From the NCBI GenBank assembly GCA_945865535.1, contig CAMBDW010000001.1, forward strand, positions 62,001-126,000: a stretch of DNA of 64,000 nucleotides, given 5' to 3'. How positions within the stretch are numbered: position 1 is the stretch's first letter; every line of letters starts with the position of its first letter. This DNA is from Chryseobacterium gleum (GTDB lineage Bacteria; Bacteroidota; Bacteroidia; Flavobacteriales; BACL11). Positions 1-64,000 of this stretch are shown piece by piece. Under the pieces are notes generated by a model. That model had not been told where the DNA came from. It saw only the letters and a list, made by a program, of their open reading frames with translations, and did not search any database. A program made the position numbers and the translations under genes.

Positions 1-539
1 TTTTTGGATATTCCTCCTTTTGATTGCTCCACATCATCTGTTCCAATGGAGAAACCCACTGTTTTTGCATCTCGCATATTTTGGCTCTCTCCTTTATTTT
101 TATCATCAGACAATTTCAAACTAACAGCAATAGTATCTTTAGGAAAAAATACCTCATCAAAAGCCTCTGGAGTATAATATTGATACTTTCCATTCCGCTT
201 AAAAATCTTTCCCTCATCAAAAATAAAGTCATTCACTATCCAGCATTTTTTACCATTAGAATAATGAGTCCCATCTTTTTTAAGTGTGCCAATCTTCTTG
301 CCTTTTGCATCAAATATTTTAAGCTCACTTTTATACTTATGAGTATAATAACGCAAATGCTTAAAGCCCATATAAAAAGTAGTATCGCTTTTTACATATC
401 CGACAAAATCTTCTACTGAAAAACCATTATTTTTTTCTGAAATTACCACATCATCTAAAAGAATCATTGGCATTAAAGTATCTTGAGCCTGCAAAACAGA
501 AACAAAGAAAAAAGAAACAAAAAATAACATACTTTTCAT
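1..539 (-). CDS. Secreted protein of unknown function (3' part beyond window)
   Basis: A minus-strand reading frame opens with ATG at 539 and stays open to the left edge, so at least 179 residues are present and the C-terminus is missing. The N-terminus (MKSMLFFVSFFFVSVLQAQD) is a signal peptide with likely cleavage after QA. The mature part starts with a short stretch like MPMILLDDVVI, then a region rich in Tyr, Lys and Gly (YYTHKYK, KKDGTHYSNGKKCW, NGKYQYYTPEAFDE) that looks like a compact beta-rich domain. I have an impression of similar secreted proteins in other Flavobacteriales but can name no family. It lies directly downstream of the RNase P RNA gene and its terminator on the same strand, so it needs its own promoter in the short gap. 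Confidence 0.7.
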   Translation of the reverse strand, partial: MKSMLFFVSFFFVSVLQAQDTLMPMILLDDVVISEKNNGFSVEDFVGYVKSDTTFYMGFKHLRYYTHKYKSELKIFDAKGKKIGTLKKDGTHYSNGKKCWIVNDFIFDEGKIFKRNGKYQYYTPEAFDEVFFPKDTIAVSLKLSDDKNKGESQNMRDAKTVGFSIGTDDVEQSKGGISK

Positions 540-550
540 AAAGCAAAGAT

Positions 551-576
551 AAAAAAAGCCGACACTAAGTGTCGGC
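551..576 (-). terminator. Rho-independent terminator of rnpB
   Basis: A perfect 8-bp stem (GCCGACAC with GTGTCGGC, 558-576) closes a 3-nt loop and is followed on the minus strand by seven T residues. It sits just past the 3' end of the RNase P RNA. Confidence 0.85.
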
Positions 577-582
577 CTTATA

Positions 583-882
583 TTAGTAATTACACGTAAG
601 CCGGATTCTGTTCTCCTAAGAGTGCTATCATTTATCTAGGACAATAGTTACCTATTGCCTCAAGCTACCTACCCCTCAAGAAAAAGCGAGCAGCTCTTAA
701 ATCTTGATATACATGGTATTGCACCACATAGAGTTTGCCTGGTTTCACTACAGCCTAACTGTACTTGCTTTCTGTTGCACTTGTCCATACCTTACGATAG
801 ATGGGCATTACCCATTATGTTGCTCTATGGTGTCCGGACTTTCCTCTTCAATAAATTGAAGCGATAGCATCAGTAATTACCT
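583..882 (-). ncRNA. rnpB: RNase P RNA (class A)
   Basis: Catalytic RNA of ribonuclease P, which removes 5' leaders from precursor tRNAs. Read on the minus strand, the 5' part carries the hallmark GAGGAAAGTCCGGAC (near 835-850) and the 3' part the hallmark AGAATCCGGCTTACGTG (near 594-612). The ends are set by the sequence GTAATTAC, present at both 873-880 and 586-593; it is self-complementary, so the two copies can pair as helix P1. That gives about 300 nt. A hairpin terminator follows. Exact ends are inferred. Confidence 0.93.
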
Positions 883-936
883 CAGCGAAAATAAACAATA
901 GATTTTAGATATTAGATACTAGACTATTAAATTAAT

Positions 937-944
937 TACTTTTG
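937..944 (+). promoter_or_regulatory. Bacteroidota -7 promoter element for tgt
   Basis: TACTTTTG matches the Bacteroidota consensus TAnnTTTG. Only five bases separate it from the tgt start codon, so transcription should begin at or within a few bases of the ATG. Confidence 0.6.
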
Positions 945-949
945 CCTCC

Positions 950-2080
950 ATGAAGTTTACATTATTAAAGGCAGATAAAGAGTCCAAAGCTAGATTAGGA
1001 GAAATTCAAACAGCACACGGAATAATAAAGACTCCTATCTTTATGCCAGTTGGTACTGCAGGGACGGTAAAGGGAGTGCATCAACACGAGCTTTTAGAGG
1101 ACACTTTAGCACAAATAATATTAGGAAATACCTACCACCTTTATTTAAGACCAGGACTTGATATTATTCAAGGGGCTGGAGGATTACACAAATTTATAGG
1201 ATGGGACAAACCCTTACTTACTGATAGTGGTGGCTATCAAGTTTATTCTTTATCCGGAACAAGAAAAATTGAAGAGAAAGGAGTAAAATTTCAATCCCAC
1301 ATTGATGGTAGTTATCACTTTTTTACTCCTGAATATGCCATAGATGTGCAAAGAACAATAGGTGCTGACATAATTATGGCCTTTGATGAATGTACCCCTT
1401 ACCCTTGCGAATACGATTATGCAAAAAGGTCCATGCACATGACTCACAGATGGCTAAAAAGATGTTGTGAAAGATTTGACTCAACAGAAGGAAAGTATGG
1501 ATTTGAACAAAGCTTCTTTCCAATTGTACAAGGAAGTATTTACAAAGATTTACGCTTACAATCAGCTGAGAAAATTGCTAGTTTTGAAAGAGAAGGAAAT
1601 GCAATTGGAGGGCTCTCAGTTGGAGAACCTCACGATATGATGTATGAAATGACCCAGACAGTCTGTTCAGTATTACCATGGGACAAACCAAGATATCTTA
1701 TGGGGGTAGGAACTCCTACCAATCTTTTAGAAAATATAGCCCTTGGAATTGATATGTTTGACTGTGTAATGCCAACAAGAAATGCTAGAAATGGAATGCT
1801 TTTTACTTCAGAAGGAACAATCAATCTAAAAAATAAAAAGTGGGAAAATGATTTTAGCCCATTAGACCCAGAAGGAACATCATTTGTAGACAACTCTTAT
1901 ACAAAAGCATATGTTCAACATTTGTTTAAGAGTAATGAACTCTTAGGAAAACAAATTGCGAGCTTACACAATATCCGTTTTTACTTATGGTTAATGGAAC
2001 AAGCACAAAAACAATTAGAAACAGGAACTTTTACTTCTTGGAAAAATAAGATGGTTAAGAAATTAGACACTCGCTTATAA
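950..2080 (+). CDS. tgt: Queuine tRNA-ribosyltransferase
   Basis: Exchanges guanine at the wobble position (G34) of tRNAs for Asp, Asn, His and Tyr with the queuosine precursor preQ1. The 376-residue protein has the usual length. Visible motifs are DSGGYQ (Asp92, general base), GGLSVGEP (about 220) and the nucleophile segment DMFDCVMPTRNARNG (Asp271). The zinc site normally formed by three Cys and one His is altered: an ungapped comparison with the E. coli segment puts Gly309, Ser311 and Asp314 where the Cys should be, while His340 (SLHN) is kept. The stop codon is immediately followed by the ATG of the LptF/G gene, so the two form an operon. Confidence 0.95.
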   Translation: MKFTLLKADKESKARLGEIQTAHGIIKTPIFMPVGTAGTVKGVHQHELLEDTLAQIILGNTYHLYLRPGLDIIQGAGGLHKFIGWDKPLLTDSGGYQVYSLSGTRKIEEKGVKFQSHIDGSYHFFTPEYAIDVQRTIGADIIMAFDECTPYPCEYDYAKRSMHMTHRWLKRCCERFDSTEGKYGFEQSFFPIVQGSIYKDLRLQSAEKIASFEREGNAIGGLSVGEPHDMMYEMTQTVCSVLPWDKPRYLMGVGTPTNLLENIALGIDMFDCVMPTRNARNGMLFTSEGTINLKNKKWENDFSPLDPEGTSFVDNSYTKAYVQHLFKSNELLGKQIASLHNIRFYLWLMEQAQKQLETGTFTSWKNKMVKKLDTRL

Positions 2081-3157
2081 ATGCAAAAACTCGATTGGTA
2101 TATTATTAAAAAGTTTTTAGGTACTTTCTTTTTTACTATTGCATTGATATTACTGATTGTTATCGTTTTTGATATTTCAGAAAAGATAGATGATTTTTTG
2201 GAACATGAAGTAAGTGTAAAATCTATTATTGTAGATTACTATTTTAATTTTATCCCTTTTTTCGGAAATCGTTTTAGTCCTCTATTTATTTTTATTTCGG
2301 TTATATTTTTTACTTCAAAAATGGCTAATGATAGTGAAATTATTGCCATATTAAATAGTGGAATGAGTTTTAACCGCTTACTAAAACCCTTTATTATTTC
2401 AGCGGTAATATTGGGTTTTTTATCATTTATACTTGGTAATTTTATTATTCCACCATCTAATAGCGAGAGAATTAATTTTGAAAACAAATACCTAAAAAAC
2501 AAACATTTTTTAAGTGAAAAAAATATCCATCTGCAAATACTGCCAGGTCAGTATGTCTATATGGAAAGTTTCAACTCCAAAAGAGAAATTGGTTATAAAT
2601 TTACTTTAGAAAACTTTAAAGAAGGAAAGCTGAGTTCAAAATTAAAAGCAGATTATGTGCAGTTTGATAGTATCAGTCAAAAATGGCAAGTAAACAACTA
2701 TGAGATAAGAGAATTTTTAAAGGATAAACAAAATATAACTCAGGGAAATAAATTGGACACTACGCTCAACTTACACCCTAGAGAATTTACAAAAAAAATA
2801 AGCCTTGTAGAAACTATGAATATGTTTGAACTTAATGATTATATTGCTGAAGAAGAACTAAAAGGAAGTGAACAATTAGTATACCATAAAATTGAAAAAC
2901 ACAGGAGGACTGCTTTTCCTTTTGCCTCTCTAATACTTACCTTAATTGCTGTAGCTATTGCGAGCCGAAAAGTTAAAGGAGGGATTGGTATCCATTTAGG
3001 AATTGGGATACTCATTGCCTTTACTTATCTCCTTTTTATGCAAGTGAGCATCACCTTTGCTACAAATAGTAACCTAGCTCCTGCACTAGCAGTTTGGATT
3101 CCTAACCTCTGTTATATGGTATTAGCTGGGATTTTGCTTTACAAAGCCCCAAAGTAA
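2081..3157 (+). CDS. LptF/LptG-family permease
   Basis: Inner-membrane subunit of the ABC machine that pulls lipopolysaccharide from the inner membrane to the periplasmic bridge (family YjgP/YjgQ). The 358-residue protein has the family layout: one helix at about 9-30, further helices around 60-120, a periplasmic beta-jellyroll domain (about 130-260, with the LQILPGQYVYMESF-type segment), and three C-terminal helices (about 275-356). KIEKHRRTAFPFASLILTLI is typical of the segment leading into the C-terminal helices. It begins at the base after the tgt stop, so translation is probably coupled. LptF and LptG cannot be told apart here, so no symbol is given. Confidence 0.9.
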   Translation: MQKLDWYIIKKFLGTFFFTIALILLIVIVFDISEKIDDFLEHEVSVKSIIVDYYFNFIPFFGNRFSPLFIFISVIFFTSKMANDSEIIAILNSGMSFNRLLKPFIISAVILGFLSFILGNFIIPPSNSERINFENKYLKNKHFLSEKNIHLQILPGQYVYMESFNSKREIGYKFTLENFKEGKLSSKLKADYVQFDSISQKWQVNNYEIREFLKDKQNITQGNKLDTTLNLHPREFTKKISLVETMNMFELNDYIAEEELKGSEQLVYHKIEKHRRTAFPFASLILTLIAVAIASRKVKGGIGIHLGIGILIAFTYLLFMQVSITFATNSNLAPALAVWIPNLCYMVLAGILLYKAPK

Positions 3158-3166
3158 GTTCCAAAG

Positions 3167-4858
3167 TTAATCCCTCTTCAATTTACGGTATTTGATACGC
3201 TTAGGCGAAATATCCCCCAAACGTTTCTTACGATTTTCCTCATAATCAGAAAAACCACCTTCAAAATAAACTACATTACTATCGCCTTCAAAGGCCAAAA
3301 TATGAGTACAAACTCTATCCAAAAACCATCTATCGTGTGAAATAATAACCGCACATCCTGCAAAATTATCTAGCCCTTCCTCCAATGCTCTTAATGTATT
3401 CACATCTAAATCATTTGTTGGCTCATCCAATAAAAGCACATTTGCCTCTTGCCTTAAAGTCATGGCTAAGTGCAAACGATTACGCTCCCCACCTGAGAGT
3501 ACTCCCACTTTCTTGTTTTGATCAGAACCATTAAAGTTAAATTTAGCAACATAAGCTCTTGAATTCATAAGTTTGCCTCCAACATTCACTTGCTCCTGTC
3601 CACCAGTTATTTGCTGCCAAATTGTTTTTTCCAAATCAATATCAGCATGTTGCTGATCTACATAAGCAATTTTTACGCTCTCACCTACTTTAAATGTACC
3701 AGAATCGGCAGTTTCTTGTTTCATAATCATACGAAACAAAGTTGTTTTTCCTGCTCCATTTGGTCCTACAATACCCACAATACCAGCTGGAGGTAATTTA
3801 AATTCTAAATTTTCATACAATAACTTATCCCCAAAAGCTTTACTTACACCTTCTGCATCAATCACATTATTTCCTAATCTTGGACCTGGAGGAATATACA
3901 ATTCTATAGTATCCTCTTTTCTTCTACCCTCATCACTTAATAATTTTTCATAATTACTCAAACGAGATTTTGATTTTGTCTGCCTTCCTTTTGGTGACAT
4001 TCGCACCCACTCCAATTCTCTTTCAAGAGTTTTTCTTCTTTTACTTTCTGTTTTTTCCTCTAGGGCTAATCTTTTTGTTTTTTGTTCCAACCAAGAAGAG
4101 TAATTCCCTTTCCAAGGAATTCCCTCTCCTCTATCTAATTCTAGAATCCAACCCGCAACATTATCTAAGAAATATCTATCGTGGGTAATAGCAATTACGG
4201 TTCCTTTATATTCTAAGAGATGTTGCTCTAGCCATAGAACAGATTCTGCATCCAAGTGATTTGTTGGCTCATCCAATAATAAAATCTCTGGTTCTTGTAA
4301 TAATAAACGACAAAGAGCAACTCTTCTTCTTTCTCCTCCAGAGAGCACCGAAATCTGAGCATCTGACTCTGGACATCTTAAAGCATCCATTGCTATATTT
4401 AGTTTGGTCTCAATATCCCAAGCACCAAGGGCTTCAATTTTATCCTGAAGTTCTCCTTGATGTTTCATTAACTTTTCCATCTTATCAGCATTCTCATAAT
4501 TCTCAGGTAATCCAAAAGCATCATTTATAGCATTGTATGCTGCCAAAGCATCTACAGCTTCTTGCATACCTTCTTTTACAATATCCATTACAGTTTTGCT
4601 ATCATCAAGTTTGGGCTCCTGTTCCAAATACCCTACTTTATAACCATCTGAAAAAGTAATATCACCTTGATAAGATTTCTCTACTCCAGCAATGATCTTT
4701 AAAAGTGTTGATTTACCCGAACCATTAAGTCCTATAATACCAATTTTTGCACCATAGAAAAAAGAAAGATAAATGTCCTTTAATACTTGATTATTATTAT
4801 TGTTATAGGACTTGGAAAGTCCAGTCATTGAAAAAATTATTTTCTTATCGTCTGACAT
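3167..4858 (-). CDS. ettA: Energy-dependent translational throttle protein (ABC-F ATPase)
   Basis: Cytoplasmic ABC-F ATPase that binds the ribosomal E site and gates the first elongation step according to the ATP/ADP level. The 563-residue protein has two nucleotide-binding domains: Walker A GLNGSGKST (43-51), signature LSGGERRRVALC, Walker B LLLDEPTNHLD, a linker rich in Lys/Arg (about 240-310), then GPNGAGKTT, LSGGERNRLHLA and LLLDEPTNDLD. There is no membrane domain. Length and the LRALEEGLDNFAGCAVIISH region fit EttA rather than Uup or other ABC-F members. A TACTTTTG promoter lies 21 bases upstream. It converges on lptF/G with a 9-bp gap. Confidence 0.93.
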   Translation of the reverse strand: MSDDKKIIFSMTGLSKSYNNNNNQVLKDIYLSFFYGAKIGIIGLNGSGKSTLLKIIAGVEKSYQGDITFSDGYKVGYLEQEPKLDDSKTVMDIVKEGMQEAVDALAAYNAINDAFGLPENYENADKMEKLMKHQGELQDKIEALGAWDIETKLNIAMDALRCPESDAQISVLSGGERRRVALCRLLLQEPEILLLDEPTNHLDAESVLWLEQHLLEYKGTVIAITHDRYFLDNVAGWILELDRGEGIPWKGNYSSWLEQKTKRLALEEKTESKRRKTLERELEWVRMSPKGRQTKSKSRLSNYEKLLSDEGRRKEDTIELYIPPGPRLGNNVIDAEGVSKAFGDKLLYENLEFKLPPAGIVGIVGPNGAGKTTLFRMIMKQETADSGTFKVGESVKIAYVDQQHADIDLEKTIWQQITGGQEQVNVGGKLMNSRAYVAKFNFNGSDQNKKVGVLSGGERNRLHLAMTLRQEANVLLLDEPTNDLDVNTLRALEEGLDNFAGCAVIISHDRWFLDRVCTHILAFEGDSNVVYFEGGFSDYEENRKKRLGDISPKRIKYRKLKRD

Positions 4859-4879
4859 ATTTTATTATTTTTACGCTCA

Positions 4880-4887
4880 CAAAAGTA
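4880..4887 (-). promoter_or_regulatory. Bacteroidota -7 promoter element for ettA
   Basis: On the minus strand this reads TACTTTTG, a match to TAnnTTTG, 21 bases before the ettA ATG. Confidence 0.6.
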
Positions 4888-4905
4888 ATTCTTAAAATTT
4901 AAAAG

Positions 4906-5073
4906 ATGAAAAAAAGCATTGGAATCTCTATATTATTAATTGTTATAGGTATTGTTTTCCTATTAGACAATCTAAATTATGTTCATATTTCAATAGCAGA
5001 GCTAATTAGGACCTACTGGCCTGTAATCTTAATTTGGCTGGGGATCGAAAAGTTAATGAGAGATTTGAAATAG
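4906..5073 (+). CDS. Small LiaF-N/DUF5668-like membrane protein
   Basis: A 55-residue protein starting MKKSIGISILLIVIGIVFLL. It has two hydrophobic segments (about 5-20 and 36-49) and the pattern GIVFLLDN ... YWPVILIWLGIEKL, which is the signature of the two-helix LiaI/LiaF N-terminal-type domain (DUF5668). Its role is unknown; related domains occur in envelope-stress proteins and as stand-alone small membrane proteins. It is transcribed away from ettA, with only 47 bp between the two starts, and its last 21 bases overlap the 3' end of the convergent radical SAM gene. The pattern match, not the length, is why I call it real. Confidence 0.65.
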   Translation: MKKSIGISILLIVIGIVFLLDNLNYVHISIAELIRTYWPVILIWLGIEKLMRDLK

Positions 5074-5988
5074 TCTTCCTTGAACAGCATTTCTTTGCTC
5101 TAAGCGTTTTTCAACTAAATGCTTTACTTCAAAATTCTTTAAGCCATATTTTGGATGTATCAACATGCTAGCTGGTGATTCACTAAAGAATCTTTCTAAA
5201 ATAATATTTGGGTTCAGTAATTCGATAAAATCTACTACTAAATCAATATACTCTTCTAGTTGCATAAATGTAAACATCTCTGGAGTATGCTTAAATTGAT
5301 ATGCCATCATAGTATGCTTTACAATTTGAAGATGATGGACTTTTAATGTATTTATAGGTAAATCTGAAATTTTACGAGCATGTTCTAACATATCCTCTTT
5401 GGTTTCTCCTGGCAAACCTAAAATTAAATGTCCACCTAGATGAATACCTCTACCAGCTGCTCTTTTATAGGCATCAATTGCATCCTCATGAGTCTGGCAT
5501 CTATTTATAATTTTTAGGGTTTCATTATTTGTAGATTCTAACCCGAACTCTAATTTTATAAAAACCCCTTTATTTACTAACTCCTGAAGATAATCCAACA
5601 CCTCATCTTTAATACAATCTGGACGAGTAGCAATAACCAAACCTAAAACATCTTCATGATCCAATGCCTCTTCATACATTTTTTTTAAATCAGCAAGTGG
5701 AGCATAAGTATTTGTATATGCTTGAAAATATGCTAAGTATTTTTGTGCTTTATACTTTTTAGAAAAAAATGCGATACCCTCATCAATCTGTACTTTTATC
5801 GGCTTAATTGGTTTGCAGTAATCAGGATTAAAAGTATTATTATTACAATAGGTACAGCCACCCATTCCTTTACTTCCATCTTTATTTGGACAGGTAAAAC
5901 CAGCATTTATGCATACTTTTTGGACTCTAGCCCCAAATTTTTTCTTGATAAAAGAAGAAAAATCATTATATCTTTTTTCCGTTTGCAT
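5053..5988 (-). CDS. Radical SAM protein, YhcC/TIGR01212 family
   Basis: A 311-residue predicted radical S-adenosylmethionine enzyme of the YhcC-like family; its substrate is not established. The iron-sulfur cluster region reads GFTCPNKDGSKGMGGCTYCN, with Cys33, Cys45 and Cys48 as likely ligands and Cys26 just before. Family blocks follow: YFQAYTNTYAPL, GLVIATRPDC, LEFGLEST, and GGHLILGLPGETKEDM. I start it at ATG 5988 (MQTEKRYNDF) because family proteins begin close to this point; the ATG 30 bases further upstream would add an unlikely hydrophobic decapeptide. No operon partner is evident. Confidence 0.85.
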   Translation of the reverse strand: MQTEKRYNDFSSFIKKKFGARVQKVCINAGFTCPNKDGSKGMGGCTYCNNNTFNPDYCKPIKPIKVQIDEGIAFFSKKYKAQKYLAYFQAYTNTYAPLADLKKMYEEALDHEDVLGLVIATRPDCIKDEVLDYLQELVNKGVFIKLEFGLESTNNETLKIINRCQTHEDAIDAYKRAAGRGIHLGGHLILGLPGETKEDMLEHARKISDLPINTLKVHHLQIVKHTMMAYQFKHTPEMFTFMQLEEYIDLVVDFIELLNPNIILERFFSESPASMLIHPKYGLKNFEVKHLVEKRLEQRNAVQGRLFQISH

Positions 5989-6052
5989 GTTGCAAAAATA
6001 GTAGAATATTAACAACAAAACAGTTGGATTTTCGTATTAAGAAAAGAATTCT

Positions 6053-6060
6053 TAAGTTTG
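6053..6060 (+). promoter_or_regulatory. Bacteroidota -7 promoter element for the 70-residue ORF
   Basis: TAAGTTTG matches TAnnTTTG and lies 17 bases before the ATG at 6078, which supports that short gene being expressed. Confidence 0.5.
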
Positions 6061-6077
6061 CCTGAATAACTCAATAC

Positions 6078-6290
6078 ATGTCTGAAAAAAAAATATCCTC
6101 ATTAGAAAAGATTGGCTATCTAAAAACATTGCCTAAAGATGCTGATATTAATGATTATGAAAGTCTTTTGATTTCGGAGAAAGATGGTAAAACAATTACC
6201 CTTTACATACTAGCATCAGAAAGAAAAGAATTTGATGAAACCAGTAATTTTACTAATAGTTGGGATGTATTTAATTCTTATCTGAATTAA
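6078..6290 (+). CDS. Small hypothetical protein
   Basis: A 70-residue soluble protein (MSEKKISSLEKIGYLKTLPK start; NSWDVFNSYLN end) with no signal peptide or membrane segment. I do not recognise a family. Support for it being real is a TAnnTTTG element at a normal distance, ordinary codon use, and its fit in the gap between the radical SAM gene and the convergent DUF6356 gene, which ends 7 bp away. Confidence 0.5.
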   Translation: MSEKKISSLEKIGYLKTLPKDADINDYESLLISEKDGKTITLYILASERKEFDETSNFTNSWDVFNSYLN

Positions 6291-6297
6291 TAGCCTT

Positions 6298-6495
6298 CTA
6301 TCTAGCTTGTAAAGCATCATTTAATTTAGAAATGCTATCGCTAGTGCTATATTCAAAACACCAAGGGAATATAGCGTGAATGAATGTTCGAATAGCTATG
6401 CCAATTAATTGTATTCCAAAACTACAAGATTTTAAAAAGTGCTGGAAATAAGTTTGTCCTACAGCATTAGGATGGTTTTTAAAAATATTCTTCAT
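6298..6495 (-). CDS. DUF6356 family protein
   Basis: A 65-residue protein whose start, MKNIFKNHPNAVGQTYFQHF, carries the HPxxVGxTYxxH pattern of DUF6356. A hydrophobic stretch (about 27-46, SFGIQLIGIAIRTFIHAIFPWCF) and the pattern HAIFPWCFEYSTSDSISKL complete the family layout. Function unknown, probably membrane-associated. It begins one base after the stop of the MBL-fold gene, so the two are one operon. Confidence 0.7.
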   Translation of the reverse strand: MKNIFKNHPNAVGQTYFQHFLKSCSFGIQLIGIAIRTFIHAIFPWCFEYSTSDSISKLNDALQAR

Positions 6496-6496
6496 A

Positions 6497-7339
6497 TTAT
6501 AAAATCTCTGTTAGTTTAAAAGTATCTTTTAACCTAACCCCTCTATCGGTTTGCTCAACAGTGCAACATTCGCTATAGTTATCATGCTGTAAAAATAGAA
6601 TGTATTCTTGTTCTACAGCTTTTTTTAGGAACTTTTCTTTTTCTGTTAAAGTAAGTAAAGGTCTGGTATCATAGCCCATGATATAAGCTAAAGGTATATG
6701 TCCTGTGCTTGGCAATAAATCAGCTGCAAAAACTATAGTCTTATCTTTATAAGTTATATGAGGAATCATCTGGGCATCAGTATGTCCGTTTACAAAAAGC
6801 GCATCAAAATTATGGAATATGTTTTTCTCGTTTTCTACAAAATTTAGATGTCCAGATTCTTGGATTGGAATGATATTTTCTCTTAAAAAAGAAGCTTTCT
6901 CTCTATTATTTGGCTCAGTAGCCCATTTCCAATGATCCGGATTACTCCAATACTTTGCATTCTTAAAAGCCATCTCAAAACCACTTCTATCTTTATTCCA
7001 TTTTACACTACCCCCACAATGATCAAAATGTAAATGGGTAAGAAATACATCAGTTATATCATCAGCTGAGAAACCGTGTTTTGCTAAAGATGAATGTAAA
7101 TTTACATCACCATGGAGATAATAATGTTTTAGAAATTTATCATCTTGTTTATCTCCTATTCCGTTATCAATTAAAATAAGCCTTGAACCATCTTCAATTA
7201 AAAGTGAACGCATAGCCCAGGGACATAAATTATTCTCATCAGATGGATTTGTTTTACTCCAAATCACTTTGGGTACAGCTCCAAACATTCCTCCACCATC
7301 TAATTTAAAAAACCCTGTGTCTATTGTGTACAATTGCAT
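6497..7339 (-). CDS. MBL-fold metallo-hydrolase
   Basis: A 280-residue cytoplasmic enzyme of the metallo-beta-lactamase fold. The metal-binding motif is THLHFDHCGG (His102, His104, Asp106, His107), with further ligands likely in VNGHTDAQMIPH and FAADLLP. DNGIGDKQ and the overall spacing resemble the lactonase-like/quorum-quenching branch of the family, but substrate cannot be read from sequence. A TATCTTTG promoter element lies 20 bases upstream. It heads a two-gene operon with DUF6356. Confidence 0.85.
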   Translation of the reverse strand: MQLYTIDTGFFKLDGGGMFGAVPKVIWSKTNPSDENNLCPWAMRSLLIEDGSRLILIDNGIGDKQDDKFLKHYYLHGDVNLHSSLAKHGFSADDITDVFLTHLHFDHCGGSVKWNKDRSGFEMAFKNAKYWSNPDHWKWATEPNNREKASFLRENIIPIQESGHLNFVENEKNIFHNFDALFVNGHTDAQMIPHITYKDKTIVFAADLLPSTGHIPLAYIMGYDTRPLLTLTEKEKFLKKAVEQEYILFLQHDNYSECCTVEQTDRGVRLKDTFKLTEIL

Positions 7340-7359
7340 GTTAGTAAATTTCGGTTTGT

Positions 7360-7367
7360 CAAAGATA
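7360..7367 (-). promoter_or_regulatory. Bacteroidota -7 promoter element for the MBL operon
   Basis: On the minus strand this reads TATCTTTG (consensus TAnnTTTG), 20 bases before the ATG of the MBL-fold gene. Confidence 0.55.
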
Positions 7368-7414
7368 ACAATTGCTCTTAATTTCTACTTTTATTTCTAA
7401 TAAATTTTTCCAAA

Positions 7415-8740
7415 ATGAAGATACATTTAATTGCGATTGGCGGAAGTGCCATGCATAATATGGCTTTAGCGCTTCACCATAAAGGATTTGATGTAACAGG
7501 AAGTGATGATGCCATTTTTAGCCCAAGTAAAGAGCGCTTAGCAAAATATAATTTACTGCCCAATGAAATGGGCTGGTTTGTGTCTAAAATTACTTCTGAT
7601 TTAGATGCAATTATTTTAGGAATGCACGCAAGAGAAGACAATCCTGAATTAGCAAAGGCAAAAGAACTAAACATTCCTATTTTTTCATATCCTGAATATA
7701 TTTATGAGCAATCTAAAAATAAAAAGCGTGTTGTAATTGGAGGAAGCCATGGAAAAACCTCCATAACTGCTATGATATTGCATGTGCTTGAAAATTTAAA
7801 TATGGATTGCGATTATATGGTTGGTGCACAATTAGAAGGCTTTGATACTATGGTTAAACTTAGTCATGATGCACCCATTATAATATTGGAAGGAGATGAA
7901 TATTTAAGTTCCCCAATTGACAGACGACCAAAATTTCATTTATACCAGCCCCACATAGCCGTGCTTAGTGGCATTGCCTGGGATCATATAAATGTATTTC
8001 CAACTTTTGAAATGTATGTAAATCAATTCCGGATTTTTAAAAATATGATAACCGACACTCTTATTTATTGCTCGGAAGATAAGGAGTTAACCAAACTTTC
8101 AAAAGAAACTACAAAATGCAAGCTTATTGCTTATTCAACACCTAATCACACAATAGAAAATGGGATAACATCAGTAGAAAATACAGCACTATTAATATTT
8201 GGAAATCATAATTTACAAAACCTAAATGCTGCTAGATTAGTGTGCAATGAATTAGGTGTTTCAGATACTAATTTTTATCAGAAAATAGCCACTTTTAAAG
8301 GCGCCTCTAACAGGCTGGAATTAGTAAGAAGAAGCGAAACATCAGCAATTTATAAGGATTTTGCCCACTCCCCATCTAAATTGAAAGCAACTTCATCTGC
8401 AATGAAAAAGCAGTTTAAAAACAGAAAATTAGTGGCTTGTATGGAGCTTCATACTTTCAGTAGTTTGAATGAAGAATTTTTAAAAGAGTACAAAGGTAGT
8501 ATGGATGAGCCAGACACTGCAATTGTTTATTTTAGCCCAGAAGCTATTGCTCATAAAAAATTGGAAGCAATTACAAAAGAGCAAGTACACAGGGCTTTTA
8601 ATCGTGAAGATTTACTAGTATTTACTGACTCTAAAGAATTAGAAAAGTATTTAAACGCTCTAAATTGGAAAAATCAAAATCTATTAATGATGAGTTCGGG
8701 AAATTTTGAAGGCATAGAATTTGGGAATTTGATAAAATAA
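7415..8740 (+). CDS. mpl: Mpl-type Mur ligase (UDP-MurNAc : murein peptide ligase)
   Basis: Cytoplasmic ATP-dependent ligase that joins recovered murein tripeptide to UDP-N-acetylmuramic acid for wall recycling. The 441-residue protein has the three Mur domains: an N-terminal Rossmann part opening MKIHLIAIGGSAMHNMA, an ATP-binding centre with P-loop GGSHGKTS (109-116) and the acidic block ILEGDEYLSSP, and a C-terminal domain (SNRLELV, YKDFAHSP, SSGNFEG). Tight starting sequence and the GDEYLSSPIDRRPKF block are characteristic of Mpl rather than MurC. It is a single gene that diverges from the MBL gene and ends at a bidirectional terminator. Activity on free tripeptide is inferred from the family. 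Confidence 0.88.
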   Translation: MKIHLIAIGGSAMHNMALALHHKGFDVTGSDDAIFSPSKERLAKYNLLPNEMGWFVSKITSDLDAIILGMHAREDNPELAKAKELNIPIFSYPEYIYEQSKNKKRVVIGGSHGKTSITAMILHVLENLNMDCDYMVGAQLEGFDTMVKLSHDAPIIILEGDEYLSSPIDRRPKFHLYQPHIAVLSGIAWDHINVFPTFEMYVNQFRIFKNMITDTLIYCSEDKELTKLSKETTKCKLIAYSTPNHTIENGITSVENTALLIFGNHNLQNLNAARLVCNELGVSDTNFYQKIATFKGASNRLELVRRSETSAIYKDFAHSPSKLKATSSAMKKQFKNRKLVACMELHTFSSLNEEFLKEYKGSMDEPDTAIVYFSPEAIAHKKLEAITKEQVHRAFNREDLLVFTDSKELEKYLNALNWKNQNLLMMSSGNFEGIEFGNLIK

Positions 8741-8746
8741 AAGCAT

Positions 8747-8776
8747 AAAAAAAACCACCCAATGGGTGGTTTTTTT
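8747..8776. terminator. Bidirectional hairpin terminator
   Basis: A perfect 8-bp stem AACCACCC/GGGTGGTT (8753-8771) with a 3-nt loop is flanked by an A run before and a T run after, so it can end transcripts from mpl (plus) and from the TM2 gene (minus). Confidence 0.85.
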
Positions 8777-8791
8777 ATAACATCTACAATA

Positions 8792-9096
8792 TTATCTAGA
8801 CATCTTTCCTGTCAAGATACTAATTAAATCAATAAGAGTCCAAATACCACAACCGCCAAGAGTTAAAAGCATTAAGATTCCATTAGTAGTGTCTCCAAGC
8901 ATAAACCTATGAATCCCTAAGCTACCAACAAGCCAACAAATAGCAGCTAACCCCCAATCAATTCTGAAGCAGGGGCCTCTATTGGTTGGTTGTTAGGATC
9001 AACAATAACTGTATTATCTTGCGTTACTGGAAATGAAGCATAAATTACTGTAGAAACAGACATTAATGCAATTAGAATAAATAAAAGTTTTTTCAT
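8792..9096 (-). pseudogene. TM2-domain protein gene, frameshifted
   Basis: From ATG 9096 the frame encodes a signal peptide and linker (MKKLLFILIALMSVSTVIYA, then FPVTQDNTVIVDPNN) but stops after 49 residues at 8947. From about 8975 downward a different frame, displaced by one base and lacking its own start, encodes a textbook TM2 domain: WGLAAICWLVGSLGIHRF, LGDTTNGILMLLTLGGCGIW, LIDLISILTGKMSR, ending at 8792. Together they would make one protein of about 100 residues, so one indel splits the gene, near the runs at 8951-8955 (C5) and 8972-8975 (G4). Whether this is true decay, programmed frameshifting or a sequencing/assembly error cannot be told from one sequence. TM2 genes often sit by DUF2752 genes, as here. 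Confidence 0.8.
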
Positions 9097-9153
9097 AAAA
9101 AAATGATTTTGATTAATAATAAGCAAAAATAAATAAAAAAAAGATAAATACTG

Positions 9154-9447
9154 TTAATTTGATTTGATTATTTTGATAATCCGTTTTATTTCATTAAAAT
9201 AAGATAAAATTAAAAGCGGAAAAACAATTACAGACAATTTATTATACGCATATCCAATTGAAAAATCAAAATGAATGAAGTGCTGTATTGCCCGAGTCAT
9301 ACCACAAGCATAACATTCTTTCTCAAGAAAAACTACCGAAAGACATACTGAATCTCCAGTGTCAAAAAAATCAGCAGGAAGTACAAGTAATACAATGGGT
9401 ATAAGAATTAACAGCAGCAAATACAGCTTGTAAAATTTTTTTTTCAT
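9154..9447 (-). CDS. DUF2752 membrane protein
   Basis: A 97-residue membrane protein. An N-terminal helix (about 8-24) is followed by VCLSVVFLEKECYACGMTRA, the DUF2752 signature with Cys35, Cys45, Cys48 and the conserved GMTRA, then a second helical stretch (about 68-85). Function unknown. It is upstream of the broken TM2 gene on the same strand with a 57-bp gap, so they probably belong together; in this phylum the pair is common. Confidence 0.8.
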   Translation of the reverse strand: MKKKFYKLYLLLLILIPIVLLVLPADFFDTGDSVCLSVVFLEKECYACGMTRAIQHFIHFDFSIGYAYNKLSVIVFPLLILSYFNEIKRIIKIIKSN

Positions 9448-9478
9448 CTTGTAAAGATACTCATTCCATTTATATTTT

Positions 9479-9486
9479 TAGTTTTG
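9479..9486 (+). promoter_or_regulatory. Bacteroidota -7 promoter element
   Basis: TAGTTTTG matches TAnnTTTG and ends five bases before the ATG at 9492. Its last base is the G of an in-frame GTG (9486), which rules that GTG out as the real start and suggests a near-leaderless transcript. Confidence 0.55.
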
Positions 9487-9491
9487 TGAAT

Positions 9492-10334
9492 ATGAAAATC
9501 CACATCATAACTATCTTAAGTTTACTAAGCATTACCAGTTTAAGCCAAAACACCTCCAACTATTTAGGCACCTTAATTCTAAGCAACAACACCCCTATTA
9601 GTTTTAAGCTCGAGCTTACAGAGAAAAAAGGTGTTGTAAATGGTTTTTCTATTACAAATATTGGAACAAAAGATGAAACAAAAAGTGAGATTACAGGCTT
9701 GTATTTTAAGTCAGATAACTCTTTTCAATTACAAGAGACTCAGATTCTATCTACAAAATCGGAAGCCCCTTTAAATACTTTTTGCTATATAAACATGAAC
9801 TTGTCTTTTAAAGGGAAATTTGGAACAAAACGCTTAGAAGGAACTTTTATAGGTAAGTTTTCAAATGATACTGAATGTGCAAGAGGTAAGGTCATTCTGA
9901 TGGAAGAAGAAAAATTGAAAAAGAAAATTGACAAAATAGAAAAGAAAATTGAAAAAAATTCCCTAGAAACAGTTCCTGACGCAAATTTAGTCCAAGAAAC
10001 AAAAATTCTAAAGGATGGAGATGATTTTACAATTAACTGGGAGAATGACAAGCTTAAACTTTTTATCTGGGATGCTAATAAAGAAGACGGAGATAAAATA
10101 GAATTAAAAATAAACAACAAAATTATCCTTGCTGATTTTGAAACTAAAAGCAAGCGAAAAGAAATACAATTCAAATTACAAAAAGGAGAAAATATTATTG
10201 AAATAAAAGCAACTAATTTAGGAACTTCTCCTCCAAATACAAGTCGAATAGAACTAGTTGATAGTAAAACAAAATACCCAATAATTACACAGCTGGAATT
10301 AGGCAAAACAGCAATAATTAAAATCATTAAATAA
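9492..10334 (+). CDS. Two-domain exported protein, function unknown
   Basis: A 280-residue protein with a signal peptide (MKIHIITILSLLSITSLSQN). The first domain (about 22-135) looks beta-rich, with KLELTEKKGVVNGFS and KRLEGTFIGKF. A charged, probably coiled-coil stretch (KLKKKIDKIEKKIEKN, about 140-155) follows. The C-terminal domain (about 170-280) has the pattern IWDANKEDGDKIELKINN ... GENIIEIKATNLGTSPPNT, which I associate with a repeated beta module at the C-termini of Bacteroidota periplasmic and OmpA-like proteins. No catalytic motif is visible. I chose ATG 9492 over GTG 9486 because the GTG overlaps the promoter element. Confidence 0.7.
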   Translation: MKIHIITILSLLSITSLSQNTSNYLGTLILSNNTPISFKLELTEKKGVVNGFSITNIGTKDETKSEITGLYFKSDNSFQLQETQILSTKSEAPLNTFCYINMNLSFKGKFGTKRLEGTFIGKFSNDTECARGKVILMEEEKLKKKIDKIEKKIEKNSLETVPDANLVQETKILKDGDDFTINWENDKLKLFIWDANKEDGDKIELKINNKIILADFETKSKRKEIQFKLQKGENIIEIKATNLGTSPPNTSRIELVDSKTKYPIITQLELGKTAIIKIIK

Positions 10335-10474
10335 AAAACCCAGAATCTTAATACTGGTATATTTACTTTTTGTGAAGTCCACTGATCTATTTTTGAAACA
10401 TTTTTTGGAAGAACTGTAGAGCGATCTACTGTGCCGGAAATTTTTATACCGTGTGTGGTGCTTTCGTGCTTTTT
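10335..10474. other. Intergenic spacer with a GCGA-capped hairpin
   Basis: No ORF fits this 140-bp gap between convergent genes. It holds a short hairpin at 10413-10432: stem GTAGA/TCTAC with a GCGA loop on the plus strand, extended by two more pairs beyond a T-T mismatch. GC content is locally higher than the surroundings around 10410-10465. No T-rich terminator is attached to the hairpin. A small RNA or a decayed element are both possible; neither is shown. Confidence 0.35.
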
Positions 10475-10897
10475 TTAATCTACAATTCGTGTTATATCTT
10501 TATAAATCAATTCTATATTATTCGATTCTTTTTCAATATCAAAAGTCAATCCCTTTAATTTTACCCCAACGTAACTTTGCCCACTAGTCCTTTTAATTCC
10601 TTCAATTTTATGCCAGTCCTTAACCATAATTTTTCCTTTTGCGCATAATGAATGATTCTGTATGTTGACAATAATATATTCCTTCTCATTTTCTTTAATA
10701 TAACTTTCAAACCTATATGATAAATTCTTTTGTCCGATTTTTTCAATCTGTTTTAATAACTCTGTTTTATATTCAAAAGAGTTAATGTTATATTTGTCAA
10801 ATACTGGATTTTTATTACTGCAAATAGGACTCTCGCAAGATACAACTGTTAATATCACGAATAGAATAAAGATAAATCGATTTGTTTTTTGTTTCAT
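10475..10897 (-). CDS. Putative lipoprotein, function unknown
   Basis: A 140-residue protein starting MKQKTNRFIFILFVILTVVS and then CES, so VVSC is a plausible lipobox and the mature protein would be membrane-anchored at its Cys. Further Cys occur at SPICSNK and SLCAKG, with YIIVNIQNHSLCAKGKIMVK suggesting beta structure. I do not recognise a family. The ATG at 10897 is chosen because it puts the signal peptide at the N-terminus; an upstream ATG (10966) would add a 23-residue charged leader. Confidence 0.6.
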   Translation of the reverse strand: MKQKTNRFIFILFVILTVVSCESPICSNKNPVFDKYNINSFEYKTELLKQIEKIGQKNLSYRFESYIKENEKEYIIVNIQNHSLCAKGKIMVKDWHKIEGIKRTSGQSYVGVKLKGLTFDIEKESNNIELIYKDITRIVD

Positions 10898-10954
10898 TGT
10901 TTCTCTATTAATGCTTATGGCTTGCCGTGTAAACATAGGTATTTTATTTTTAAA

Positions 10955-11134
10955 ATGAAAGAGCATGAAAAGGGTGTTTCAAAAAAATTATCTAATGCTT
11001 TAGACGAATTTATCTATGGGAAAAAGAATTTTCTAAAAAAGCTCAAACTATGGAGCGAGATGCCCACTAAACATAAAATGCTAGATAGTGTTTTTCTCTA
11101 TCGTCTTTTTGCATTCCAGCAGTTTCATCCATAA
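10955..11134 (+). CDS. Uncertain small ORF
   Basis: A 59-residue frame, MKEHEKGVSKKLSNALDEFI to a Pro at the end, with protein-like, Lys/Leu-rich codon use and no membrane segment. It overlaps the opposite-strand ORF at 11067-11261, so probably only one of the two is translated. No family recognised. The 400-bp gap 10898-11296 contains nothing else I can name. Confidence 0.25.
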   Translation: MKEHEKGVSKKLSNALDEFIYGKKNFLKKLKLWSEMPTKHKMLDSVFLYRLFAFQQFHP

Positions 11135-11261
11135 ACTTATTTCTAGCAACCCTGGTTTTAAATACCCAAATACAAATGGTGTCTTTACTGTGATAAATTG
11201 CTTTCAACTCATCATCTATCTCACAAATCTCTTTTGGAATTTCAGTTTTAATACAAATCAT
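11067..11261 (-). CDS. Uncertain small ORF downstream of dnaE
   Basis: A 64-residue frame starting MICIKTEIPKEICEIDDELK, with TICIWVFKTRVARNKFMDE in the middle. Codon use is ordinary. It begins 36 bases after the dnaE stop on the same strand and could be a last gene of that transcript, or a gene remnant. It overlaps the plus-strand ORF 10955-11134. No family recognised. Confidence 0.35.
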   Translation of the reverse strand: MICIKTEIPKEICEIDDELKAIYHSKDTICIWVFKTRVARNKFMDETAGMQKDDREKHYLAFYV

Positions 11262-11296
11262 CTAAAGGCTCTTAATGAATATCTCTAATGGTTTTT

Positions 11297-14200
11297 TTAT
11301 TTTACTATCATTTTAATTTGGCTTAAAGCATTTATCTGTGTCAAAAAATCTTTATCCAAGCTAACCTTCATTTTTCTTGAAAGTAAATCTACTTCATATT
11401 TATTAAGAGGATCTACTACATTTATAACTAACGAGTGTTTTCCTGATTTCTTACTCGCTAAAGTGGAGATCTCCCCTACTAAACTTTCAGAAATATCATT
11501 AAGATCTAGCCTTAGTACAATATCTCTCACCTGTTTATCCATAATCTCGGCTAACAAATCAATAGAGGAAATTTTGAATTCTAAATCCTCATTGTAAAAT
11601 TTCTTTTTAACTTTTCCGCTTAAGTGAAGCAACCATCCCTCTGTCAAGTAAGCTTTAAAGTTAATGTAATCATCACCAAACAAATAAAAGCTATACGAAT
11701 TATGATAATCTTCCAAATGTAAAACACCAAATGGCTTGCCCGTTTTAGTCTCCTTATGCTCCACCTCAGTTACAACCCCACAAAGACGCAAATCTTTACC
11801 ATTAATCTTGTCCATATTATTGAGCATTGAAAGATCTCCATTACAGAAATTATCTATTTCCAGTTTATAATCATCTAAAGGATGGCCTGAAATATAAATC
11901 CCTACAACTTCTTTTTCTTTGGAAAGTATTTCCATAGTTGTCCATGGCGGTGTGTCAGAAGGAATGGGAGCCTGAATGGAAGCCTCAGTACTCTCTCCAA
12001 ACATATCAAACTGATTGGAATTTGAGCTATACCTTACTTTATTGCCGAACTTTATCATATTTTCCAAATAAGATTGACCATTATCTTCTTTGGAAAAGTA
12101 CTGATATCTTTTTAGCTTAAAAGAATCAAAACCACCAGAATATGCCAAACTATCTAATGCTCTTTTATTGGCTGAACGCAAATCAACACGCATCATAAAA
12201 TCATCAAAAGCAATATAATTACCATGCTGCTTCCTCTCATTTACAATGGCCTCCACAGCTCCTTCACCAACACCCTTAACTGCCCCTAATCCAAATCGAA
12301 TTTCTCCATTTTTGTTTACAGCAAACTTGTAAAAACTCTCATTCACATCAGGCCCTAAAACAGAAACTCCCATTCTTTTACACTCTTCCATAAAGTAAGT
12401 AATATCTTTTATATCATTCATATGATTGGTAAGTAAAGAGGCCATCAATTCAGAAGGATAATGTGCCTTTAAATATGCGGTTTGATAAGCAATAAGCGCA
12501 TAACAAGTAGAGTGTGATTTGTTAAAAGCATAAGAGGCAAAAGCCTCCCAATCTGTCCAAATTTTTTCTACAGTCTTTAGATCAAATCCATTTTCAGCAC
12601 AGCCATCAAAAAACTTAGGTTTTAATTTATCTAGTACCGCTTTAATCTTTTTACCCATACCCTTTCTCAATAAATCAGCATCACCCTTTGAAAAGCCAGC
12701 TAACTTTTGAGACAGCAACATTACTTGCTCCTGATAAACGGTAATCCCATAAGTTCCCGATAAAAATTCTTGCATCTCTGGTAAATCATAGGCAATAGCT
12801 TCCTTTCCGTGCTTACGCTTAATATAATTAGGAATATACTCCATAGGACCAGGACGATAAAGTGCATTCATAGCAATTAAATCATCAAATTTATCTGGTT
12901 TTAACTGCTTTAAATGAGCCTTCATTCCATCAGAAGAAAACTGAAATATACCTGAAGTTTCAGCATTTTGGAAAATCTTAAAAGTTTTATCATCATCCAA
13001 AGTAATGGCATCAATATCAAGATTTACATTGTGTAATTTTTTAATGATTTTTTGACAATCCTTGATTATAGTAAGATTTCTTAAACCAAGAAAGTCCATT
13101 TTAAGTAAACCAGCATCCTCCACAACACTATTATCAAACTGAGTTACCATTAAATCGGAATCCTTGGCACGAGTGATAGGGATTAAATCCATCAATGGCT
13201 TAGGAGCAATAATAACTCCACAAGCATGTGTTCCAATATTTCGCACATTTCCTTCTAGCTTACGAGCTAAATTAATAGTTTCAGCTGTTAAATCAGAGCC
13301 CTTGGATAAAGCAATCAACTCTTTAGTATTGGTGAGTTGATCTCCTTTAACTTTTTCCTTTAAAGTTATATCATCCCAAGAGAAAATTTCATCTAATGAA
13401 GTCATGTCTGGCACCAATTTAGCAGCTCTATCTGCTTCAAATAAAGGTAAATCTAAAACCCTAGCGGTATCGCGAATAGAAGACTTTGCAGCCATAGTTC
13501 CATATGTGATAATTTGAGCTACATTTTCTTTGCCATATTTATTAACTACCCAATCAATAATACGCCCTCTACCCTCATCATCAAAATCAATATCAATATC
13601 AGGCAAAGACACCCTTTCAGGATTGAGAAAACGCTCAAAAAGAAGGTCGTATTTTATAGGGTCAACATTGGTGATTGTAGTACAGTAAGCCACTACTGAT
13701 CCTGCTGCCGAACCCCTACCAGGACCAACAGAAACATCCATTTTTCTGGCTTGTTTAATCAAATCCTGTACAATTAGAAAATAGCCTGGATAAGCAGAGT
13801 TTTCAATTACTTGCAATTCGAAATCGATACGCTCTTTTATTTCATCAGTAACTTCTACATAACGCTCCTTTGCTCCCTCATATGTCAAGTAACGCAAATA
13901 GGCGTTCTCTCCTCTTTTACCACCATCTTCTTTATCTTTTTGATCATTAAATTCACTAGGAATATCAAATTTAGGCAGTAAAACTTCACGGGACAAAGTG
14001 TAGGATTCAATCTTATCAATTAAATGACTGATATTAGCTATTGCCTCAGGTAAATCAGCAAATAATTCTTGCATTTGTGCTGATGATTTGAAGTAAAATT
14101 CATCATTAGGAAAACCATAACGAAATCCCCTACCATTTCCTTTTGGAGTTGCTTGCATCTCCCCATCCTTTACACAAAGCAGAATATCATGAGCATTGGC

Positions 14201-15607
14201 ATCTTCTTTATTTAAATAGTACACATTATTAGAGCCAATAATCTTAACATTATACTTGTGAGCAAAAGAAATAAGCACCTTATTTATATGACTCTCCTCC
14301 TCCAAATTATGACGATTAATTTCGACATAAAAATCATCTCCAAAAGTAGCTAACCACCACTTAAATTCTTCTTCAGCTTGGGCTTCTCCAACATTTAAAA
14401 TCAAATTAGGGATTATACCATACGTACTTCCAGTTAAAGCAATGATGCCTTCTTTATAGGTCTTGATTAAATCCTTATCAACTCTAGGAACATAGTAAAA
14501 ACCCTCAATATTACCTAATGAAGAAAGTTTTGATAAATTATGAAATCCATTTTTGTTTTTACATAAAAAAGGAATCTGAGCTCCATAATCTTTTGTTGAT
14601 TTATCCGCATGATTCTTACACACATTTAGCTCACAACCCAAGACTGCTTTTAAAGCAGGTTTTGCCCCATCATTTACAGCTTTATTTATAGGATGATTCA
14701 ATACTGTATCAATAAATTTATAAGCCCCAAACATATTGGTATGATCGGTAAGACCAACAGCTGGCATTCCCATTTCTACTGCCTTATTTACCAAATCTTT
14801 CACATCAGCAGTAGCCTGTAAAATAGAAAATTGGGAATGCACATGCAAATGGGCAAATGGGGAATCAGATGCTTCATTTACTTCATTGGGCTTCATCTCC
14901 ATTACATCATCAATGGTATCAACTGACTCTATAGCACTGTAAGGCTCGATATTTAAGCCAATAAGCTGAAAAGAATTTGGATTTACTGCTTGGTATTTTT
15001 TTAACTCATCAGCAGTAAGTCCTGCTTTAGCAAAAGGAATAACTTCCAAACGAACCAACTCTAAAAAACATCTTGCAGTTGCCTCCACATCAGCAGAAGC
15101 ATTGTGGGCTTCTGCAAAAGCTTCACCAAATAATTTAGTATGTAACTCTGTTAATTTTGGCCATTTGAACCTCCCTCCTTTGCCTGCAATAGCACAAAAA
15201 TTTGTGGCATCATCTCTGGTGTCAATACTAGAGAAATCAGCCAATAAATTAGGCATTTTTTTCCTTAGTAATTCACAGCCAATAATATTAGTATCAAATT
15301 CAACATTATGCCCAATTACAAATTGTGATTTTTTGACATCTTTTACAAATTCAATTAAAACATCAGCAAGTGGCATACCTTGTTTTAAAGCTAGCTCAGT
15401 AGAAATACCATGTATCTTTTCGGCATTAAAAGGAATATCGTAACCTTCAGGCTTTATAATGTAGTTTTTTACTTCTACTAACTTGCCTTGTTTATCATGA
15501 ATTTGCCAAGCTAACTGTACACACCTTGGCCAATTATTAAAATCAGTTATAGGAGCTTTCCAGCTTTGTGGCAAACCTGTGGTTTCTGTATCAAATATCA
15601 AATACAT
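11297..15607 (-). CDS. dnaE: DNA polymerase III alpha subunit fused to a DEDDh exonuclease
   Basis: Replicative polymerase, 1436 residues against roughly 1160 for E. coli DnaE. The extra N-terminus is a complete DnaQ-like 3'-5' proofreading exonuclease: DTET (Asp6, Glu8), IGHNVEFD (Asp105), and HNASADVEAT (His168, Asp173) supply all five DEDDh residues. After a linker comes the PHP domain (HLHVHSQF, about 250; LTDHTNMFGAYKF), the catalytic palm with PDIDIDF and GPGRGSAAGS, the finger region with KSHSTCYALIAYQTAYLKAH, and the OB/C-terminal part (SGHPLDDY, LRLCGVV). Editing and synthesis thus sit in one chain. Gene stands alone on its strand apart from a doubtful small ORF downstream. Confidence 0.95.
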   Translation of the reverse strand: MYLIFDTETTGLPQSWKAPITDFNNWPRCVQLAWQIHDKQGKLVEVKNYIIKPEGYDIPFNAEKIHGISTELALKQGMPLADVLIEFVKDVKKSQFVIGHNVEFDTNIIGCELLRKKMPNLLADFSSIDTRDDATNFCAIAGKGGRFKWPKLTELHTKLFGEAFAEAHNASADVEATARCFLELVRLEVIPFAKAGLTADELKKYQAVNPNSFQLIGLNIEPYSAIESVDTIDDVMEMKPNEVNEASDSPFAHLHVHSQFSILQATADVKDLVNKAVEMGMPAVGLTDHTNMFGAYKFIDTVLNHPINKAVNDGAKPALKAVLGCELNVCKNHADKSTKDYGAQIPFLCKNKNGFHNLSKLSSLGNIEGFYYVPRVDKDLIKTYKEGIIALTGSTYGIIPNLILNVGEAQAEEEFKWWLATFGDDFYVEINRHNLEEESHINKVLISFAHKYNVKIIGSNNVYYLNKEDANAHDILLCVKDGEMQATPKGNGRGFRYGFPNDEFYFKSSAQMQELFADLPEAIANISHLIDKIESYTLSREVLLPKFDIPSEFNDQKDKEDGGKRGENAYLRYLTYEGAKERYVEVTDEIKERIDFELQVIENSAYPGYFLIVQDLIKQARKMDVSVGPGRGSAAGSVVAYCTTITNVDPIKYDLLFERFLNPERVSLPDIDIDFDDEGRGRIIDWVVNKYGKENVAQIITYGTMAAKSSIRDTARVLDLPLFEADRAAKLVPDMTSLDEIFSWDDITLKEKVKGDQLTNTKELIALSKGSDLTAETINLARKLEGNVRNIGTHACGVIIAPKPLMDLIPITRAKDSDLMVTQFDNSVVEDAGLLKMDFLGLRNLTIIKDCQKIIKKLHNVNLDIDAITLDDDKTFKIFQNAETSGIFQFSSDGMKAHLKQLKPDKFDDLIAMNALYRPGPMEYIPNYIKRKHGKEAIAYDLPEMQEFLSGTYGITVYQEQVMLLSQKLAGFSKGDADLLRKGMGKKIKAVLDKLKPKFFDGCAENGFDLKTVEKIWTDWEAFASYAFNKSHSTCYALIAYQTAYLKAHYPSELMASLLTNHMNDIKDITYFMEECKRMGVSVLGPDVNESFYKFAVNKNGEIRFGLGAVKGVGEGAVEAIVNERKQHGNYIAFDDFMMRVDLRSANKRALDSLAYSGGFDSFKLKRYQYFSKEDNGQSYLENMIKFGNKVRYSSNSNQFDMFGESTEASIQAPIPSDTPPWTTMEILSKEKEVVGIYISGHPLDDYKLEIDNFCNGDLSMLNNMDKINGKDLRLCGVVTEVEHKETKTGKPFGVLHLEDYHNSYSFYLFGDDYINFKAYLTEGWLLHLSGKVKKKFYNEDLEFKISSIDLLAEIMDKQVRDIVLRLDLNDISESLVGEISTLASKKSGKHSLVINVVDPLNKYEVDLLSRKMKVSLDKDFLTQINALSQIKMIVK

Positions 15608-15652
15608 GTATAAATTTAGAGCTTGAAAAATGAACTGTAAATTTAAGAAAAC

Positions 15653-15687
15653 AAAAAAGTCAGCTCTTTGGTTTAGAACTGACTTTT
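15653..15687 (-). terminator. Terminator of the cystathionine beta-synthase-like gene
   Basis: A 10-bp stem with one wobble pair (AGTCAGTTCT with AGAGCTGACT, 15658-15684) and a 7-nt loop is followed on the minus strand by six T residues. It separates the upstream gene from dnaE. Confidence 0.8.
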
Positions 15688-15712
15688 AAAAATGTTAGTA
15701 AGTTTTAAAATG

Positions 15713-16687
15713 CTATATAAACTTCATTGCTTTCATCCAATCATCATTAAAAAGCTTGCCGACATAACGCGTACCATGATCATGAAAAATAACCACAACA
15801 ATATCCTCTTTTGAAAGCTTTTCTTTCATTTGATTGATTCCTGCAACAGCACTACCTGCTGAATAACCTACCATAATTCCTTCTTCACGAGCTAATCTTC
15901 TGGCCATAATAGCACCATCCTTATCTGACACTTTCTCAAAATGATCGATTAAGCTAAAATCAACATTTTTAGGTAAAATATCCTCACCAATACCTTCTGT
16001 AATATAAGAGTAAATTTCATTTTTATCGAACTCTCCAGTCTCATGATATTTCTTAAAAACCGAACCATAAGTATCAATACCCCAAATTTTAATTTTTGGA
16101 TTTTGCTCTTTTAAATACTTTGATGTACCTGATATTGTACCGCCAGTTCCCACTCCAACTACTAAATGTGTTATTTTCCCATTTGTTTGTTCCCAAATCT
16201 CAGGACCAGTACTCTGGTAATGAGCCTTTGTATTAGAAGGATTGTCATATTGATTTACATACCAAGAATTTGGTAGTTCTTCTGACAATCTCCTTGCAAC
16301 TGAATAATAAGACCTTGGATCCTCTGGCTCAACATTAGTAGGGCAAACCTTAACATCAGCACCCACTGCACGCAAAATATCCATTTTTTCTTTGGATTGC
16401 TTGTCTGCCATTACAAAAATACATTTATACCCTTTTTGGATAGCTACAAGTGCTAAGCCCATACCTGTATTACCAGATGTTCCCTCAATAATTGTGCCTC
16501 CTGGTTTTAATCTCCCATCTGTTTCAGCATCCTCTACCATCTTTAAAGCCATACGATCTTTAGTAGAGTGTCCAGGATTAAAAGTCTCCACTTTTGCCAA
16601 AACTAAAGCATCCGTTTCCATTACATTATTAAGCTTTACTAAGGGTGTATTTCCTATAGTCTCTAATATATTATTATAATATTTCAT
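15713..16687 (-). CDS. Cystathionine beta-synthase-like PLP enzyme
   Basis: A 324-residue PLP-dependent enzyme of the cysteine synthase / cystathionine beta-synthase superfamily. The PLP lysine is Lys43 in FNPGHSTKDRM; GTSGNTGMGLAL binds the substrate carboxylate and VGVGTGGTISG the phosphate. Several blocks match cystathionine beta-synthase better than O-acetylserine sulfhydrylase: RMALKMVEDAE, WYVNQYDNPSNTKAHY, YITEGIGEDILPKNVD, and the tail YVGKLFNDDWM. The C-terminal regulatory CBS domains of the eukaryotic enzyme are absent. Likely reaction: serine (or O-acetylserine) plus homocysteine or sulfide. Note His40 where NPGG(S/H) usually has Gly. Confidence 0.8.
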   Translation of the reverse strand: MKYYNNILETIGNTPLVKLNNVMETDALVLAKVETFNPGHSTKDRMALKMVEDAETDGRLKPGGTIIEGTSGNTGMGLALVAIQKGYKCIFVMADKQSKEKMDILRAVGADVKVCPTNVEPEDPRSYYSVARRLSEELPNSWYVNQYDNPSNTKAHYQSTGPEIWEQTNGKITHLVVGVGTGGTISGTSKYLKEQNPKIKIWGIDTYGSVFKKYHETGEFDKNEIYSYITEGIGEDILPKNVDFSLIDHFEKVSDKDGAIMARRLAREEGIMVGYSAGSAVAGINQMKEKLSKEDIVVVIFHDHGTRYVGKLFNDDWMKAMKFI

Positions 16688-16718
16688 TTCTATAAATTAC
16701 AGAGCAAAATTATTAAAA

Positions 16719-17942
16719 TTACTCAAAGCGAATTGCTTTTATTGGTGTGATTTTTGTAATGATTACTGATGGAATAATTAAGATTAAATAACAGACAATT
16801 ACCGTGCCAACATTTAGCATTAATAGATGTGAAAAATTAAAATGAATTGGAACAGTATTCATATAATAGGTTTCAGGATCAAGAGCAATAAGAGAGAACT
16901 TTTTTTGTAAAAAAGCAAAACCAAATGCTAGAGCATTGCCTAATAATAAGCCCTTAAGAATAAGATGCACCGCACTATACAGAAAAACCTTACGCACACT
17001 CCAATTAGTTGCCCCTAATGCTTTTAAAATACCAATTAAACGAGTACGCTCTAAAATAAGAATCAACAAAGCAGTAATCATATTTATAGTCCCAACAATA
17101 AGCATAAGTATTAAAATTACTCGAACATTTATATCTTGTAAATCTAACCAATCAAAAATTTGGGGTGTCTTTTCTTTTATGCTTTGAGCATTTAAATCAT
17201 AAGGAATTTTCTTGTATACTCTTTGAGTAATTAGATCTAAATCATCAAAATTATTAATTGCAATTTCAAAACCACCAACTAGAGTATCTTGCCAAGAATT
17301 TAGAGCTTGTATGTGTTTAATATCTCCCAGAACATACAACTTGTCAAAATCAACCATAGCAGTATTGTATATTCCTTTAATATTGAATTTACGCACCCTA
17401 GGAGGATCCTGAACAAAATACATTACTAAACTGTCAGATACATTTAATTTTAAAAGCTTAGCAACTTCCTTTGAAATTAAAATATCATTTGATTTTATGC
17501 TGTCATCAAGATTCAAAACCTCTCCAGAGGCCAAATTATCATTAAAAAAAGTCCAATCATAATCAGAAGAAACTCCTTTTAATACAACACCATGAATTTC
17601 ATCAGAGGTTTTTATAATAGCTGCTTTAGTTGCAAAAACATTAATATTCTTTATACCCTCATCATCATTCATGGAAGGATAGAAATCCTGATTAATGCTT
17701 ATTGGAACAGTCTCGTAAGATTGATTTTGAGTAAAGCTACTGATTGTAATATGCGATCCAAAACCAATAATTTTAGATGAAATATCGTTTTTAAAGCCAG
17801 TAACAACCATTACTGCAATTAACATAACCGCCACCGAAAGTGCGATAGCTAAAATTGCTATTCGCAAAATTGGCTTTGTGTAGGAATTATTTTTTTCCTT
17901 TGCAGTAAATAATTTTTTGGCTATAAAATATTCAACATTCAT
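16719..17942 (-). CDS. LolC/LolE-type ABC transporter permease
   Basis: Membrane subunit resembling the lipoprotein-releasing (Lol) transporter and the wider FtsX/MacB permease family; 407 residues. One helix near the N-terminus (about 25-50, ILRIAILAIALSVAVMLIAV), a large periplasmic domain (about 50-260), and three helices at the C-terminus (NVRVILILMLIVGTINMI; then about 325-345 and 365-395). ERTRLIGILKALGATNWSVR is the cytoplasmic coupling motif. Start at ATG 17942 (MNVEYFIAKKLF) is the family-like start; the longer frame would run into the divergent gene. Only 4 bp separate this start from the NamZ start. The ATPase partner (LolD) is not in the window. Confidence 0.85.
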   Translation of the reverse strand: MNVEYFIAKKLFTAKEKNNSYTKPILRIAILAIALSVAVMLIAVMVVTGFKNDISSKIIGFGSHITISSFTQNQSYETVPISINQDFYPSMNDDEGIKNINVFATKAAIIKTSDEIHGVVLKGVSSDYDWTFFNDNLASGEVLNLDDSIKSNDILISKEVAKLLKLNVSDSLVMYFVQDPPRVRKFNIKGIYNTAMVDFDKLYVLGDIKHIQALNSWQDTLVGGFEIAINNFDDLDLITQRVYKKIPYDLNAQSIKEKTPQIFDWLDLQDINVRVILILMLIVGTINMITALLILILERTRLIGILKALGATNWSVRKVFLYSAVHLILKGLLLGNALAFGFAFLQKKFSLIALDPETYYMNTVPIHFNFSHLLMLNVGTVIVCYLILIIPSVIITKITPIKAIRFE

Positions 17943-17946
17943 CTTG

Positions 17947-19086
17947 ATGGCGAAAATAAAACAAATAATCTGCATAGGTTTACTCCTACTCACTTTTAGT
18001 GTAAATGCTCGAGAATTAGTATTGGGTGCTGAGCGAACTAACATCTATTTACCTCTATTAAAAAACAAAAAAATAGCAGTTGTAGGAAACCAAACTTCAA
18101 TGATTGCCAATACGCACTTAGTAGATAGTTTGCTAAGCTTAAAAGTAAATGTTGTAAAAGTATTTTCTCCTGAACATGGATTTAGAGGAAAGGCTGATGC
18201 AGGAGCAAAAATTGAAGATGAAACAGATGAGAAAACAGGACTTCCGATTATATCACTTTATGGAAAAAACAAAAAACCAACTGTTGAACAATTAAAAGGA
18301 ATTGAACTTTTACTTTTTGATATTCAAGATGTAGGAGCTCGTTTTTACACCTATATTTCCACACTTCATTATGTAATGGAAGCTGCCGCAGAGAACAATA
18401 TAAAAGTAATTGTACTTGATAGGCCTAATCCAAATGGACATTATATTGATGGACCTATAAGAGAAAAAGGTTTTGAAAGTTTTGTAGGAATGCACCCTAT
18501 ACCGATTGTACACGCAATGACCATTGGAGAATATGCACAAATGATAAATGGAGAAAAATGGATAGCAAGACAATGTGATTTGACCGTAATAGAAATGGAA
18601 AATTACACACACAACATGAGTTATGATTTACCCATAAAGCCCTCTCCTAATTTACCGAACTCTAGATCTATAAACTTATATCCTAGTCTGTGTTTATTTG
18701 AAGGGACAAATGTAAGTTTAGGTAGAGGTACTGAGTATCCGTTTCAACATTTTGGAGCTCCTTATTTGAAAAGCAATTATAGTTTCACCCCTAAAAGTGG
18801 TGAAGGAAGTAAATCTCCAACACATGAAAACAAAAAATACTTTGGAACTGACCTTAGATTTCAAGATAATTATTTAGAAGAAATCAACTTAAATTGGCTC
18901 ATTGAAAGCTATAACAATTGCCCAGAAAAAGAAAAATTCTTCAATAGCTTCTTTGATAAATTAGCTGGAACAGATAAATTAAGATTGCAAATAATTGAAG
19001 CTAAAACAGTCAAAGAAATAAAAGAAAGTTGGCAAGAAGGATTAAATGAGTTTAAAAAGATTAGAAATAAATATTTACTTTATTAA
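17947..19086 (+). CDS. namZ: NamZ-family exo-beta-N-acetylmuramidase (formerly DUF1343)
   Basis: Predicted exported enzyme that releases N-acetylmuramic acid from the non-reducing end of peptidoglycan fragments. The 379-residue protein starts at ATG 17947 with a signal peptide (MAKIKQIICIGLLLLTFSVNA). Family blocks: GNQTSMI, VFSPEHGFRGKADAG, LLFDIQDVGARFYTYISTLH, VLDRPNPNGHYIDGP, MTIGEYAQMINGE, PSPNLPNSRSINLYPSLCLF and EGTNVSLGRGTEYPF. Its 3' end overlaps the convergent YkgJ-like gene by 12 bp. With MurQ at 39.4 kb it suggests use of MurNAc, though the link is metabolic, not an operon. Confidence 0.88.
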   Translation: MAKIKQIICIGLLLLTFSVNARELVLGAERTNIYLPLLKNKKIAVVGNQTSMIANTHLVDSLLSLKVNVVKVFSPEHGFRGKADAGAKIEDETDEKTGLPIISLYGKNKKPTVEQLKGIELLLFDIQDVGARFYTYISTLHYVMEAAAENNIKVIVLDRPNPNGHYIDGPIREKGFESFVGMHPIPIVHAMTIGEYAQMINGEKWIARQCDLTVIEMENYTHNMSYDLPIKPSPNLPNSRSINLYPSLCLFEGTNVSLGRGTEYPFQHFGAPYLKSNYSFTPKSGEGSKSPTHENKKYFGTDLRFQDNYLEEINLNWLIESYNNCPEKEKFFNSFFDKLAGTDKLRLQIIEAKTVKEIKESWQEGLNEFKKIRNKYLLY

Positions 19087-19563
19087 TTTCTTTTTTAGTT
19101 TTTCTACAATATCATAAACGGCAGGACATACTTCTACATTCTTTTCTGTAAGATTTAATAGCTGATATTGCTTTTCTCTGTTGGTATGAGGAAACTCCCT
19201 ACAAGCTTTAGGTTTTACCTCATAAATAGAACAATGGTTGTCCTTGGCTAAAAAAACACAAGGAACTGATTTCAACACATAATCTTTATCCTCATCAATG
19301 CGCAAATACTTTTCAGTAAATTCTGAAGGTTTTAAACTAAGGTGCTTTGCAATTCTACTAATATCTTTATCAGTAAAGAGTGGCCCAGTAGTTTTGCAAC
19401 AATTAGCACATTCTAAGCAATTAGTGGTTTTAAAAACCATTTCATGTAAAGGATGAATAAGCTTATCTAAAACTTTTGGTTTTACCTTTTTCAAACGCTT
19501 GAAAAACTGCTCGTTTTCTTTGCGTTTAAATTTTGACTGCTCTTGATGATGAGCTAAGTCCAT
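19075..19563 (-). CDS. YkgJ-family zinc/iron-chelating cysteine-cluster protein
   Basis: A 162-residue soluble protein with the CxxCxxCC cluster (NCLECANCCKTTGP) and further Cys in VPCVFL, HCSIYEVKPKACREFPH and VCPAVY, all typical of the YkgJ (CxxCxxCC) family, a predicted metal-binding protein without a settled function. The N-terminal 35 residues are Lys-rich and helical. Its ATG overlaps the aminotransferase stop by one base (TAATG), so translation is coupled. Confidence 0.85.
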   Translation of the reverse strand: MDLAHHQEQSKFKRKENEQFFKRLKKVKPKVLDKLIHPLHEMVFKTTNCLECANCCKTTGPLFTDKDISRIAKHLSLKPSEFTEKYLRIDEDKDYVLKSVPCVFLAKDNHCSIYEVKPKACREFPHTNREKQYQLLNLTEKNVEVCPAVYDIVEKLKKKLIK

Positions 19564-20762
19564 TAGATAGTTCTTCCAGGATATACTTTTAATGCCTCAT
19601 CTAGTATTTTTATTGCAGCTTTTAACGATTCTTTATTAAGCACATAAGCAATACGAACCTGATTAACCCCAGTATTTGGTGTGGCATAAAATCCAGCTGC
19701 AGGCGCTACCATAACAGTTTCTCCATTGAAATCAAAATCTTCCAAAAGCCACTGAGCAAATTTATCAGCATCATCAATAGGTAATTGAGCTATCGCATAA
19801 AAAGCCCCTTTAGGTTTTGGGCAGATAACTCCCTCAATTTTATTTAACCCCTCAATTAGAACATCTCTCCTAGATACATACTCAGAACTAACCTCTTGAA
19901 AATAAGATTTTGGTGTGCTTAAGGCAGCTTCTCCAGCTATTTGCCCGAATGTTGGAGGAGAAAGACGAGCTTGTGCAAATTTTAAAGCAGTAGTCATTAC
20001 TTCTTTATTTTTAGAAACAATACAGCCTACTCTAATTCCGCACATACTATACCTTTTAGAAGTAGAATCAATCACAATTGCATTTTGGCCTAAACCTTCA
20101 ATATTTAGCACAGAATGATGCTGATTCCCGTCATAAGCAAATTCTCTGTATACTTCATCTGCAATTAAAAATAAATCATACTTAATAACAATGTCTCTTA
20201 AGGTTTCTAACTCCTTTTTGGAATACAAATAGCCAGTAGGATTTCCAGGATTACAAATAAGAATTGCTTTTGTTTTAGTAGTAATTAATTTTTCAAATTC
20301 CTCTATAGCAGGCAGTGCAAATCCATCATTAATGGAAGTTGCAATTGGTTTTACCTTTACTCCAGCAGACATAGAAAACCCATTATAATTGGCATAAAAT
20401 GGCTCAGGAATAATAATTTCATCTCCAGGATCTAAACAAGAATTAAGCGCAAATAAAAGAGCCTCCGAACCACCTGTTGTAACCATTACATCATTATAAT
20501 CTACATCAATTGCTAAATTTTGGTAATATGATGCCAATCCTTTTCTGTAACTTTCAAATCCAGCTGAATGTGAGTACTCTACAACCTTATTGGAAAAATT
20601 ATGTATTGCATCTAAAGCAAGTTCAGGAGTTTTAATATCGGGTTGCCCAATATTTAAGTGATATACTTTTTTACCTGCTTTTTTTGCTTTCTCAGCAAAT
20701 GGCACCAACTTTCTAATTGGTGACTCTGGCATTGCAATTCCTTTTTGTGAAATTTTTGGCAT
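19563..20762 (-). CDS. Pyridoxal phosphate aminotransferase (class I/II, AspC-like)
   Basis: A 399-residue fold-type I aminotransferase. Visible motifs: NIGQPDIKTP (substrate binding), TTGGSEALLFAL (PLP phosphate), ICNPGNPTGYLYS (Asn binding PLP O3'), LIADEVYREFAYDG (Asp/Tyr), and STSKRYSMCGIRVG (Schiff-base Lys in SKRYS). The MPKISQKGIAMPESPIRKLVPFA-type start is common in the Bacteroidota aspartate/other amino acid aminotransferase group. Substrate is most likely aspartate or aromatic amino acids but cannot be fixed. First gene of a two-gene unit with the YkgJ-like protein. Confidence 0.88.
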   Translation of the reverse strand: MPKISQKGIAMPESPIRKLVPFAEKAKKAGKKVYHLNIGQPDIKTPELALDAIHNFSNKVVEYSHSAGFESYRKGLASYYQNLAIDVDYNDVMVTTGGSEALLFALNSCLDPGDEIIIPEPFYANYNGFSMSAGVKVKPIATSINDGFALPAIEEFEKLITTKTKAILICNPGNPTGYLYSKKELETLRDIVIKYDLFLIADEVYREFAYDGNQHHSVLNIEGLGQNAIVIDSTSKRYSMCGIRVGCIVSKNKEVMTTALKFAQARLSPPTFGQIAGEAALSTPKSYFQEVSSEYVSRRDVLIEGLNKIEGVICPKPKGAFYAIAQLPIDDADKFAQWLLEDFDFNGETVMVAPAAGFYATPNTGVNQVRIAYVLNKESLKAAIKILDEALKVYPGRTI

Positions 20763-20773
20763 AAATTAAATTT

Positions 20774-20804
20774 TATAAAAAAACACCCTCAAAATTGAGG
20801 GTGT
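20774..20804 (-). terminator. Terminator of the DUF1573 gene
   Basis: A hairpin ACACCCTCAA/TTGAGGGTGT (20783-20804), followed on the minus strand by a run of seven T residues, lies between the DUF1573 stop and the aminotransferase start. Confidence 0.85.
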
Positions 20805-20831
20805 AAATGTCGCAATATTTTTTGGATTGAA

Positions 20832-21326
20832 TTATTTCTTTTCCAAAGGAGCTCCTGTTGTTTTTTTCTCAGGAGTTTGAGCATCTTTAGAAGCAGGATT
20901 TACTTCTCCTATAATTGTTAAAAAAACTGGCGCCTTATCAGCATTAGTTGTTAATGTAATGTTTTTTTTAAATACTCCTTCTCTTTTAGTATCATATTCT
21001 ACTCCAATCTCTCCAGTTTTACCAGGAGCAATAGGTTCTTTAGGCCAAGTTGGTACTGTGCATCCACAACTCCCCTTTGCGTTATTAATAATCAATGGTT
21101 CTTTCCCATTATTTTTAAATACGAATTTTCTAGCACCATTTGAAAATTTTTCGATTTTACCATAATCAACCACCTTTGATACAAAATCTATTGTTGCATT
21201 AGCAATTTTAATTTCTGTTTCTTGTTCTGTTGCTTCTTTTTGAACAGGTTTAGTATCTTGAATTTTTTGTGCATTAACTACAGTGATTCCACAGATCAAA
21301 GCTAAGGATAAAAGTATTTTTTTCAT
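20832..21326 (-). CDS. DUF1573 exported protein
   Basis: A 164-residue protein with a signal peptide (MKKILLSLALICGITVVNAQ), an acidic linker and one DUF1573 domain (about 48-145): FVFKNNGKEPLIINNAKGSC followed by GCTVPTWPKEPIAPGKTGEI. The SCGCTVP motif and the Ig-like beta pattern (VEYDTKREG, ITLTTNADKAPVFLTIIGEV) define the family. Its role is unknown; it is very common in Bacteroidota periplasmic proteins. The last 20 residues are polar and low in complexity. Single gene, upstream region shared divergently with valS. Confidence 0.9.
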   Translation of the reverse strand: MKKILLSLALICGITVVNAQKIQDTKPVQKEATEQETEIKIANATIDFVSKVVDYGKIEKFSNGARKFVFKNNGKEPLIINNAKGSCGCTVPTWPKEPIAPGKTGEIGVEYDTKREGVFKKNITLTTNADKAPVFLTIIGEVNPASKDAQTPEKKTTGAPLEKK

Positions 21327-21468
21327 TTTTTATGTAATTTTAAAAATTGTTTTCAAACTAATGAACGGCAAAATTAACAAAATATTTTCTTTCTCCAAAT
21401 AAAATTATCAAACAAATCATAAAAAAATTAGAATGTGTACATTTACCGGCTTAAATTAAAAGTGATAC

Positions 21469-24078
21469 ATGAGCATTCCAAAAACATATAACCCACTAAT
21501 AGCTGAGCAAAAATGGTACAACCATTGGTTAGAAAAGGGTTATTTTCATTCTACTCCAGATAAGAGAGAAGCTTACACTATTGTAATTCCTCCTCCTAAT
21601 GTTACTGGAGTGCTACACATGGGGCACATGCTTAATAATACATTGCAAGATGTAATGATTAGAAGAGCAAGAATGATGGGATACAATGCTTGTTGGGTGC
21701 CTGGAACGGACCATGCATCAATTGCTACTGAAGCTAAAGTTGTGGCAAAACTAGCAAAAGAAGCAATAAAAAAATCTGATTTAACAAGAGAAGAATTTTT
21801 AGCTCACGCATTTGATTGGAAAAACAAGCATGGGGGAATGATTCTTGAACAATTGAAAAAGCTTGGGGCCTCATGCGATTGGGAAAGAACAAAATTTACC
21901 ATGGATGATGACATGAGTGAATCTGTAATCAAAGTTTTTGTTGACCTTTACAATAAAGGACTTATCTATAGAGGAGTACGAATGGTCAATTGGGACCCTT
22001 CAGCACAAACTGCTCTATCTGATGAAGAAGTAATACACAAGGAAATCAACTCAAAACTGTATTATATTGGCTATAATATTGAAGGCAGTGATGAAAAAAT
22101 TACTGTAGCAACCACCAGGCCAGAAACTATTTTAGGTGATGCAGCAATTTGTGTAAATCCAAGTGACAAAAGATATACGCACCTAAAAGGTAAAAACGCA
22201 ATCATCCCTTTAATTGGGAAAATTATCCCCATTATCTTTGATGATTATGTAGACATGGAATTTGGTACAGGAGCTTTGAAAATCACTCCTGCTCACGATA
22301 TTAATGATTATAAAATTGGTCATAAGCACTCATTAGAAATCATTGATGTCTTAAATGATAATGGAACCCTTAGTGAAGCTGCACAACTTTACATTGGAAA
22401 AGACAGGTTTGTAGTTCGTGAGGAAATAGCTGTTGATTTGGAAAAAAATGGATTTTTAGTAAAAGCAGAAGAACATCAAAATAAAGTTGGTTTTTCGGAA
22501 AGAACAAATGTAGTCATTGAGCCAAAACTTTCTATGCAATGGTTCTGTAAAATGGAGGAATTTTCAAAACCTGCATTAGAGCATGTAATGAATGATGATA
22601 TTCAATTTCATCCTGCTAAGTTTAAGAATACTTACAGGCACTGGATGGAAAACATCAAAGATTGGTGTGTATCTCGTCAACTTTGGTGGGGACAACAAAT
22701 TCCTGCATACTATTATGAAGGAAATAAATTTGTTGTAGCGCCAACAAAAGAAGAAGCATTACTACTTGCTAAAAAAGAAAATCCAAATATTACAATTGCA
22801 GATTTAAGACAAGATGAAGATGTCTTAGACACCTGGTTTTCTTCTTGGATATGGCCAATATCAGTATTTGATGGAATACGAAATCCTGATAATAAAGAAA
22901 TAAACTACTACTACCCTACTAACGATCTAATTACGGGTCCTGATATTCTCTTTTTCTGGGTAGCTCGAATGATAATGGCTGGATATGAATACAGAAAAGA
23001 ATTGCCCTTTAAAAATGTCTACTTAACCGGTTTGGTTAGAGATAAACAAGGTAGGAAAATGAGTAAATCTCTTGGTAATTCTCCTGATCCTATTGAGTTA
23101 ATGGAAAAATATGGTGCAGACGGAGTAAGAGTAGGAATGCTATTGTGTGCACCCGCTGGAAATGATTTGCCTTTTGATGAAGGGCTTTGCGAACAAGGTA
23201 GAAATTTTTCTAATAAAATTTGGAATGCTTTCCGATTAATTAAGGGATGGGAAGTTTCAGATTGTGAGCAACCAGAGAACGCAAAACAAGCTATTATTTG
23301 GTTTGAAAATAAGATAAATAAAGCTATAATTGAAATTGATGAATCTTATACAAAATACAGAATATCAGAAGCTTTAATGAGTACTTATAAACTTATTTGG
23401 GACGATTTCTGCTCTTGGTATTTGGAAATAGTAAAACCTAACTATGGAAGTCCCATTGATAGCATAACCTATCAAAAAACCATTCAGCAATTAGAAAAAA
23501 TCTTGAAATTATTACATCCTTTTATGCCCTTTTTATCAGAAGAAATATGGCACTTTGTAAAAGAAAGAGAGGAAGATATTATTATTGCTAATTGGCCAAA
23601 AGCTGGAGCAATTGATACTAGCTTATTAGAAGATTTTGAAACTATAACGGAAGTTATTGCTGGAATTAGAACTATTAGAAAAACGCAAAATATTCCAAAT
23701 AAAGAGCCATTAAGCTTAGAAGTGATAAATCATCAAATTCAAAGTAATAATTTGAATACTATTATAGCAAAACTTGGCAATTTATCTGTTATCAATACGA
23801 TTGCTGAGAAACCTACCTCCTCATTCTCATTTATGGTAAAAGCTAATGAATTCTTTATACCAATTGGTAATACTATTGATGTAACTTCTGAATTGGAAAA
23901 ATTACAAAAAGAATTGGATTACAATAAAGGATTTTTAAAATCTGTTGAGAGCAAGTTAAATAATGAAAGATTCGTAAATAGCGCTCCTAAGCAAGTTATT
24001 ACAAACGAAAAGAATAAACTGGCTGATACAAAAGCAAAAATTGAGATTTTAGAAAATAAAATTAAAGATTTAGTTTAA
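21469..24078 (+). CDS. valS: Valyl-tRNA synthetase
   Basis: Charges tRNA-Val. The 869-residue class Ia synthetase has [13 protein letters not shown] (41-53, HIGH signature), the editing (CP1) domain with [10 protein letters not shown] and [12 protein letters not shown], the [13 protein letters not shown] block, and the KMSKS loop (Lys530-Ser534, [10 protein letters not shown]). The anticodon-binding domain follows, and the chain ends in the ValS-specific coiled coil (about 805-869, Lys/Glu/Leu-rich). No inserted or missing segment seen. Monocistronic. Confidence 0.97.
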
Positions 24079-24093
24079 TCTCAAACTTACAAA

Positions 24094-25104
24094 CTATTCT
24101 ATAACTACTTTTTTCTCTACTGTTCCATCATTATAGATGTAAAAGAGGGGCTCGTTGTTTTTAATTATGGTTTCTCTTCCTAACATATCCACAATCTTAA
24201 TTAACTTTCTTGTATTGTTAGCTATATCTGAGATTCCTGTAGTATAAATACACGAACCATCATCAACAGTTGCTGTAGGGTTGTAATTCAGCGCAGTTGG
24301 ATCAGTACACCCATCAATACTATAAATACACGAACCATCATCAATAGTTGCTGTTGGGTTGTAATTTAGCGCAGTTGAATCAACACAGCCATAAGTAACT
24401 TGCGGAAAAATACAAGTATCCGGACAATTAGCCAATGCATTATAGTTAGTAGCTGCTGAATTCATACAACCATAAACTGTTAAACAACTTCCATCATCTA
24501 CAGTGGCAAGTGCATCATAATTACAAGCTGCTGGGTCGGTGCAGCCATAAGCATAAATGCACGAACCGTCATCAACAGTTGCTGCTAAGTTGTAATTTAG
24601 CGCAGTTGGATCAGTACAACCATAAATAGCACTATTGCAATTCGTACTAAATACAGCAGTAGGGTCAATTTGCCAATAATAATTTGCATAAACAACATTA
24701 TCTACTTCCACACAAAGTAAGTTGGGGTTGCCAAAAGCCATAACATACCAAAGTCCAAATGGATTGCCGTTTTTTAATGATAGTGAAGTTAATTGATTAT
24801 AGCTACAATTTACTTCAAACAAATTAGGATTATTACTTAAATCCAAAGATTGTAACTGGTTGGAATGACAAAACAAATCGGTTAATGCAAGAAAATCTTC
24901 AATACCAGTAAGGTCAGCTATGCCCTCATTTGAAATATACAAAATCGGGACAGTATCAATTGCTGCAGTATAAACACTATCATCAAAAATATCATCTAAA
25001 TCTAAATTAATAAGAACTTGTTCAAAAGCATCATCAGGAACATAGGTTTTTTGGCCAAACCCAATTAAAGGCAAACAAAGTATTGCAAGTAGTAGTTTTT
25101 TCAT
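24094..25104 (-). CDS. Secreted LRR and GCTDPxAxNYN-repeat protein
   Basis: A 336-residue exported protein. After the signal peptide (MKKLLLAILCLPLIGFGQ) come short leucine-rich segments (LTDLFCHSNQLQSLDLSNNP, NCSYNQLTSLSL), then five copies of a unit of about 24 residues with the pattern GCTDPTALNYNPTATVDDGS plus C (about 163-290; one copy degenerate). Each unit holds two Cys and Asp-rich turns, suggesting disulfide-linked, perhaps Ca-binding, modules. The C-terminus has KIVDMLGRE and TVEKKVVIE, a short tail resembling the end of a T9SS sorting domain but without the usual YPNP part. Repeats are nearly identical in DNA. ATG 25104 overlaps the stop of the small lipoprotein gene (TAATG). Confidence 0.82.
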   Translation of the reverse strand: MKKLLLAILCLPLIGFGQKTYVPDDAFEQVLINLDLDDIFDDSVYTAAIDTVPILYISNEGIADLTGIEDFLALTDLFCHSNQLQSLDLSNNPNLFEVNCSYNQLTSLSLKNGNPFGLWYVMAFGNPNLLCVEVDNVVYANYYWQIDPTAVFSTNCNSAIYGCTDPTALNYNLAATVDDGSCIYAYGCTDPAACNYDALATVDDGSCLTVYGCMNSAATNYNALANCPDTCIFPQVTYGCVDSTALNYNPTATIDDGSCIYSIDGCTDPTALNYNPTATVDDGSCIYTTGISDIANNTRKLIKIVDMLGRETIIKNNEPLFYIYNDGTVEKKVVIE

Positions 25105-25214
25105 TACCACATTTCTGATTTTATTTTTTTATCTCCATTACAATTTTTTTTTGTAGTACCACAAGAAGATAATACAAAAATTCCTAAGAAAAATAAAATG
25201 ATTGTTTTTTTCAT
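25104..25214 (-). CDS. 36-residue putative lipoprotein
   Basis: A very short gene read as [20 protein letters not shown] and then a polar tail ending EMW. LSSC is a good lipobox, leaving a mature peptide of about 19 residues rich in Lys and Asn. Its ATG overlaps the stop of the preceding BNR-repeat protein gene, and its stop overlaps the ATG of the GCTDP-repeat gene, both as TAATG. This double overlap, with the intact signal, is the reason to believe in it. Function unknown. Confidence 0.6.
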   Translation of the reverse strand: MKKTIILFFLGIFVLSSCGTTKKNCNGDKKIKSEMW

Positions 25215-27916
25215 TACTGTTTAATTATTTGTTTAGTAATCGTTTTAGTATTAATGGTCAAACTTACAAAATAAATGCCAGATTTATAATCAGAAATATT
25301 TACCGCTATTGTATTTTCACCAAAATATACTTTTTGAGTATGCTCTTTCCCTACTTTTCTACCTAACTCATCATAAATTACAATTTTTGCATCAGCAGTT
25401 TTATCCATTTTTACTACAAGTGACAACCTGTCAATTATAGGATTAGGAAAAACAGAAAAATCAAAAAGAGCTGTATTAACATTATCAATAGCTAAAACAT
25501 CACCTATGGAGCTTAAGTTGGTTTGATAAATACCATTTCCGTGTGTAGCAACCACTAGCAAACCATCATTCTCTCTGTATTCTAAAAACTCAACCACTAC
25601 AGCCCCAATTTCAGTATCACCAACTTGTTCCCACACTGTATTATTGCCATCTAAAGTAGCGGTACCAAAAAGTCCAACTGAAGTACCAACTAAATACAAA
25701 GTACTATTTCCTAAAGGAATAATCTTGGCAGTACGGCATGAAGGACCATTACCGCTACCACTAGCATTTTGTTCCAAGTTACCAGCAATCTTATTCCAGT
25801 TTTGGCCTCCATCAGTACTATGGAAAAGGGAATAAACAGAATAGTTAGAATATACAATCATCACCTCATCAGCATTATTAGGATTAACGGCTATATCATA
25901 AACATAAGAATTTGATCCTGTCAAAGGTGACGTAAGTTCTACTACAGCAGGATCGCCAATATTAGCATTATCAATTCTGAAAACCTTTTTATATTTCGTT
26001 CCTAAATAGACTACATTAGCAGGATTTACTGAAGTTTCAATAGTAGTAATAATCATAGTAGGGTTTGGAATAGTATCCGAAAACATCTCCCAGCCAAAAT
26101 CATTCTTATCATGCGAATTGTTATAAGGAACATTGGAAATATCATTATTTCTCCATAGTTTATTTCCAGCGGCCATATAAAGTATATCGGTATTTTTATC
26201 CATCACCACAGGGTTAATAAACATATAATCAAGACTATCAATTGATGCAGGATCCATACGATTAAATGCTAAGCGCTCTCCATTAGTATCTAACTTCATT
26301 TTGTACATCACTCCTCTTTGAATGGTTAAATAGAAATCCTCCTCATTATCGGCAATACCTCCAAAAGCACCATCTCCATTAAAAGGCATGTTCCAATGAG
26401 AAGTAGGATTGGCCGAAAAATTAATAAAATTCCCATTATCTTGAAAACCACCATGCATTACATTGGAATTTTGATTCCGACTAATAGAAACGCCATAAAG
26501 CTGAGAAGTATAATAACCGTTGTTTAATGAGGTCCACGCTACTGTGTCGGCAAATGTATCGTAGGATTTATACACCCCACCATCAGTTGCAGATAGAATT
26601 ACTTTATCATCAGAAGGTAAAAAAAGTAAATCGTGTTGATCAGGGTGATGATTTTCATAAACTCCCCAATTGCCATCTCCTTCAACTGACCCAACAAAAT
26701 AACCACCAATAATTACAGTATTATTTGGGCTGGCAAAACCATCAGTGGATCTCCATAAATTAGTACCACCAATATAAACTGTATTGGGGTCTGAAGGGTG
26801 AACTTTAACTAGTAAATCATAGCCTCCCTGAGCATTAAAATTATCAAAAGATGTGGCTTGGTTAGCTGGTATATTTGCTGATAAATTTACACATGAACTA
26901 TCACTGGCATCATATTTCCAAAGAGAAGTCCAAGTTTGACCATTAAAAAACACATCAGTATACTGACCGTAATTATCGGTTTCAGCTGCAAGAAAATATA
27001 CTTGATTCTCATTACTTGGATTTATACCAATTGCAATTCTCCCGTACACAGGAGGGAATAAGGAATCTGTAATATTAGTCCAATTTTGTCCATCAACTGA
27101 ACGCCAAATTCCTTTATCCAACCCATCAGATGAAAGAGTAGCATAAACAACTCCATTAGATGCAACTTCCACATTATTGTAATAAGCACTACCTCCCCCA
27201 AGCTCTTGGACCCAACTATTGCCTCCATTCTCACTTCTATAAATTGTACCATAAGTAGCAGCATATACTACATCTAAACTATCATTTGATGGATCTGCTT
27301 CAATATTCCAGATAAAGTCAAAATCAGAATCAAAACCATTAGTATTTGTTGCTGTAACTGATAAGGAGTCCCAACTTAATCCTCCATCAACTGATTTATA
27401 AATGCCGTTGCCTCCATAATAGGCCTCACCTCCACTAGCAGAACTTCCAGTGAGCTCACCACTACCAAAATACCAGATGTTTTCTTTCCCTTGTCTTCTA
27501 TCTTGACTAACACAGGTTACATTGTGCAATTGGTTAGGATCGGTTGTCATAGCCCAAGACAAGCCTCCATCAGTAGAGCGAAACATACCACCACTAGCAC
27601 CACCAGCAAAAAGTGTGTTTTCATCCAATACGTCCATTGCTAAAGCACGAGTACGCCCTCCTACATTATACGGGCCTCTATGTACCCAATTTGCTTTACT
27701 CATTGCTGTTGATTTTGGCAAAGTTTTTGCGAAAATCATTTCTTTTTTTCTGATATTCTTTGGAATTTCTCCAGTAATTGGATCCGCTAATCTGATGCGT
27801 TCCCATACTACTCTCTCAGATGGATTATCTAAAGTAAAAGCAACAGTCTTTTGATTTGATTGCTGCTGCGAATTAATTAAAAATAGGCTTATAATGAATG
27901 GTAAAATGTTAAACAT
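25214..27916 (-). CDS. Secreted beta-propeller (BNR/VPS10-like) protein with T9SS tail
   Basis: A 900-residue exported protein. The start at ATG 27916 ([17 protein letters not shown]) gives a signal peptide. The body has many BNR-type repeats of the form [41 protein letters not shown], as in sialidase- and VPS10/sortilin-like propellers, plus [13 protein letters not shown]-type blades. The last 85 residues are a canonical T9SS type A sorting domain: [40 protein letters not shown]. It is therefore probably carried across the outer membrane and either released or attached to the surface. First gene of a three-gene coupled operon. No catalytic residues identified. Confidence 0.87.
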
Positions 27917-27991
27917 GGTTTTATAATTTTTTTGTAAAAATAGCAAAAAGTAATCAAAAATTAGTAAACAGAATTATACTAGCGGTTTTAC

Positions 27992-27999
27992 TATCTTTG
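27992..27999 (+). promoter_or_regulatory. Bacteroidota -7 promoter element for icmF
   Basis: TATCTTTG matches TAnnTTTG and lies 21 bases before ATG 28021. It also shows that the in-frame TTG at 27997 is not the start codon. Confidence 0.6.
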
Positions 28000-28020
28000 C
28001 CAGCCAGAAAAAACCTTAGC

Positions 28021-31000
28021 ATGCAACAAGCAAAAAAATACAGTCCAAAAAATAAAGTGAGAATTGTAACAGCCGCTTCCCTTTTTGATGGACATGATGC
28101 TGCTATCAATATCATGAGAAGAATTATTCAAGCAACAGGATGTGAGGTTATCCATTTGGGCCATGATAGAAGTGTTGAGGAAGTAGTAAATTGTGCGATT
28201 GAAGAAGATGCTAATGCTATTGCAATGACATCATATCAAGGAGGACATACTGAGTATTTAAAATACATGTATGATTTACTAAAAGAAAAAAAAGCAACAC
28301 ACATAAAAATATTTGCAGGAGGAGGAGGAACTATACTTCCTCAAGAAATAAAGGAATTACAAGCATACGGAATCACACGAATTTACCATCCAGATGATGG
28401 TAGAGAAATGGGATTGCAAGGAATGATTAACGATCTCATTAAGCGTTCGGATTTTTTAGTTGGGGAAAAATTAGAAGGCGGCATCTCTGAAATTAGAAAC
28501 AAAAATGCAAATGCCATTTCTCGTATGATATCAGCAGCCGAAAACTGCCCTAAATCACATTCCAAAGTTTTATCAGAAATAAAGACTCTTGCAACTAAAT
28601 CATCTACTCCAGTACTAGGAATTACAGGAACAGGTGGAGCTGGTAAATCCTCATTAGTAGATGAGTTAGTTCGAAGGTTTATTATGGATTTCCCATCTAA
28701 GAATATTGCTATTGTATCGGTGGATCCATCAAAAAAGAAAACTGGAGGGGCACTACTTGGAGATAGAATCAGGATGAACTCCATAAAATCAGATCAAGTT
28801 TATATGAGATCTTTAGCAACAAGGCAAGCCAATCTTGCACTTTCTGCACATGTAAATGATGCCGTTGATATTTTAAAAGTTGCTAATTATGACTTAATCA
28901 TTTTAGAAACTTCTGGTATTGGTCAATCTGACACAGAAATTTTAGATCATTCTAATATTTCCCTTTATGTGATGACTCCAGAGTATGGAGCTGCAACACA
29001 ATTAGAGAAAATTGACATGCTGGACTTTGCAGATATTATCGCTATCAATAAGTTTGATAAAAAAGGAAATCTAGATGCACTAAGAGATGTAAAAAAGCAA
29101 TACCAAAGAAACAATAATCGTTTTGATGAAGATGTTGCAATTATGCCAGTATTTGGCACAATTGCATCACAATTTAACGATCCTGGAACCAATGCTTTAT
29201 ATAAAGCAATAATTGACAAATTCTCTGAAAAGAAATTAGGAAATTTTAGGTCTAATTTTGAAATTACAAATGAAATGAGTGAAAAAGTATTTGTAATTCC
29301 TCCACATAGAGTCCGTTATCTTTCTGAAATTGCTGAAAACAATAAATCCTATGATAAATGGGTGGATGAACAAAAAGAAATTGCACAAAAACTATATGCG
29401 TTACAAAAAACATTAGAGATTTTAGATAACTCATCTGAAAATGTTAAAGCACAAATTAAAAAAGAATATGAAGCGCTTCTACTCGATTTAGACCCTAAAA
29501 ACAAAATTCTAATTGACTCGTGGGATGCAATTAGGAACAAATACAAGCAAAAAATCTTCAAGTACAAAGTAAGAGGAAAAGAACTATCCATTGAAACCCA
29601 ATCTATTTCACTTTCAGGTTCTGCTATTCCAAAAATAGCATTACCAAAATATGAAGCTTGGGGAGATTTATTAAAATGGCAATTGCAAGAAAATGTTCCT
29701 GGAGAATTCCCTTACACAGCAGGTCTTTTTCCTTTTAAAAGAGAAGGTGAAGATCCAACAAGAATGTTTGCTGGTGAAGGAGGCCCTGAACGAACAAATA
29801 AAAGATTCCATTTAGTAAGTTTAGGCATGCCTGCTAAAAGATTATCTACAGCTTTTGACTCAGTTACTCTTTACGGAAATGATCCTGACAAACGACCAGA
29901 TATTTACGGGAAGATTGGTAATGCTGGGGTTTCCATTTGTTGTTTGGACGATTTAAAAAAATTGTATTCTGGATTTGAACTCGCAAATCCTATGACTTCT
30001 GTAAGTATGACCATCAACGGACCAGCACCTATGCTGTTGGCATATTTTATGCATGCAGCTATTGATCAAGAATGCGAGAAATACATCATAGAAAAAGGCC
30101 TAGAAAAAGAAGTAGAAAAAAAGATTAAATCTATTTATAAAAACAAAGCCATAAAACGACCAGAATACCAAGGTAAATTACCAGAAGGAAATAATGGTTT
30201 AGGACTCTTTTTATTAGGCGTTACTGGAGATGAAGTTTTAGATAATGATAGCTACCAAAAAATAAAAAAAGAGACCCTAACCAAAGTTAGAGGAACAGTT
30301 CAAGCAGATATTCTAAAAGAAGATCAAGCTCAAAATACCTGTATTTTTTCTACTGAATTTGCATTAAAAATGATGGGAGATGTTCAAGAGTATTTTATTG
30401 ATAATAACATTCGAAACTTTTATTCAGTTTCAATTTCGGGTTATCATATTGCAGAGGCAGGGGCTAATCCAATTTCCCAATTGGCTTTTACCCTTGCTAA
30501 CGGATTTACTTATGTAGAATACTACATTAGTAGAGGAATGAATATTAATGACTTTGGACCAAACTTATCCTTTTTCTTTAGCAATGGCGTAGATCCAGAA
30601 TATGCAGTTATTGGACGTGTAGCCAGAAAAATTTGGGCAAAAGCTATGAAAAACAAATATGGTGCCAATGAAAGAGCTCAAATGCTGAAATACCATATTC
30701 AAACTTCTGGAAGATCTTTACACGCACAAGAAATTGATTTTAATGATATCCGAACTACATTGCAGGCACTTTACGCCATTTACGATAATTGCAACTCATT
30801 ACACACAAATGCTTATGATGAGGCCATCACTACCCCTACTGAAGAATCGGTAAGAAGAGCTATGGCAATTCAACTCATTATTAATAAAGAATTAGGGCTT
30901 ACAAAAAATGAAAATCCTATCCAAGGAGCATTTATTATTGAAGAACTTACAGATTTAGTTGAAGAAGCCGTTCTTGCTGAATTTGATAGAATAACAGAAA

Positions 31001-31389
31001 GAGGAGGCGTACTTGGAGCAATGGAAACTATGTACCAAAGAAGCAAAATACAAGAAGAAAGTTTGCATTATGAAACTTTAAAGCATACGGGAGAATATCC
31101 AATTATTGGAGTAAATACTTTCTTGAACAAAAAAGGTTCTCCTACCATTATTCCTAATGAGGTTATTCGTGCCACTGAAAATGAGAAGAAGTATCAGATT
31201 TCTATGCTTGCAGAGCTCCATAAAGGCAGCAAGAAAGAAGCAGCTGTTCTACTAAGTAAACTACAAGAAGCAGCTATAAAAAACCAGAATATCTTTGGAT
31301 TTTTGATGGATGCAGCAAAAGTATGCTCCTTAGGAGCAATTACCAATGCCCTTTTTAAAGTTGGTGGGCAGTACAGAAGGAATATGTAA
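28021..31389 (+). CDS. icmF: Fused isobutyryl-CoA mutase with its G-protein chaperone
   Basis: Adenosylcobalamin enzyme that interconverts isobutyryl-CoA and n-butyryl-CoA. The 1122-residue chain has the IcmF order: B12-binding domain ([12 protein letters not shown], with the cobalt-ligand His; [16 protein letters not shown]), MeaI-type GTPase (P-loop GTGGAGKSS, about 205; [28 protein letters not shown]), then the mutase barrel. The active-site block [17 protein letters not shown] (then [10 protein letters not shown]) is IcmF type; methylmalonyl-CoA mutase has an MYTRPWT-like block there. The start is ATG 28021; an in-frame TTG upstream lies inside the promoter. Single gene. Related IcmF proteins also act on isovaleryl- or pivalyl-CoA, so substrate range is open. 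Confidence 0.93.
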
Positions 31390-31402
31390 AACTAAAAATG
31401 AT

Positions 31403-31410
31403 TACTTTTG
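31403..31410 (+). promoter_or_regulatory. Bacteroidota -7 promoter element for the M14 peptidase operon
   Basis: TACTTTTG matches TAnnTTTG, 46 bases before ATG 31457. Confidence 0.5.
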
Positions 31411-31456
31411 CAATTCATAAAGATTCTGTTAAAAAAAACTCTTGAAAAATTCAAAA

Positions 31457-32998
31457 ATGACTAAAAAAATACTTTTCCTTTTACTAATTCCATTTATTGG
31501 TTTTTCTCAAAATATTGACCACTTATTCTCTGATAGAGGAGAGATTTATTTCTCTTTTGAATATAAAAACAAAAATCAGTTAAATAATATCTCTAATGTA
31601 GTTTCGATAGACCATAAAACAACTGCTGAATTAGCGTTTGCTTATGCCAACAAAAAGCAGTTTAAGCAATTTTTAAAGCTTGGCATTGAGTATACAATTA
31701 TACCCTATAAATCTCTAAACTTTACACATGGAAGTAAAAACAATTGGGACTACTACCCTACTTATGAGCAGTATGTTAATATGATGACCGCATTTGCTGA
31801 TTCATTTCCTAACATTTGTAAAATACATAGTTTAGGTACTTTAAGTTCCGGTAGAGAAATTTTGATCGTTCAAATTTCTGATAATGTAGGCCAAAAAGAA
31901 GATGAGCCTTCCTTTTTATATACCTCTTCCATGCATGGAGATGAACTAGCAGGATATATTTTAAGTTTAAGATTGATCGATTATATTTTAAAGGGCTATG
32001 GAAATGATCAAAGGTTAACAGATTTAGTAGATGGAATTGACATTTGGATCAACCCCTTAGCAAATCCTGATGGAGCATATTATGGAGGAAATCAAAATGT
32101 GTGGTCAGCAACACGCTACAATGCAAATTGGGTAGATTTAAATAGAAATTATCCTGACCCTGATGACGGTCCTCATCCTGATGGAAATCCTTATCAAAGC
32201 GAAACAAATATCTTTTTAGGACTTGCCGACACTGTAAATTTTACCATTTCAGCAAATATGCATGGGGGTGCTGAAGTTTGTAATTATCCTTGGGATACTT
32301 GGAGTGATTTAGCGGCAGATGACAATTGGTGGCAATATGTTTCAAAGGAGTATGCGGATTCCTGTCAGGCAAACGGTAATAATGGCTATTTTAACTATTT
32401 GAATGATGGTATTACAAACGGATATGATTGGTATGAAGTTGATGGAGGCAGACAAGATTATATGAATTATTTTAGATATTGTAGAGAATTTACATTAGAA
32501 CTTTCTAACGACAAAACACCTGATCCAAATGATTTGCCCTATTTATGGGATGCTAATTATCCTTCTCTTTTAAATTACATGGAACAGTCATTATTCGGAT
32601 TAAGAGGTATTGTAACAGATAGTATAACGGGAGTGCCGCTTAAAGCAAAAATTGAAATTCAAGGACATGATATGGATAGTTCTCATGTTTATTCCAACTT
32701 ACCAATTGGCAATTATCACAGATATTTAATACAAGCAAATTATGATATAACTTTTAGTAAAAGCGGTTACTATCCTAAAACAATTAATGCGACCATATTA
32801 AATAATATTGCTACAGTTAGAAATATTCAGTTAGTTCCAATAAATACAACACCTACTGCTATAACTGAAGTAGTTGGTAATGACAAGGAAAATTTATTTA
32901 TCGATATTTTAGGAAGAAAAAACAAACAGATAAAAAATAACATCCAACTTATCACAAAAGAAAATAGTGTAATTAAAAAGCAAATTATAATCGAATAA
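31457..32998 (+). CDS. Exported M14-family zinc carboxypeptidase
   Basis: A 513-residue secreted metallopeptidase. After the signal peptide (MTKKILFLLLIPFIGFSQ) comes the M14 domain: the zinc pair in SSMHGDELAGY (His and Glu), the third ligand in SANMHGGAEV, substrate residues in NPLANPDGAYYGG and VDLNRNYPDP, and the catalytic Glu in FTLELSNDK. A carboxypeptidase-regulatory-like beta domain (about 395-470, GIVTDSITGVPLKAKIEI) follows. The tail has FIDILGRK and KKQIIIE, a short form resembling the end of a T9SS sorting signal but lacking YPNP. It probably trims peptides outside the cell. The DCC gene begins at the next base, giving an operon. Confidence 0.88.
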   Translation: MTKKILFLLLIPFIGFSQNIDHLFSDRGEIYFSFEYKNKNQLNNISNVVSIDHKTTAELAFAYANKKQFKQFLKLGIEYTIIPYKSLNFTHGSKNNWDYYPTYEQYVNMMTAFADSFPNICKIHSLGTLSSGREILIVQISDNVGQKEDEPSFLYTSSMHGDELAGYILSLRLIDYILKGYGNDQRLTDLVDGIDIWINPLANPDGAYYGGNQNVWSATRYNANWVDLNRNYPDPDDGPHPDGNPYQSETNIFLGLADTVNFTISANMHGGAEVCNYPWDTWSDLAADDNWWQYVSKEYADSCQANGNNGYFNYLNDGITNGYDWYEVDGGRQDYMNYFRYCREFTLELSNDKTPDPNDLPYLWDANYPSLLNYMEQSLFGLRGIVTDSITGVPLKAKIEIQGHDMDSSHVYSNLPIGNYHRYLIQANYDITFSKSGYYPKTINATILNNIATVRNIQLVPINTTPTAITEVVGNDKENLFIDILGRKNKQIKNNIQLITKENSVIKKQIIIE

Positions 32999-33358
32999 AT
33001 GAACGAATCTATTGTATTATATGATGGAGAGTGTAATTTTTGCAATAAGTGGGTGTGCTTTGCAAAGAATAACTTAAAAAAGAATGATATATCATTTCTT
33101 CCATTTACTTCAACTAAAGCAATCAACATACTTAATGATTATAAAATAATAAATCAAAATTCTGTAGTTTATATTAAAGAGGATGTGGTGAGTTTAAAGT
33201 CAAGAGCAGTTTTAAAAATTTGCAGACAATTAAAATTGCCCTATAATCTACTTTATTTTTTAAATATCTTGCCTTCTTTTCTGCTTGATTTATGCTATGA
33301 TTTTATAGCAAAAAGAAGACTTAATTTTAATTCAAAAAAACAATGTTGTAATGGCTAA
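32999..33358 (+). CDS. DCC-family thiol-disulfide oxidoreductase-like protein (DUF393)
   Basis: A 119-residue protein opening MNESIVLYDGECNFCNKWVC, with the DGxCxxC motif of the DUF393/DCC family, and KSRAVLKICRQLKLPY in the middle; RRLNF near the end is the family terminus. The two Cys suggest thiol-disulfide chemistry, but no reaction is proven for the family. It starts at the base following the peptidase stop and overlaps the DUF2237 gene by 8 bp. It ends with an extra CCNG. Confidence 0.85.
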   Translation: MNESIVLYDGECNFCNKWVCFAKNNLKKNDISFLPFTSTKAINILNDYKIINQNSVVYIKEDVVSLKSRAVLKICRQLKLPYNLLYFLNILPSFLLDLCYDFIAKRRLNFNSKKQCCNG

Positions 33359-33710
33359 TAATGTATTTGGAGAAGATTTAATTACTTGTAGTAACGAACC
33401 TAAAACTGGTTACTTTCGAGATGGATGTTGCAATACCGACCAATCTGATGCAGGTTTACATACGGTATGCATTGTTGTAACTGAAAAATTTTTGCAATTT
33501 TCTAAGTTGGCAGGCAATGACCTATCAACTCCTATGCCTCAATTTAATTTCCCTGGATTAAAACCAGGTGATAAATGGTGTTTATGTGCTTTGCGTTGGA
33601 AAGAAGCACTACTATACAATCAAGCTCCAAAAGTTGTGCTTGAAGCAACCCATGAAAAGACTTTAGATGTAATTGGTCTAAATGATTTGATAAAATACGC
33701 TTCTATATAA
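33351..33710 (+). CDS. DUF2237 family protein
   Basis: A 119-residue protein with the family's conserved blocks: NVFGEDL, GYFRDGCCNTDQSDAGLHTV, FSKLAGNDLSTPMPQFNFPG, LKPGDKWCLCALRWKEAL and VVLEATHEKTL. Conserved Cys (CC, CLC) and His suggest a metal or redox role but function is unknown. Overlaps the DCC gene by 8 bp and precedes the ATP-grasp gene by 4 bp, so they are co-translated. Confidence 0.9.
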   Translation: MANNVFGEDLITCSNEPKTGYFRDGCCNTDQSDAGLHTVCIVVTEKFLQFSKLAGNDLSTPMPQFNFPGLKPGDKWCLCALRWKEALLYNQAPKVVLEATHEKTLDVIGLNDLIKYASI

Positions 33711-33714
33711 AAAC

Positions 33715-34614
33715 ATGTTTGATGTTGTAATCCTAACCGACCACCGCTATGTAAATCCTACTTCAACTAATTGGTATATCGATCAGGTATTGTTAGAAGA
33801 TAAACTCTTGCAAACTCAATTAGAAAAAAAAGGACTAAAAGTGTGTAAAAAAGATTGGGCTGATCCAAATTTTGATTGGACTTCTACTAAGTATGCTATC
33901 TTTAGAACCACATGGGATTATTTCAACAGGTTTGATGAATTTTTCTCTTGGATTGAAAAGACAAAGCACAAAACAACTTTCATAAATTCTTCTGAAATTA
34001 TCCATTGGAATATTGACAAACATTATCTGAGAGATTTAGCTGAAAACGGAATAAATATTACCCCTACTCTATTTATAGAAAAAGAAGATACAATTACTCT
34101 AGCCCAACTTTTTAAAAAAACAAAATGGACTGAGGCGGTAATAAAACCAGCCATTTCAGGAGCTGCAAGGCATACATATCGTCTTACTCTAGATAATTGC
34201 ACTCATTATGAAGATATATTTCAACAATTAATTAAAGAAGAATGCATGTTATTTCAGGAATTTATGAATAACATTACTGTAAAGGGAGAAATATCTTTAA
34301 TAATGATTGGAGAAAAATATACCCATGCAGTAAGAAAGATTGCTAAAAAAGATGATTTTCGTGTACAAGATAATCATGGAGGAAGTGTAGAGCAATATAG
34401 CGCCACTAAGCAAGAAATTCTGTTTGCAAAGAACTGCTTAAAAGCAAGTCCTTTTAAGCCAATGTACTCAAGAGTGGATATAGTTTATGACAATAAAAAC
34501 AAACCTTCTTTAATTGAATTAGAGTTAATTGAACCTGAACTTTGGTTTAGGAATAATCCAAACTCTGCAATGCTTTTAGCTGATGAAGTATTTAACTCAA
34601 TACCTTCCAAATAA
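33715..34614 (+). CDS. ATP-grasp enzyme, glutathione-synthetase-like
   Basis: A 299-residue ATP-grasp ligase. VVILTDHRYVNP opens an N-terminal domain, IIHWNIDKHYLRDLAENGI is the lid-like segment before the fold, VIKPAISGAARHTY carries the ATP-binding Lys, LFQEFMNNITVKGEISLIMI is the second strand block, and SRVDIVYDNKNKPSLIELEL followed by IEPELWFRNNP carries the metal ligands. The group joins a carboxylate to an amine or thiol using ATP; closest relatives are glutathione-synthetase-like proteins of unknown substrate. Last gene of the operon with M14, DCC and DUF2237; a hairpin terminator follows. Confidence 0.82.
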   Translation: MFDVVILTDHRYVNPTSTNWYIDQVLLEDKLLQTQLEKKGLKVCKKDWADPNFDWTSTKYAIFRTTWDYFNRFDEFFSWIEKTKHKTTFINSSEIIHWNIDKHYLRDLAENGINITPTLFIEKEDTITLAQLFKKTKWTEAVIKPAISGAARHTYRLTLDNCTHYEDIFQQLIKEECMLFQEFMNNITVKGEISLIMIGEKYTHAVRKIAKKDDFRVQDNHGGSVEQYSATKQEILFAKNCLKASPFKPMYSRVDIVYDNKNKPSLIELELIEPELWFRNNPNSAMLLADEVFNSIPSK

Positions 34615-34747
34615 TTCCCAAAACAGCTGAAACAGCAATTAATGAAATAAAAAAAGAGGACCAAAATTTCAGTCCTCTTATTTTTTGCTTTACAGCTATT
34701 AGCAATGAAATAAATATAGTTATAGCAATAAAGCTATAAAAGTTCAT
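34592..34747 (-). CDS. Doubtful 51-residue hydrophobic ORF
   Basis: Starts MNFYSFIAITIFISLLIAVK and has two hydrophobic segments. Its ATG overlaps the YceI stop (TAATG). Against it: a bidirectional terminator hairpin (34649-34686) lies inside it, and it overlaps the 3' end of the ATP-grasp gene by 23 bp. AT-rich DNA easily gives hydrophobic frames. Reported so it can be checked. Confidence 0.25.
   Translation of the reverse strand: MNFYSFIAITIFISLLIAVKQKIRGLKFWSSFFISLIAVSAVLGIIWKVLS
34649..34686. terminator. Bidirectional hairpin terminator
   Basis: An 8-bp stem AAGAGGAC/GTCCTCTT (34654-34679) with a 10-nt loop has an A run before and a T run after, and lies between the convergent ATP-grasp and YceI genes, serving both. 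Confidence 0.8.
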
Positions 34748-35340
34748 TATTTAACTGATAGTAAGAAAATATCAAATGTTATTTCATCTAAAATCATCTT
34801 ATCACCTAAATTTTCAATAAAAGTGCCTGAACCGTATTTAATATCCCACTTAGTTCTATCAATTTTTATGCTAGCTTTTGCTAAGAAATTTAATCCAGTA
34901 ATAGTAACATCTGCATCAAAGGCAATAGGGTGAGTTATTCCTTTTATTGTTAAATCAGCAATAATTTTATAACTATTACCCTTGCCTTTTACGGCTTTAG
35001 TAATTTTAATCACTGCTAATGGAAATTTTTTTGTATTAAAAAAATCTTCAGCTTTTAAATGCCCTACAAGATCTTTATTAGATTCTTCAGATTTAATATC
35101 TGTACATGTAATGGAATTCATATCAATAGCAATTTGACCGCCTACTAAAGTTCCATGATCAATAGCTAAAGATCCCTTTGAAATTTTTACATTTCCTTCA
35201 TGAGATGAGGTTACTTTTGAGCCAATCCATTTAATTGTTGAGCTTTTTTCATTTACTCTTACATCATCAATGTGTGGTTTTGTTGCAAATGCAAAAAGTG
35301 TTGCTGTAATTAATACTAGCGATAATACTATTTTTTTCAT
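34747..35340 (-). CDS. YceI-family periplasmic protein
   Basis: A 197-residue protein with a signal peptide (MKKIVLSLVLITATLFAFA). The rest is the YceI lipocalin-like barrel, which binds isoprenoid-type lipids in characterised members: STIKWIGSKVTSSHEGNVKI near the N-terminus, LVGHLKAEDFFNTKKFPLA in the middle, IIADLTIKGITHPI, and IDRTKWDIKYGSG near the end. Physiological ligand unknown. Single gene; its stop codon overlaps a doubtful 51-residue ORF downstream. Confidence 0.9.
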   Translation of the reverse strand: MKKIVLSLVLITATLFAFATKPHIDDVRVNEKSSTIKWIGSKVTSSHEGNVKISKGSLAIDHGTLVGGQIAIDMNSITCTDIKSEESNKDLVGHLKAEDFFNTKKFPLAVIKITKAVKGKGNSYKIIADLTIKGITHPIAFDADVTITGLNFLAKASIKIDRTKWDIKYGSGTFIENLGDKMILDEITFDIFLLSVK

Positions 35341-35398
35341 AATTTATTGTTTTTTAGTTGCGTCAAAAATACATATTTTTACATCAATTTCCTAAACA

Positions 35399-35824
35399 AT
35401 GATAAAGGTAAAAAAATTTCTATTTGAAGAGAAAGAATTAATGCAAAATGCTCATGCAATTAGACATGAGGTTTTTGTGATTGGACAAAATTGTCCTGCT
35501 AATTTGGAATGGGAATTTGAAGAAGAATCCACTCATTTTTTAGTTTTTGACAATAACATAGCGGTTGCAACAGCAAGACATAGAAAAACAGCAAATGGCT
35601 ACAAATTAGAACGCTTTGCTGTATTAAAAACTGAAAGAGGCAAAGGTTATGGACATATAGTATTAAAAGCAATACTATCTGATTTAAAGGACTTTAAAGG
35701 AATGATTTACATGCATGCTCAATCAGAGGTATTGCCTTTTTATGAAAAAATGGGATTTGTAAAAACAGGAAATGAATTTGAAGAAGCAGGAATCATGCAC
35801 TTCAAAATGAGTCTAAACTACTAA
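35399..35824 (+). CDS. GNAT-family N-acetyltransferase (ElaA-like)
   Basis: A 141-residue acetyl-CoA-dependent transferase. HAIRHEVFVIGQNCP opens the family fold, AVATARHRKTANGYKLERFA leads to the strand before the acetyl-CoA site, RGKGYGHIVLKAIL is the pyrophosphate-binding (R/Q)xxGxG/A motif, and YMHAQSEVLPFYEKMGFVKT is the C-terminal block. The RHEVFVxGQxCP pattern resembles ElaA-type GNATs. Substrate unknown. It overlaps the convergent ilvE gene by 4 bp. Confidence 0.85.
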   Translation: MIKVKKFLFEEKELMQNAHAIRHEVFVIGQNCPANLEWEFEEESTHFLVFDNNIAVATARHRKTANGYKLERFAVLKTERGKGYGHIVLKAILSDLKDFKGMIYMHAQSEVLPFYEKMGFVKTGNEFEEAGIMHFKMSLNY

Positions 35825-36885
35825 GAAACAGCAGTCCTTACAGGAACTTTTGCAGTCCAACCATAAATATCTTTAATTATACCTCTTTGGATGCCTTGCA
35901 TTTCTTGTTTTAATTTTAATCCAAAAGAATCCTTAATAGTTGGAAGCGTCATTTTATCTTCTCTAAAAGTAATAGAAGTTATAAAACTTACAGCAACAGC
36001 TGTTCCGGTGCCAAATACTTCTTTTAACTCTCCAGAATTATAAGCTGCTACAAGATCAGAAACAAGTACTCTTCTCTCTTCTACCTCTATTCCAAGATCT
36101 TTAGCCAGAATACTAATACTATTTCGAGTAACGCCATCTAAAATACTATCCGATAGTGCAGGAGTAATTAGTTTATCTCCAATTCTAAACCAAATATTCA
36201 TAGTGCCACATTCTTCAATGTATTTATGCTCATTAGAATCCGTCCAGATAACCTGTTGGAAACCTTTGGAATTTGCCAGTTTTGTAGGCAAAAATGTAGC
36301 TGCATAATTTCCAGCAGCTTTAGCAAAACCTACTCCACCTTTAGAGGCTCTGGTATAATGTTCCTCAATCACAAGATTTACTTCTCCTGGATAATAAGTT
36401 GTTGTGGGTGAGGTAATAATAATAAATGTAAACTCTTCTGAAGAAGAAGCCTTAACGCACTCACTAGAAGCAAATATAAAAGGACGGATATAAAGACAAT
36501 AACCTTGTTCACCTTTGCACCACTCACTATCTAATGCCAGTAATTCATCTAATCCATTCATAAAAATATCCTTAGGGATTTCAGGAATTGACATACGAAT
36601 AGCAGATTTATTTAATCTATTAAAATTCTCATCTTTTCTAAAAAATAAAACTTCATTATTGGAATTCTTAAAAGCTTTCATTCCTTCAAAAATTGCCTGT
36701 CCATAATGTAACACTTGAGAGCCAGGATTCATTGGAATTGGACCGTAAGGAAGAATCTCAGGTTCTAGCCATCTCCCGTTTTTAAAATTACAAATAAGCA
36801 TATGATCAGAAAATACCTTACCAAAAGGTAAATCAGTAAAATCTACAGCACTTAATCTTGAATTTCTTGTTTTTGTAATCTTCAT
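35821..36885 (-). CDS. ilvE: Branched-chain amino acid aminotransferase
   Basis: Fold-type IV PLP enzyme that moves the amino group between leucine, isoleucine or valine and their 2-oxoacids. 354 residues, the length of the class with YGQAIFEGMKAFKN, LYIRPFIFASSE, GGVGFAKAAGNYAATFLPTK (PLP lysine in the AAGNYA region), VIWTDSNEHKYIEECGTMNI and GVTRNSISILAKDLG. No signal peptide. It ends 4 bp into the GNAT gene on the other strand. It can feed the fused E1 (40.2-42.6 kb) and IcmF in valine breakdown. Confidence 0.93.
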   Translation of the reverse strand: MKITKTRNSRLSAVDFTDLPFGKVFSDHMLICNFKNGRWLEPEILPYGPIPMNPGSQVLHYGQAIFEGMKAFKNSNNEVLFFRKDENFNRLNKSAIRMSIPEIPKDIFMNGLDELLALDSEWCKGEQGYCLYIRPFIFASSECVKASSSEEFTFIIITSPTTTYYPGEVNLVIEEHYTRASKGGVGFAKAAGNYAATFLPTKLANSKGFQQVIWTDSNEHKYIEECGTMNIWFRIGDKLITPALSDSILDGVTRNSISILAKDLGIEVEERRVLVSDLVAAYNSGELKEVFGTGTAVAVSFITSITFREDKMTLPTIKDSFGLKLKQEMQGIQRGIIKDIYGWTAKVPVRTAVS

Positions 36886-36922
36886 AAGCTAGTATGACTT
36901 GTTTGTTATTGTTTCGCAAAAA

Positions 36923-36954
36923 TAAAAAAAAGAGAGGAAAACCCTCTCTTTTTT
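36923..36954 (-). terminator. Terminator of the 478-residue surface-protein gene
   Basis: An 8-bp stem AAGAGAGG/CCTCTCTT (36930-36950), 5-nt loop, followed on the minus strand by a T run. It lies between that gene's stop and the ilvE start. Confidence 0.85.
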
Positions 36955-36978
36955 ACATAAGTTATTTAAAAGTAATGA

Positions 36979-38415
36979 CTACTTAATTACAATAAGTTTT
37001 TTAGTAGCGATTGATAAACCATGAGAATCAGCTATGTTAACAAAATATTGCCCACTTTTTAAATCAAAATTCTTTACTAAGATATGATTACCTGAACCTA
37101 AATTCAGTTCCTGAGAGGAAACTTTAACCCCTAATATGTTATAAATGTCTAAGCTGATTATTTGGCCTTTTTCTAAAAAAATAGGTAAAGTAAAGTTGTT
37201 ACAAGCAGGGTTAGGATAAATATCCATTACATCAAAAGAGGACACCTCATCAACTGCTGTTGTTAAACTAACTTCAATCTGAATAGTTTCATCAAAATAG
37301 AAAAAGTTATCTGAGGTACGAAACACAACACTATAGGGATTAGCACGAACTTGACTCATATTTGGCGACCATCCAAAAGTTCCTTGAATCTCATTTCCAT
37401 TTCCTGTATTAATAGTAGTAAATGTAGCAGGATTAGAGATTTCAAAAGGCTCTCCATAAACATCCATAGTTACAACATCAGCAGCATCAGCATCAGAAGC
37501 CAATAAAGAAATCACATAATTTTGACCTGGCATAATTTTAACATAAGGATAACCCATATTATTTGTAGGTGGCGCCTGCATGAAGGAAACACTTGGAACT
37601 GCATTAGTAGAGTCTGGCACAACAACAAACTGCATATCTCTGCTCATTGCACCTACCAAAACTCCATTTCTATATTCTTCAATTGCAAATGAAGCTACAA
37701 AATTACCCACCATTTTTGGGTCCCAAGTAATTTGCCCTGTAACAGGATCCATAGAAAAAATACCTGTTGTATTAGAATAAAGCACAGTATCTGATAAATA
37801 TTGATAACCAACAACTACACCATTATTAGAAAGTGGAACAGATAAATTCCAAACAAGTGAGTCTCCATCAGGATCAAAAGGTATAGGATTATACTGCCAT
37901 ACATTGTTAGTAGGTAAATAAATTACTGGTGGAGATAGATATGTAGGTGATGAGTTTGGGTCTGCACTATCAACATTTACATACGTTAAAAAGTCCATAC
38001 TCTCTGAGCCTGGAGAACTCATATTAATAATCGCGTTATTTCTACAGCAATCACTCCATTTAATCATATAATACCCATTTGAAGGAAAAGTAATAGTGTC
38101 TGCAAAATGATAAATTTCTACCCCATAAACTGAAGTCATAGTAGCTACAGCACCTGAAGCACCTAAAGAGATTGGGTTAGTAGCAACTAAATTGTAAGTA
38201 CCAGTAGAAATATCAAGTTCATATATTTCTACAGCCTGAACTGTGTTCATAGGAATACCCAATGTATCTCTATAAACATCAAGCTCTAAAAAATAATGCG
38301 ATCCTGTAGAATCTGAACTTAAATAAGAAGCTGAAATTTGCCCTCCCATAAGGTGAGTAGCGTAAGAAGAAGTGGCTATGGCAATGCCCAAACAAAATGT
38401 AAAAATCTTTTTCAT
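36979..38415 (-). CDS. Large T9SS-secreted surface protein
   Basis: A 478-residue exported protein with a signal peptide (MKKIFTFCLGIAIATSSYA). It then begins THLMGGQISASY, the opening seen in adhesin-like Bacteroidota surface proteins, and carries Ig/cadherin-like beta domains (PFDPDGDSLVWNLS, MDPVTGQITWDPKMVGNF, LLASDADAADVVTMD). The C-terminus is a canonical type A T9SS sorting domain: MDIYPNPACNNF, LDIYNILGVKV, SGQYFVNI, KKLIVIK. Cadherin-like DPDGD repeats often bind calcium. No enzyme motif. Probably a surface or matrix protein. Confidence 0.88.
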   Translation of the reverse strand: MKKIFTFCLGIAIATSSYATHLMGGQISASYLSSDSTGSHYFLELDVYRDTLGIPMNTVQAVEIYELDISTGTYNLVATNPISLGASGAVATMTSVYGVEIYHFADTITFPSNGYYMIKWSDCCRNNAIINMSSPGSESMDFLTYVNVDSADPNSSPTYLSPPVIYLPTNNVWQYNPIPFDPDGDSLVWNLSVPLSNNGVVVGYQYLSDTVLYSNTTGIFSMDPVTGQITWDPKMVGNFVASFAIEEYRNGVLVGAMSRDMQFVVVPDSTNAVPSVSFMQAPPTNNMGYPYVKIMPGQNYVISLLASDADAADVVTMDVYGEPFEISNPATFTTINTGNGNEIQGTFGWSPNMSQVRANPYSVVFRTSDNFFYFDETIQIEVSLTTAVDEVSSFDVMDIYPNPACNNFTLPIFLEKGQIISLDIYNILGVKVSSQELNLGSGNHILVKNFDLKSGQYFVNIADSHGLSIATKKLIVIK

Positions 38416-38537
38416 AAATGTAATTTTTAAGTTTACAAGCTATTAAACGCTACAATATTACAAAAAAATATCATACTAAGCATTAAAGTTCTTAATATTT
38501 AATAACTATTATCATAGTTTAAAAGATACAATACTTT

Positions 38538-38545
38538 TACCTTTG
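38538..38545 (+). promoter_or_regulatory. Bacteroidota -7 promoter element for mnmD
   Basis: TACCTTTG matches TAnnTTTG. The ATG pair at 38549/38552 begins three to six bases after it, so the transcript has almost no leader. Confidence 0.5.
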
Positions 38546-38548
38546 TGA

Positions 38549-39214
38549 ATGATGAGTAATAAAATTGTAATAACCAATGATGGCTCGCATTCCATTTTTA
38601 ATCCCCAAATAAACGAGTGTTACCATTCAAGGCATGGGGCAATTGTTGAGGCCGAGCATGTATTTATAAGGAATGGTTTTTCGGCTGTTAAAAAATCCAA
38701 ACTAAACATTCTTGAAGTTGGATTCGGAACAGGACTTAATGCCCTACTTACTTACCAAAAAGCAGAACAAAAATCCATTGAAGTGAATTATCATACAATG
38801 GAGCTATTTCCTGTAAATCAGGCAAATTATATCCAATTGAATTTTACTGATTTAATTGGCTTAGAACAAAAAAAATTACTAAATCTACATCATTGTACTT
38901 GGGAAGAAGAACATCAAATCAGTGCTTATTTTACATTTACAAAAAATCATATCTCATTAGAAAAATACAATACAAAGCTAAAATTTGATATTATTTATTT
39001 TGATGCTTTTTCGCCCGAAAAACAACCAGAGCTTTGGGATGAAATCACTTTTAAAAAGATGCATGAATTTCTAAAAGATGATGGTTTTTTAGTAACTTAT
39101 TGCGCCAAAGGATCCGTAAAAAGAACTATGAAAAAAGTTGGTTTTGAAGTTGTTGTTTTAGATGGACCACCAGGAAAAAGACAGATGACAAGAGGGAATA
39201 AATCTACTACTTAA
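38549..39214 (+). CDS. mnmD: tRNA 5-methylaminomethyl-2-thiouridine methyltransferase (MnmD-type)
   Basis: Completes the mnm5s2U modification at wobble position 34 of some tRNAs by S-adenosylmethionine-dependent methylation. The 221-residue protein corresponds only to the methyltransferase half of bifunctional MnmC and lacks the FAD oxidase half, hence MnmD. Motifs: LEVGFGTGLNALLTYQKAE (SAM loop), YFDAFSPEKQPELWDE (motif typical of the DUF752 family) and DGPPGKRQMTRG (C-terminal). The true start may be either ATG (38549 or 38552). It converges on the DUF6095-like gene with an 8-bp overlap. Confidence 0.88.
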   Translation: MMSNKIVITNDGSHSIFNPQINECYHSRHGAIVEAEHVFIRNGFSAVKKSKLNILEVGFGTGLNALLTYQKAEQKSIEVNYHTMELFPVNQANYIQLNFTDLIGLEQKKLLNLHHCTWEEEHQISAYFTFTKNHISLEKYNTKLKFDIIYFDAFSPEKQPELWDEITFKKMHEFLKDDGFLVTYCAKGSVKRTMKKVGFEVVVLDGPPGKRQMTRGNKSTT

Positions 39215-39416
39215 AAATAGCGTCTAAAATCAACCTAAAGCCTTTATAAGCACAAAAAAATACTATAGGAAGCAACACAAGGCCAATGATCAGAATAGTA
39301 TTATCACCCTGTCTTTGATTGTTAAAACCAATAAATAAAGCTAAAGCAGCAAGAATTATACTGATTGAAAATCCTGAAAGCCAGATCCCGCCTTTTATAA
39401 GTTTTTCTTTATCCAT
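39207..39416 (-). CDS. DUF6095-like small membrane protein
   Basis: A 69-residue protein with two hydrophobic segments (about 10-29 and 42-58) and the pattern IILAALALFIGFNNQRQGDN then CAYKGFRLILDAIF, matching the DUF6095 pattern seen next to murQ in other Flavobacteriales. Function unknown. It overlaps the 3' end of murQ by 8 bp and the mnmD 3' end by 8 bp. Confidence 0.6.
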   Translation of the reverse strand: MDKEKLIKGGIWLSGFSISIILAALALFIGFNNQRQGDNTILIIGLVLLPIVFFCAYKGFRLILDAIFK

Positions 39417-40215
39417 TATAATTATTTACAGCATTCCTTACTGAGCCATATTTTTCTAGTAAAGAATGAGCAGTTTCATAATTTACGCCCAGTTCTTTAA
39501 TTATCATTTTTGTTCCTCTATTCACCAATTTATTATTGGAGAGCTGCATATCCACCATCTTATTTCCTTTGACTTTACCTAGCTTTATCATTACAGAAGT
39601 AGAAATCATATTAAGTACTAATTTCTGAGCAGTACCTGATTTCATTCGAGTACTTCCTGTTACAAATTCAGGACCTACAACTACCTCAACAGGATAGTCA
39701 GAAACCTCTGAAACAGGACTTCCCTCATTACAAACAATACAGCCAGTAATTATCTTCTCGTCTTGACATTTTTTAAGAGCTCCAATTACATAAGTAGTGG
39801 TACCAGATGCTGCAATTCCTATTACTACATCTCTTGAAGTAATATTATGATTTTTTAAATCTTCCCAGCCTAAGCTACTACTGTCTTCTGCAAATTCTAC
39901 AGCCTTTCGCATAGCTTTATCACCACCAGCCATTAAGCCAACAACCAAGCCATGATCTACGCCAAAAGTTGGAGGACACTCAGAAGCATCTACAATTCCT
40001 AATCTGCCAGAAGTACCCGCTCCTAAATAAAACAACCGTCCTCCATTTTTCATTTGAAGGACAATTGCATTAACAAGTTTTTCTATTTGAGGAATTTGCG
40101 CTGCTACAGAATTTGCTACTGTTTTATCTTCTTTATTAATGTTTAGTAATAAATCAAAAACACTCATCTTCTCTAGCCCATCATAATTAGAATCAGATTC
40201 AGTAATTTTTTTCAT
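39409..40215 (-). CDS. murQ: N-acetylmuramic acid 6-phosphate etherase
   Basis: Removes the lactyl ether from MurNAc-6-phosphate, giving GlcNAc-6-phosphate and D-lactate in wall recycling. 268 residues, one SIS sugar-phosphate domain: FYLGAGTSGRLGIVDASECP then GVDHGLVVGLMAGGD, AASGTTTYVIGAL, and EFVTGSTRMKSGTAQKLVLN. The C-terminal helices end in NNYNG. It starts one base after the stop of the large E1 gene, so the two share a transcript. A MurNAc kinase (MurK/AmgK) is not in the window. Confidence 0.93.
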   Translation of the reverse strand: MKKITESDSNYDGLEKMSVFDLLLNINKEDKTVANSVAAQIPQIEKLVNAIVLQMKNGGRLFYLGAGTSGRLGIVDASECPPTFGVDHGLVVGLMAGGDKAMRKAVEFAEDSSSLGWEDLKNHNITSRDVVIGIAASGTTTYVIGALKKCQDEKIITGCIVCNEGSPVSEVSDYPVEVVVGPEFVTGSTRMKSGTAQKLVLNMISTSVMIKLGKVKGNKMVDMQLSNNKLVNRGTKMIIKELGVNYETAHSLLEKYGSVRNAVNNYNG

Positions 40216-42639
40216 TTAATAAAGTGGTGGAAATTTTTCAGGATTTGCCTCATGCATCATTGCATAAACTTTTTCAAATATATCTTCTGCAGAAGGCTTT
40301 GTAAAATAATCACCATCCTTTCCGTAGGGAGGCCTGTGCTCTTTAGCAGCTAATGTTTGAGGTTCGGAATCTAAAAAACTATAAGCATTTTGATCTTCAA
40401 TTATTTGTTGTAAAATATATGCTGAGGCGCCCCCTGGAACATCTTCATCAATGACTAATAATCTGTTGGTTTTCTTTACACTTTCTCCAATATCATGAGA
40501 TAAATCAAAAGGAACTAAAGTTTGTGTATCAATAACCTCACAGGAAATTCCTGCTCTTTCTAACTTTTCAGCAGCATCCATCACGACTTTCCAAGTGCTA
40601 CCGTAAGTAACTAATGTAATATCACTTCCTTCTTTGGTGATTTCTACTTTTCCTAAAGGAACTCTAAATTCACCAATATTATTCGGTAATTTTTCTTTTA
40701 TTCTATAACCATTTAAACATTCTATAATCATTCCAGGATCATTAGCTTGCATTAATGTATTATAAAATCCTGCAGCTCTTGTCATATCTCTTGGTACGCA
40801 TAAATACATACCTCTTGTTCCATTAAGTAGCATTCCCATAGGAGATCCTGAATGCCAAATACCTTCAAGTCTATGTCCTCTTGTTCTAATAATTAAAGGT
40901 GTAAGTTGTCCTCCATGAGTTCTGTAGAATAAAGAGGAAATATCGTCAACCATTGGCTGGAAGCCATAAATTACATAATCCAAATATTGCATTTCAGCAA
41001 TTGGTTTTAATCCTCTTAAAGATAACCCAATACCTTGGCCAATAATTGTTGCTTCCCTAATTCCGGTATCAGCAACTCTACTTTCTCCAAACTTTAATTG
41101 TAATCCTTCAACACCTTGGTTTACACCACCAATCTTACCAACATCCTCTCCAAAAATCATAGCTTCAGGTATAGCCTCAAACATATGATGAAAATTATCT
41201 CTTAAAATAATTCTAGCATCCACTAATTCTGAATTTGAATCATAGGTTGGCTTTACTTCAGCAACATTTAAAGCAGAGGTTTTGGTTTCGTTATAAAGTT
41301 TGGTATTGTAGCGATTATGATTTTCAGCATTAATTCGATTAATAAATTTTCGTAAAGTAGTTTTTTCAACAATATCGGATTTCGTAAGCATGCCTAATAA
41401 ATTTCTTGCTTTACTCAAATAATCTCTTCTAAAAATACCAAACACTGCTGACTGATTTAAATCCGATATCCACTCTGCAATTTCTGGAATATTCACCTGT
41501 GCTGAAATGGCATTAAAAATTGCTTGTAGTTCTTTCCATTCCTCTTTAATTGGAGCTTGATATTCTATCCAAGCATCCTTTTTTGCTTGTTTAACAGTCT
41601 CTACAGCTTGGGTTTCTATTGCCTCTAACTCCTGAATTTCAGCAATACCTGTTTCTAACATCCACTCTTTAAATTTCTTTATGCAATCAAAATCTTGTTC
41701 AAATTGCAATCTTTCTTTGCTTTTGTATCTCTCGTGTGAACCAGAGGTAGAATGACCTGTAGGTTGAGTCATTTCAATAACATGAATAATTGAAGGAATA
41801 TGATTTTCTCTGGCTAACTTTTCTGCATTTTCATAAACAGTAACTAATGATGGATAATCCCATCCTTTTACTTTCACAATCTCAAATCCTTTTCCTTTTT
41901 CATTATTTTGAAACCCAGACAAAACCTCTGAAACATCTGATTTTGTCATCTGTAAATCATTAGCAACTGAAATGCCATAACCATCATCCCAAATAGAAAT
42001 AATTGCAGGCACCTGAAGCACTCCAATTGCGTTTACAGCTTCCCAAAAATGACCTTCTGCACAAGAGGAATTACCAATTGTTGCAAATGCAATTTCATTA
42101 CCTCCACTTGTAAAACCAGGATTTCTTTTTGCTAAATCAGGATTATCTCTATATACTTTTGATGCTTGTGCCAATCCAACTAATCTTGGAAATTGAGATG
42201 CCAAACAAGCCATATCAGAAGTAGAATTTTTTTGCTCCATTAAATTTCTCCAACTACCATCATGATTTAAAAATCTTGTCCCAAAATGATTCATCATTTG
42301 TCTTGATCCTGAACTTGGCTCCCTATCTAACTCAGGGTCACCATATAAGGCCGAAAACATTTGTTTTGGGGAGTATTGGCCAATAGCAGTCATTAATGTT
42401 TGATCCCTGTAGTATCCCGCACGAAAATCACCATTTCTAAAAACTTTAGCTAAAGCAACTTGAGCCAATTCCTTTCCATCACCAAAAATACCAAAGCTAC
42501 CTTTTCCCGAAAGCACATCTCTCCTTCCCTGCGCTCCACTTTCCCTTACTTCACAAACTAATTTATAATCTGATATAATGGATTCTTTAAATTGGTCTTT
42601 TGAAATTTTAGTTTTTGTTTTAGCTGTTGACATACTCAT
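40216..42639 (-). CDS. Branched-chain 2-oxoacid dehydrogenase E1, alpha-beta fusion
   Basis: Thiamine-diphosphate enzyme, 807 residues, with the E1 alpha part (about 1-400: GKGSFGIFGDGKELAQVALA, FATIGNSSCAEGHFWEAVNA, WDDGYGISVAN) and the E1 beta part (about 465-807: FGEDVGKIGGVNQGVEGLQL, GLSLRGLKPIAEMQYLDYV, VTYGSTWKVV, VIDTQTLVPFD) fused in one chain. The beta part is of the transketolase type. Similarity suggests the branched-chain 2-oxoacid complex, and possibly pyruvate, producing acyl-CoA with E2/E3 elsewhere. First gene of an operon with murQ and DUF6095. A TAAATTTG element is 25 bases before the start. Confidence 0.88.
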   Translation of the reverse strand: MSMSTAKTKTKISKDQFKESIISDYKLVCEVRESGAQGRRDVLSGKGSFGIFGDGKELAQVALAKVFRNGDFRAGYYRDQTLMTAIGQYSPKQMFSALYGDPELDREPSSGSRQMMNHFGTRFLNHDGSWRNLMEQKNSTSDMACLASQFPRLVGLAQASKVYRDNPDLAKRNPGFTSGGNEIAFATIGNSSCAEGHFWEAVNAIGVLQVPAIISIWDDGYGISVANDLQMTKSDVSEVLSGFQNNEKGKGFEIVKVKGWDYPSLVTVYENAEKLARENHIPSIIHVIEMTQPTGHSTSGSHERYKSKERLQFEQDFDCIKKFKEWMLETGIAEIQELEAIETQAVETVKQAKKDAWIEYQAPIKEEWKELQAIFNAISAQVNIPEIAEWISDLNQSAVFGIFRRDYLSKARNLLGMLTKSDIVEKTTLRKFINRINAENHNRYNTKLYNETKTSALNVAEVKPTYDSNSELVDARIILRDNFHHMFEAIPEAMIFGEDVGKIGGVNQGVEGLQLKFGESRVADTGIREATIIGQGIGLSLRGLKPIAEMQYLDYVIYGFQPMVDDISSLFYRTHGGQLTPLIIRTRGHRLEGIWHSGSPMGMLLNGTRGMYLCVPRDMTRAAGFYNTLMQANDPGMIIECLNGYRIKEKLPNNIGEFRVPLGKVEITKEGSDITLVTYGSTWKVVMDAAEKLERAGISCEVIDTQTLVPFDLSHDIGESVKKTNRLLVIDEDVPGGASAYILQQIIEDQNAYSFLDSEPQTLAAKEHRPPYGKDGDYFTKPSAEDIFEKVYAMMHEANPEKFPPLY

Positions 42640-42664
42640 TATAAAAATTTTAAATACAAGTTTG

Positions 42665-42672
42665 CAAATTTA
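42665..42672 (-). promoter_or_regulatory. Bacteroidota -7 promoter element for the E1-murQ operon
   Basis: On the minus strand it reads TAAATTTG (TAnnTTTG), 25 bases before ATG 42639. Confidence 0.5.
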
Positions 42673-42764
42673 GTTAAATTTTATGATTTTTATCCCGTTT
42701 CTGAAAATTGAAAACTGAAAAAAATATTTTTCTTTAATTTTCTCTTCAGTTTGCAAAAGATTTC

Positions 42765-42772
42765 TATTTTTG
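42765..42772 (+). promoter_or_regulatory. Bacteroidota -7 promoter element for rpsP-rimM
   Basis: TATTTTTG matches TAnnTTTG. A transcript from here would have a leader of about 55 nt before the rpsP ATG at 42832. Confidence 0.6.
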
Positions 42773-42777
42773 CAGCC

Positions 42778-42817
42778 CCTCAATAATGAGGACTAACCAC
42801 AGAGTTGGTTTAACCAA
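42778..42817 (+). promoter_or_regulatory. Structured leader of rpsP with alternative hairpins
   Basis: The leader has a first hairpin CCTCA/TGAGG (42778-42791, loop ATAA). After it lie three complementary segments: AACCA (42795-42799), TTGGTT (42805-42810) and ACCAA (42813-42817). The middle one can pair with either neighbour (5 bp with loop CAGAGT or 5 bp with loop TTA) but not both. Such an arrangement could switch, for example through binding of a ribosomal protein, but function is inferred. Confidence 0.4.
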
Positions 42818-42831
42818 ATTAAAAAAAGCAA

Positions 42832-43557
42832 ATGGCAACAAAAATTAGATTATCAAGACATGGAAGAAAAAAACAAGCATTTTTCCATATTGTAGTAGCA
42901 GACACAAGAGCTCCAAGAAACGGTAGATTTATTGAGAAATTAGGAACTTATAATCCTAACACTAATCCAGCAACAATTGATATAAACTTTGACAGTGCAG
43001 TTGCTTGGCTACTAAAAGGTGCTCAACCTTCTGACACGGCCAAAGCAATCCTATCTTACAAAGGAGTAATGATGAAAAAACACTTAATGGCTGGTGTAGC
43101 TAAAGGTGCTTTTAATGAAGAAGAAGCTGAAAATAGATTTTCGGCTTGGATGGAGAAGAAAGAAGGGCAAGTTACAGATAAAAAAGCAGGTTTAAAACAA
43201 GCGGCTTTAGCTGCTGAAAAAGCGGCTTTAGCTGCTGAAAAAACAAAAAGCACTGAAAGAGCTGCTGCTGCACTTCAAAGCGCTCAAGTAGCAGAAACAA
43301 CTTCTACAGCTGAAGAAGTAACAACTGAAGAAACTACTGAGGAGGTTGCTGATGGAACTACTCATGAAGTTGTTGAAGAAGTAACAGCTGAAGAAGCTAC
43401 TGAAGAAACTACTGAGGAGGTTGCTGAAGAAACTACTCATGAAGTTATTGAAGAAGTAAAAGCTGAAGAAACTACTCAAGAAGTTGTTGAAGAAATAAAA
43501 GCTGAAGAAGCTACTGAAGAAACTCCTGCTGAAGAAGAAAAATCAGAAGAAGTTTAA
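42832..43557 (+). CDS. rpsP: Ribosomal protein bS16 with a long acidic C-terminal extension
   Basis: Small-subunit ribosomal protein. The first about 85 residues are bS16 (MATKIRLSRHGRKKQAFFHI, VVADTRAPRNGRFIEKLGTY). After about residue 120 comes a tail of about 110-120 residues made of repeats around EEVTAEEATEETTEEV, EEVKAEETTQEV and EEIKAEEATEET, nearly all Glu, Thr, Ala and Val with no aromatic residue. Total length, 241 residues, compares with about 80 for E. coli bS16; longer forms occur in Bacteroidota but this acidic tail is marked. The DNA repeats (43310-43550) suggest growth by repeat expansion. Operon with rimM, 9 bp apart. Confidence 0.93.
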   Translation: MATKIRLSRHGRKKQAFFHIVVADTRAPRNGRFIEKLGTYNPNTNPATIDINFDSAVAWLLKGAQPSDTAKAILSYKGVMMKKHLMAGVAKGAFNEEEAENRFSAWMEKKEGQVTDKKAGLKQAALAAEKAALAAEKTKSTERAAAALQSAQVAETTSTAEEVTTEETTEEVADGTTHEVVEEVTAEEATEETTEEVAEETTHEVIEEVKAEETTQEVVEEIKAEEATEETPAEEEKSEEV

Positions 43558-43566
43558 TACCAAAGC

Positions 43567-44088
43567 ATGCAGAAAAAAGATTGCTTCTTAGTTGGAACAG
43601 TTTTTAAATTGCACGGATATAAAGGGGATGTCAATATCTATAATGATGATGACATCCTTTTTGATTTTAATACAATTAAGTATTTTTTAATCGAGCGAAA
43701 CAATACCCTTGTACCCTTTTTTATAACTAAAGCACGCCACACAAAACCAAATATTATTCTTGTAAAGTTTGAAGATATAAACTCTGAAAAAGAAGCTTTA
43801 TCAATTCTAAAACAAAAGGTTTATTTGCCCATTGAGTTTTTACCAGAAATCGATAGCAATGAAATCTCTGAGAAACAACTTATAGGCTTTAAAGTAATTG
43901 ATATTAAGCTAGGAGAATTAGGAGAGATAAGCTATATCAACTCACAAACGGCACAGCAATTAATTTATGTAAGTAAAGATGGGAAAGAATTCTGTTTTCC
44001 TATGCACAAGCAATTTATTATTAGTGTGGATTCCAAAAAAAGAATTATGGAAGTGACTATACCAGAAGATTTGATAAACTTAAACTAA
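43567..44088 (+). CDS. rimM: Ribosome maturation factor
   Basis: Assists 30S subunit assembly near the 3' head domain of 16S rRNA. The 173-residue protein opens DCFLVGTVFKLHGYKGDVNI (RimM N-domain), continues with VKFEDINSEKEALSILKQKV and ends in a PRC-barrel domain (about 100-170: LIGFKVIDIKLGELGEISYI, QLIYV, FPMHKQFI). It follows rpsP by 9 bp, a common pairing. Its 3' end overlaps the convergent saccharopine dehydrogenase gene by 9 bp. Confidence 0.92.
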   Translation: MQKKDCFLVGTVFKLHGYKGDVNIYNDDDILFDFNTIKYFLIERNNTLVPFFITKARHTKPNIILVKFEDINSEKEALSILKQKVYLPIEFLPEIDSNEISEKQLIGFKVIDIKLGELGEISYINSQTAQQLIYVSKDGKEFCFPMHKQFIISVDSKKRIMEVTIPEDLINLN

Positions 44089-45408
44089 TTCCTCAATAAA
44101 ATTTATTCCATTTTCTGAAAGTTCTTTTAAAACAGGAATATAAATATCTTTGGAAATTGGAATTCGTACTCCGGTAGACTTAATTTGGCCATTCAAAATA
44201 AGTTTTGTAGCAATAGCCACTGGCAAGCCTACCGTTTTAGCCATAGCAGTATATCTAGGATCTTCCCCAAAAACTAAAAGTGATGCATTTAATATATTTT
44301 CCTTGCCATCTAATACAAATTCAAACTGATGTTGCATTACAATCATATCCTTATCTTCACTACCAAGAGTCCATTTTTGCTCCAAAATAGCCTGTAAAAG
44401 TTGTGCAGGACTAGCATTTTTCATGCCTATGATAGTATCTTCAAACATGCCAAGCCAGGCAATCTTTTGAAAAATACTTGAATCTAATGAGAGCTTAAAT
44501 TGTTTGGCTATTTTCTCTTCTACAGAAAGATCGTCACTATAAGCTAAAAACATATTTACCAATGCTCTATTTGAAATAAACTCAGAATTTTCCAACTTGA
44601 AGGAATCATCAGTTAGGCCCAACTGAACGAAAATATTCCAGGCTTGGGAAAATCCTTTTCTTCTAAGAGTTCCTCTGTAAAGTGTTGGGATATTCTTCAG
44701 CCCATATGCTTCTCTGTAACTTAAAGAATCTCTGTTGGCATAACCTTCAAATTCTCCGGCATCTAAAACCTCCATAGTATCGGTTCGCTCAAAAAGCTTG
44801 GTATAAGGCAAATACTTATAACGCCCTTTTTTTATATATTGTGCAGTTCCCTGGCCTGCTAAAACTACATTTCTAGGATTCCAAGTAAACTTGTAATTCC
44901 ATGGGTTATTATCATAATCAGGATGGATCAAACCACCACAAAAAGATTTAAAAGAAGTCAGCTCCCCTCCTCTGGCTTTTATATCATCAATAACGGCCAT
45001 AGCAGACATATGATCAATACCTGGATCCAAACCAATTTCATTCAATAATAAAACTCCTGCTTGCTTAGCAGATAAATCCAAATCAGCAATCTCATTAGAA
45101 ACATAAGAAGCGGTAACTAGATGCTTCTTTAATCTTATACAGTCCTTAGCCACTGTAATATGCATAGAGGCAGGCAACATAGAAATTACAATATCAGCAT
45201 TTGAAATTTCAGAAACTCTTTGATTATCATCCGTAACATTAAAGAAAATAGCTGAACCATTAGGATGATTTTCAACTGCCTGTTTTGCTAAATCCTGGGA
45301 AAAATCAGCCACTGTAACTTGCCAATTATTTGCTGTTGAATGATCGAGTAAATACTTAATTAAAGTAACTGCCGATCGACCCGCTCCTATTACTAATATC
45401 TTTTTCAT
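44080..45408 (-). CDS. Saccharopine dehydrogenase-family protein
   Basis: A 442-residue NAD(P)-dependent enzyme. It opens with a Rossmann motif (ILVIGAGRSAVTLIKYLLDH) and has NADIVISMLPASMHITVAKD, LLNEIGLDPGIDHMSAM and CGGLIHPDYDNNPWNYKFTW, which align with the saccharopine reductase/LYS9 group. It may act in lysine catabolism (saccharopine to aminoadipate semialdehyde) or in carboxyspermidine-type metabolism; context does not decide. No operon partner; the opposite-strand rimM gene overlaps its end by 9 bp. Confidence 0.82.
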   Translation of the reverse strand: MKKILVIGAGRSAVTLIKYLLDHSTANNWQVTVADFSQDLAKQAVENHPNGSAIFFNVTDDNQRVSEISNADIVISMLPASMHITVAKDCIRLKKHLVTASYVSNEIADLDLSAKQAGVLLLNEIGLDPGIDHMSAMAVIDDIKARGGELTSFKSFCGGLIHPDYDNNPWNYKFTWNPRNVVLAGQGTAQYIKKGRYKYLPYTKLFERTDTMEVLDAGEFEGYANRDSLSYREAYGLKNIPTLYRGTLRRKGFSQAWNIFVQLGLTDDSFKLENSEFISNRALVNMFLAYSDDLSVEEKIAKQFKLSLDSSIFQKIAWLGMFEDTIIGMKNASPAQLLQAILEQKWTLGSEDKDMIVMQHQFEFVLDGKENILNASLLVFGEDPRYTAMAKTVGLPVAIATKLILNGQIKSTGVRIPISKDIYIPVLKELSENGINFIEELV

Positions 45409-45516
45409 TTGTGATGTAAAATCAAAGTGCTAAAATATCCTTTATTTCATTACCTCAAAACTAAATAGGAATATAAAAAGTATGATGAATCTCATCCTCT
45501 TGTAAATTTTTATACT

Positions 45517-45524
45517 TATTTTTG
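45517..45524 (+). promoter_or_regulatory. Bacteroidota -7 promoter element for pckA
   Basis: TATTTTTG matches TAnnTTTG and lies 27 bases before the pckA ATG. Confidence 0.55.
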
Positions 45525-45551
45525 CCCCCTTTATAATTTTAAAAAAATAAT

Positions 45552-47162
45552 ATGACCGAAACAGGAAAGCGAGCAAACAATGCTACCATATCTGATTTAG
45601 GAATAAAAAATGCTACTGCACACTGGAACTTATCTCCAGAAAAATTAGCAAATATCTCTATTGAAAAAGGACAGGCAAGCTTAACTTCAACTGGGGCAAT
45701 AAACATTAACACAGGCGAATTTACAGGAAGATCGCCAAAGGACAGATTTATAGTTAGAGATGCTATTACTGAAAAATCAGTTTGGTGGGGATCTGTCAAC
45801 TTATCATTTGATGAAGATAAATTTGATGCCCTACAACAAAAAATAGTAAACTACTTAAGTGGCAAAGAGATTTATGTAAGAGATGCTTATGCTTGTGCTG
45901 ACAAGAGTTACAGAATGAATATTAGAGTGGTGACTGAATATGCTTGGAGCAATATGTTTGCCTACAACATGTTTTTACGTCCTAGTGATAGTGAAATTGA
46001 AAGTTTTAATCCAGAATGGACTATATTAAATGCTCCAGGATTTATGGCAGATGCTAAAGTTGACGGAACTCGTCAGCATAATTTTGCCATACTTAATTTT
46101 ACAAAAAAAATAATCCTAATTGGTGGTACTGGTTATACAGGAGAAATCAAAAAAGGAATTTTTTCGGCACTTAATTTTATCTTACCTCATCAAAAGAATG
46201 TGCTTCCTATGCACTGCTCGGCAAATATTGGAAAAAATGGAGATACGGCTATCTTTTTTGGTTTATCGGGAACAGGAAAAACAACCCTATCGGCCGATCC
46301 AAACAGAAACCTAATTGGAGATGATGAGCACGGTTGGAGTGGCGATACTGTTTTTAATTTTGAGGGCGGATGTTACGCTAAATGTATTGACCTTACTGCA
46401 GAAAAAGAGCCCGATATTTTTGCGGCTGTTAAAAAAGGCGCCCTATTAGAAAATATCTCTTATTTTAAAGGCACTAATACAGTAAATTATGAGGATACGA
46501 CTATTACTCAAAATACTAGAGTAAGTTATCCCCTTGAGCATATTGAAAATATTGCAACCCCATCACTTGGTAAAAACCCGAAAAATATATTCTTCTTAAC
46601 TGCTGATGCTTTTGGGGTATTGCCTCCATTATCCAAACTTACAAGAGGGCAAGCAATGTATCATTTCATTTCGGGTTATACTGCAAAAGTAGCAGGTACT
46701 GAAGCGGGTGTAATTGAGCCACAAACTACTTTCTCGGCTTGTTTTGGAGCTCCTTTTATGCCCTTACACCCAACAAAATATGCGGAGATGTTAGGCAAAA
46801 AGATGGATGAAAGCAAGGTAAATGTATGGCTACTTAATACAGGTTGGTCAGGTGGATCATACGGTACTGGAGAAAGAATTTCTCTAAAATATACACGAGC
46901 TATGATTACGGCTATTTTAAATGGAGAATTAGAAGGTGTTGATTACGCAAAACATGCCATTTTTGGATTGCAAATGCCAACTACTTGCCCTAATGTAGCC
47001 TCTGAAATCTTAAACCCAAGAAATACTTGGGAAAACAAGGAGGCTTATGATGCAAAAGCCAATGAATTGGCCAATTCATTTAATAAAAACTTTGAACAAT
47101 TTGCTGAATATGCAAATGCTGAAATTTTAGCTGCGGCACCAAAAGCTGCAATGAGTGTATAA
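45552..47162 (+). CDS. pckA: Phosphoenolpyruvate carboxykinase (ATP)
   Basis: Cytoplasmic gluconeogenic enzyme, oxaloacetate + ATP to phosphoenolpyruvate + CO2. 536 residues. Motifs: GRSPKDRF (substrate), HCSANIG (metal His), GLSGTGKTTLS (kinase-1a P-loop), IGDDEHGW (kinase-2) and NTGWSGGSYG. Highly standard. A TAnnTTTG element lies 27 bases upstream and a hairpin terminator follows. Confidence 0.96.
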   Translation: MTETGKRANNATISDLGIKNATAHWNLSPEKLANISIEKGQASLTSTGAININTGEFTGRSPKDRFIVRDAITEKSVWWGSVNLSFDEDKFDALQQKIVNYLSGKEIYVRDAYACADKSYRMNIRVVTEYAWSNMFAYNMFLRPSDSEIESFNPEWTILNAPGFMADAKVDGTRQHNFAILNFTKKIILIGGTGYTGEIKKGIFSALNFILPHQKNVLPMHCSANIGKNGDTAIFFGLSGTGKTTLSADPNRNLIGDDEHGWSGDTVFNFEGGCYAKCIDLTAEKEPDIFAAVKKGALLENISYFKGTNTVNYEDTTITQNTRVSYPLEHIENIATPSLGKNPKNIFFLTADAFGVLPPLSKLTRGQAMYHFISGYTAKVAGTEAGVIEPQTTFSACFGAPFMPLHPTKYAEMLGKKMDESKVNVWLLNTGWSGGSYGTGERISLKYTRAMITAILNGELEGVDYAKHAIFGLQMPTTCPNVASEILNPRNTWENKEAYDAKANELANSFNKNFEQFAEYANAEILAAAPKAAMSV

Positions 47163-47185
47163 GTTTTAGAAAATATAAATTTTAG

Positions 47186-47214
47186 AAAAGGGATCAAATT
47201 GAGCCCTTTTTTTT
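47186..47214 (+). terminator. Terminator of pckA
   Basis: AAAAGGG/CCCTTTT-type hairpin (47186-47210) followed by a T run. Confidence 0.75.
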
Positions 47215-47225
47215 ATTTTTACATC

Positions 47226-47915
47226 ATGCAACTTTTCTATTTAGAAAATCCTGATAAGGAAATTATACTCAGTGCTGAAGAAAGCAAACACGCTATTAAA
47301 GTACTGCGCAAAAAGGAAGGTGATAGCCTAAATTTTACAGATGGAAAAGGAGGTTTTTACACCGCTGAAATTACCAGCTCTGATACTAGAAAATGCCGCT
47401 TGCAAATTGTAAGTAGGGAGCAAAAACCAAAACAACACAACTACCATTTGCACCTTGCTATTGCCCCAACTAAGAATATCGAAAGGTTGGAGTGGTTTTT
47501 AGAAAAAGCGACTGAAATTGGTATTGATGAGATTACCCCTATTATTTGTGAGCATTCCGAAAGGAAAGTTATAAAAACCGATAGGTGTAATAAGATATTA
47601 CTCTCGGCTATGAAGCAAGCCTTAAAACACCATTTGCCAAAACTAAGTGAAGCCATTTCTTTTTCTGACTTTTTAAAAACTAATTTTGATGGAGCTAAGT
47701 ACATTGCTCATTGCCTGGTGGGCACTAAAATAGAATTAAAAACGGTAGCTAAAACAGAGAAAACTTTAATTTTAATTGGACCTGAAGGCGATTTTAGCCA
47801 AAAAGAAATTGATTTTGCTTTGCAAAACCAATTTAAAGCTATAAGTTTGGGGCCAAGTAGATTACGAACAGAAACAGCAGGTTTGATAGCTGTACACACT
47901 ATAAATATTAAATAA
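47226..47915 (+). CDS. rsmE: 16S rRNA m3U1498 methyltransferase
   Basis: SPOUT-family methyltransferase acting on U1498 of 16S rRNA. 229 residues from ATG 47226 (MQLFYLENPDKEIILSAEES); the longer frame from 47199 only adds a hydrophobic stretch lying on the pckA terminator. The N-terminal PUA-like domain contains HAIKVLRKKEGD, and the SPOUT knot contains LIGPEGDFSQKEID and LGPSRLRTETAG. It is followed one base later by the surface operon. Confidence 0.92.
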   Translation: MQLFYLENPDKEIILSAEESKHAIKVLRKKEGDSLNFTDGKGGFYTAEITSSDTRKCRLQIVSREQKPKQHNYHLHLAIAPTKNIERLEWFLEKATEIGIDEITPIICEHSERKVIKTDRCNKILLSAMKQALKHHLPKLSEAISFSDFLKTNFDGAKYIAHCLVGTKIELKTVAKTEKTLILIGPEGDFSQKEIDFALQNQFKAISLGPSRLRTETAGLIAVHTINIK

Positions 47916-47916
47916 A

Positions 47917-48402
47917 ATGAAAAAACTACTAATGATTTTTTTATCGATTATATCATTTACTCTAACGGCACAAGAGGTTATAAGAGAAAATATTGGTTCT
48001 AGTAGCACTTCAAAAACAATCGATAATATTCATATTAATCAATCTGTTGGTCAACAGAGTGCATTGAACGGAACTGTTTCAAATAACGATATTACATTAA
48101 GGCAAGGTTTTCAGCAGCCAGTTTTTAGAGTAGAGAAAAATACTTTAGCAGATATTACTGAATTGGATTTAGTAGTTTATCCTAACCCATTTAGGTATGA
48201 TATTGGTGTAAAGTTTGATCAAAAGCCAATTGAAAAAGTCAATGTTTTAATTCATGACGCAAGAGGAAGACTAATAAAAAATTTATCTTTTAATCCTCAA
48301 ATTGAAATGACCATTGCTTGTAAAGAACTAACTAGAGGAAGTTATGTATTAAACATAAGAACCTCTAACAAACAATATAGTGCTAACATTATTAAACAAT
48401 AG
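47917..48402 (+). CDS. Small T9SS-type secreted protein
   Basis: A 161-residue exported protein: signal peptide (MKKLLMIFLSIISFTLTAQE), about 55 residues with DNIHINQSVGQQSALNGTV and LRQGFQQPVF, then a T9SS type A tail (LVVYPNPFRYDI, VLIHDARGRLI, GSYVLNI, NIIKQ). The QSVGQQS and RQGFQQPVF pattern recurs in short Bacteroidota secreted proteins and may be the functional part. First of three surface genes that follow each other by 3-4 bp, suggesting one operon with the barrel and collagen-like proteins. Confidence 0.82.
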   Translation: MKKLLMIFLSIISFTLTAQEVIRENIGSSSTSKTIDNIHINQSVGQQSALNGTVSNNDITLRQGFQQPVFRVEKNTLADITELDLVVYPNPFRYDIGVKFDQKPIEKVNVLIHDARGRLIKNLSFNPQIEMTIACKELTRGSYVLNIRTSNKQYSANIIKQ

Positions 48403-48405
48403 AAT

Positions 48406-49059
48406 ATGAAAAAATTCTTATTTTACACCTTATTATTATTTCCCTTCTTATTAAATGCTCAGAGCATCTCTTTAGATTTGGGGAAGTCTTCTTCTTACTT
48501 TAGTTATAAAGATTCAAATGGAGATGAATTAGATAATTTAACGAGCAAATGGGGAGATATATTAAGCATAAGATATACTCACCCTCTTTCTGATAAATTT
48601 GATGTTGGACTTGGCTTACAAAAGAATGAATATGGTGCCCGATCTTTGGATCCTGAGAATAATTTAAATTGGGATATGTCTTATTTTGGGATTAATTTGG
48701 GTTTTGATTATACTTTTGATTTAGTTAAGATGCATGACGACTCTTTAGCAAGTAATAATAGATTGCTTTCAGCAGTAATTAATACCAATTTATCTCATTC
48801 TTGGCTTACAAAAGGAATTCAGGAAATAGATGACAGGATTTATGATTTGAAAGAATTTAATGGGAATTTTGATAACCTGATGAAAGTACAGATAGGAGTA
48901 GGATTATTGTATGGTTTAAATAATAATACTTCTCTTAGTTTAAAGTATTCTATTAATAAAGGTTTGAGTAATATGGAAACAGATGATCAAGAACTATATC
49001 TATTTGCCCATCATATTTTATTGGGTATAGTAATTGACTTAAAACAAAATAAAAACTAA
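48406..49059 (+). CDS. Outer-membrane beta-barrel-like protein
   Basis: A 217-residue exported protein with a signal peptide ([20 protein letters not shown]). Alternating hydrophobic/polar strands follow, such as [54 protein letters not shown] and [10 protein letters not shown] at the end. This is the pattern of a small outer-membrane barrel of the porin/OmpW size class, but I cannot name a family. Position between the T9SS-tailed protein and the collagen-like protein suggests a surface assembly role. Confidence 0.65.
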
Positions 49060-49063
49060 GAAG

Positions 49064-50947
49064 ATGAAAAAATTATATTTTATATCACTATTATTATATG
49101 CAACTACAAGTCATGTCTTTGCACAAGATAGAGGAATTAGCTATCAAGCAGTAGCTATTGATGCTGATGGTAAGCAAATACCAGGTTATGATGTTTATGG
49201 TAATCCTATTACTGACGCTGAGATTAGTGTTCGTTTTGGACTTTATGATGAAAACAATACTCTAGAGTATGAAGAGACACATCAAACATTAACAGATTAT
49301 TACGGATTGTTTAATTTAATTATTGGAGATGGAACAAATACAAATAGTGGAGTGCATTCTTCTTTTGGAGATATTGTTTGGAATATGGAAAAAAAGTTTC
49401 TTAAAGTTGAACTTGATGTTAATGGAGGTAGTGATTATAAGTTAATGAGTCTTCAAGAATTGTTATCCGTTCCATTTGCAAAGTTTGCAGAGAATAGTTT
49501 AAATCCTGGTCCAACAGGCGCTCAAGGTCCAATTGGCTTAACAGGAGCAACAGGTCCGCAAGGATTAACTGGTGTTCAAGGTCCGCAAGGAGCAACAGGT
49601 CCGCAAGGATTAACTGGTGTTCAAGGTCCGCAAGGAGCAACAGGCGCACAAGGCCCTATTGGATTAACAGGTCCTCAAGGAGCAGCTTCAACTGTGCCAG
49701 GTCCTCAAGGGTTAACTGGAGCAACAGGTCCTGCAGGTGCAAACGGAATAGATGGAACTGATGGTGTAGATGGTTCGCCAGGTGCAACAGGCCCACAAGG
49801 TCCGATAGGATTAACAGGTGCAACTGGTCCTGCAGGTGCAAACGGAATAGATGGAACAAACGGAACTAATGGAATAGATGGTATAGACGGAATAGATGCA
49901 GTAGTTGATTACGATTCATTAGCTAATCTTATTAGTAGTGATTCAAGCTTTGCTGCAAGTGTTAGTGGTGGAATAGGTGGTGGCGGTTGTGATTTTTTCT
50001 ATCCTGATGGTTTTAATGGTATTCCAGTATATATTGATTTATTATCCTCTTCTTATACTGTGCCTGCTGGAAAAAACTTATATATTTTATCAACTTACAT
50101 GTCGGGTGCGTCAACTACTATTTTAGAAGTTAATGGTCTTAGACATTCGGAAATGACCTCTTCGATTTTTTCTATAATATCTGCTGTATCTCCATTAATA
50201 ATTAAAGCTGGTGATTTGCTTTCTGGAAATGACTTAGGATATGGTCAACCTCCTACTCATATTAACGCTTTTGGGTTTTTGATTGATGATCTAATTGACC
50301 CTGTTTATGTTGATTTATTATCCTCCTCTTATACTGTGCCTGCTGGAAAAAACTTATATATTTTATCAACTTACATGACGGGTGGGTCAACTAGTATTTT
50401 AGAAGTTAATGGTCTTAGACATTCGGTTATGTCCAATACGGATTTTTCTGTAATATCTGCTGAATCTCCATTAATAATTAAAGCTGGTGATTTGCTTTCT
50501 GGAAATGACTTAGGATTTGGTGCTACTCCTACTCATATGAACGCTTTTGGCTACCTAGCCGATGAGAATTACTTTGCAGGTTGTGGTGGTGGAGGTTCTT
50601 CAAGTTCTGCTCAATTCAATAATCAAATATCTAATTACAATAATATCTTAGGTGAGTCTATTACTTCTGGTATTCTTAATTATTTGTCTGCTAGTTATCC
50701 TGCAGACAATTCTTTTTCTTATACAGTTCCAGCTGGAAAAATAATGAAGACAACAGACGCTAGTTTGCTAAATGTGGGTGATAATAATCCTACTTATATT
50801 AACGGTGTATTATGGAAAAGCGGTGCAAATTTACCAACTCTTCTTTCTGAAGGAACTCAAATTGAGATAGTGTTTCATGATGGTAGTGCAATTTTTGGAA
50901 ATGTAGGAGATGCTGTTTATATTCAACATATTTTATTTGATAAATAA
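49064..50947 (+). CDS. Collagen-like surface protein with tandem C-terminal domains
   Basis: A 627-residue exported protein in four parts. (1) Signal peptide ([20 protein letters not shown]). (2) N-domain about 22-145, beginning [18 protein letters not shown] and ending [19 protein letters not shown], a domain widespread at the start of Bacteroidota fibre-like proteins. (3) About 42 Gly-X-Y triplets (about 149-280; [19 protein letters not shown] type) with one break at AASTVP, enough for a triple helix. (4) C-terminal part with two near-identical 92-residue domains ([18 protein letters not shown] ...) and a third diverged relative ([13 protein letters not shown]). No T9SS tail is seen. Probably a trimeric surface fibre; that is inference. 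Confidence 0.85.
50028..50579 (+). repeat. 276-bp in-frame tandem duplication inside the collagen-like gene
   Basis: The stretch beginning with GATTTATTATCC at 50036 recurs at 50312 with an offset of 276 bases. The two copies (about 50028-50303 and 50304-50579) encode 92-residue units that are mostly identical in DNA, with scattered differences such as QPPTHIN versus ATPTHMN. Boundaries are approximate. Confidence 0.85.
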
Positions 50948-50990
50948 TATATAAATCACTTTAATGTATCTATCTATAATAAATAACACC

Positions 50991-51416
50991 ATGGCGATCT
51001 TAGAAAAGGAGCTAGATAATAAAAATGCCATGGAACGGTTAAAGAAATTATTTATCTTAGAGTGCAAATATAATCTTGGCTTATTAGATACCACTAGATG
51101 GAAAGGTGTTGATGATAAATTTAAAATTGAAATCTGCAAAAAATTAAGAGTTGAAGCTGCAAAAGCAGTCTACTCCTTCACTAATAAGAGTGTACTTAGT
51201 TCAATATTTAAGAAAGTGCAGAAGTTTAAATCTGAATCAAAAAATGAATACAGAAATGATTCAAAAATAATGTCTTTAATAAATCGAATAGATGTCCTAT
51301 CTACTATCTCTGACTTACCAGAATCTGTAAAACATCAAACTAAAACAAAATATAAAATTAGAATTAGGAATCTAAGAACTCTGATTTTAGAAATATTAAA
51401 AGAATTAAAGCTCTGA
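50991..51416 (+). CDS. Helical cytoplasmic protein of unknown function
   Basis: A 141-residue protein starting MAILEKELDNKNAMERLKKL at ATG 50991 (an upstream in-frame ATG at 50964 would add 9 residues). It is Lys/Leu/Glu-rich and predicted by eye to be almost all alpha-helical, with no signal peptide. I do not recognise it. It lies between the exported collagen-like protein and DUF4159, 3 bp before the latter. The contrast in location with its neighbours makes a regulatory role conceivable, but nothing in the sequence proves it. Confidence 0.6.
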   Translation: MAILEKELDNKNAMERLKKLFILECKYNLGLLDTTRWKGVDDKFKIEICKKLRVEAAKAVYSFTNKSVLSSIFKKVQKFKSESKNEYRNDSKIMSLINRIDVLSTISDLPESVKHQTKTKYKIRIRNLRTLILEILKELKL

Positions 51417-51419
51417 TAA

Positions 51420-52067
51420 ATGAAAAAATTACTACTTGTATTACTTGCTTTGCCGTTGTTTGGCTTTGCTCAAAACACCTACCAAATAGCAGTACTCAAA
51501 TACAATGGTGGTGGAGATTGGTATGCCAACCCCACTGCCCTACCCAACCTAATTGCTTTTTGCAATAAAAATATAGGCACTACTATTATGAAAGAGCCAG
51601 CAACCGTTGAAGTAGGTAGTAGCGATCTCTTTAACTATCCCTTTTTACACATGACAGGCCATGGAAATGTGGTTTTTTCACCAGATGAATCGGAAAATCT
51701 ACGCACCTATCTTTTAGGGGGTGGCTTCCTACATATAGATGATAATTACGGGATGGATCCTTTTGTCCGTACAGAAATAAGAAAGGTTTTTCCTGAAACC
51801 GATCTAGTGGAACTTCCTTCTAATCATCCTATTTTCCACGGTAAATATGAGTTTCCTGGTGGCTTGCCTAAAATTCACGAACATGATGCCTTACCAGCAA
51901 AAGCTTTTGGTATAATAATTGATGGAAGATTGGTATGCTTGTATACTTTTGAATCAGATATTGGTGATGGTTGGGAAGATGCAGAAGTGCATAATGACAG
52001 TGAACAAATCCGGCTAAAAGCCCTGCAAATGGGAGCAAATATCTTAGAATACGCTTTTTCTAATTAA
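51420..52067 (+). CDS. DUF4159 exported protein
   Basis: A 215-residue protein with a signal peptide (MKKLLLVLLALPLFGFAQN) and one DUF4159 domain: IAVLKYNGGGDWYANPTALP, LHMTGHGNVVFSPDESENLR, TYLLGGGFLHIDDNYGMDPF and LPSNHPIFHGKYEFPGGLPK. The domain resembles the glutamine-amidotransferase-like fold seen in N-terminally related proteins, but no enzymatic activity is known. It ends with a 4-bp overlap with the convergent hutH gene. Confidence 0.85.
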   Translation: MKKLLLVLLALPLFGFAQNTYQIAVLKYNGGGDWYANPTALPNLIAFCNKNIGTTIMKEPATVEVGSSDLFNYPFLHMTGHGNVVFSPDESENLRTYLLGGGFLHIDDNYGMDPFVRTEIRKVFPETDLVELPSNHPIFHGKYEFPGGLPKIHEHDALPAKAFGIIIDGRLVCLYTFESDIGDGWEDAEVHNDSEQIRLKALQMGANILEYAFSN

Positions 52068-53566
52068 AGAAGTTTCTCATCTACCGATAAATGGTCTAAG
52101 AAAGCAATGGAATTTTCTATATCGTTATGCAAAAGCCTGTCGCTGGCTAAAAAAGCAACCTCATCTCTGTAAATATCCAAAATATTTTCAATAAAATCAG
52201 AAGATCTTTTATTTCTAAAAGCCAAAGCTTGAGTAGCAGTTAAAAGTTCAATAGCTAAAATGCTCTGGATATTTTCTACTACTTTAAATAATTTGGTAGC
52301 ACCATTTGCACCCATACTTACATGATCTTCTTGTCCATTTGATGAAACTATTGAATCCACTGAGGCTGGAGTACACAATTGCTTGTTCTGGCTCACTATA
52401 CTAGCTGCTGTATATTGTGGAATCATCAAGCCTGAATTAAGCCCTGGCTCAGCTGCTAGAAATGGGGGCAATCCTCTTTGGCCTGATAAAAGTTGAAAGG
52501 TTCTTCTTTCCGAAATAGAACCTAATTCGGCAAGCCCAATGGCCAAATAATCCATAGCCATTGCAAGTGGCTGTCCGTGAAAATTACCTCCTGATATAAT
52601 TTTATCCTCTTTAACAAAAATGGTAGGATTATCCGTAACTGAATTTATTTCAGTTATAAAAATGCTTTTAACATGAGTAATAACATTTTTTGTAGCCCCA
52701 TGCACTTGAGGAATACATCTGAAAGAATAAGGATCCTGCACCTGCTCTTTCTCTGCTTTTTGAATCTCACTTCCATCTAAGAAATCACGCATATTTTCAG
52801 CAGTTTGTAGCTGGCCTTTATGGGGGCGAATGATATGAAGCAACTCCTCAAAACATTCGTTTCTGCCATCAAAAGCTTCTAAAGAAATAGCCCCAATCAT
52901 ATCAGCCATATAAGAAAGTTTTTGAGCTTTTATCAAACTCCAAACCCCATAAGCACTCATAAATTGAGTCCCATTAAGTAGTGCCAAGCCTTCTTTGGAT
53001 TGCAATTCAATGGCCTCCCAATTATTGGCTTTCATAATGGATTTTGTTGCCACTTCTTTGCCATCAACCACTACCCTCCCTTGTGCTAAAAGTGGTAAAG
53101 ACAAATGAGCCAAAGGTGCTAAATCACCACTTGCCCCTAAGCTTCCTTGCTGAAAAACTACTGGTAAAATATTTTTATTGAACATTTCTACCAAACGCTC
53201 CACAGTTTTTAATTGTACTCCCGAATGTCCAAAAGAGAGTGATTGCACTTTTAAAAGTAGCATGATTTTAACCACTTCATTGGGCACTTTATCTCCTGTA
53301 CCACAAGAATGAGAAAGCACTAAGTTTCTTTGCAATTTTCCTAAATCTTTCTTTGATATTTTATGATTACAAAGCGAACCAAAACCGGTATTTATACCAT
53401 AAATTGGAGCTGATGATTTTGCCATTTTATCATCTAAATACTTACGGCAATCTTTGATCTTCTTTTTGGCGCTTATACCTAAAACGATAGCCGTATTTTC
53501 TTTTATAATTTCACTAATCATTGAAATCGTTAAAGCCTGATCTCCTATTTTAAATGCTTTAGCCAT
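52064..53566 (-). CDS. hutH: Histidine ammonia-lyase
   Basis: Removes ammonia from L-histidine to give urocanate. 500 residues; the MIO cofactor forms from Ala145-Ser146-Gly147 in GSLGASGDLAPLAH. Other motifs: NLVLSHSCGTGD (His86), APIYGINTGFGS, and VQDPYSFRCIPQVHGA. Histidine specificity is the default for this fold in the phylum; aromatic ammonia-lyase activity is the alternative. No hutU/I/G genes are near. It starts two bases after the hisS stop, so the two are co-transcribed. Confidence 0.9.
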   Translation of the reverse strand: MAKAFKIGDQALTISMISEIIKENTAIVLGISAKKKIKDCRKYLDDKMAKSSAPIYGINTGFGSLCNHKISKKDLGKLQRNLVLSHSCGTGDKVPNEVVKIMLLLKVQSLSFGHSGVQLKTVERLVEMFNKNILPVVFQQGSLGASGDLAPLAHLSLPLLAQGRVVVDGKEVATKSIMKANNWEAIELQSKEGLALLNGTQFMSAYGVWSLIKAQKLSYMADMIGAISLEAFDGRNECFEELLHIIRPHKGQLQTAENMRDFLDGSEIQKAEKEQVQDPYSFRCIPQVHGATKNVITHVKSIFITEINSVTDNPTIFVKEDKIISGGNFHGQPLAMAMDYLAIGLAELGSISERRTFQLLSGQRGLPPFLAAEPGLNSGLMIPQYTAASIVSQNKQLCTPASVDSIVSSNGQEDHVSMGANGATKLFKVVENIQSILAIELLTATQALAFRNKRSSDFIENILDIYRDEVAFLASDRLLHNDIENSIAFLDHLSVDEKLL

Positions 53567-53568
53567 TT

Positions 53569-54918
53569 TTAAGAAAGTTGCTTGATTAATTCACTAATTT
53601 TTAAGCTCGATTGCTCTCCAGTATTCATATCTTTTACCGTTAAAACACCGGATTTCATTTCATCTTTACCCACTAAAATTACAAAGAGAACACCTTTGTT
53701 ATTGGCATAATTCATCTGCTTTTTCATTTTATCTGAACTTGGATATAGTTCTGATCGAATGCCACTTGCTCTTAATTGTTGTAATAAGGGCAAGCAATAA
53801 TTGGCTTCTTCTATTCCAAAGTTGGTAAACATAACTTGAGTCCTAAGCCCAATATCTTTTGGGAACAAACCCAATTCTTCCATTACTAAATAAATTCTGT
53901 CAATCCCAAATGAAATTCCTACTCCTGAGATATCTTTTAATCCAAAATTAGAAGTTAAATCATCATACCTTCCCCCTCCTCCAATCGAGCCAATTTGGAC
54001 ATCATTTGCTTTTACTTCCAAAATACAACCTGTATAATAATCAAGCCCTCTGGCTAGAGTGATATCAAAAACCAAATTAGCCGATTGCAATCCTAATTTT
54101 GCAATACTATCCATTACAATTTGCAATTCTTTCAAACCCTTTTTACCAATATCGGATTTTTGTAAAAGTGAGCTTAAATCGGCAACATTTTTAGTGTTTA
54201 AAAAAGTATCTAAAATAGAGAGCGCTTCAGATTTTACCCCTTTTAAGAGTAACTCCTCTTTTACTTTATTAAGTCCAATTGCACTTAATTTATCCAGTAT
54301 GATTACAACCGTATCGAATAAATCTGCTGCACCCATAAGCTCAACCATACCACTCAACACTTTTCGGTTGTTGATACAAATAGAAACATTAGGTATTTTA
54401 AGTTGAGAAAAAACAGCATCATAAAGCTGCACCAGCTCCACTTCACAAAGCAAAGAATCAGTACCAATTACATCTGCATCACATTGAAAGAATTCTCTGT
54501 ACCTTCCTTTTTGAGGCCGATCGGCACGCCAAACATTTTGCATTTGATAGCGCTTAAAAGGAAAAGTGAGCTCATTTCTATTTTGAACCACAAAACGGGC
54601 AAAAGGAACTGTTAAATCATATCTTAATGCCTTTTCAGAAATCTGTTTTGTTAAATCTTTTGAACTAGTACCAGCATCTAAATCTGCTTTTGAAAGATAA
54701 TCTCCAGAGTTTAACACCTTAAAAATCAAACGATCTCCTTCATCCCCATATTTTCCTGTAAGAGTTTCAATATTCTCCATAGCAGGGGTTTCAATTGGGG
54801 CATAGCCATAGCACTCGAAAGCTGTTTTTACAGTTTCAAAAATGTAATTTCTTCTGAACATTACATCAGAATTAAAATCACGCATTCCCTTTGGTATGGA
54901 CGGTTTTGTAGTACTCAT
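53569..54918 (-). CDS. hisS: Histidyl-tRNA synthetase
   Basis: Class II synthetase for tRNA-His, 449 residues. Motifs: PSIPKGMRDFNSDVMFRRNY (N-terminus), YRYEFFQ-type motif 2 as GRYREFFQCDADVIG, the HisA block ARGLDYYTGCILE, GGGGRYDDL and GVGISFGIDRI (motif 3), then an anticodon-binding domain (about 360-449). Start is ATG 54918; the four residues upstream come from a TTG codon frame and are unlikely. Upstream of hutH in the same operon. The only tRNA seen in the window is tRNA-His (62.5 kb), probably by chance. Confidence 0.95.
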   Translation of the reverse strand: MSTTKPSIPKGMRDFNSDVMFRRNYIFETVKTAFECYGYAPIETPAMENIETLTGKYGDEGDRLIFKVLNSGDYLSKADLDAGTSSKDLTKQISEKALRYDLTVPFARFVVQNRNELTFPFKRYQMQNVWRADRPQKGRYREFFQCDADVIGTDSLLCEVELVQLYDAVFSQLKIPNVSICINNRKVLSGMVELMGAADLFDTVVIILDKLSAIGLNKVKEELLLKGVKSEALSILDTFLNTKNVADLSSLLQKSDIGKKGLKELQIVMDSIAKLGLQSANLVFDITLARGLDYYTGCILEVKANDVQIGSIGGGGRYDDLTSNFGLKDISGVGISFGIDRIYLVMEELGLFPKDIGLRTQVMFTNFGIEEANYCLPLLQQLRASGIRSELYPSSDKMKKQMNYANNKGVLFVILVGKDEMKSGVLTVKDMNTGEQSSLKISELIKQLS

Positions 54919-54960
54919 AATTGTTTGCAAATATCGTAAAATATAATAGATAAAAATTAT

Positions 54961-54968
54961 TAGCTTTG
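54961..54968 (+). promoter_or_regulatory. Bacteroidota -7 promoter element
   Basis: TAGCTTTG matches TAnnTTTG and lies 11 bases before ATG 54980. Confidence 0.5.
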
Positions 54969-54979
54969 ATGCATCAACT

Positions 54980-55408
54980 ATGACTCAAATCTTTGCTTTT
55001 TTACTGCCCCTAATTTTTGCATATACTATGAACCAAAATGCTGAAAGTATTGCTATAAAATCAATACTCCACAAACAACAAATTGCTTGGAACAGTGGAG
55101 ATATTGATACTTTTATGCAAGGTTATTGGAATTCAGAAGATCTTGAATTTTCATCAGAAAATGGAATAACCAAAGGATGGAACAATACCCGTAATAGATA
55201 CAAAAACGCTTACCCAACGCCAGAAAAAATGGGAAAACTCTACTTTACATTAGCAAATGTGAACTTTACCAATGATAGTATCGCAACTTTAAATGGAAAA
55301 TGGGAACTTAGCCGAAAAAATGACAACCCAAAAGGGAGTTTTAAACTTACCTTTAAAAAGTTTGACAATAATTGGCTCATTATAAAAGATAGTACCACCA
55401 GTGAATAA
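54980..55408 (+). CDS. SnoaL/DUF4440-like protein, possibly exported
   Basis: A 142-residue protein with a hydrophobic N-terminus (MTQIFAFLLPLIFAYTMNQN) that may be a signal peptide. The rest matches the NTF2/SnoaL fold as DUF4440: ILHKQQIAWNSGDIDTFMQG, YWNSEDLEFSSENG, GWNNTRNRYKNAYPTPEKMG and GKWELSRKN ... GSFKLTFKKFDNNWLIIKDS. Such proteins bind small ligands; no enzyme shown. Its stop overlaps the GTG of the following prenyltransferase, so translation is coupled. Confidence 0.8.
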   Translation: MTQIFAFLLPLIFAYTMNQNAESIAIKSILHKQQIAWNSGDIDTFMQGYWNSEDLEFSSENGITKGWNNTRNRYKNAYPTPEKMGKLYFTLANVNFTNDSIATLNGKWELSRKNDNPKGSFKLTFKKFDNNWLIIKDSTTSE

Positions 55409-56246
55409 ATACCTTTCCTTAATAAAATTCAGCCACACCATTTTTGCAATGCCATTTGCATTTATTGGTTTTTTCTTAGCAACAAAATCATACAACATGG
55501 AATGGATTAAACTCTTATATGTAGTGCTTTGTATGGTATTTGCTCGATCAGCAGCTATGGGATTCAATCGCTATATTGATAGAGATATTGATAAAGAAAA
55601 CGAAAGAACTTCAAAAGTTAGAGAAATACCAAATGGCACAATCACTGCTCAAAATGCCTTGATTTTTGTTATTATCAACTCTTTGCTATTTATTACAACT
55701 ACTTACCTAATCAATACGCTCTGCTTTGCTTTATCTCCCATTGCCCTTATTGTAATTTTAGGCTACAGTTATACCAAACGCTTTACAGCTCTTTGTCACT
55801 TCATTTTAGGTTTAGGGCTTGCACTCTCTCCTATTGGTGCATACTTAGCTGTTAGCGGTGAATTTGAGCTTATCCCTATCTTATTTTCGGCAGCTGTACT
55901 TTTTTGGGTAAGTGGTTTTGATATTATTTACTCTTTGCAAGATGAGCAATTTGATAAAACCCAAAAATTACATTCTATTCCTGTTTTAATGGGGGAAAAA
56001 AATGCATTACAACTTTCTAATGTCTTACACTTAATAAGTATTCTTATTTTATCTTTTGCAGGGACCTTAGGAGAATTTGGTAAATTGTACTGGCTGGGTT
56101 TTTCTATTTTCTGTGGATTGTTAATTTACCAACATACTTTAGTAAAACACAATGATTTGAGCAAAGTAAATCTGGCATTTTTTACTACAAACGGAATCGC
56201 ATCAGTAATTTTTGGAACATTTGTTATTTTTGATTTATTATTATAA
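55401..56246 (+). CDS. UbiA-family prenyltransferase (quinone biosynthesis)
   Basis: Membrane enzyme that attaches a polyprenyl chain to an aromatic ring in quinone synthesis. 281 residues with about eight membrane helices. Motif I is NRYIDRDIDKENERT (Asp-rich, prenyl diphosphate binding), and DIIYSLQDEQFDKTQKLHSI is the second Asp-rich motif. The start is GTG at 55401, overlapping the previous gene by 8 bp. Likely a 4-hydroxybenzoate- or menaquinone (futalosine)-pathway member; which one cannot be read here. Confidence 0.85.
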   Translation: MNKYLSLIKFSHTIFAMPFAFIGFFLATKSYNMEWIKLLYVVLCMVFARSAAMGFNRYIDRDIDKENERTSKVREIPNGTITAQNALIFVIINSLLFITTTYLINTLCFALSPIALIVILGYSYTKRFTALCHFILGLGLALSPIGAYLAVSGEFELIPILFSAAVLFWVSGFDIIYSLQDEQFDKTQKLHSIPVLMGEKNALQLSNVLHLISILILSFAGTLGEFGKLYWLGFSIFCGLLIYQHTLVKHNDLSKVNLAFFTTNGIASVIFGTFVIFDLLL

Positions 56247-56250
56247 CTAG

Positions 56251-57648
56251 TTAAAATATTTTTCCTGGATTTAGTATTTGATTCGGATCAAAAAGTTTTT
56301 TAATCCCCTTTTGGATTTCAATATTTTTTTCAGAAAGTACTATATCCATATACTGTTTTTGGACTAAGCCAATTCCGTGCTCACCACTAATTGTACCTCC
56401 TAATTTTTTAGTGAGCTCAAATATCTCTCTAATCCCTAAGGTTAGTTTATTATTCCAATCATCATCACTCATATCGCCTTTTATAATATTTACATGCAGA
56501 TTTCCATCTCCAGCATGTCCATAGCAAACAGATTTAAAACCATATCTATTCCCAATTTCTTTTACTCCTTTTAAAAGATTTGCTAATTCAGCTCTTGGAA
56601 CAACTGTATCTTCCTCTTTATAAATCGAATTTGCTTTTACGGCCTCTGCTATTGCTCGTCTTAATTTCCAAAGTTGTTGTTTTTGATTTTCACTATCAGC
56701 TAAAAGTATTTCTCCACAGTCAAATGCCATCATTACTTCTGCAATTTTTTCGCAATCTTTATATAGTAAATCCATATCATTTCCATCAACTTCCACTAAA
56801 AGATGTGCCTTAACCTCATCTGCAATCTGTATGTCAAAATCAGAATATTTAAGAGTCCAATCAATTGCATCTCTCTCCATAAACTCTAATGCTGATGGGG
56901 TAATCCCAGCACGAAAAACTGCAGAGACTGCTTCACAAGCTTTTTCAGATGATAAAAAAGGAACTAGCATGGTGATGTTATTTGTTGGTAAGGGAATTAA
57001 TTTGAAAACAATTTTTGTAATAATTGCAAGTGTTCCCTCACTTCCAACCATAAGTTGAGTTAAATTATAGCCCGTAGAATTTTTAAGTACATTGGCTCCT
57101 GTCCAAATGATTTCTCCAGTGGGCAAAACCACTTCTAAATTCAATACATAGTCCTTGGTAACACCATACTTTAAAGCTTTAGGTCCTCCTGCATTTTCGG
57201 CAAGATTTCCACCTAAAAAACAACTTCCTTTACTTGCCGGATCAGGTGGATAGAAAAGCCCTTTATTCTCTACTGCATCTCTAAATACTTGATTGATAAC
57301 ACCAGGCTGAACTGTTGCTTGTAAATTTCGCTCGTCAATCTCTAAAATTGAATTTAGGCGTTCTAAACTTAGAGCAACTCCACCTAATATGGGTAAACTT
57401 CCTCCACTAAGCCCTGTACGAGCTCCACAAGCAGTTATCGTAATTCTTTTTTGATTGCAATACTTTGTAATTGCTGAAATCTCTTGTGTAGTTAGTGGTT
57501 TAACAACTACTTCTGGGGGGAAAAAAAAATCTTCCGTTTCATCATGACTATACTCCAATAATTTTTCCTCATCAGTAAAAACAAAATCAACACCAACAAT
57601 TTGTTTAAAAACTGCTAAATCATCAATGTTTATTTTCTTGTATTCCAT
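56251..57648 (-). CDS. FAD-binding oxidoreductase, GlcD-like
   Basis: A 465-residue 2-hydroxyacid dehydrogenase-like flavoprotein. FAD-binding domain: PLTTQEISAITKYCNQKRIT, GARTGLSGGSLPILGGVALS, PPDPASKGSCFLGGNLAENA, GGPKALKYGVTKDY, GANVLKNSTGYNLTQLMVGS and EGTLAIITK. The substrate domain carries CYGHAGDGNLHVNI and the C-terminus GTISGEHGIGLVQKQYM (conserved His). D-lactate or glycolate are likely substrates; not fixed. Start at ATG 57648 (MEYKKINIDDL) chosen over a longer frame. D-lactate is the by-product of the MurQ reaction, a tempting but unproved link. Confidence 0.85.
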   Translation of the reverse strand: MEYKKINIDDLAVFKQIVGVDFVFTDEEKLLEYSHDETEDFFFPPEVVVKPLTTQEISAITKYCNQKRITITACGARTGLSGGSLPILGGVALSLERLNSILEIDERNLQATVQPGVINQVFRDAVENKGLFYPPDPASKGSCFLGGNLAENAGGPKALKYGVTKDYVLNLEVVLPTGEIIWTGANVLKNSTGYNLTQLMVGSEGTLAIITKIVFKLIPLPTNNITMLVPFLSSEKACEAVSAVFRAGITPSALEFMERDAIDWTLKYSDFDIQIADEVKAHLLVEVDGNDMDLLYKDCEKIAEVMMAFDCGEILLADSENQKQQLWKLRRAIAEAVKANSIYKEEDTVVPRAELANLLKGVKEIGNRYGFKSVCYGHAGDGNLHVNIIKGDMSDDDWNNKLTLGIREIFELTKKLGGTISGEHGIGLVQKQYMDIVLSEKNIEIQKGIKKLFDPNQILNPGKIF

Positions 57649-57700
57649 AAGCACAAATTTAACTAAATTCGCAACTGCTAATTTATACTTACAAATAAAG

Positions 57701-59854
57701 ATGAAAAAATTACTAACACTTTTACTTTGCTTTTTACTTATCACCCCAAGTTTTGCTCAAAAGCGTGATATTACATTAGAAGATTTATGGAAAAACTACA
57801 CCTTCTATCCTTCTTATATAGATGGATTTAACTCTATGAATGATGGCGAGCACTATTCCACAATGGAAAAAACGGATGCTGGACAAGAAATTAATAAATA
57901 TCAGTTCAAAAATGGAAAAAAAATACGCACTTTATTTAAAAGTACTGACTTTAAAATTCCAAAAATCACAAATTATACTTTTAGTGATGATGAAAAACAA
58001 TTATTACTTGAAACAGAAACAGAAAGAATTTATCGTTACTCAAGCAAATCGGTTTATTACATCTATAATATTTTTACAGATAAACTTAAAAAACTCACTG
58101 ATGATAAAGTAATGTATGCTACTTTTTCGCCTCTAGGCGATATGGTTGCTTATGTCTTAGACAATAATCTGTATATAAAAAATACAAGCAGTGAAGAAGT
58201 AACCCAAGTCACGACTGATGGTAAAAAAAATCATATTATCAATGGAGCTTCTGATTGGGTATATGAAGAAGAGTTTGTACTCATTCGCTCTTTTGAGTGG
58301 GCACCAGATGGAGAGCATCTTGCCTATTATAAATTTGACGAAACTAATGTAAAAGAATTCTCAATGGATTTATTTAAAGGTGAGCTTTATCCAACACAAC
58401 AGGTATTTAAATATCCAAAAGCAGGAGAAGATAATTCAGTGGTTAAAATCTATTTCTATAACTTAAAAAATCAGAAGAATACTTTTATCTATACTGAAAA
58501 GGATTATGAATATTTTCCTAGAATTAAATGGACAAATAATCCAAATGAATTAGTGATTTTTGGAATGAATCGTCATCAAAATCAATTGGATTTTATAGTT
58601 GCTAATGCAACGGATGCTTCCAACAAAGTCTTATTTACAGAAAAAGACAAATACTTCATTGATATTCATGATAATCTTACCTTCTTGCCTGAAGGGAATT
58701 TTATCTGGACATCAGAAAAAGATGGATTTAATCACATCTATTTAAAAGGTTTTGATGGCTCTGAATTTCAATTAACCAAAGGAAATTGGGAAGTAACCGA
58801 TTTTCATGGGTTTAATTCTGATAAAATGGAAATCTATTTCACTTCAACTGAAGATGGATCTATTAATCGTTCTCTTTATGTGCAAAGTTTAGAAAATGAT
58901 GAAAAAAGAAAACTAAGTACTGAAGATGGAACCAACTCAGCCTCTTTTAGCAAAGGACTTAAATACTATATGACCTCTCTATCAACAGCTAATTCAGCCC
59001 CAAAATTTAACCTTCATAGTGCAGATGGGACTCAACTTAAAGTTTTAGAAGACAATGCTGAATTTAACACAAAAATGCAAGCATTCAATTTATCAGAAAA
59101 AGAATTTTTTACAATTAAAACCCAGGATGCAGAGCTGAATGCCTGGATGATTAAACCAGCTGATTTTGAGCCAACAAAAAAATATCCACTTTTTATGTTT
59201 GTTTATGGTGGTCCAGGATCACAAAAAGTAATCAACTCTTTTGGATGGAATGATTATTATTGGCATCAAATGCTCTCTCAAAAAGGATATATTGTAGCTT
59301 GTGTCGATAATAGAGGAACAGGAGGAAAAGGAGCTGAATATAAAAAGATGACCTATAAAGAACTAGGGAAATACGAAACTATAGATCAAATAAATGCTGC
59401 AAAATATTTTGCTTCTTTAGATTATATTGATCCCAGCAGAATTGGAATACAGGGCTGGAGTTATGGAGGATATCTGTCTTCACTTGCCATTACCAAAGGA
59501 GCAGATATATTTTCTTTAGCTATAGCAGTGGCTCCCGTTACTAGCTGGCGTTTCTACGATAATATCTATACCGAACGATATATGCAAACGCCTAGAGAAA
59601 ACCCAACAGGATATGATGAAAATTCTCCAATAAACCATGTAGAAAAACTAAAAGGACACTATTTATTAATACATGGAAGTGCAGATGACAATGTACATGT
59701 CCAAAATACTGCGGAAATGATTTCGGCACTTGTTAAAGCAAATAAGCAGTTTGATTCATTCATTTATACTGATAAAAATCATGGAATTTCTGGTGGAAAT
59801 ACACGATTGCATTTATACCAAAAAATGACAGATTTCATTTTAGATAATTTATAA
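57701..59854 (+). CDS. Dipeptidyl peptidase IV-type serine peptidase (S9B)
   Basis: Exported peptidase that removes X-Pro or X-Ala dipeptides from N-termini. 717 residues from ATG 57701; the signal peptide is MKKLLTLLLCFLLITPSFAQ. An eight-bladed propeller (about 35-470, e.g. WAPDGEHLAYYKFDE, IKWTNNPNELVIFGM) precedes the hydrolase domain (about 480-717): GWSYGGYLSSL (Ser), HGSADDNVHVQNT (Asp) and DKNHGISGG (His). S9B tags such as VYGGPGSQKVINSF and DWVYEEEFVLIRSFEW are clear. It precedes a POT transporter gene on the same strand by 44 bp. Confidence 0.93.
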   Translation: MKKLLTLLLCFLLITPSFAQKRDITLEDLWKNYTFYPSYIDGFNSMNDGEHYSTMEKTDAGQEINKYQFKNGKKIRTLFKSTDFKIPKITNYTFSDDEKQLLLETETERIYRYSSKSVYYIYNIFTDKLKKLTDDKVMYATFSPLGDMVAYVLDNNLYIKNTSSEEVTQVTTDGKKNHIINGASDWVYEEEFVLIRSFEWAPDGEHLAYYKFDETNVKEFSMDLFKGELYPTQQVFKYPKAGEDNSVVKIYFYNLKNQKNTFIYTEKDYEYFPRIKWTNNPNELVIFGMNRHQNQLDFIVANATDASNKVLFTEKDKYFIDIHDNLTFLPEGNFIWTSEKDGFNHIYLKGFDGSEFQLTKGNWEVTDFHGFNSDKMEIYFTSTEDGSINRSLYVQSLENDEKRKLSTEDGTNSASFSKGLKYYMTSLSTANSAPKFNLHSADGTQLKVLEDNAEFNTKMQAFNLSEKEFFTIKTQDAELNAWMIKPADFEPTKKYPLFMFVYGGPGSQKVINSFGWNDYYWHQMLSQKGYIVACVDNRGTGGKGAEYKKMTYKELGKYETIDQINAAKYFASLDYIDPSRIGIQGWSYGGYLSSLAITKGADIFSLAIAVAPVTSWRFYDNIYTERYMQTPRENPTGYDENSPINHVEKLKGHYLLIHGSADDNVHVQNTAEMISALVKANKQFDSFIYTDKNHGISGGNTRLHLYQKMTDFILDNL

Positions 59855-59898
59855 AAGAATTTTTGTATTTTCGGCACTTATAAAAAACCTGAAAAAAT

Positions 59899-61500
59899 AT
59901 GGTACAAATTATTGGCTACATCCTTTTTACAGTATTAATTTTATTTATTGCAAAAACTTATTTGGATAAAAAAGGACATCCAAAAGCACTCTTTTATTTG
60001 TTTTTTGCAGAGATGTGGGAGCGCTTTTCATTTTATGGAATGCGTGCCTTACTTACTCTTTATTTAATAAAAGATTACTATAATCATCTAGAAAATAATG
60101 AAGAAGTTGCTTATGGAATTTATGCTGCTTATGGATCTTTAGTCTACCTAACACCTTTAATTGGAGGCTATTTAGCGGATAAATACATTGGCTATCGAAA
60201 ATCAATACTTTTTGGAGGAATATTAATGGCTATTGGTCATTTCTTTATGGCCTTTCCATCTGACTTTTTCTTTTATGGTGCCCTTGGACTTTTAATTATG
60301 GGTAATGGCTTCTTTAAGCCTAATATCTCTACTCTTGTTGGCTCCCTATATGAAGAAGGTGATATAAAAAGAGATGGAGGTTTTACTATCTTTTATATGG
60401 GTATTAACTTAGGGGCCATGATTGCTCCACTATTTTGCGGCTATTTAGGAGAGGTTTATGGATGGCATTGGGGATTCGGAGCAGCAGGATTTGGAATGCT
60501 AGCAGGTTTAGTTGTTTTCTGGAAAGGAATAAATGCAAATGTATTAGAAGACAAGGGATTGCAACCAGCTGAGTACATTGGAAAGAAGGTAGCTGGATTA
60601 TCTATAACTAAACTTATTTATGGATTAGGCTTTTTAGCTGTTCCAGTCTTTGCTTATCTTATTATACTCGACACTCAATCACAGATATTAGGAAATGTAC
60701 TAACAGTAGTTGGTGCTGGAGTACTACTTTATGTAGGATATATTATTTATGATTTTAAAGCGGTACAAAAAGATCATCAAAGTGGAGATAGACTTATTGC
60801 CATTATGATACTTGCGGTATTTTGCACCATCTTCTGGGCATGTTTTGAACAGGCAGGAAGCTCCCTTACAGTATGGGCTGACAAATGTGTTAATTTAGTT
60901 GGAATGAATGCCTCACAAACAAATGCGATTAATCCTTTCTACATTGTGCTTTTAGCTATTCCCTTTGCTTGGATGTGGACAAAATTAGGCTTTCTAAATA
61001 AAAACCCAAATACAGCTATGAAATTTGCTCTAGGTATTTTTCAATTAGGTTTAGGATTCTTAATATTTGCATCCACTGCTCACTTTATGGATGATAATGG
61101 CAAAATTCCTTTCTTATTTGTATTCTTAGGATATTTCTTAATTACTACAGGGGAATTATTTTTATCTCCAATAGGACTGTCAAAAGTAACAGAGCTAGCA
61201 CCAAAAAAGATTGCAGCATTTATGATGGGAGTATGGTTCTTGTCTTCTACTTTTGCTCATTACATTTCAGGAATGATTGCAAAACTTACCACTTCAGGAA
61301 ATGAAAATACAGAAAGTAATTGGCTTTCTGATTTAAGTAATTGGTTTATGGGTAACCCTGACACTTCAAATCAAGCAGTAGCCACTCTTTTGCAATACAA
61401 TAGTATTTATGCTCAAATAGGTTTTGTTACAATATTTATAGCATTATTCGTTGTTATTATATCACCTTTTATTAAAAAACTGATGCACGGCATCCACTAA
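59899..61500 (+). CDS. POT/PTR-family oligopeptide transporter
   Basis: Proton-coupled importer of di- and tripeptides (MFS fold, 12 or more helices), 533 residues. Family motifs: EMWERFSFYGMRALLTLYLI (helix 1), GGYLADKYIGYRKSILFGGI, GNGFFKPNISTLVGSLYEEG, FTIFYMGINLGAMIAPLFCG and GELFLSPIGLSKVTELAP. It follows the dipeptidyl peptidase; the pair would cut peptides and take up the products. Transcript may be shared. Confidence 0.93.
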   Translation: MVQIIGYILFTVLILFIAKTYLDKKGHPKALFYLFFAEMWERFSFYGMRALLTLYLIKDYYNHLENNEEVAYGIYAAYGSLVYLTPLIGGYLADKYIGYRKSILFGGILMAIGHFFMAFPSDFFFYGALGLLIMGNGFFKPNISTLVGSLYEEGDIKRDGGFTIFYMGINLGAMIAPLFCGYLGEVYGWHWGFGAAGFGMLAGLVVFWKGINANVLEDKGLQPAEYIGKKVAGLSITKLIYGLGFLAVPVFAYLIILDTQSQILGNVLTVVGAGVLLYVGYIIYDFKAVQKDHQSGDRLIAIMILAVFCTIFWACFEQAGSSLTVWADKCVNLVGMNASQTNAINPFYIVLLAIPFAWMWTKLGFLNKNPNTAMKFALGIFQLGLGFLIFASTAHFMDDNGKIPFLFVFLGYFLITTGELFLSPIGLSKVTELAPKKIAAFMMGVWFLSSTFAHYISGMIAKLTTSGNENTESNWLSDLSNWFMGNPDTSNQAVATLLQYNSIYAQIGFVTIFIALFVVIISPFIKKLMHGIH

Positions 61501-61512
61501 AAAACAAACAAA

Positions 61513-61980
61513 ATGAAAAAATTATTAGCAGTATTATTAGTAGCATTATCTCTCAATGGGTTTGCTCAATCACAAAAATTAACTTGGCACACTGATATGA
61601 ACAAAGCTATTGAATTATCAGTTAAAACAAAAAAACCACTATTCATGTTCTTTACTGGAAGTGATTGGTGTGGCTGGTGCAAAAAATTGGTTGCTGAAGT
61701 ATTTGAAAAAGAAGAATTTAAAACCTGGGCAACGAAAAATGTTATTCTTGTTGAACTTGATTTCCCAAAAAGAACGCCTATTTCTGAACAACTCAAAAAA
61801 CAAAATGGAGAATTAGGTCAAATGTTTGGAGTTAGAGGATACCCAACTATTCATTTTGTTAAGCCCGGAAAAGACGAGAAAGGAAATACTAACTTAAATT
61901 CAATAGGACAAACCGGTTATGTTGCTGGTGGTCCTAGTGCATGGATTGCAAGTGCAAACCAAATTCTAAAAATCAAATAA
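61513..61980 (+). CDS. Exported thioredoxin-fold protein (CGWC)
   Basis: A 155-residue protein with signal peptide (MKKLLAVLLVALSLNGFAQS). Thioredoxin-like domain with the redox motif GSDWCGWCKKLVAEVF; GVRGYPTIHFVKPGKDEKG has the cis-Pro loop. Likely periplasmic thiol-disulfide exchange, or heme/disulfide maintenance, but partner unknown. Twelve bases after the POT gene; the next thioredoxin-fold gene follows 1 base later. Confidence 0.88.
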   Translation: MKKLLAVLLVALSLNGFAQSQKLTWHTDMNKAIELSVKTKKPLFMFFTGSDWCGWCKKLVAEVFEKEEFKTWATKNVILVELDFPKRTPISEQLKKQNGELGQMFGVRGYPTIHFVKPGKDEKGNTNLNSIGQTGYVAGGPSAWIASANQILKIK

Positions 61981-61981
61981 G

Positions 61982-62482
61982 ATGAGAAAATTAGTTATTC
62001 TTTTACTAACTCTCACTCCATTATTGGGTTTCTCTCAAAGGAAAGTACAAAATGAAATTGCTTGGCTTCCACTAGAAAAAGCTAAAGAATTAGCAAAAAA
62101 AAACAATAAAAAGATACTCATTTTCTTTTATAAGAAGGATTGTACTTATTGTGAGGAAATGAAAAAAACAACATTACAAGATCCCGCTGTTGTTAATTTA
62201 ATAAATAGCAACTTCTTTCCAGTTAAAATAGACAGCAGAATTAAAGACACCATCATATATAATGGAATAGCTTATGGTAACCAACAACCTGCATCTTCTG
62301 GAAGACATGATTGGAGACATGATTTCTTTGCAGAAGTAGCAGCTTTTACTCAAAATGGTACTTCTCAAATTACTACTCCAACCATAGTTTTATTTAATAA
62401 CAACTTTGGAAAAATAATCAATATCCCTGGTAAACAGCCGAAAGAACAGCTGTTAAGAACACTACAAAACCATATAAAATAA
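61982..62482 (+). CDS. Exported thioredoxin-fold protein (CTYC)
   Basis: A 166-residue protein with signal peptide (MRKLVILLLTLTPLLGFSQR). Motif ILIFFYKKDCTYCEEMKKTT; ending with TTPTIVLFNNNFGKIINIPG. Thioredoxin-like, DUF255/thiol-disulfide type. Second of a tandem pair of related redox proteins with different active-site tetrads, suggesting different partners. A terminator follows. Confidence 0.87.
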   Translation: MRKLVILLLTLTPLLGFSQRKVQNEIAWLPLEKAKELAKKNNKKILIFFYKKDCTYCEEMKKTTLQDPAVVNLINSNFFPVKIDSRIKDTIIYNGIAYGNQQPASSGRHDWRHDFFAEVAAFTQNGTSQITTPTIVLFNNNFGKIINIPGKQPKEQLLRTLQNHIK

Positions 62483-62511
62483 AAAAGAGGAGCTTAGCTC
62501 CTCTTTTTTTA
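62481..62511 (+). terminator. Terminator of the thioredoxin-fold gene pair
   Basis: A perfect 9-bp stem AAGAGGAGC/GCTCCTCTT (62485-62505) with a TTA loop is followed by a T run. The complementary A run could also serve the minus-strand tRNA. Confidence 0.85.
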
Positions 62512-62514
62512 TAG

Positions 62515-62589
62515 GGTGACTGATGGGGCTCGAACCCACGACCCCCGGCTCCACAAACCAGTGCTCTAACCAGCTGAGCTACAATCACC
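62515..62589 (-). tRNA. tRNA-His (GTG anticodon)
   Basis: On the minus strand GTGATTG ... CAGTCAC forms the acceptor stem, with D-arm GCTC ... GAGC, anticodon loop TTGTGGA (anticodon GTG, reads His codons), and T-arm GTGGG/TTCGAGC/CCCAT. One extra G precedes the stem and pairs with discriminator C73, the G-1 that histidyl-tRNA synthetase needs; here it is gene-encoded. CCA is not encoded (the sequence continues CTA). Confidence 0.97.
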
Positions 62590-62626
62590 ATTTATCGGTT
62601 GCAAATATATAATTTTCTGTAAAAAA

Positions 62627-62640
62627 TTAGATTAATCTAA
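62627..62640. promoter_or_regulatory. 14-bp palindrome, candidate operator of copA
   Basis: TTAGATTAATCTAA is a perfect inverted repeat that ends one base before the copA -7 promoter element, in the position where a repressor or activator would act. In AT-rich DNA some palindromes of this length occur by chance, so its value is positional. Confidence 0.35.
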
Positions 62641-62641
62641 C

Positions 62642-62649
62642 TACATTTG
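62642..62649 (+). promoter_or_regulatory. Bacteroidota -7 promoter element for copA
   Basis: TACATTTG matches TAnnTTTG and lies 7 bases before ATG 62657. Confidence 0.55.
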
Positions 62650-62656
62650 TTGTCTG

Positions 62657-64000
62657 ATGAATCCAATTAAGAAAAAAATAAAAATCCAGGTAGAAGGGAT
62701 GAGTTGTGCTAACTGTGCTGCAGGAATAAAGAAGCATTTAGAAGCTAAAGGATTGGAAAATGTAAATGTGAATTTTTCAACTGGAGAAGCTAGTTGCAAT
62801 ATAGAAAATAACCAATCTGAGAAAGAAGTAGCAAAAATCATAAAAGAATTAGGCTACACTGTAATTACAAATAGCAAAAAAGATGGATTATCAAAAGTGG
62901 AAAAATACTTTTACTTCACACTCTTTTTTACCCTGCCTCTTTTCTCTCACATGTTTGTTGGGAAAGAAAGTGTTTTACATCAGCCTTTAATACAATTTCT
63001 ACTTTGTTTACCAGTATATGTAGTAGGCCTACTCTATTTTGGTAAAAGTGCTTGGAGTTCATTAAAAACAGGTGTTCCAAATATGGACGTACTCATTTTT
63101 ATCGGTTCATCAGCAGCATTCTTTTATAGTATTTATGGCTGGATACTTTTTGGAGGCACCCATGAAGCACACAATTATCTATTTTTTGAAACCTCTGCAA
63201 CCATCATCACTTTAGTACTTTTAGGAAATGTATTAGAACATAAATCAGTACAAAAAACGACATCAGCAATTGGAGATTTATCGGCTATACAAGAAGTAAT
63301 TGCAAAAAAAGAAACCTCTGGAAAAATAGAAGAGATTCCATTTGATGAAATACAACTTAACGATATTCTAATTATCAATACTGGAGACAAAATACCAACT
63401 GATGGAATAATACTAAGTGGTGTTTGTTTAATTGACGAATCTATGATAACAGGCGAAAGTATGCCTGTAAGTAAAAAAGTTGGAGATGAAGTGATTGGCG
63501 GGACAATTATTACCGATGGAAGCATCAAAATAAAAGCTTCAAAAATTGGAGATGACACACTACTCTCTCAGATTATTGACCTTGTAAAAAATGCACAGAA
63601 TAACAAACCAAATATTCAAAAATTAGGAGACAGAGTGAGTGCTGTTTTTGTACCAGTTGTAATTAGCATATCAATACTTACTTTTTTCATTGGACATTAT
63701 GCTTTCGAAATAGCTGTACAAGATGCTTTTTTACGAGCAATTGCTGTACTGGTTATCTCTTGTCCGTGTGCAATGGGATTGGCTACTCCAACTGCAGTAA
63801 TGGTTGGTATTGGTAGGGCTGCAAAAAATGGAATTCTGATAAAAGGTGGTGATACATTAGAAAAACTGGCTACCATTAAGAATATTGTTTTTGATAAAAC
63901 AGGAACACTTACAACAGGAAAATTTGAAGTTTCTGAATTCAATTTAATTGAAGGTGATGAGTCAGAAATTAAAAACATAATTTACAATATAGAGCAACAC
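62657..64000 (+). CDS. copA: Copper-type P1B-ATPase (C-terminus beyond window)
   Basis: Membrane pump that exports Cu(I) at the cost of ATP. From ATG 62657 the frame is open to the window end (448 residues). N-terminal heavy-metal-binding domain: VEGMSCANCAAGI (Cys17, Cys20). Membrane part: VLIFIGSSAAFFYSIYGW, TITLVLLGNVLEHK-like helix, actuator motif IDESMITGESMPVSKKVGDE, and the ion-selectivity motif SCPCAMGLATPTAV (CPC at 369-371). The phosphorylation site DKTGTLTTG starts at Asp413. The CPC motif and GMSCANC support Cu(I). Preceded by a TAnnTTTG element and a palindrome. Confidence 0.92.
   Translation, partial: MNPIKKKIKIQVEGMSCANCAAGIKKHLEAKGLENVNVNFSTGEASCNIENNQSEKEVAKIIKELGYTVITNSKKDGLSKVEKYFYFTLFFTLPLFSHMFVGKESVLHQPLIQFLLCLPVYVVGLLYFGKSAWSSLKTGVPNMDVLIFIGSSAAFFYSIYGWILFGGTHEAHNYLFFETSATIITLVLLGNVLEHKSVQKTTSAIGDLSAIQEVIAKKETSGKIEEIPFDEIQLNDILIINTGDKIPTDGIILSGVCLIDESMITGESMPVSKKVGDEVIGGTIITDGSIKIKASKIGDDTLLSQIIDLVKNAQNNKPNIQKLGDRVSAVFVPVVISISILTFFIGHYAFEIAVQDAFLRAIAVLVISCPCAMGLATPTAVMVGIGRAAKNGILIKGGDTLEKLATIKNIVFDKTGTLTTGKFEVSEFNLIEGDESEIKNIIYNIEQH

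Follow-up and report, generated by a model that had tools for sequence, protein, structure and literature searches.

A conserved leader of rpsP in a family of Flavobacteriales and its likeness to the S16 leader

In the 64 000 nt stretch of DNA analysed here (the window), which comes from an assembly classified as Chryseobacterium gleum, the gene of ribosomal protein S16 is preceded by a short leader with several potential hairpins. An earlier note had read this leader, from the single sequence, as carrying two mutually exclusive hairpins with the geometry of a translational switch, possibly one of autoregulation by bS16 or a partner. What kind of element is this leader, and which of its pairings are maintained in related genomes?

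The rpsP locus and conservation of its leader

The rpsP gene (42832..43557, plus strand; start codon ATG at 42832–42834) encodes a 30S ribosomal protein S16 of 241 amino acids, identified by Pfam PF00886 and by NCBIfam NF011094 and TIGR00002, all over cut-off. Gene order is tight: rimM, encoding the ribosome maturation factor (43567..44088, plus strand; TIGR02273 and Pfam RimM over cut-off), follows downstream after 9 nt. A gap of 192 nt separates rpsP from a divergent gene, the top NCBIfam matches of which, to pyruvate dehydrogenase E1 subunits, stay under the cut-offs. The −7 promoter element TATTTTTG is located at 42765..42772 (plus strand), and TAnnTTTG, the Bacteroidota −7 promoter consensus, is present there in 40/40 family leaders read. 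Transcription of rpsP probably starts a few bases 3′ of this element, which would place the first hairpin of the leader, H0, at the 5′ end of the mRNA. No terminator-like site was found in 42600–42900, and attenuation was rejected on this ground.

S16 ends in a long low-complexity C-terminal tail (43174–43557), in which E, A, T and V abound and units resembling EEVTAEEATEE recur; the open frames of full-length S16 matches in relatives span 114 to 489 amino acids. The window also carries a bacterial class A RNase P RNA at 581–881 on the minus strand (215 bits).

A search for S16 in 100 relatives gave a match in 81 genomes, and 80 leaders were read from 79 of them (G039, with a split match, and G099, at a contig end, were left out). 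Forty of these leaders, from 39 genomes, belong to the family of the window; they comprise 35 distinct leaders, and one genome (G025) contributes two copies. The leader element is kept in all 40. The region of hairpin H1 (see below) is present in 40/40, and the motif UUUAACCAAA in all except G030, which has UUAAACCAAA. Identity across the family leaders is 0.922 in the 31 nt core, against 0.504 in the 42 nt that come before the promoter element; it is 0.673 in the 16 nt preceding the core and 0.665 in the 10 nt following it.

With E ≤ 4.5e-10, a covariance model built from the family leaders of 39 genomes (R1) identifies rpsP leaders, at 41 places, in 40 of 52 family genomes; among the matches listed for 105 genomes, the one that follows has E = 1.2e-4. 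The 40 positive genomes, of which 39 supplied the training leaders, are exactly those with an S16 match; the 12 others are the 12 without one, and 10 of these are less than 90 per cent complete. R1 also recovers the leader of G102, a genome of the neighbouring family f9 that was absent from the training set, at E = 6e-9. Run on 39 loci from outside the family, a set without L028 and L029, the model gave 22 matches at E ≤ 10, nine of them on the rpsP leader by coordinates: G102, three other f9 loci (0.074–2.9), L059 (0.31) and four loci of one genus (6.6–8.2). The weak matches may stem simply from A-rich leaders and have no proof value. Across the order, 48 of 395 genomes match the core pattern. 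Its occurrences in G102 and G103 sit at rpsP, and outside the family there are 16 further matches besides these two and the next four. The four examined occurrences away from rpsP were treated as chance: that of G013 lies inside an open frame of 261 amino acids, with a similar stretch in G023, and those of G001 and G148 have no S16 gene behind them.

Judged from these sequence comparisons, the rpsP leader is a real, strongly conserved control element, and its conservation is what exceeds chance.

One family genome, G025, has two rpsP copies with unlike leaders (G025:C10 and G025:C21; L024 and L031). The matched frame of one of them contains an in-frame TAG, and the bin may be mixed.

Pairing within the leader

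The segments described in the earlier note are where it placed them: AACCA at 42795–42799, TTGGTT at 42805–42810 and ACCAA at 42813–42817, the last ending 14 nt ahead of the ATG, with a separate 5′ stem formed by CCTCA (42778–42782) and TGAGG (42787–42791). They permit two hairpins, H1 (AACCA-CAGAGT-TGGTT; 42795..42810, plus strand) and H2 (TTGGT-TTA-ACCAA; 42805..42817, plus strand). Their predicted energies are nearly equal, −2.8 versus −2.9 kcal/mol when excised and −3.3 versus −2.9 kcal/mol within the leader, and each has a probability of about 0.2 in the ensemble of the window. In the best predicted fold, the pairing is in a third, shifted register, ACUAAC/GUUGGU (42792–42809).

The segments for two competing hairpins are there, as the earlier note had it, but such geometry is common by chance. 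Of 5000 dinucleotide shuffles of 42778–42831, 499 (about 10%) contain two hairpins that share an arm, each with at least 5 pairs (G-U allowed) and a loop of 3–8 nt; so do 1012 of the 6395 54-mers taken from the plus strand of the window. The fold of 42776–42850 has z = −1.34 against shuffles, 19 of 200 of which fold as well. Competing hairpins read off one sequence are therefore weak evidence here.

Comparison of relatives separates the two stems. H1 is paired in 99.4% of cells, with one double change in the family. Its third pair is C-G or U-G and is mismatched in G030. The fourth pair has changed twice from C-G to U-A, in G026 and in G102, each time with compensation; all 41 rows of a hand alignment, made up of the 40 family leaders and G102, have it paired (p = 3.2e-4, uncorrected for 649 column pairs). 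The energy of H1 in the 35 distinct leaders is −2.7 or −2.8 in 14, −0.7 in one, −0.1 in 12 and 0.0 in eight, so that on its own the hairpin is nearly without stability in most relatives. H2 is paired in 84% of cells and has no covariation in the family leaders. Of the 35 distinct leaders, 33 keep its four-pair form and two (G026 and G030) have it broken; the fifth pair is found in nine, and the energy is −2.9 in nine, −2.0 in 24 and 0.0 in two. H1 is the better supported stem of the pair.

Covariation of the three segments was the test proposed in the earlier note. Segments 1 and 2 change jointly on both occasions, whereas segment 3 follows in G102 only; in G026 it fails to follow, and H2 is therefore lost there.

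How do these data bear on a switch in which H1 and H2 exclude each other, bS16 or another factor trapping H1, and H2 forming before the start codon otherwise? The near-equal energies in the window are in its favour, and so is the persistence of H2, which in 19 of 20 AAUCA-type leaders is predicted to be the stabler hairpin of the two. G102 changes all three segments jointly (C/G/C to U/A/U), but this genome belongs to the neighbouring family, its segment 3 joins with an additional G-U pair, and its best predicted fold is H1 without H2. The base of the fifth H2 pair is U only alongside the strong AACC form (9/9 rows, five changes on the tree), a link that fails a tree-aware test (four independent pairs, on average 1.4 in the same direction and none in the opposite one) and can also be accounted for by the shifted register. 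The absence of family covariation in H2, its loss in two relatives, the frequency of the geometry in shuffles and the occurrence of a hairpin of at least 4 pairs at the H2 place in just one of 33 leaders of other families all argue against it. The alternation of H1 and H2 as a switch may occur but is unproven, and we consider it improbable.

At window position 42805 (column 36 of the MAFFT alignment A1), U is present in nine of 16 rows with AACC or AACU and in none of 25 rows with AAUC.

The 5′ hairpin H0 (CCTCA-ATAA-TGAGG; 42778..42791, plus strand) is firm in the predicted ensemble (pairing probability 0.75–0.99 per pair). It is paired in 96% of cells, with zero double changes, over the 35 distinct leaders of A1, an alignment that puts H0 in the wrong place in some rows. 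In genus g8, the best predicted fold of the two distinct leaders swaps H0 for a pairing of segment 1 with an upstream stretch. None of 33 leaders of other families has the H0 sequence. Ten of them carry a 5′ hairpin that differs from H0 in sequence and includes two or more G-C pairs, and nine of these ten share their loop class with the S16 hairpin. In its present sequence, H0 is probably a family-specific structure of the 5′ end.

Proposed relation to the S16 leader of Flavobacteria

A leader upstream of rpsP and rimM has been described in Flavobacteria as the S16 leader (RF03138), its ligand S16 being inferred from gene position (Eckert & Weinberg 2020, PMC7247131). A 2024 review (PMC10931766) states that information is lacking on how the Escherichia coli operon containing rpsP is regulated, and that Shine–Dalgarno pairing is not used by Flavobacteria. 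In the open-licence literature, we found no paper on the form of leader present in the window's family.

The RF03138 consensus is AUUAAU-AACC-GAGGU-CGAGA-ACCUC-AAAA-AUUAAU, that is, a hairpin of 5 bp with a loop of five bases inside an AACC/AAAA internal loop and an outer helix. The leader of the window resembles it in its location upstream of rpsP–rimM in the same bacterial order, in its short hairpin just before the start codon, and in an AU-rich possible closing helix. H1 has a stem of 5 bp, with a loop of six bases in the window but of CGAGA or CGTGA, as in RF03138-type leaders, in eight of the 35 distinct family leaders. On its pairing, double changes and loop type, we propose H1 as the counterpart of the RF03138 inner hairpin. 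The window's leader differs by its A/U-rich stem, its six-base loop CAGAGU, the absence of the AACC/AAAA internal loop, the conserved UUUAACCAAA and the 5′ hairpin CCUCA/UGAGG. It also differs in that the Rfam model detects neither this leader nor the rest of its family. Even when E values as high as 10 are allowed, RF03138 does not match the leader of the window, and Rfam searches of the window found no leader family, whether the threshold was gathering or permissive. In the 52 family genomes, searched with stricter filters, RF03138 gives six weak matches, none at the rpsP leader. Five of the 100 relatives exceed its cut-off (G087, G079, G084, G068 and G053), all outside the window's family. 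Because the leader gives no score at the membership level of at least 35.7 bits and lacks the internal loop, we do not assign it to RF03138; it may still function alike.

The 33 leaders from 13 other families, out of 40 non-family leaders read, all have an rpsP-proximal hairpin with a loop of five or six bases (33/33), mostly of the CGAGA, CGAGU, CGUGU or UUCGG type. The hairpin is of the RF03138 type. Its stem shows 26 doubly changed cells over 35 distinct sequences (the 33 leaders and five named loci picked by eye, duplicates dropped; L113 and L133, with no evident hairpin, omitted). In the corresponding alignment (A2), 11 of the 38 leaders had their hairpin placed manually, and row L035 is misaligned. 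A CGWGW loop on a stem of 5 bp arose in at most 8 of 5000 shuffles for each of five relatives tested. A covariance model of this hairpin (R2) gave zero matches on H1 among 31 loci of the family and its neighbour at E ≤ 10, and one match (L062, E = 6) falls across the 5′ portion of a leader. Since both RF03138 and R2 miss the family leaders, kinship rests on place, loop and stem rather than on a model score. Two forms are seen in the neighbouring family f9: three of its leaders carry an ACUA-CAGAGA/U-UAGU hairpin, and the genomes G102 and G103 have GGACUAACUA-CGAGA-UAGUUUAACUGA, a form intermediate between the types.

The S4, S15 and L13 leaders of Flavobacteria or Bacteroidia listed in PMC7247131 are likewise lineage-restricted leaders of ribosomal protein operons in the same phylum; they precede other genes, and the comparison with them consisted of the Rfam scans, which turned up no leader family in this stretch of DNA.

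Several other rpsP leaders were observed on the way. In family f16 (L070, L077, L078 and L079; genomes of 0.3–0.6 Mb), the scan found four rpsP leaders without a G-C-containing hairpin. A second hairpin with a CGAGA, CGUGU or CGGGA loop lies 5′ of the S16 hairpin in L037, L049 and L054 (f2), L066, L072 and L073 (f10), L074–L076 (f15) and L059 (f3); the S16 element seems to be doubled in these leaders. A different conserved rpsP leader, CCCCGCWG..CUCCGGG followed by AUGU-UGAAY-ACAU, is found in Mucilaginibacter, Daejeonella, Pararcticibacter and others, in 23 of 80 named loci (L121, L137, L139 and 20 more). In one family, 29 of 61 genomes contain its core pattern, whereas its long pattern occurs in one of 119 across the class; the five examples tested gave no Rfam match at the leader at E ≤ 0.5. 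The variant L112, CUGU-UGAAU-ACAG, is a possible compensated form.

Possible modes of control

Taken together, conservation, position, the absence of a terminator-like site and the likeness to the published S16 leader of Flavobacteria argue for a translational, probably bS16-responsive leader. This general part of the earlier proposal is supported; its specific H1/H2 switch is the improbable part. We favour, with moderate confidence, the reading that the leader is a diverged, lineage-specific form of the Flavobacteriales S16 leader, through which bS16 would act on the translation of its own rpsP–rimM message. The stem-loop at 42795–42810 with its flanks would be the putative binding site for free bS16. 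When in excess of 16S rRNA, bS16 would bind this stem-loop and fix the weak hairpin and its closing pairs, about 10–20 nt upstream of the start codon. The fixed hairpin would bar the 30S subunit from the message and lower the translation of both rpsP and rimM.

The closing pairs may belong to a larger fold around H1, in which TAAT (42784–87) pairs with ATTA (42818–21) and GG (42790–91) with CC (42814–15) (42784..42821, plus strand), and which excludes H0. Its outer helix resembles that of RF03138. One outer pair is A-U in 31, U-A in nine and unpaired in one of the 41 rows; on the S16 gene tree, five independent contrasts for this pair gave four in the same direction, none in the opposite one and one unchanged, for which the sign test gives p = 0.125. 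The column pair 15/49 of the hand alignment ranks third of 649 (p = 4.6e-5, pairing in 38/41 rows), and the pair 15/48 has p = 0.0023 (pairing in 40/41), but this ranking also gives p values down to 3e-5 to columns that do not pair, probably because the 5′ flank varies in length. The GG/CC pair is invariant, and the fold is 2.2 kcal/mol worse than H0 with H1 (−7.2 vs −9.4). On three of five measures it scores above every one of 500 shuffles, a test that sequences can pass through relatedness, without any structure. The extended fold is suggestive only.

A different switch could be built on it, H0 and the extended bS16-binding fold using the same GAGG segment, so that binding of bS16 would melt H0. 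We regard this two-state leader as unlikely, on the evidence just given. If true, it would be an S16 leader whose 5′ hairpin became a competitor, since the leaders read in other families show no such hairpin or one apart from the S16 hairpin.

An element of initiation or mRNA stability that works without bS16, the 5′ hairpin protecting the message and UUUAACCAAA at its fixed distance aiding the loading of the 30S subunit, would fit the thermodynamic weakness of H1. It would also fit the position of AACCAAA, 9–13 nt from the start codon in 40/40 leaders, and the retention of UUUAACCAAA even where its partners change, as in G026 (in G030 it differs by one base). This explanation leaves unaccounted for both the compensated changes in H1 and the loop common to the S16 leaders of other families, and we hold it to be doubtful.

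A whole family of small-genome Flavobacteriales thus has an rpsP leader that is missed by the current Rfam model. On the favoured reading, that of a diverged bS16 leader, it would offer, with the neighbouring family (G102, G072), a series of forms with the catalogued S16 leader at one end and a very different leader at the other, and such a series would be useful for asking what bS16 recognises.
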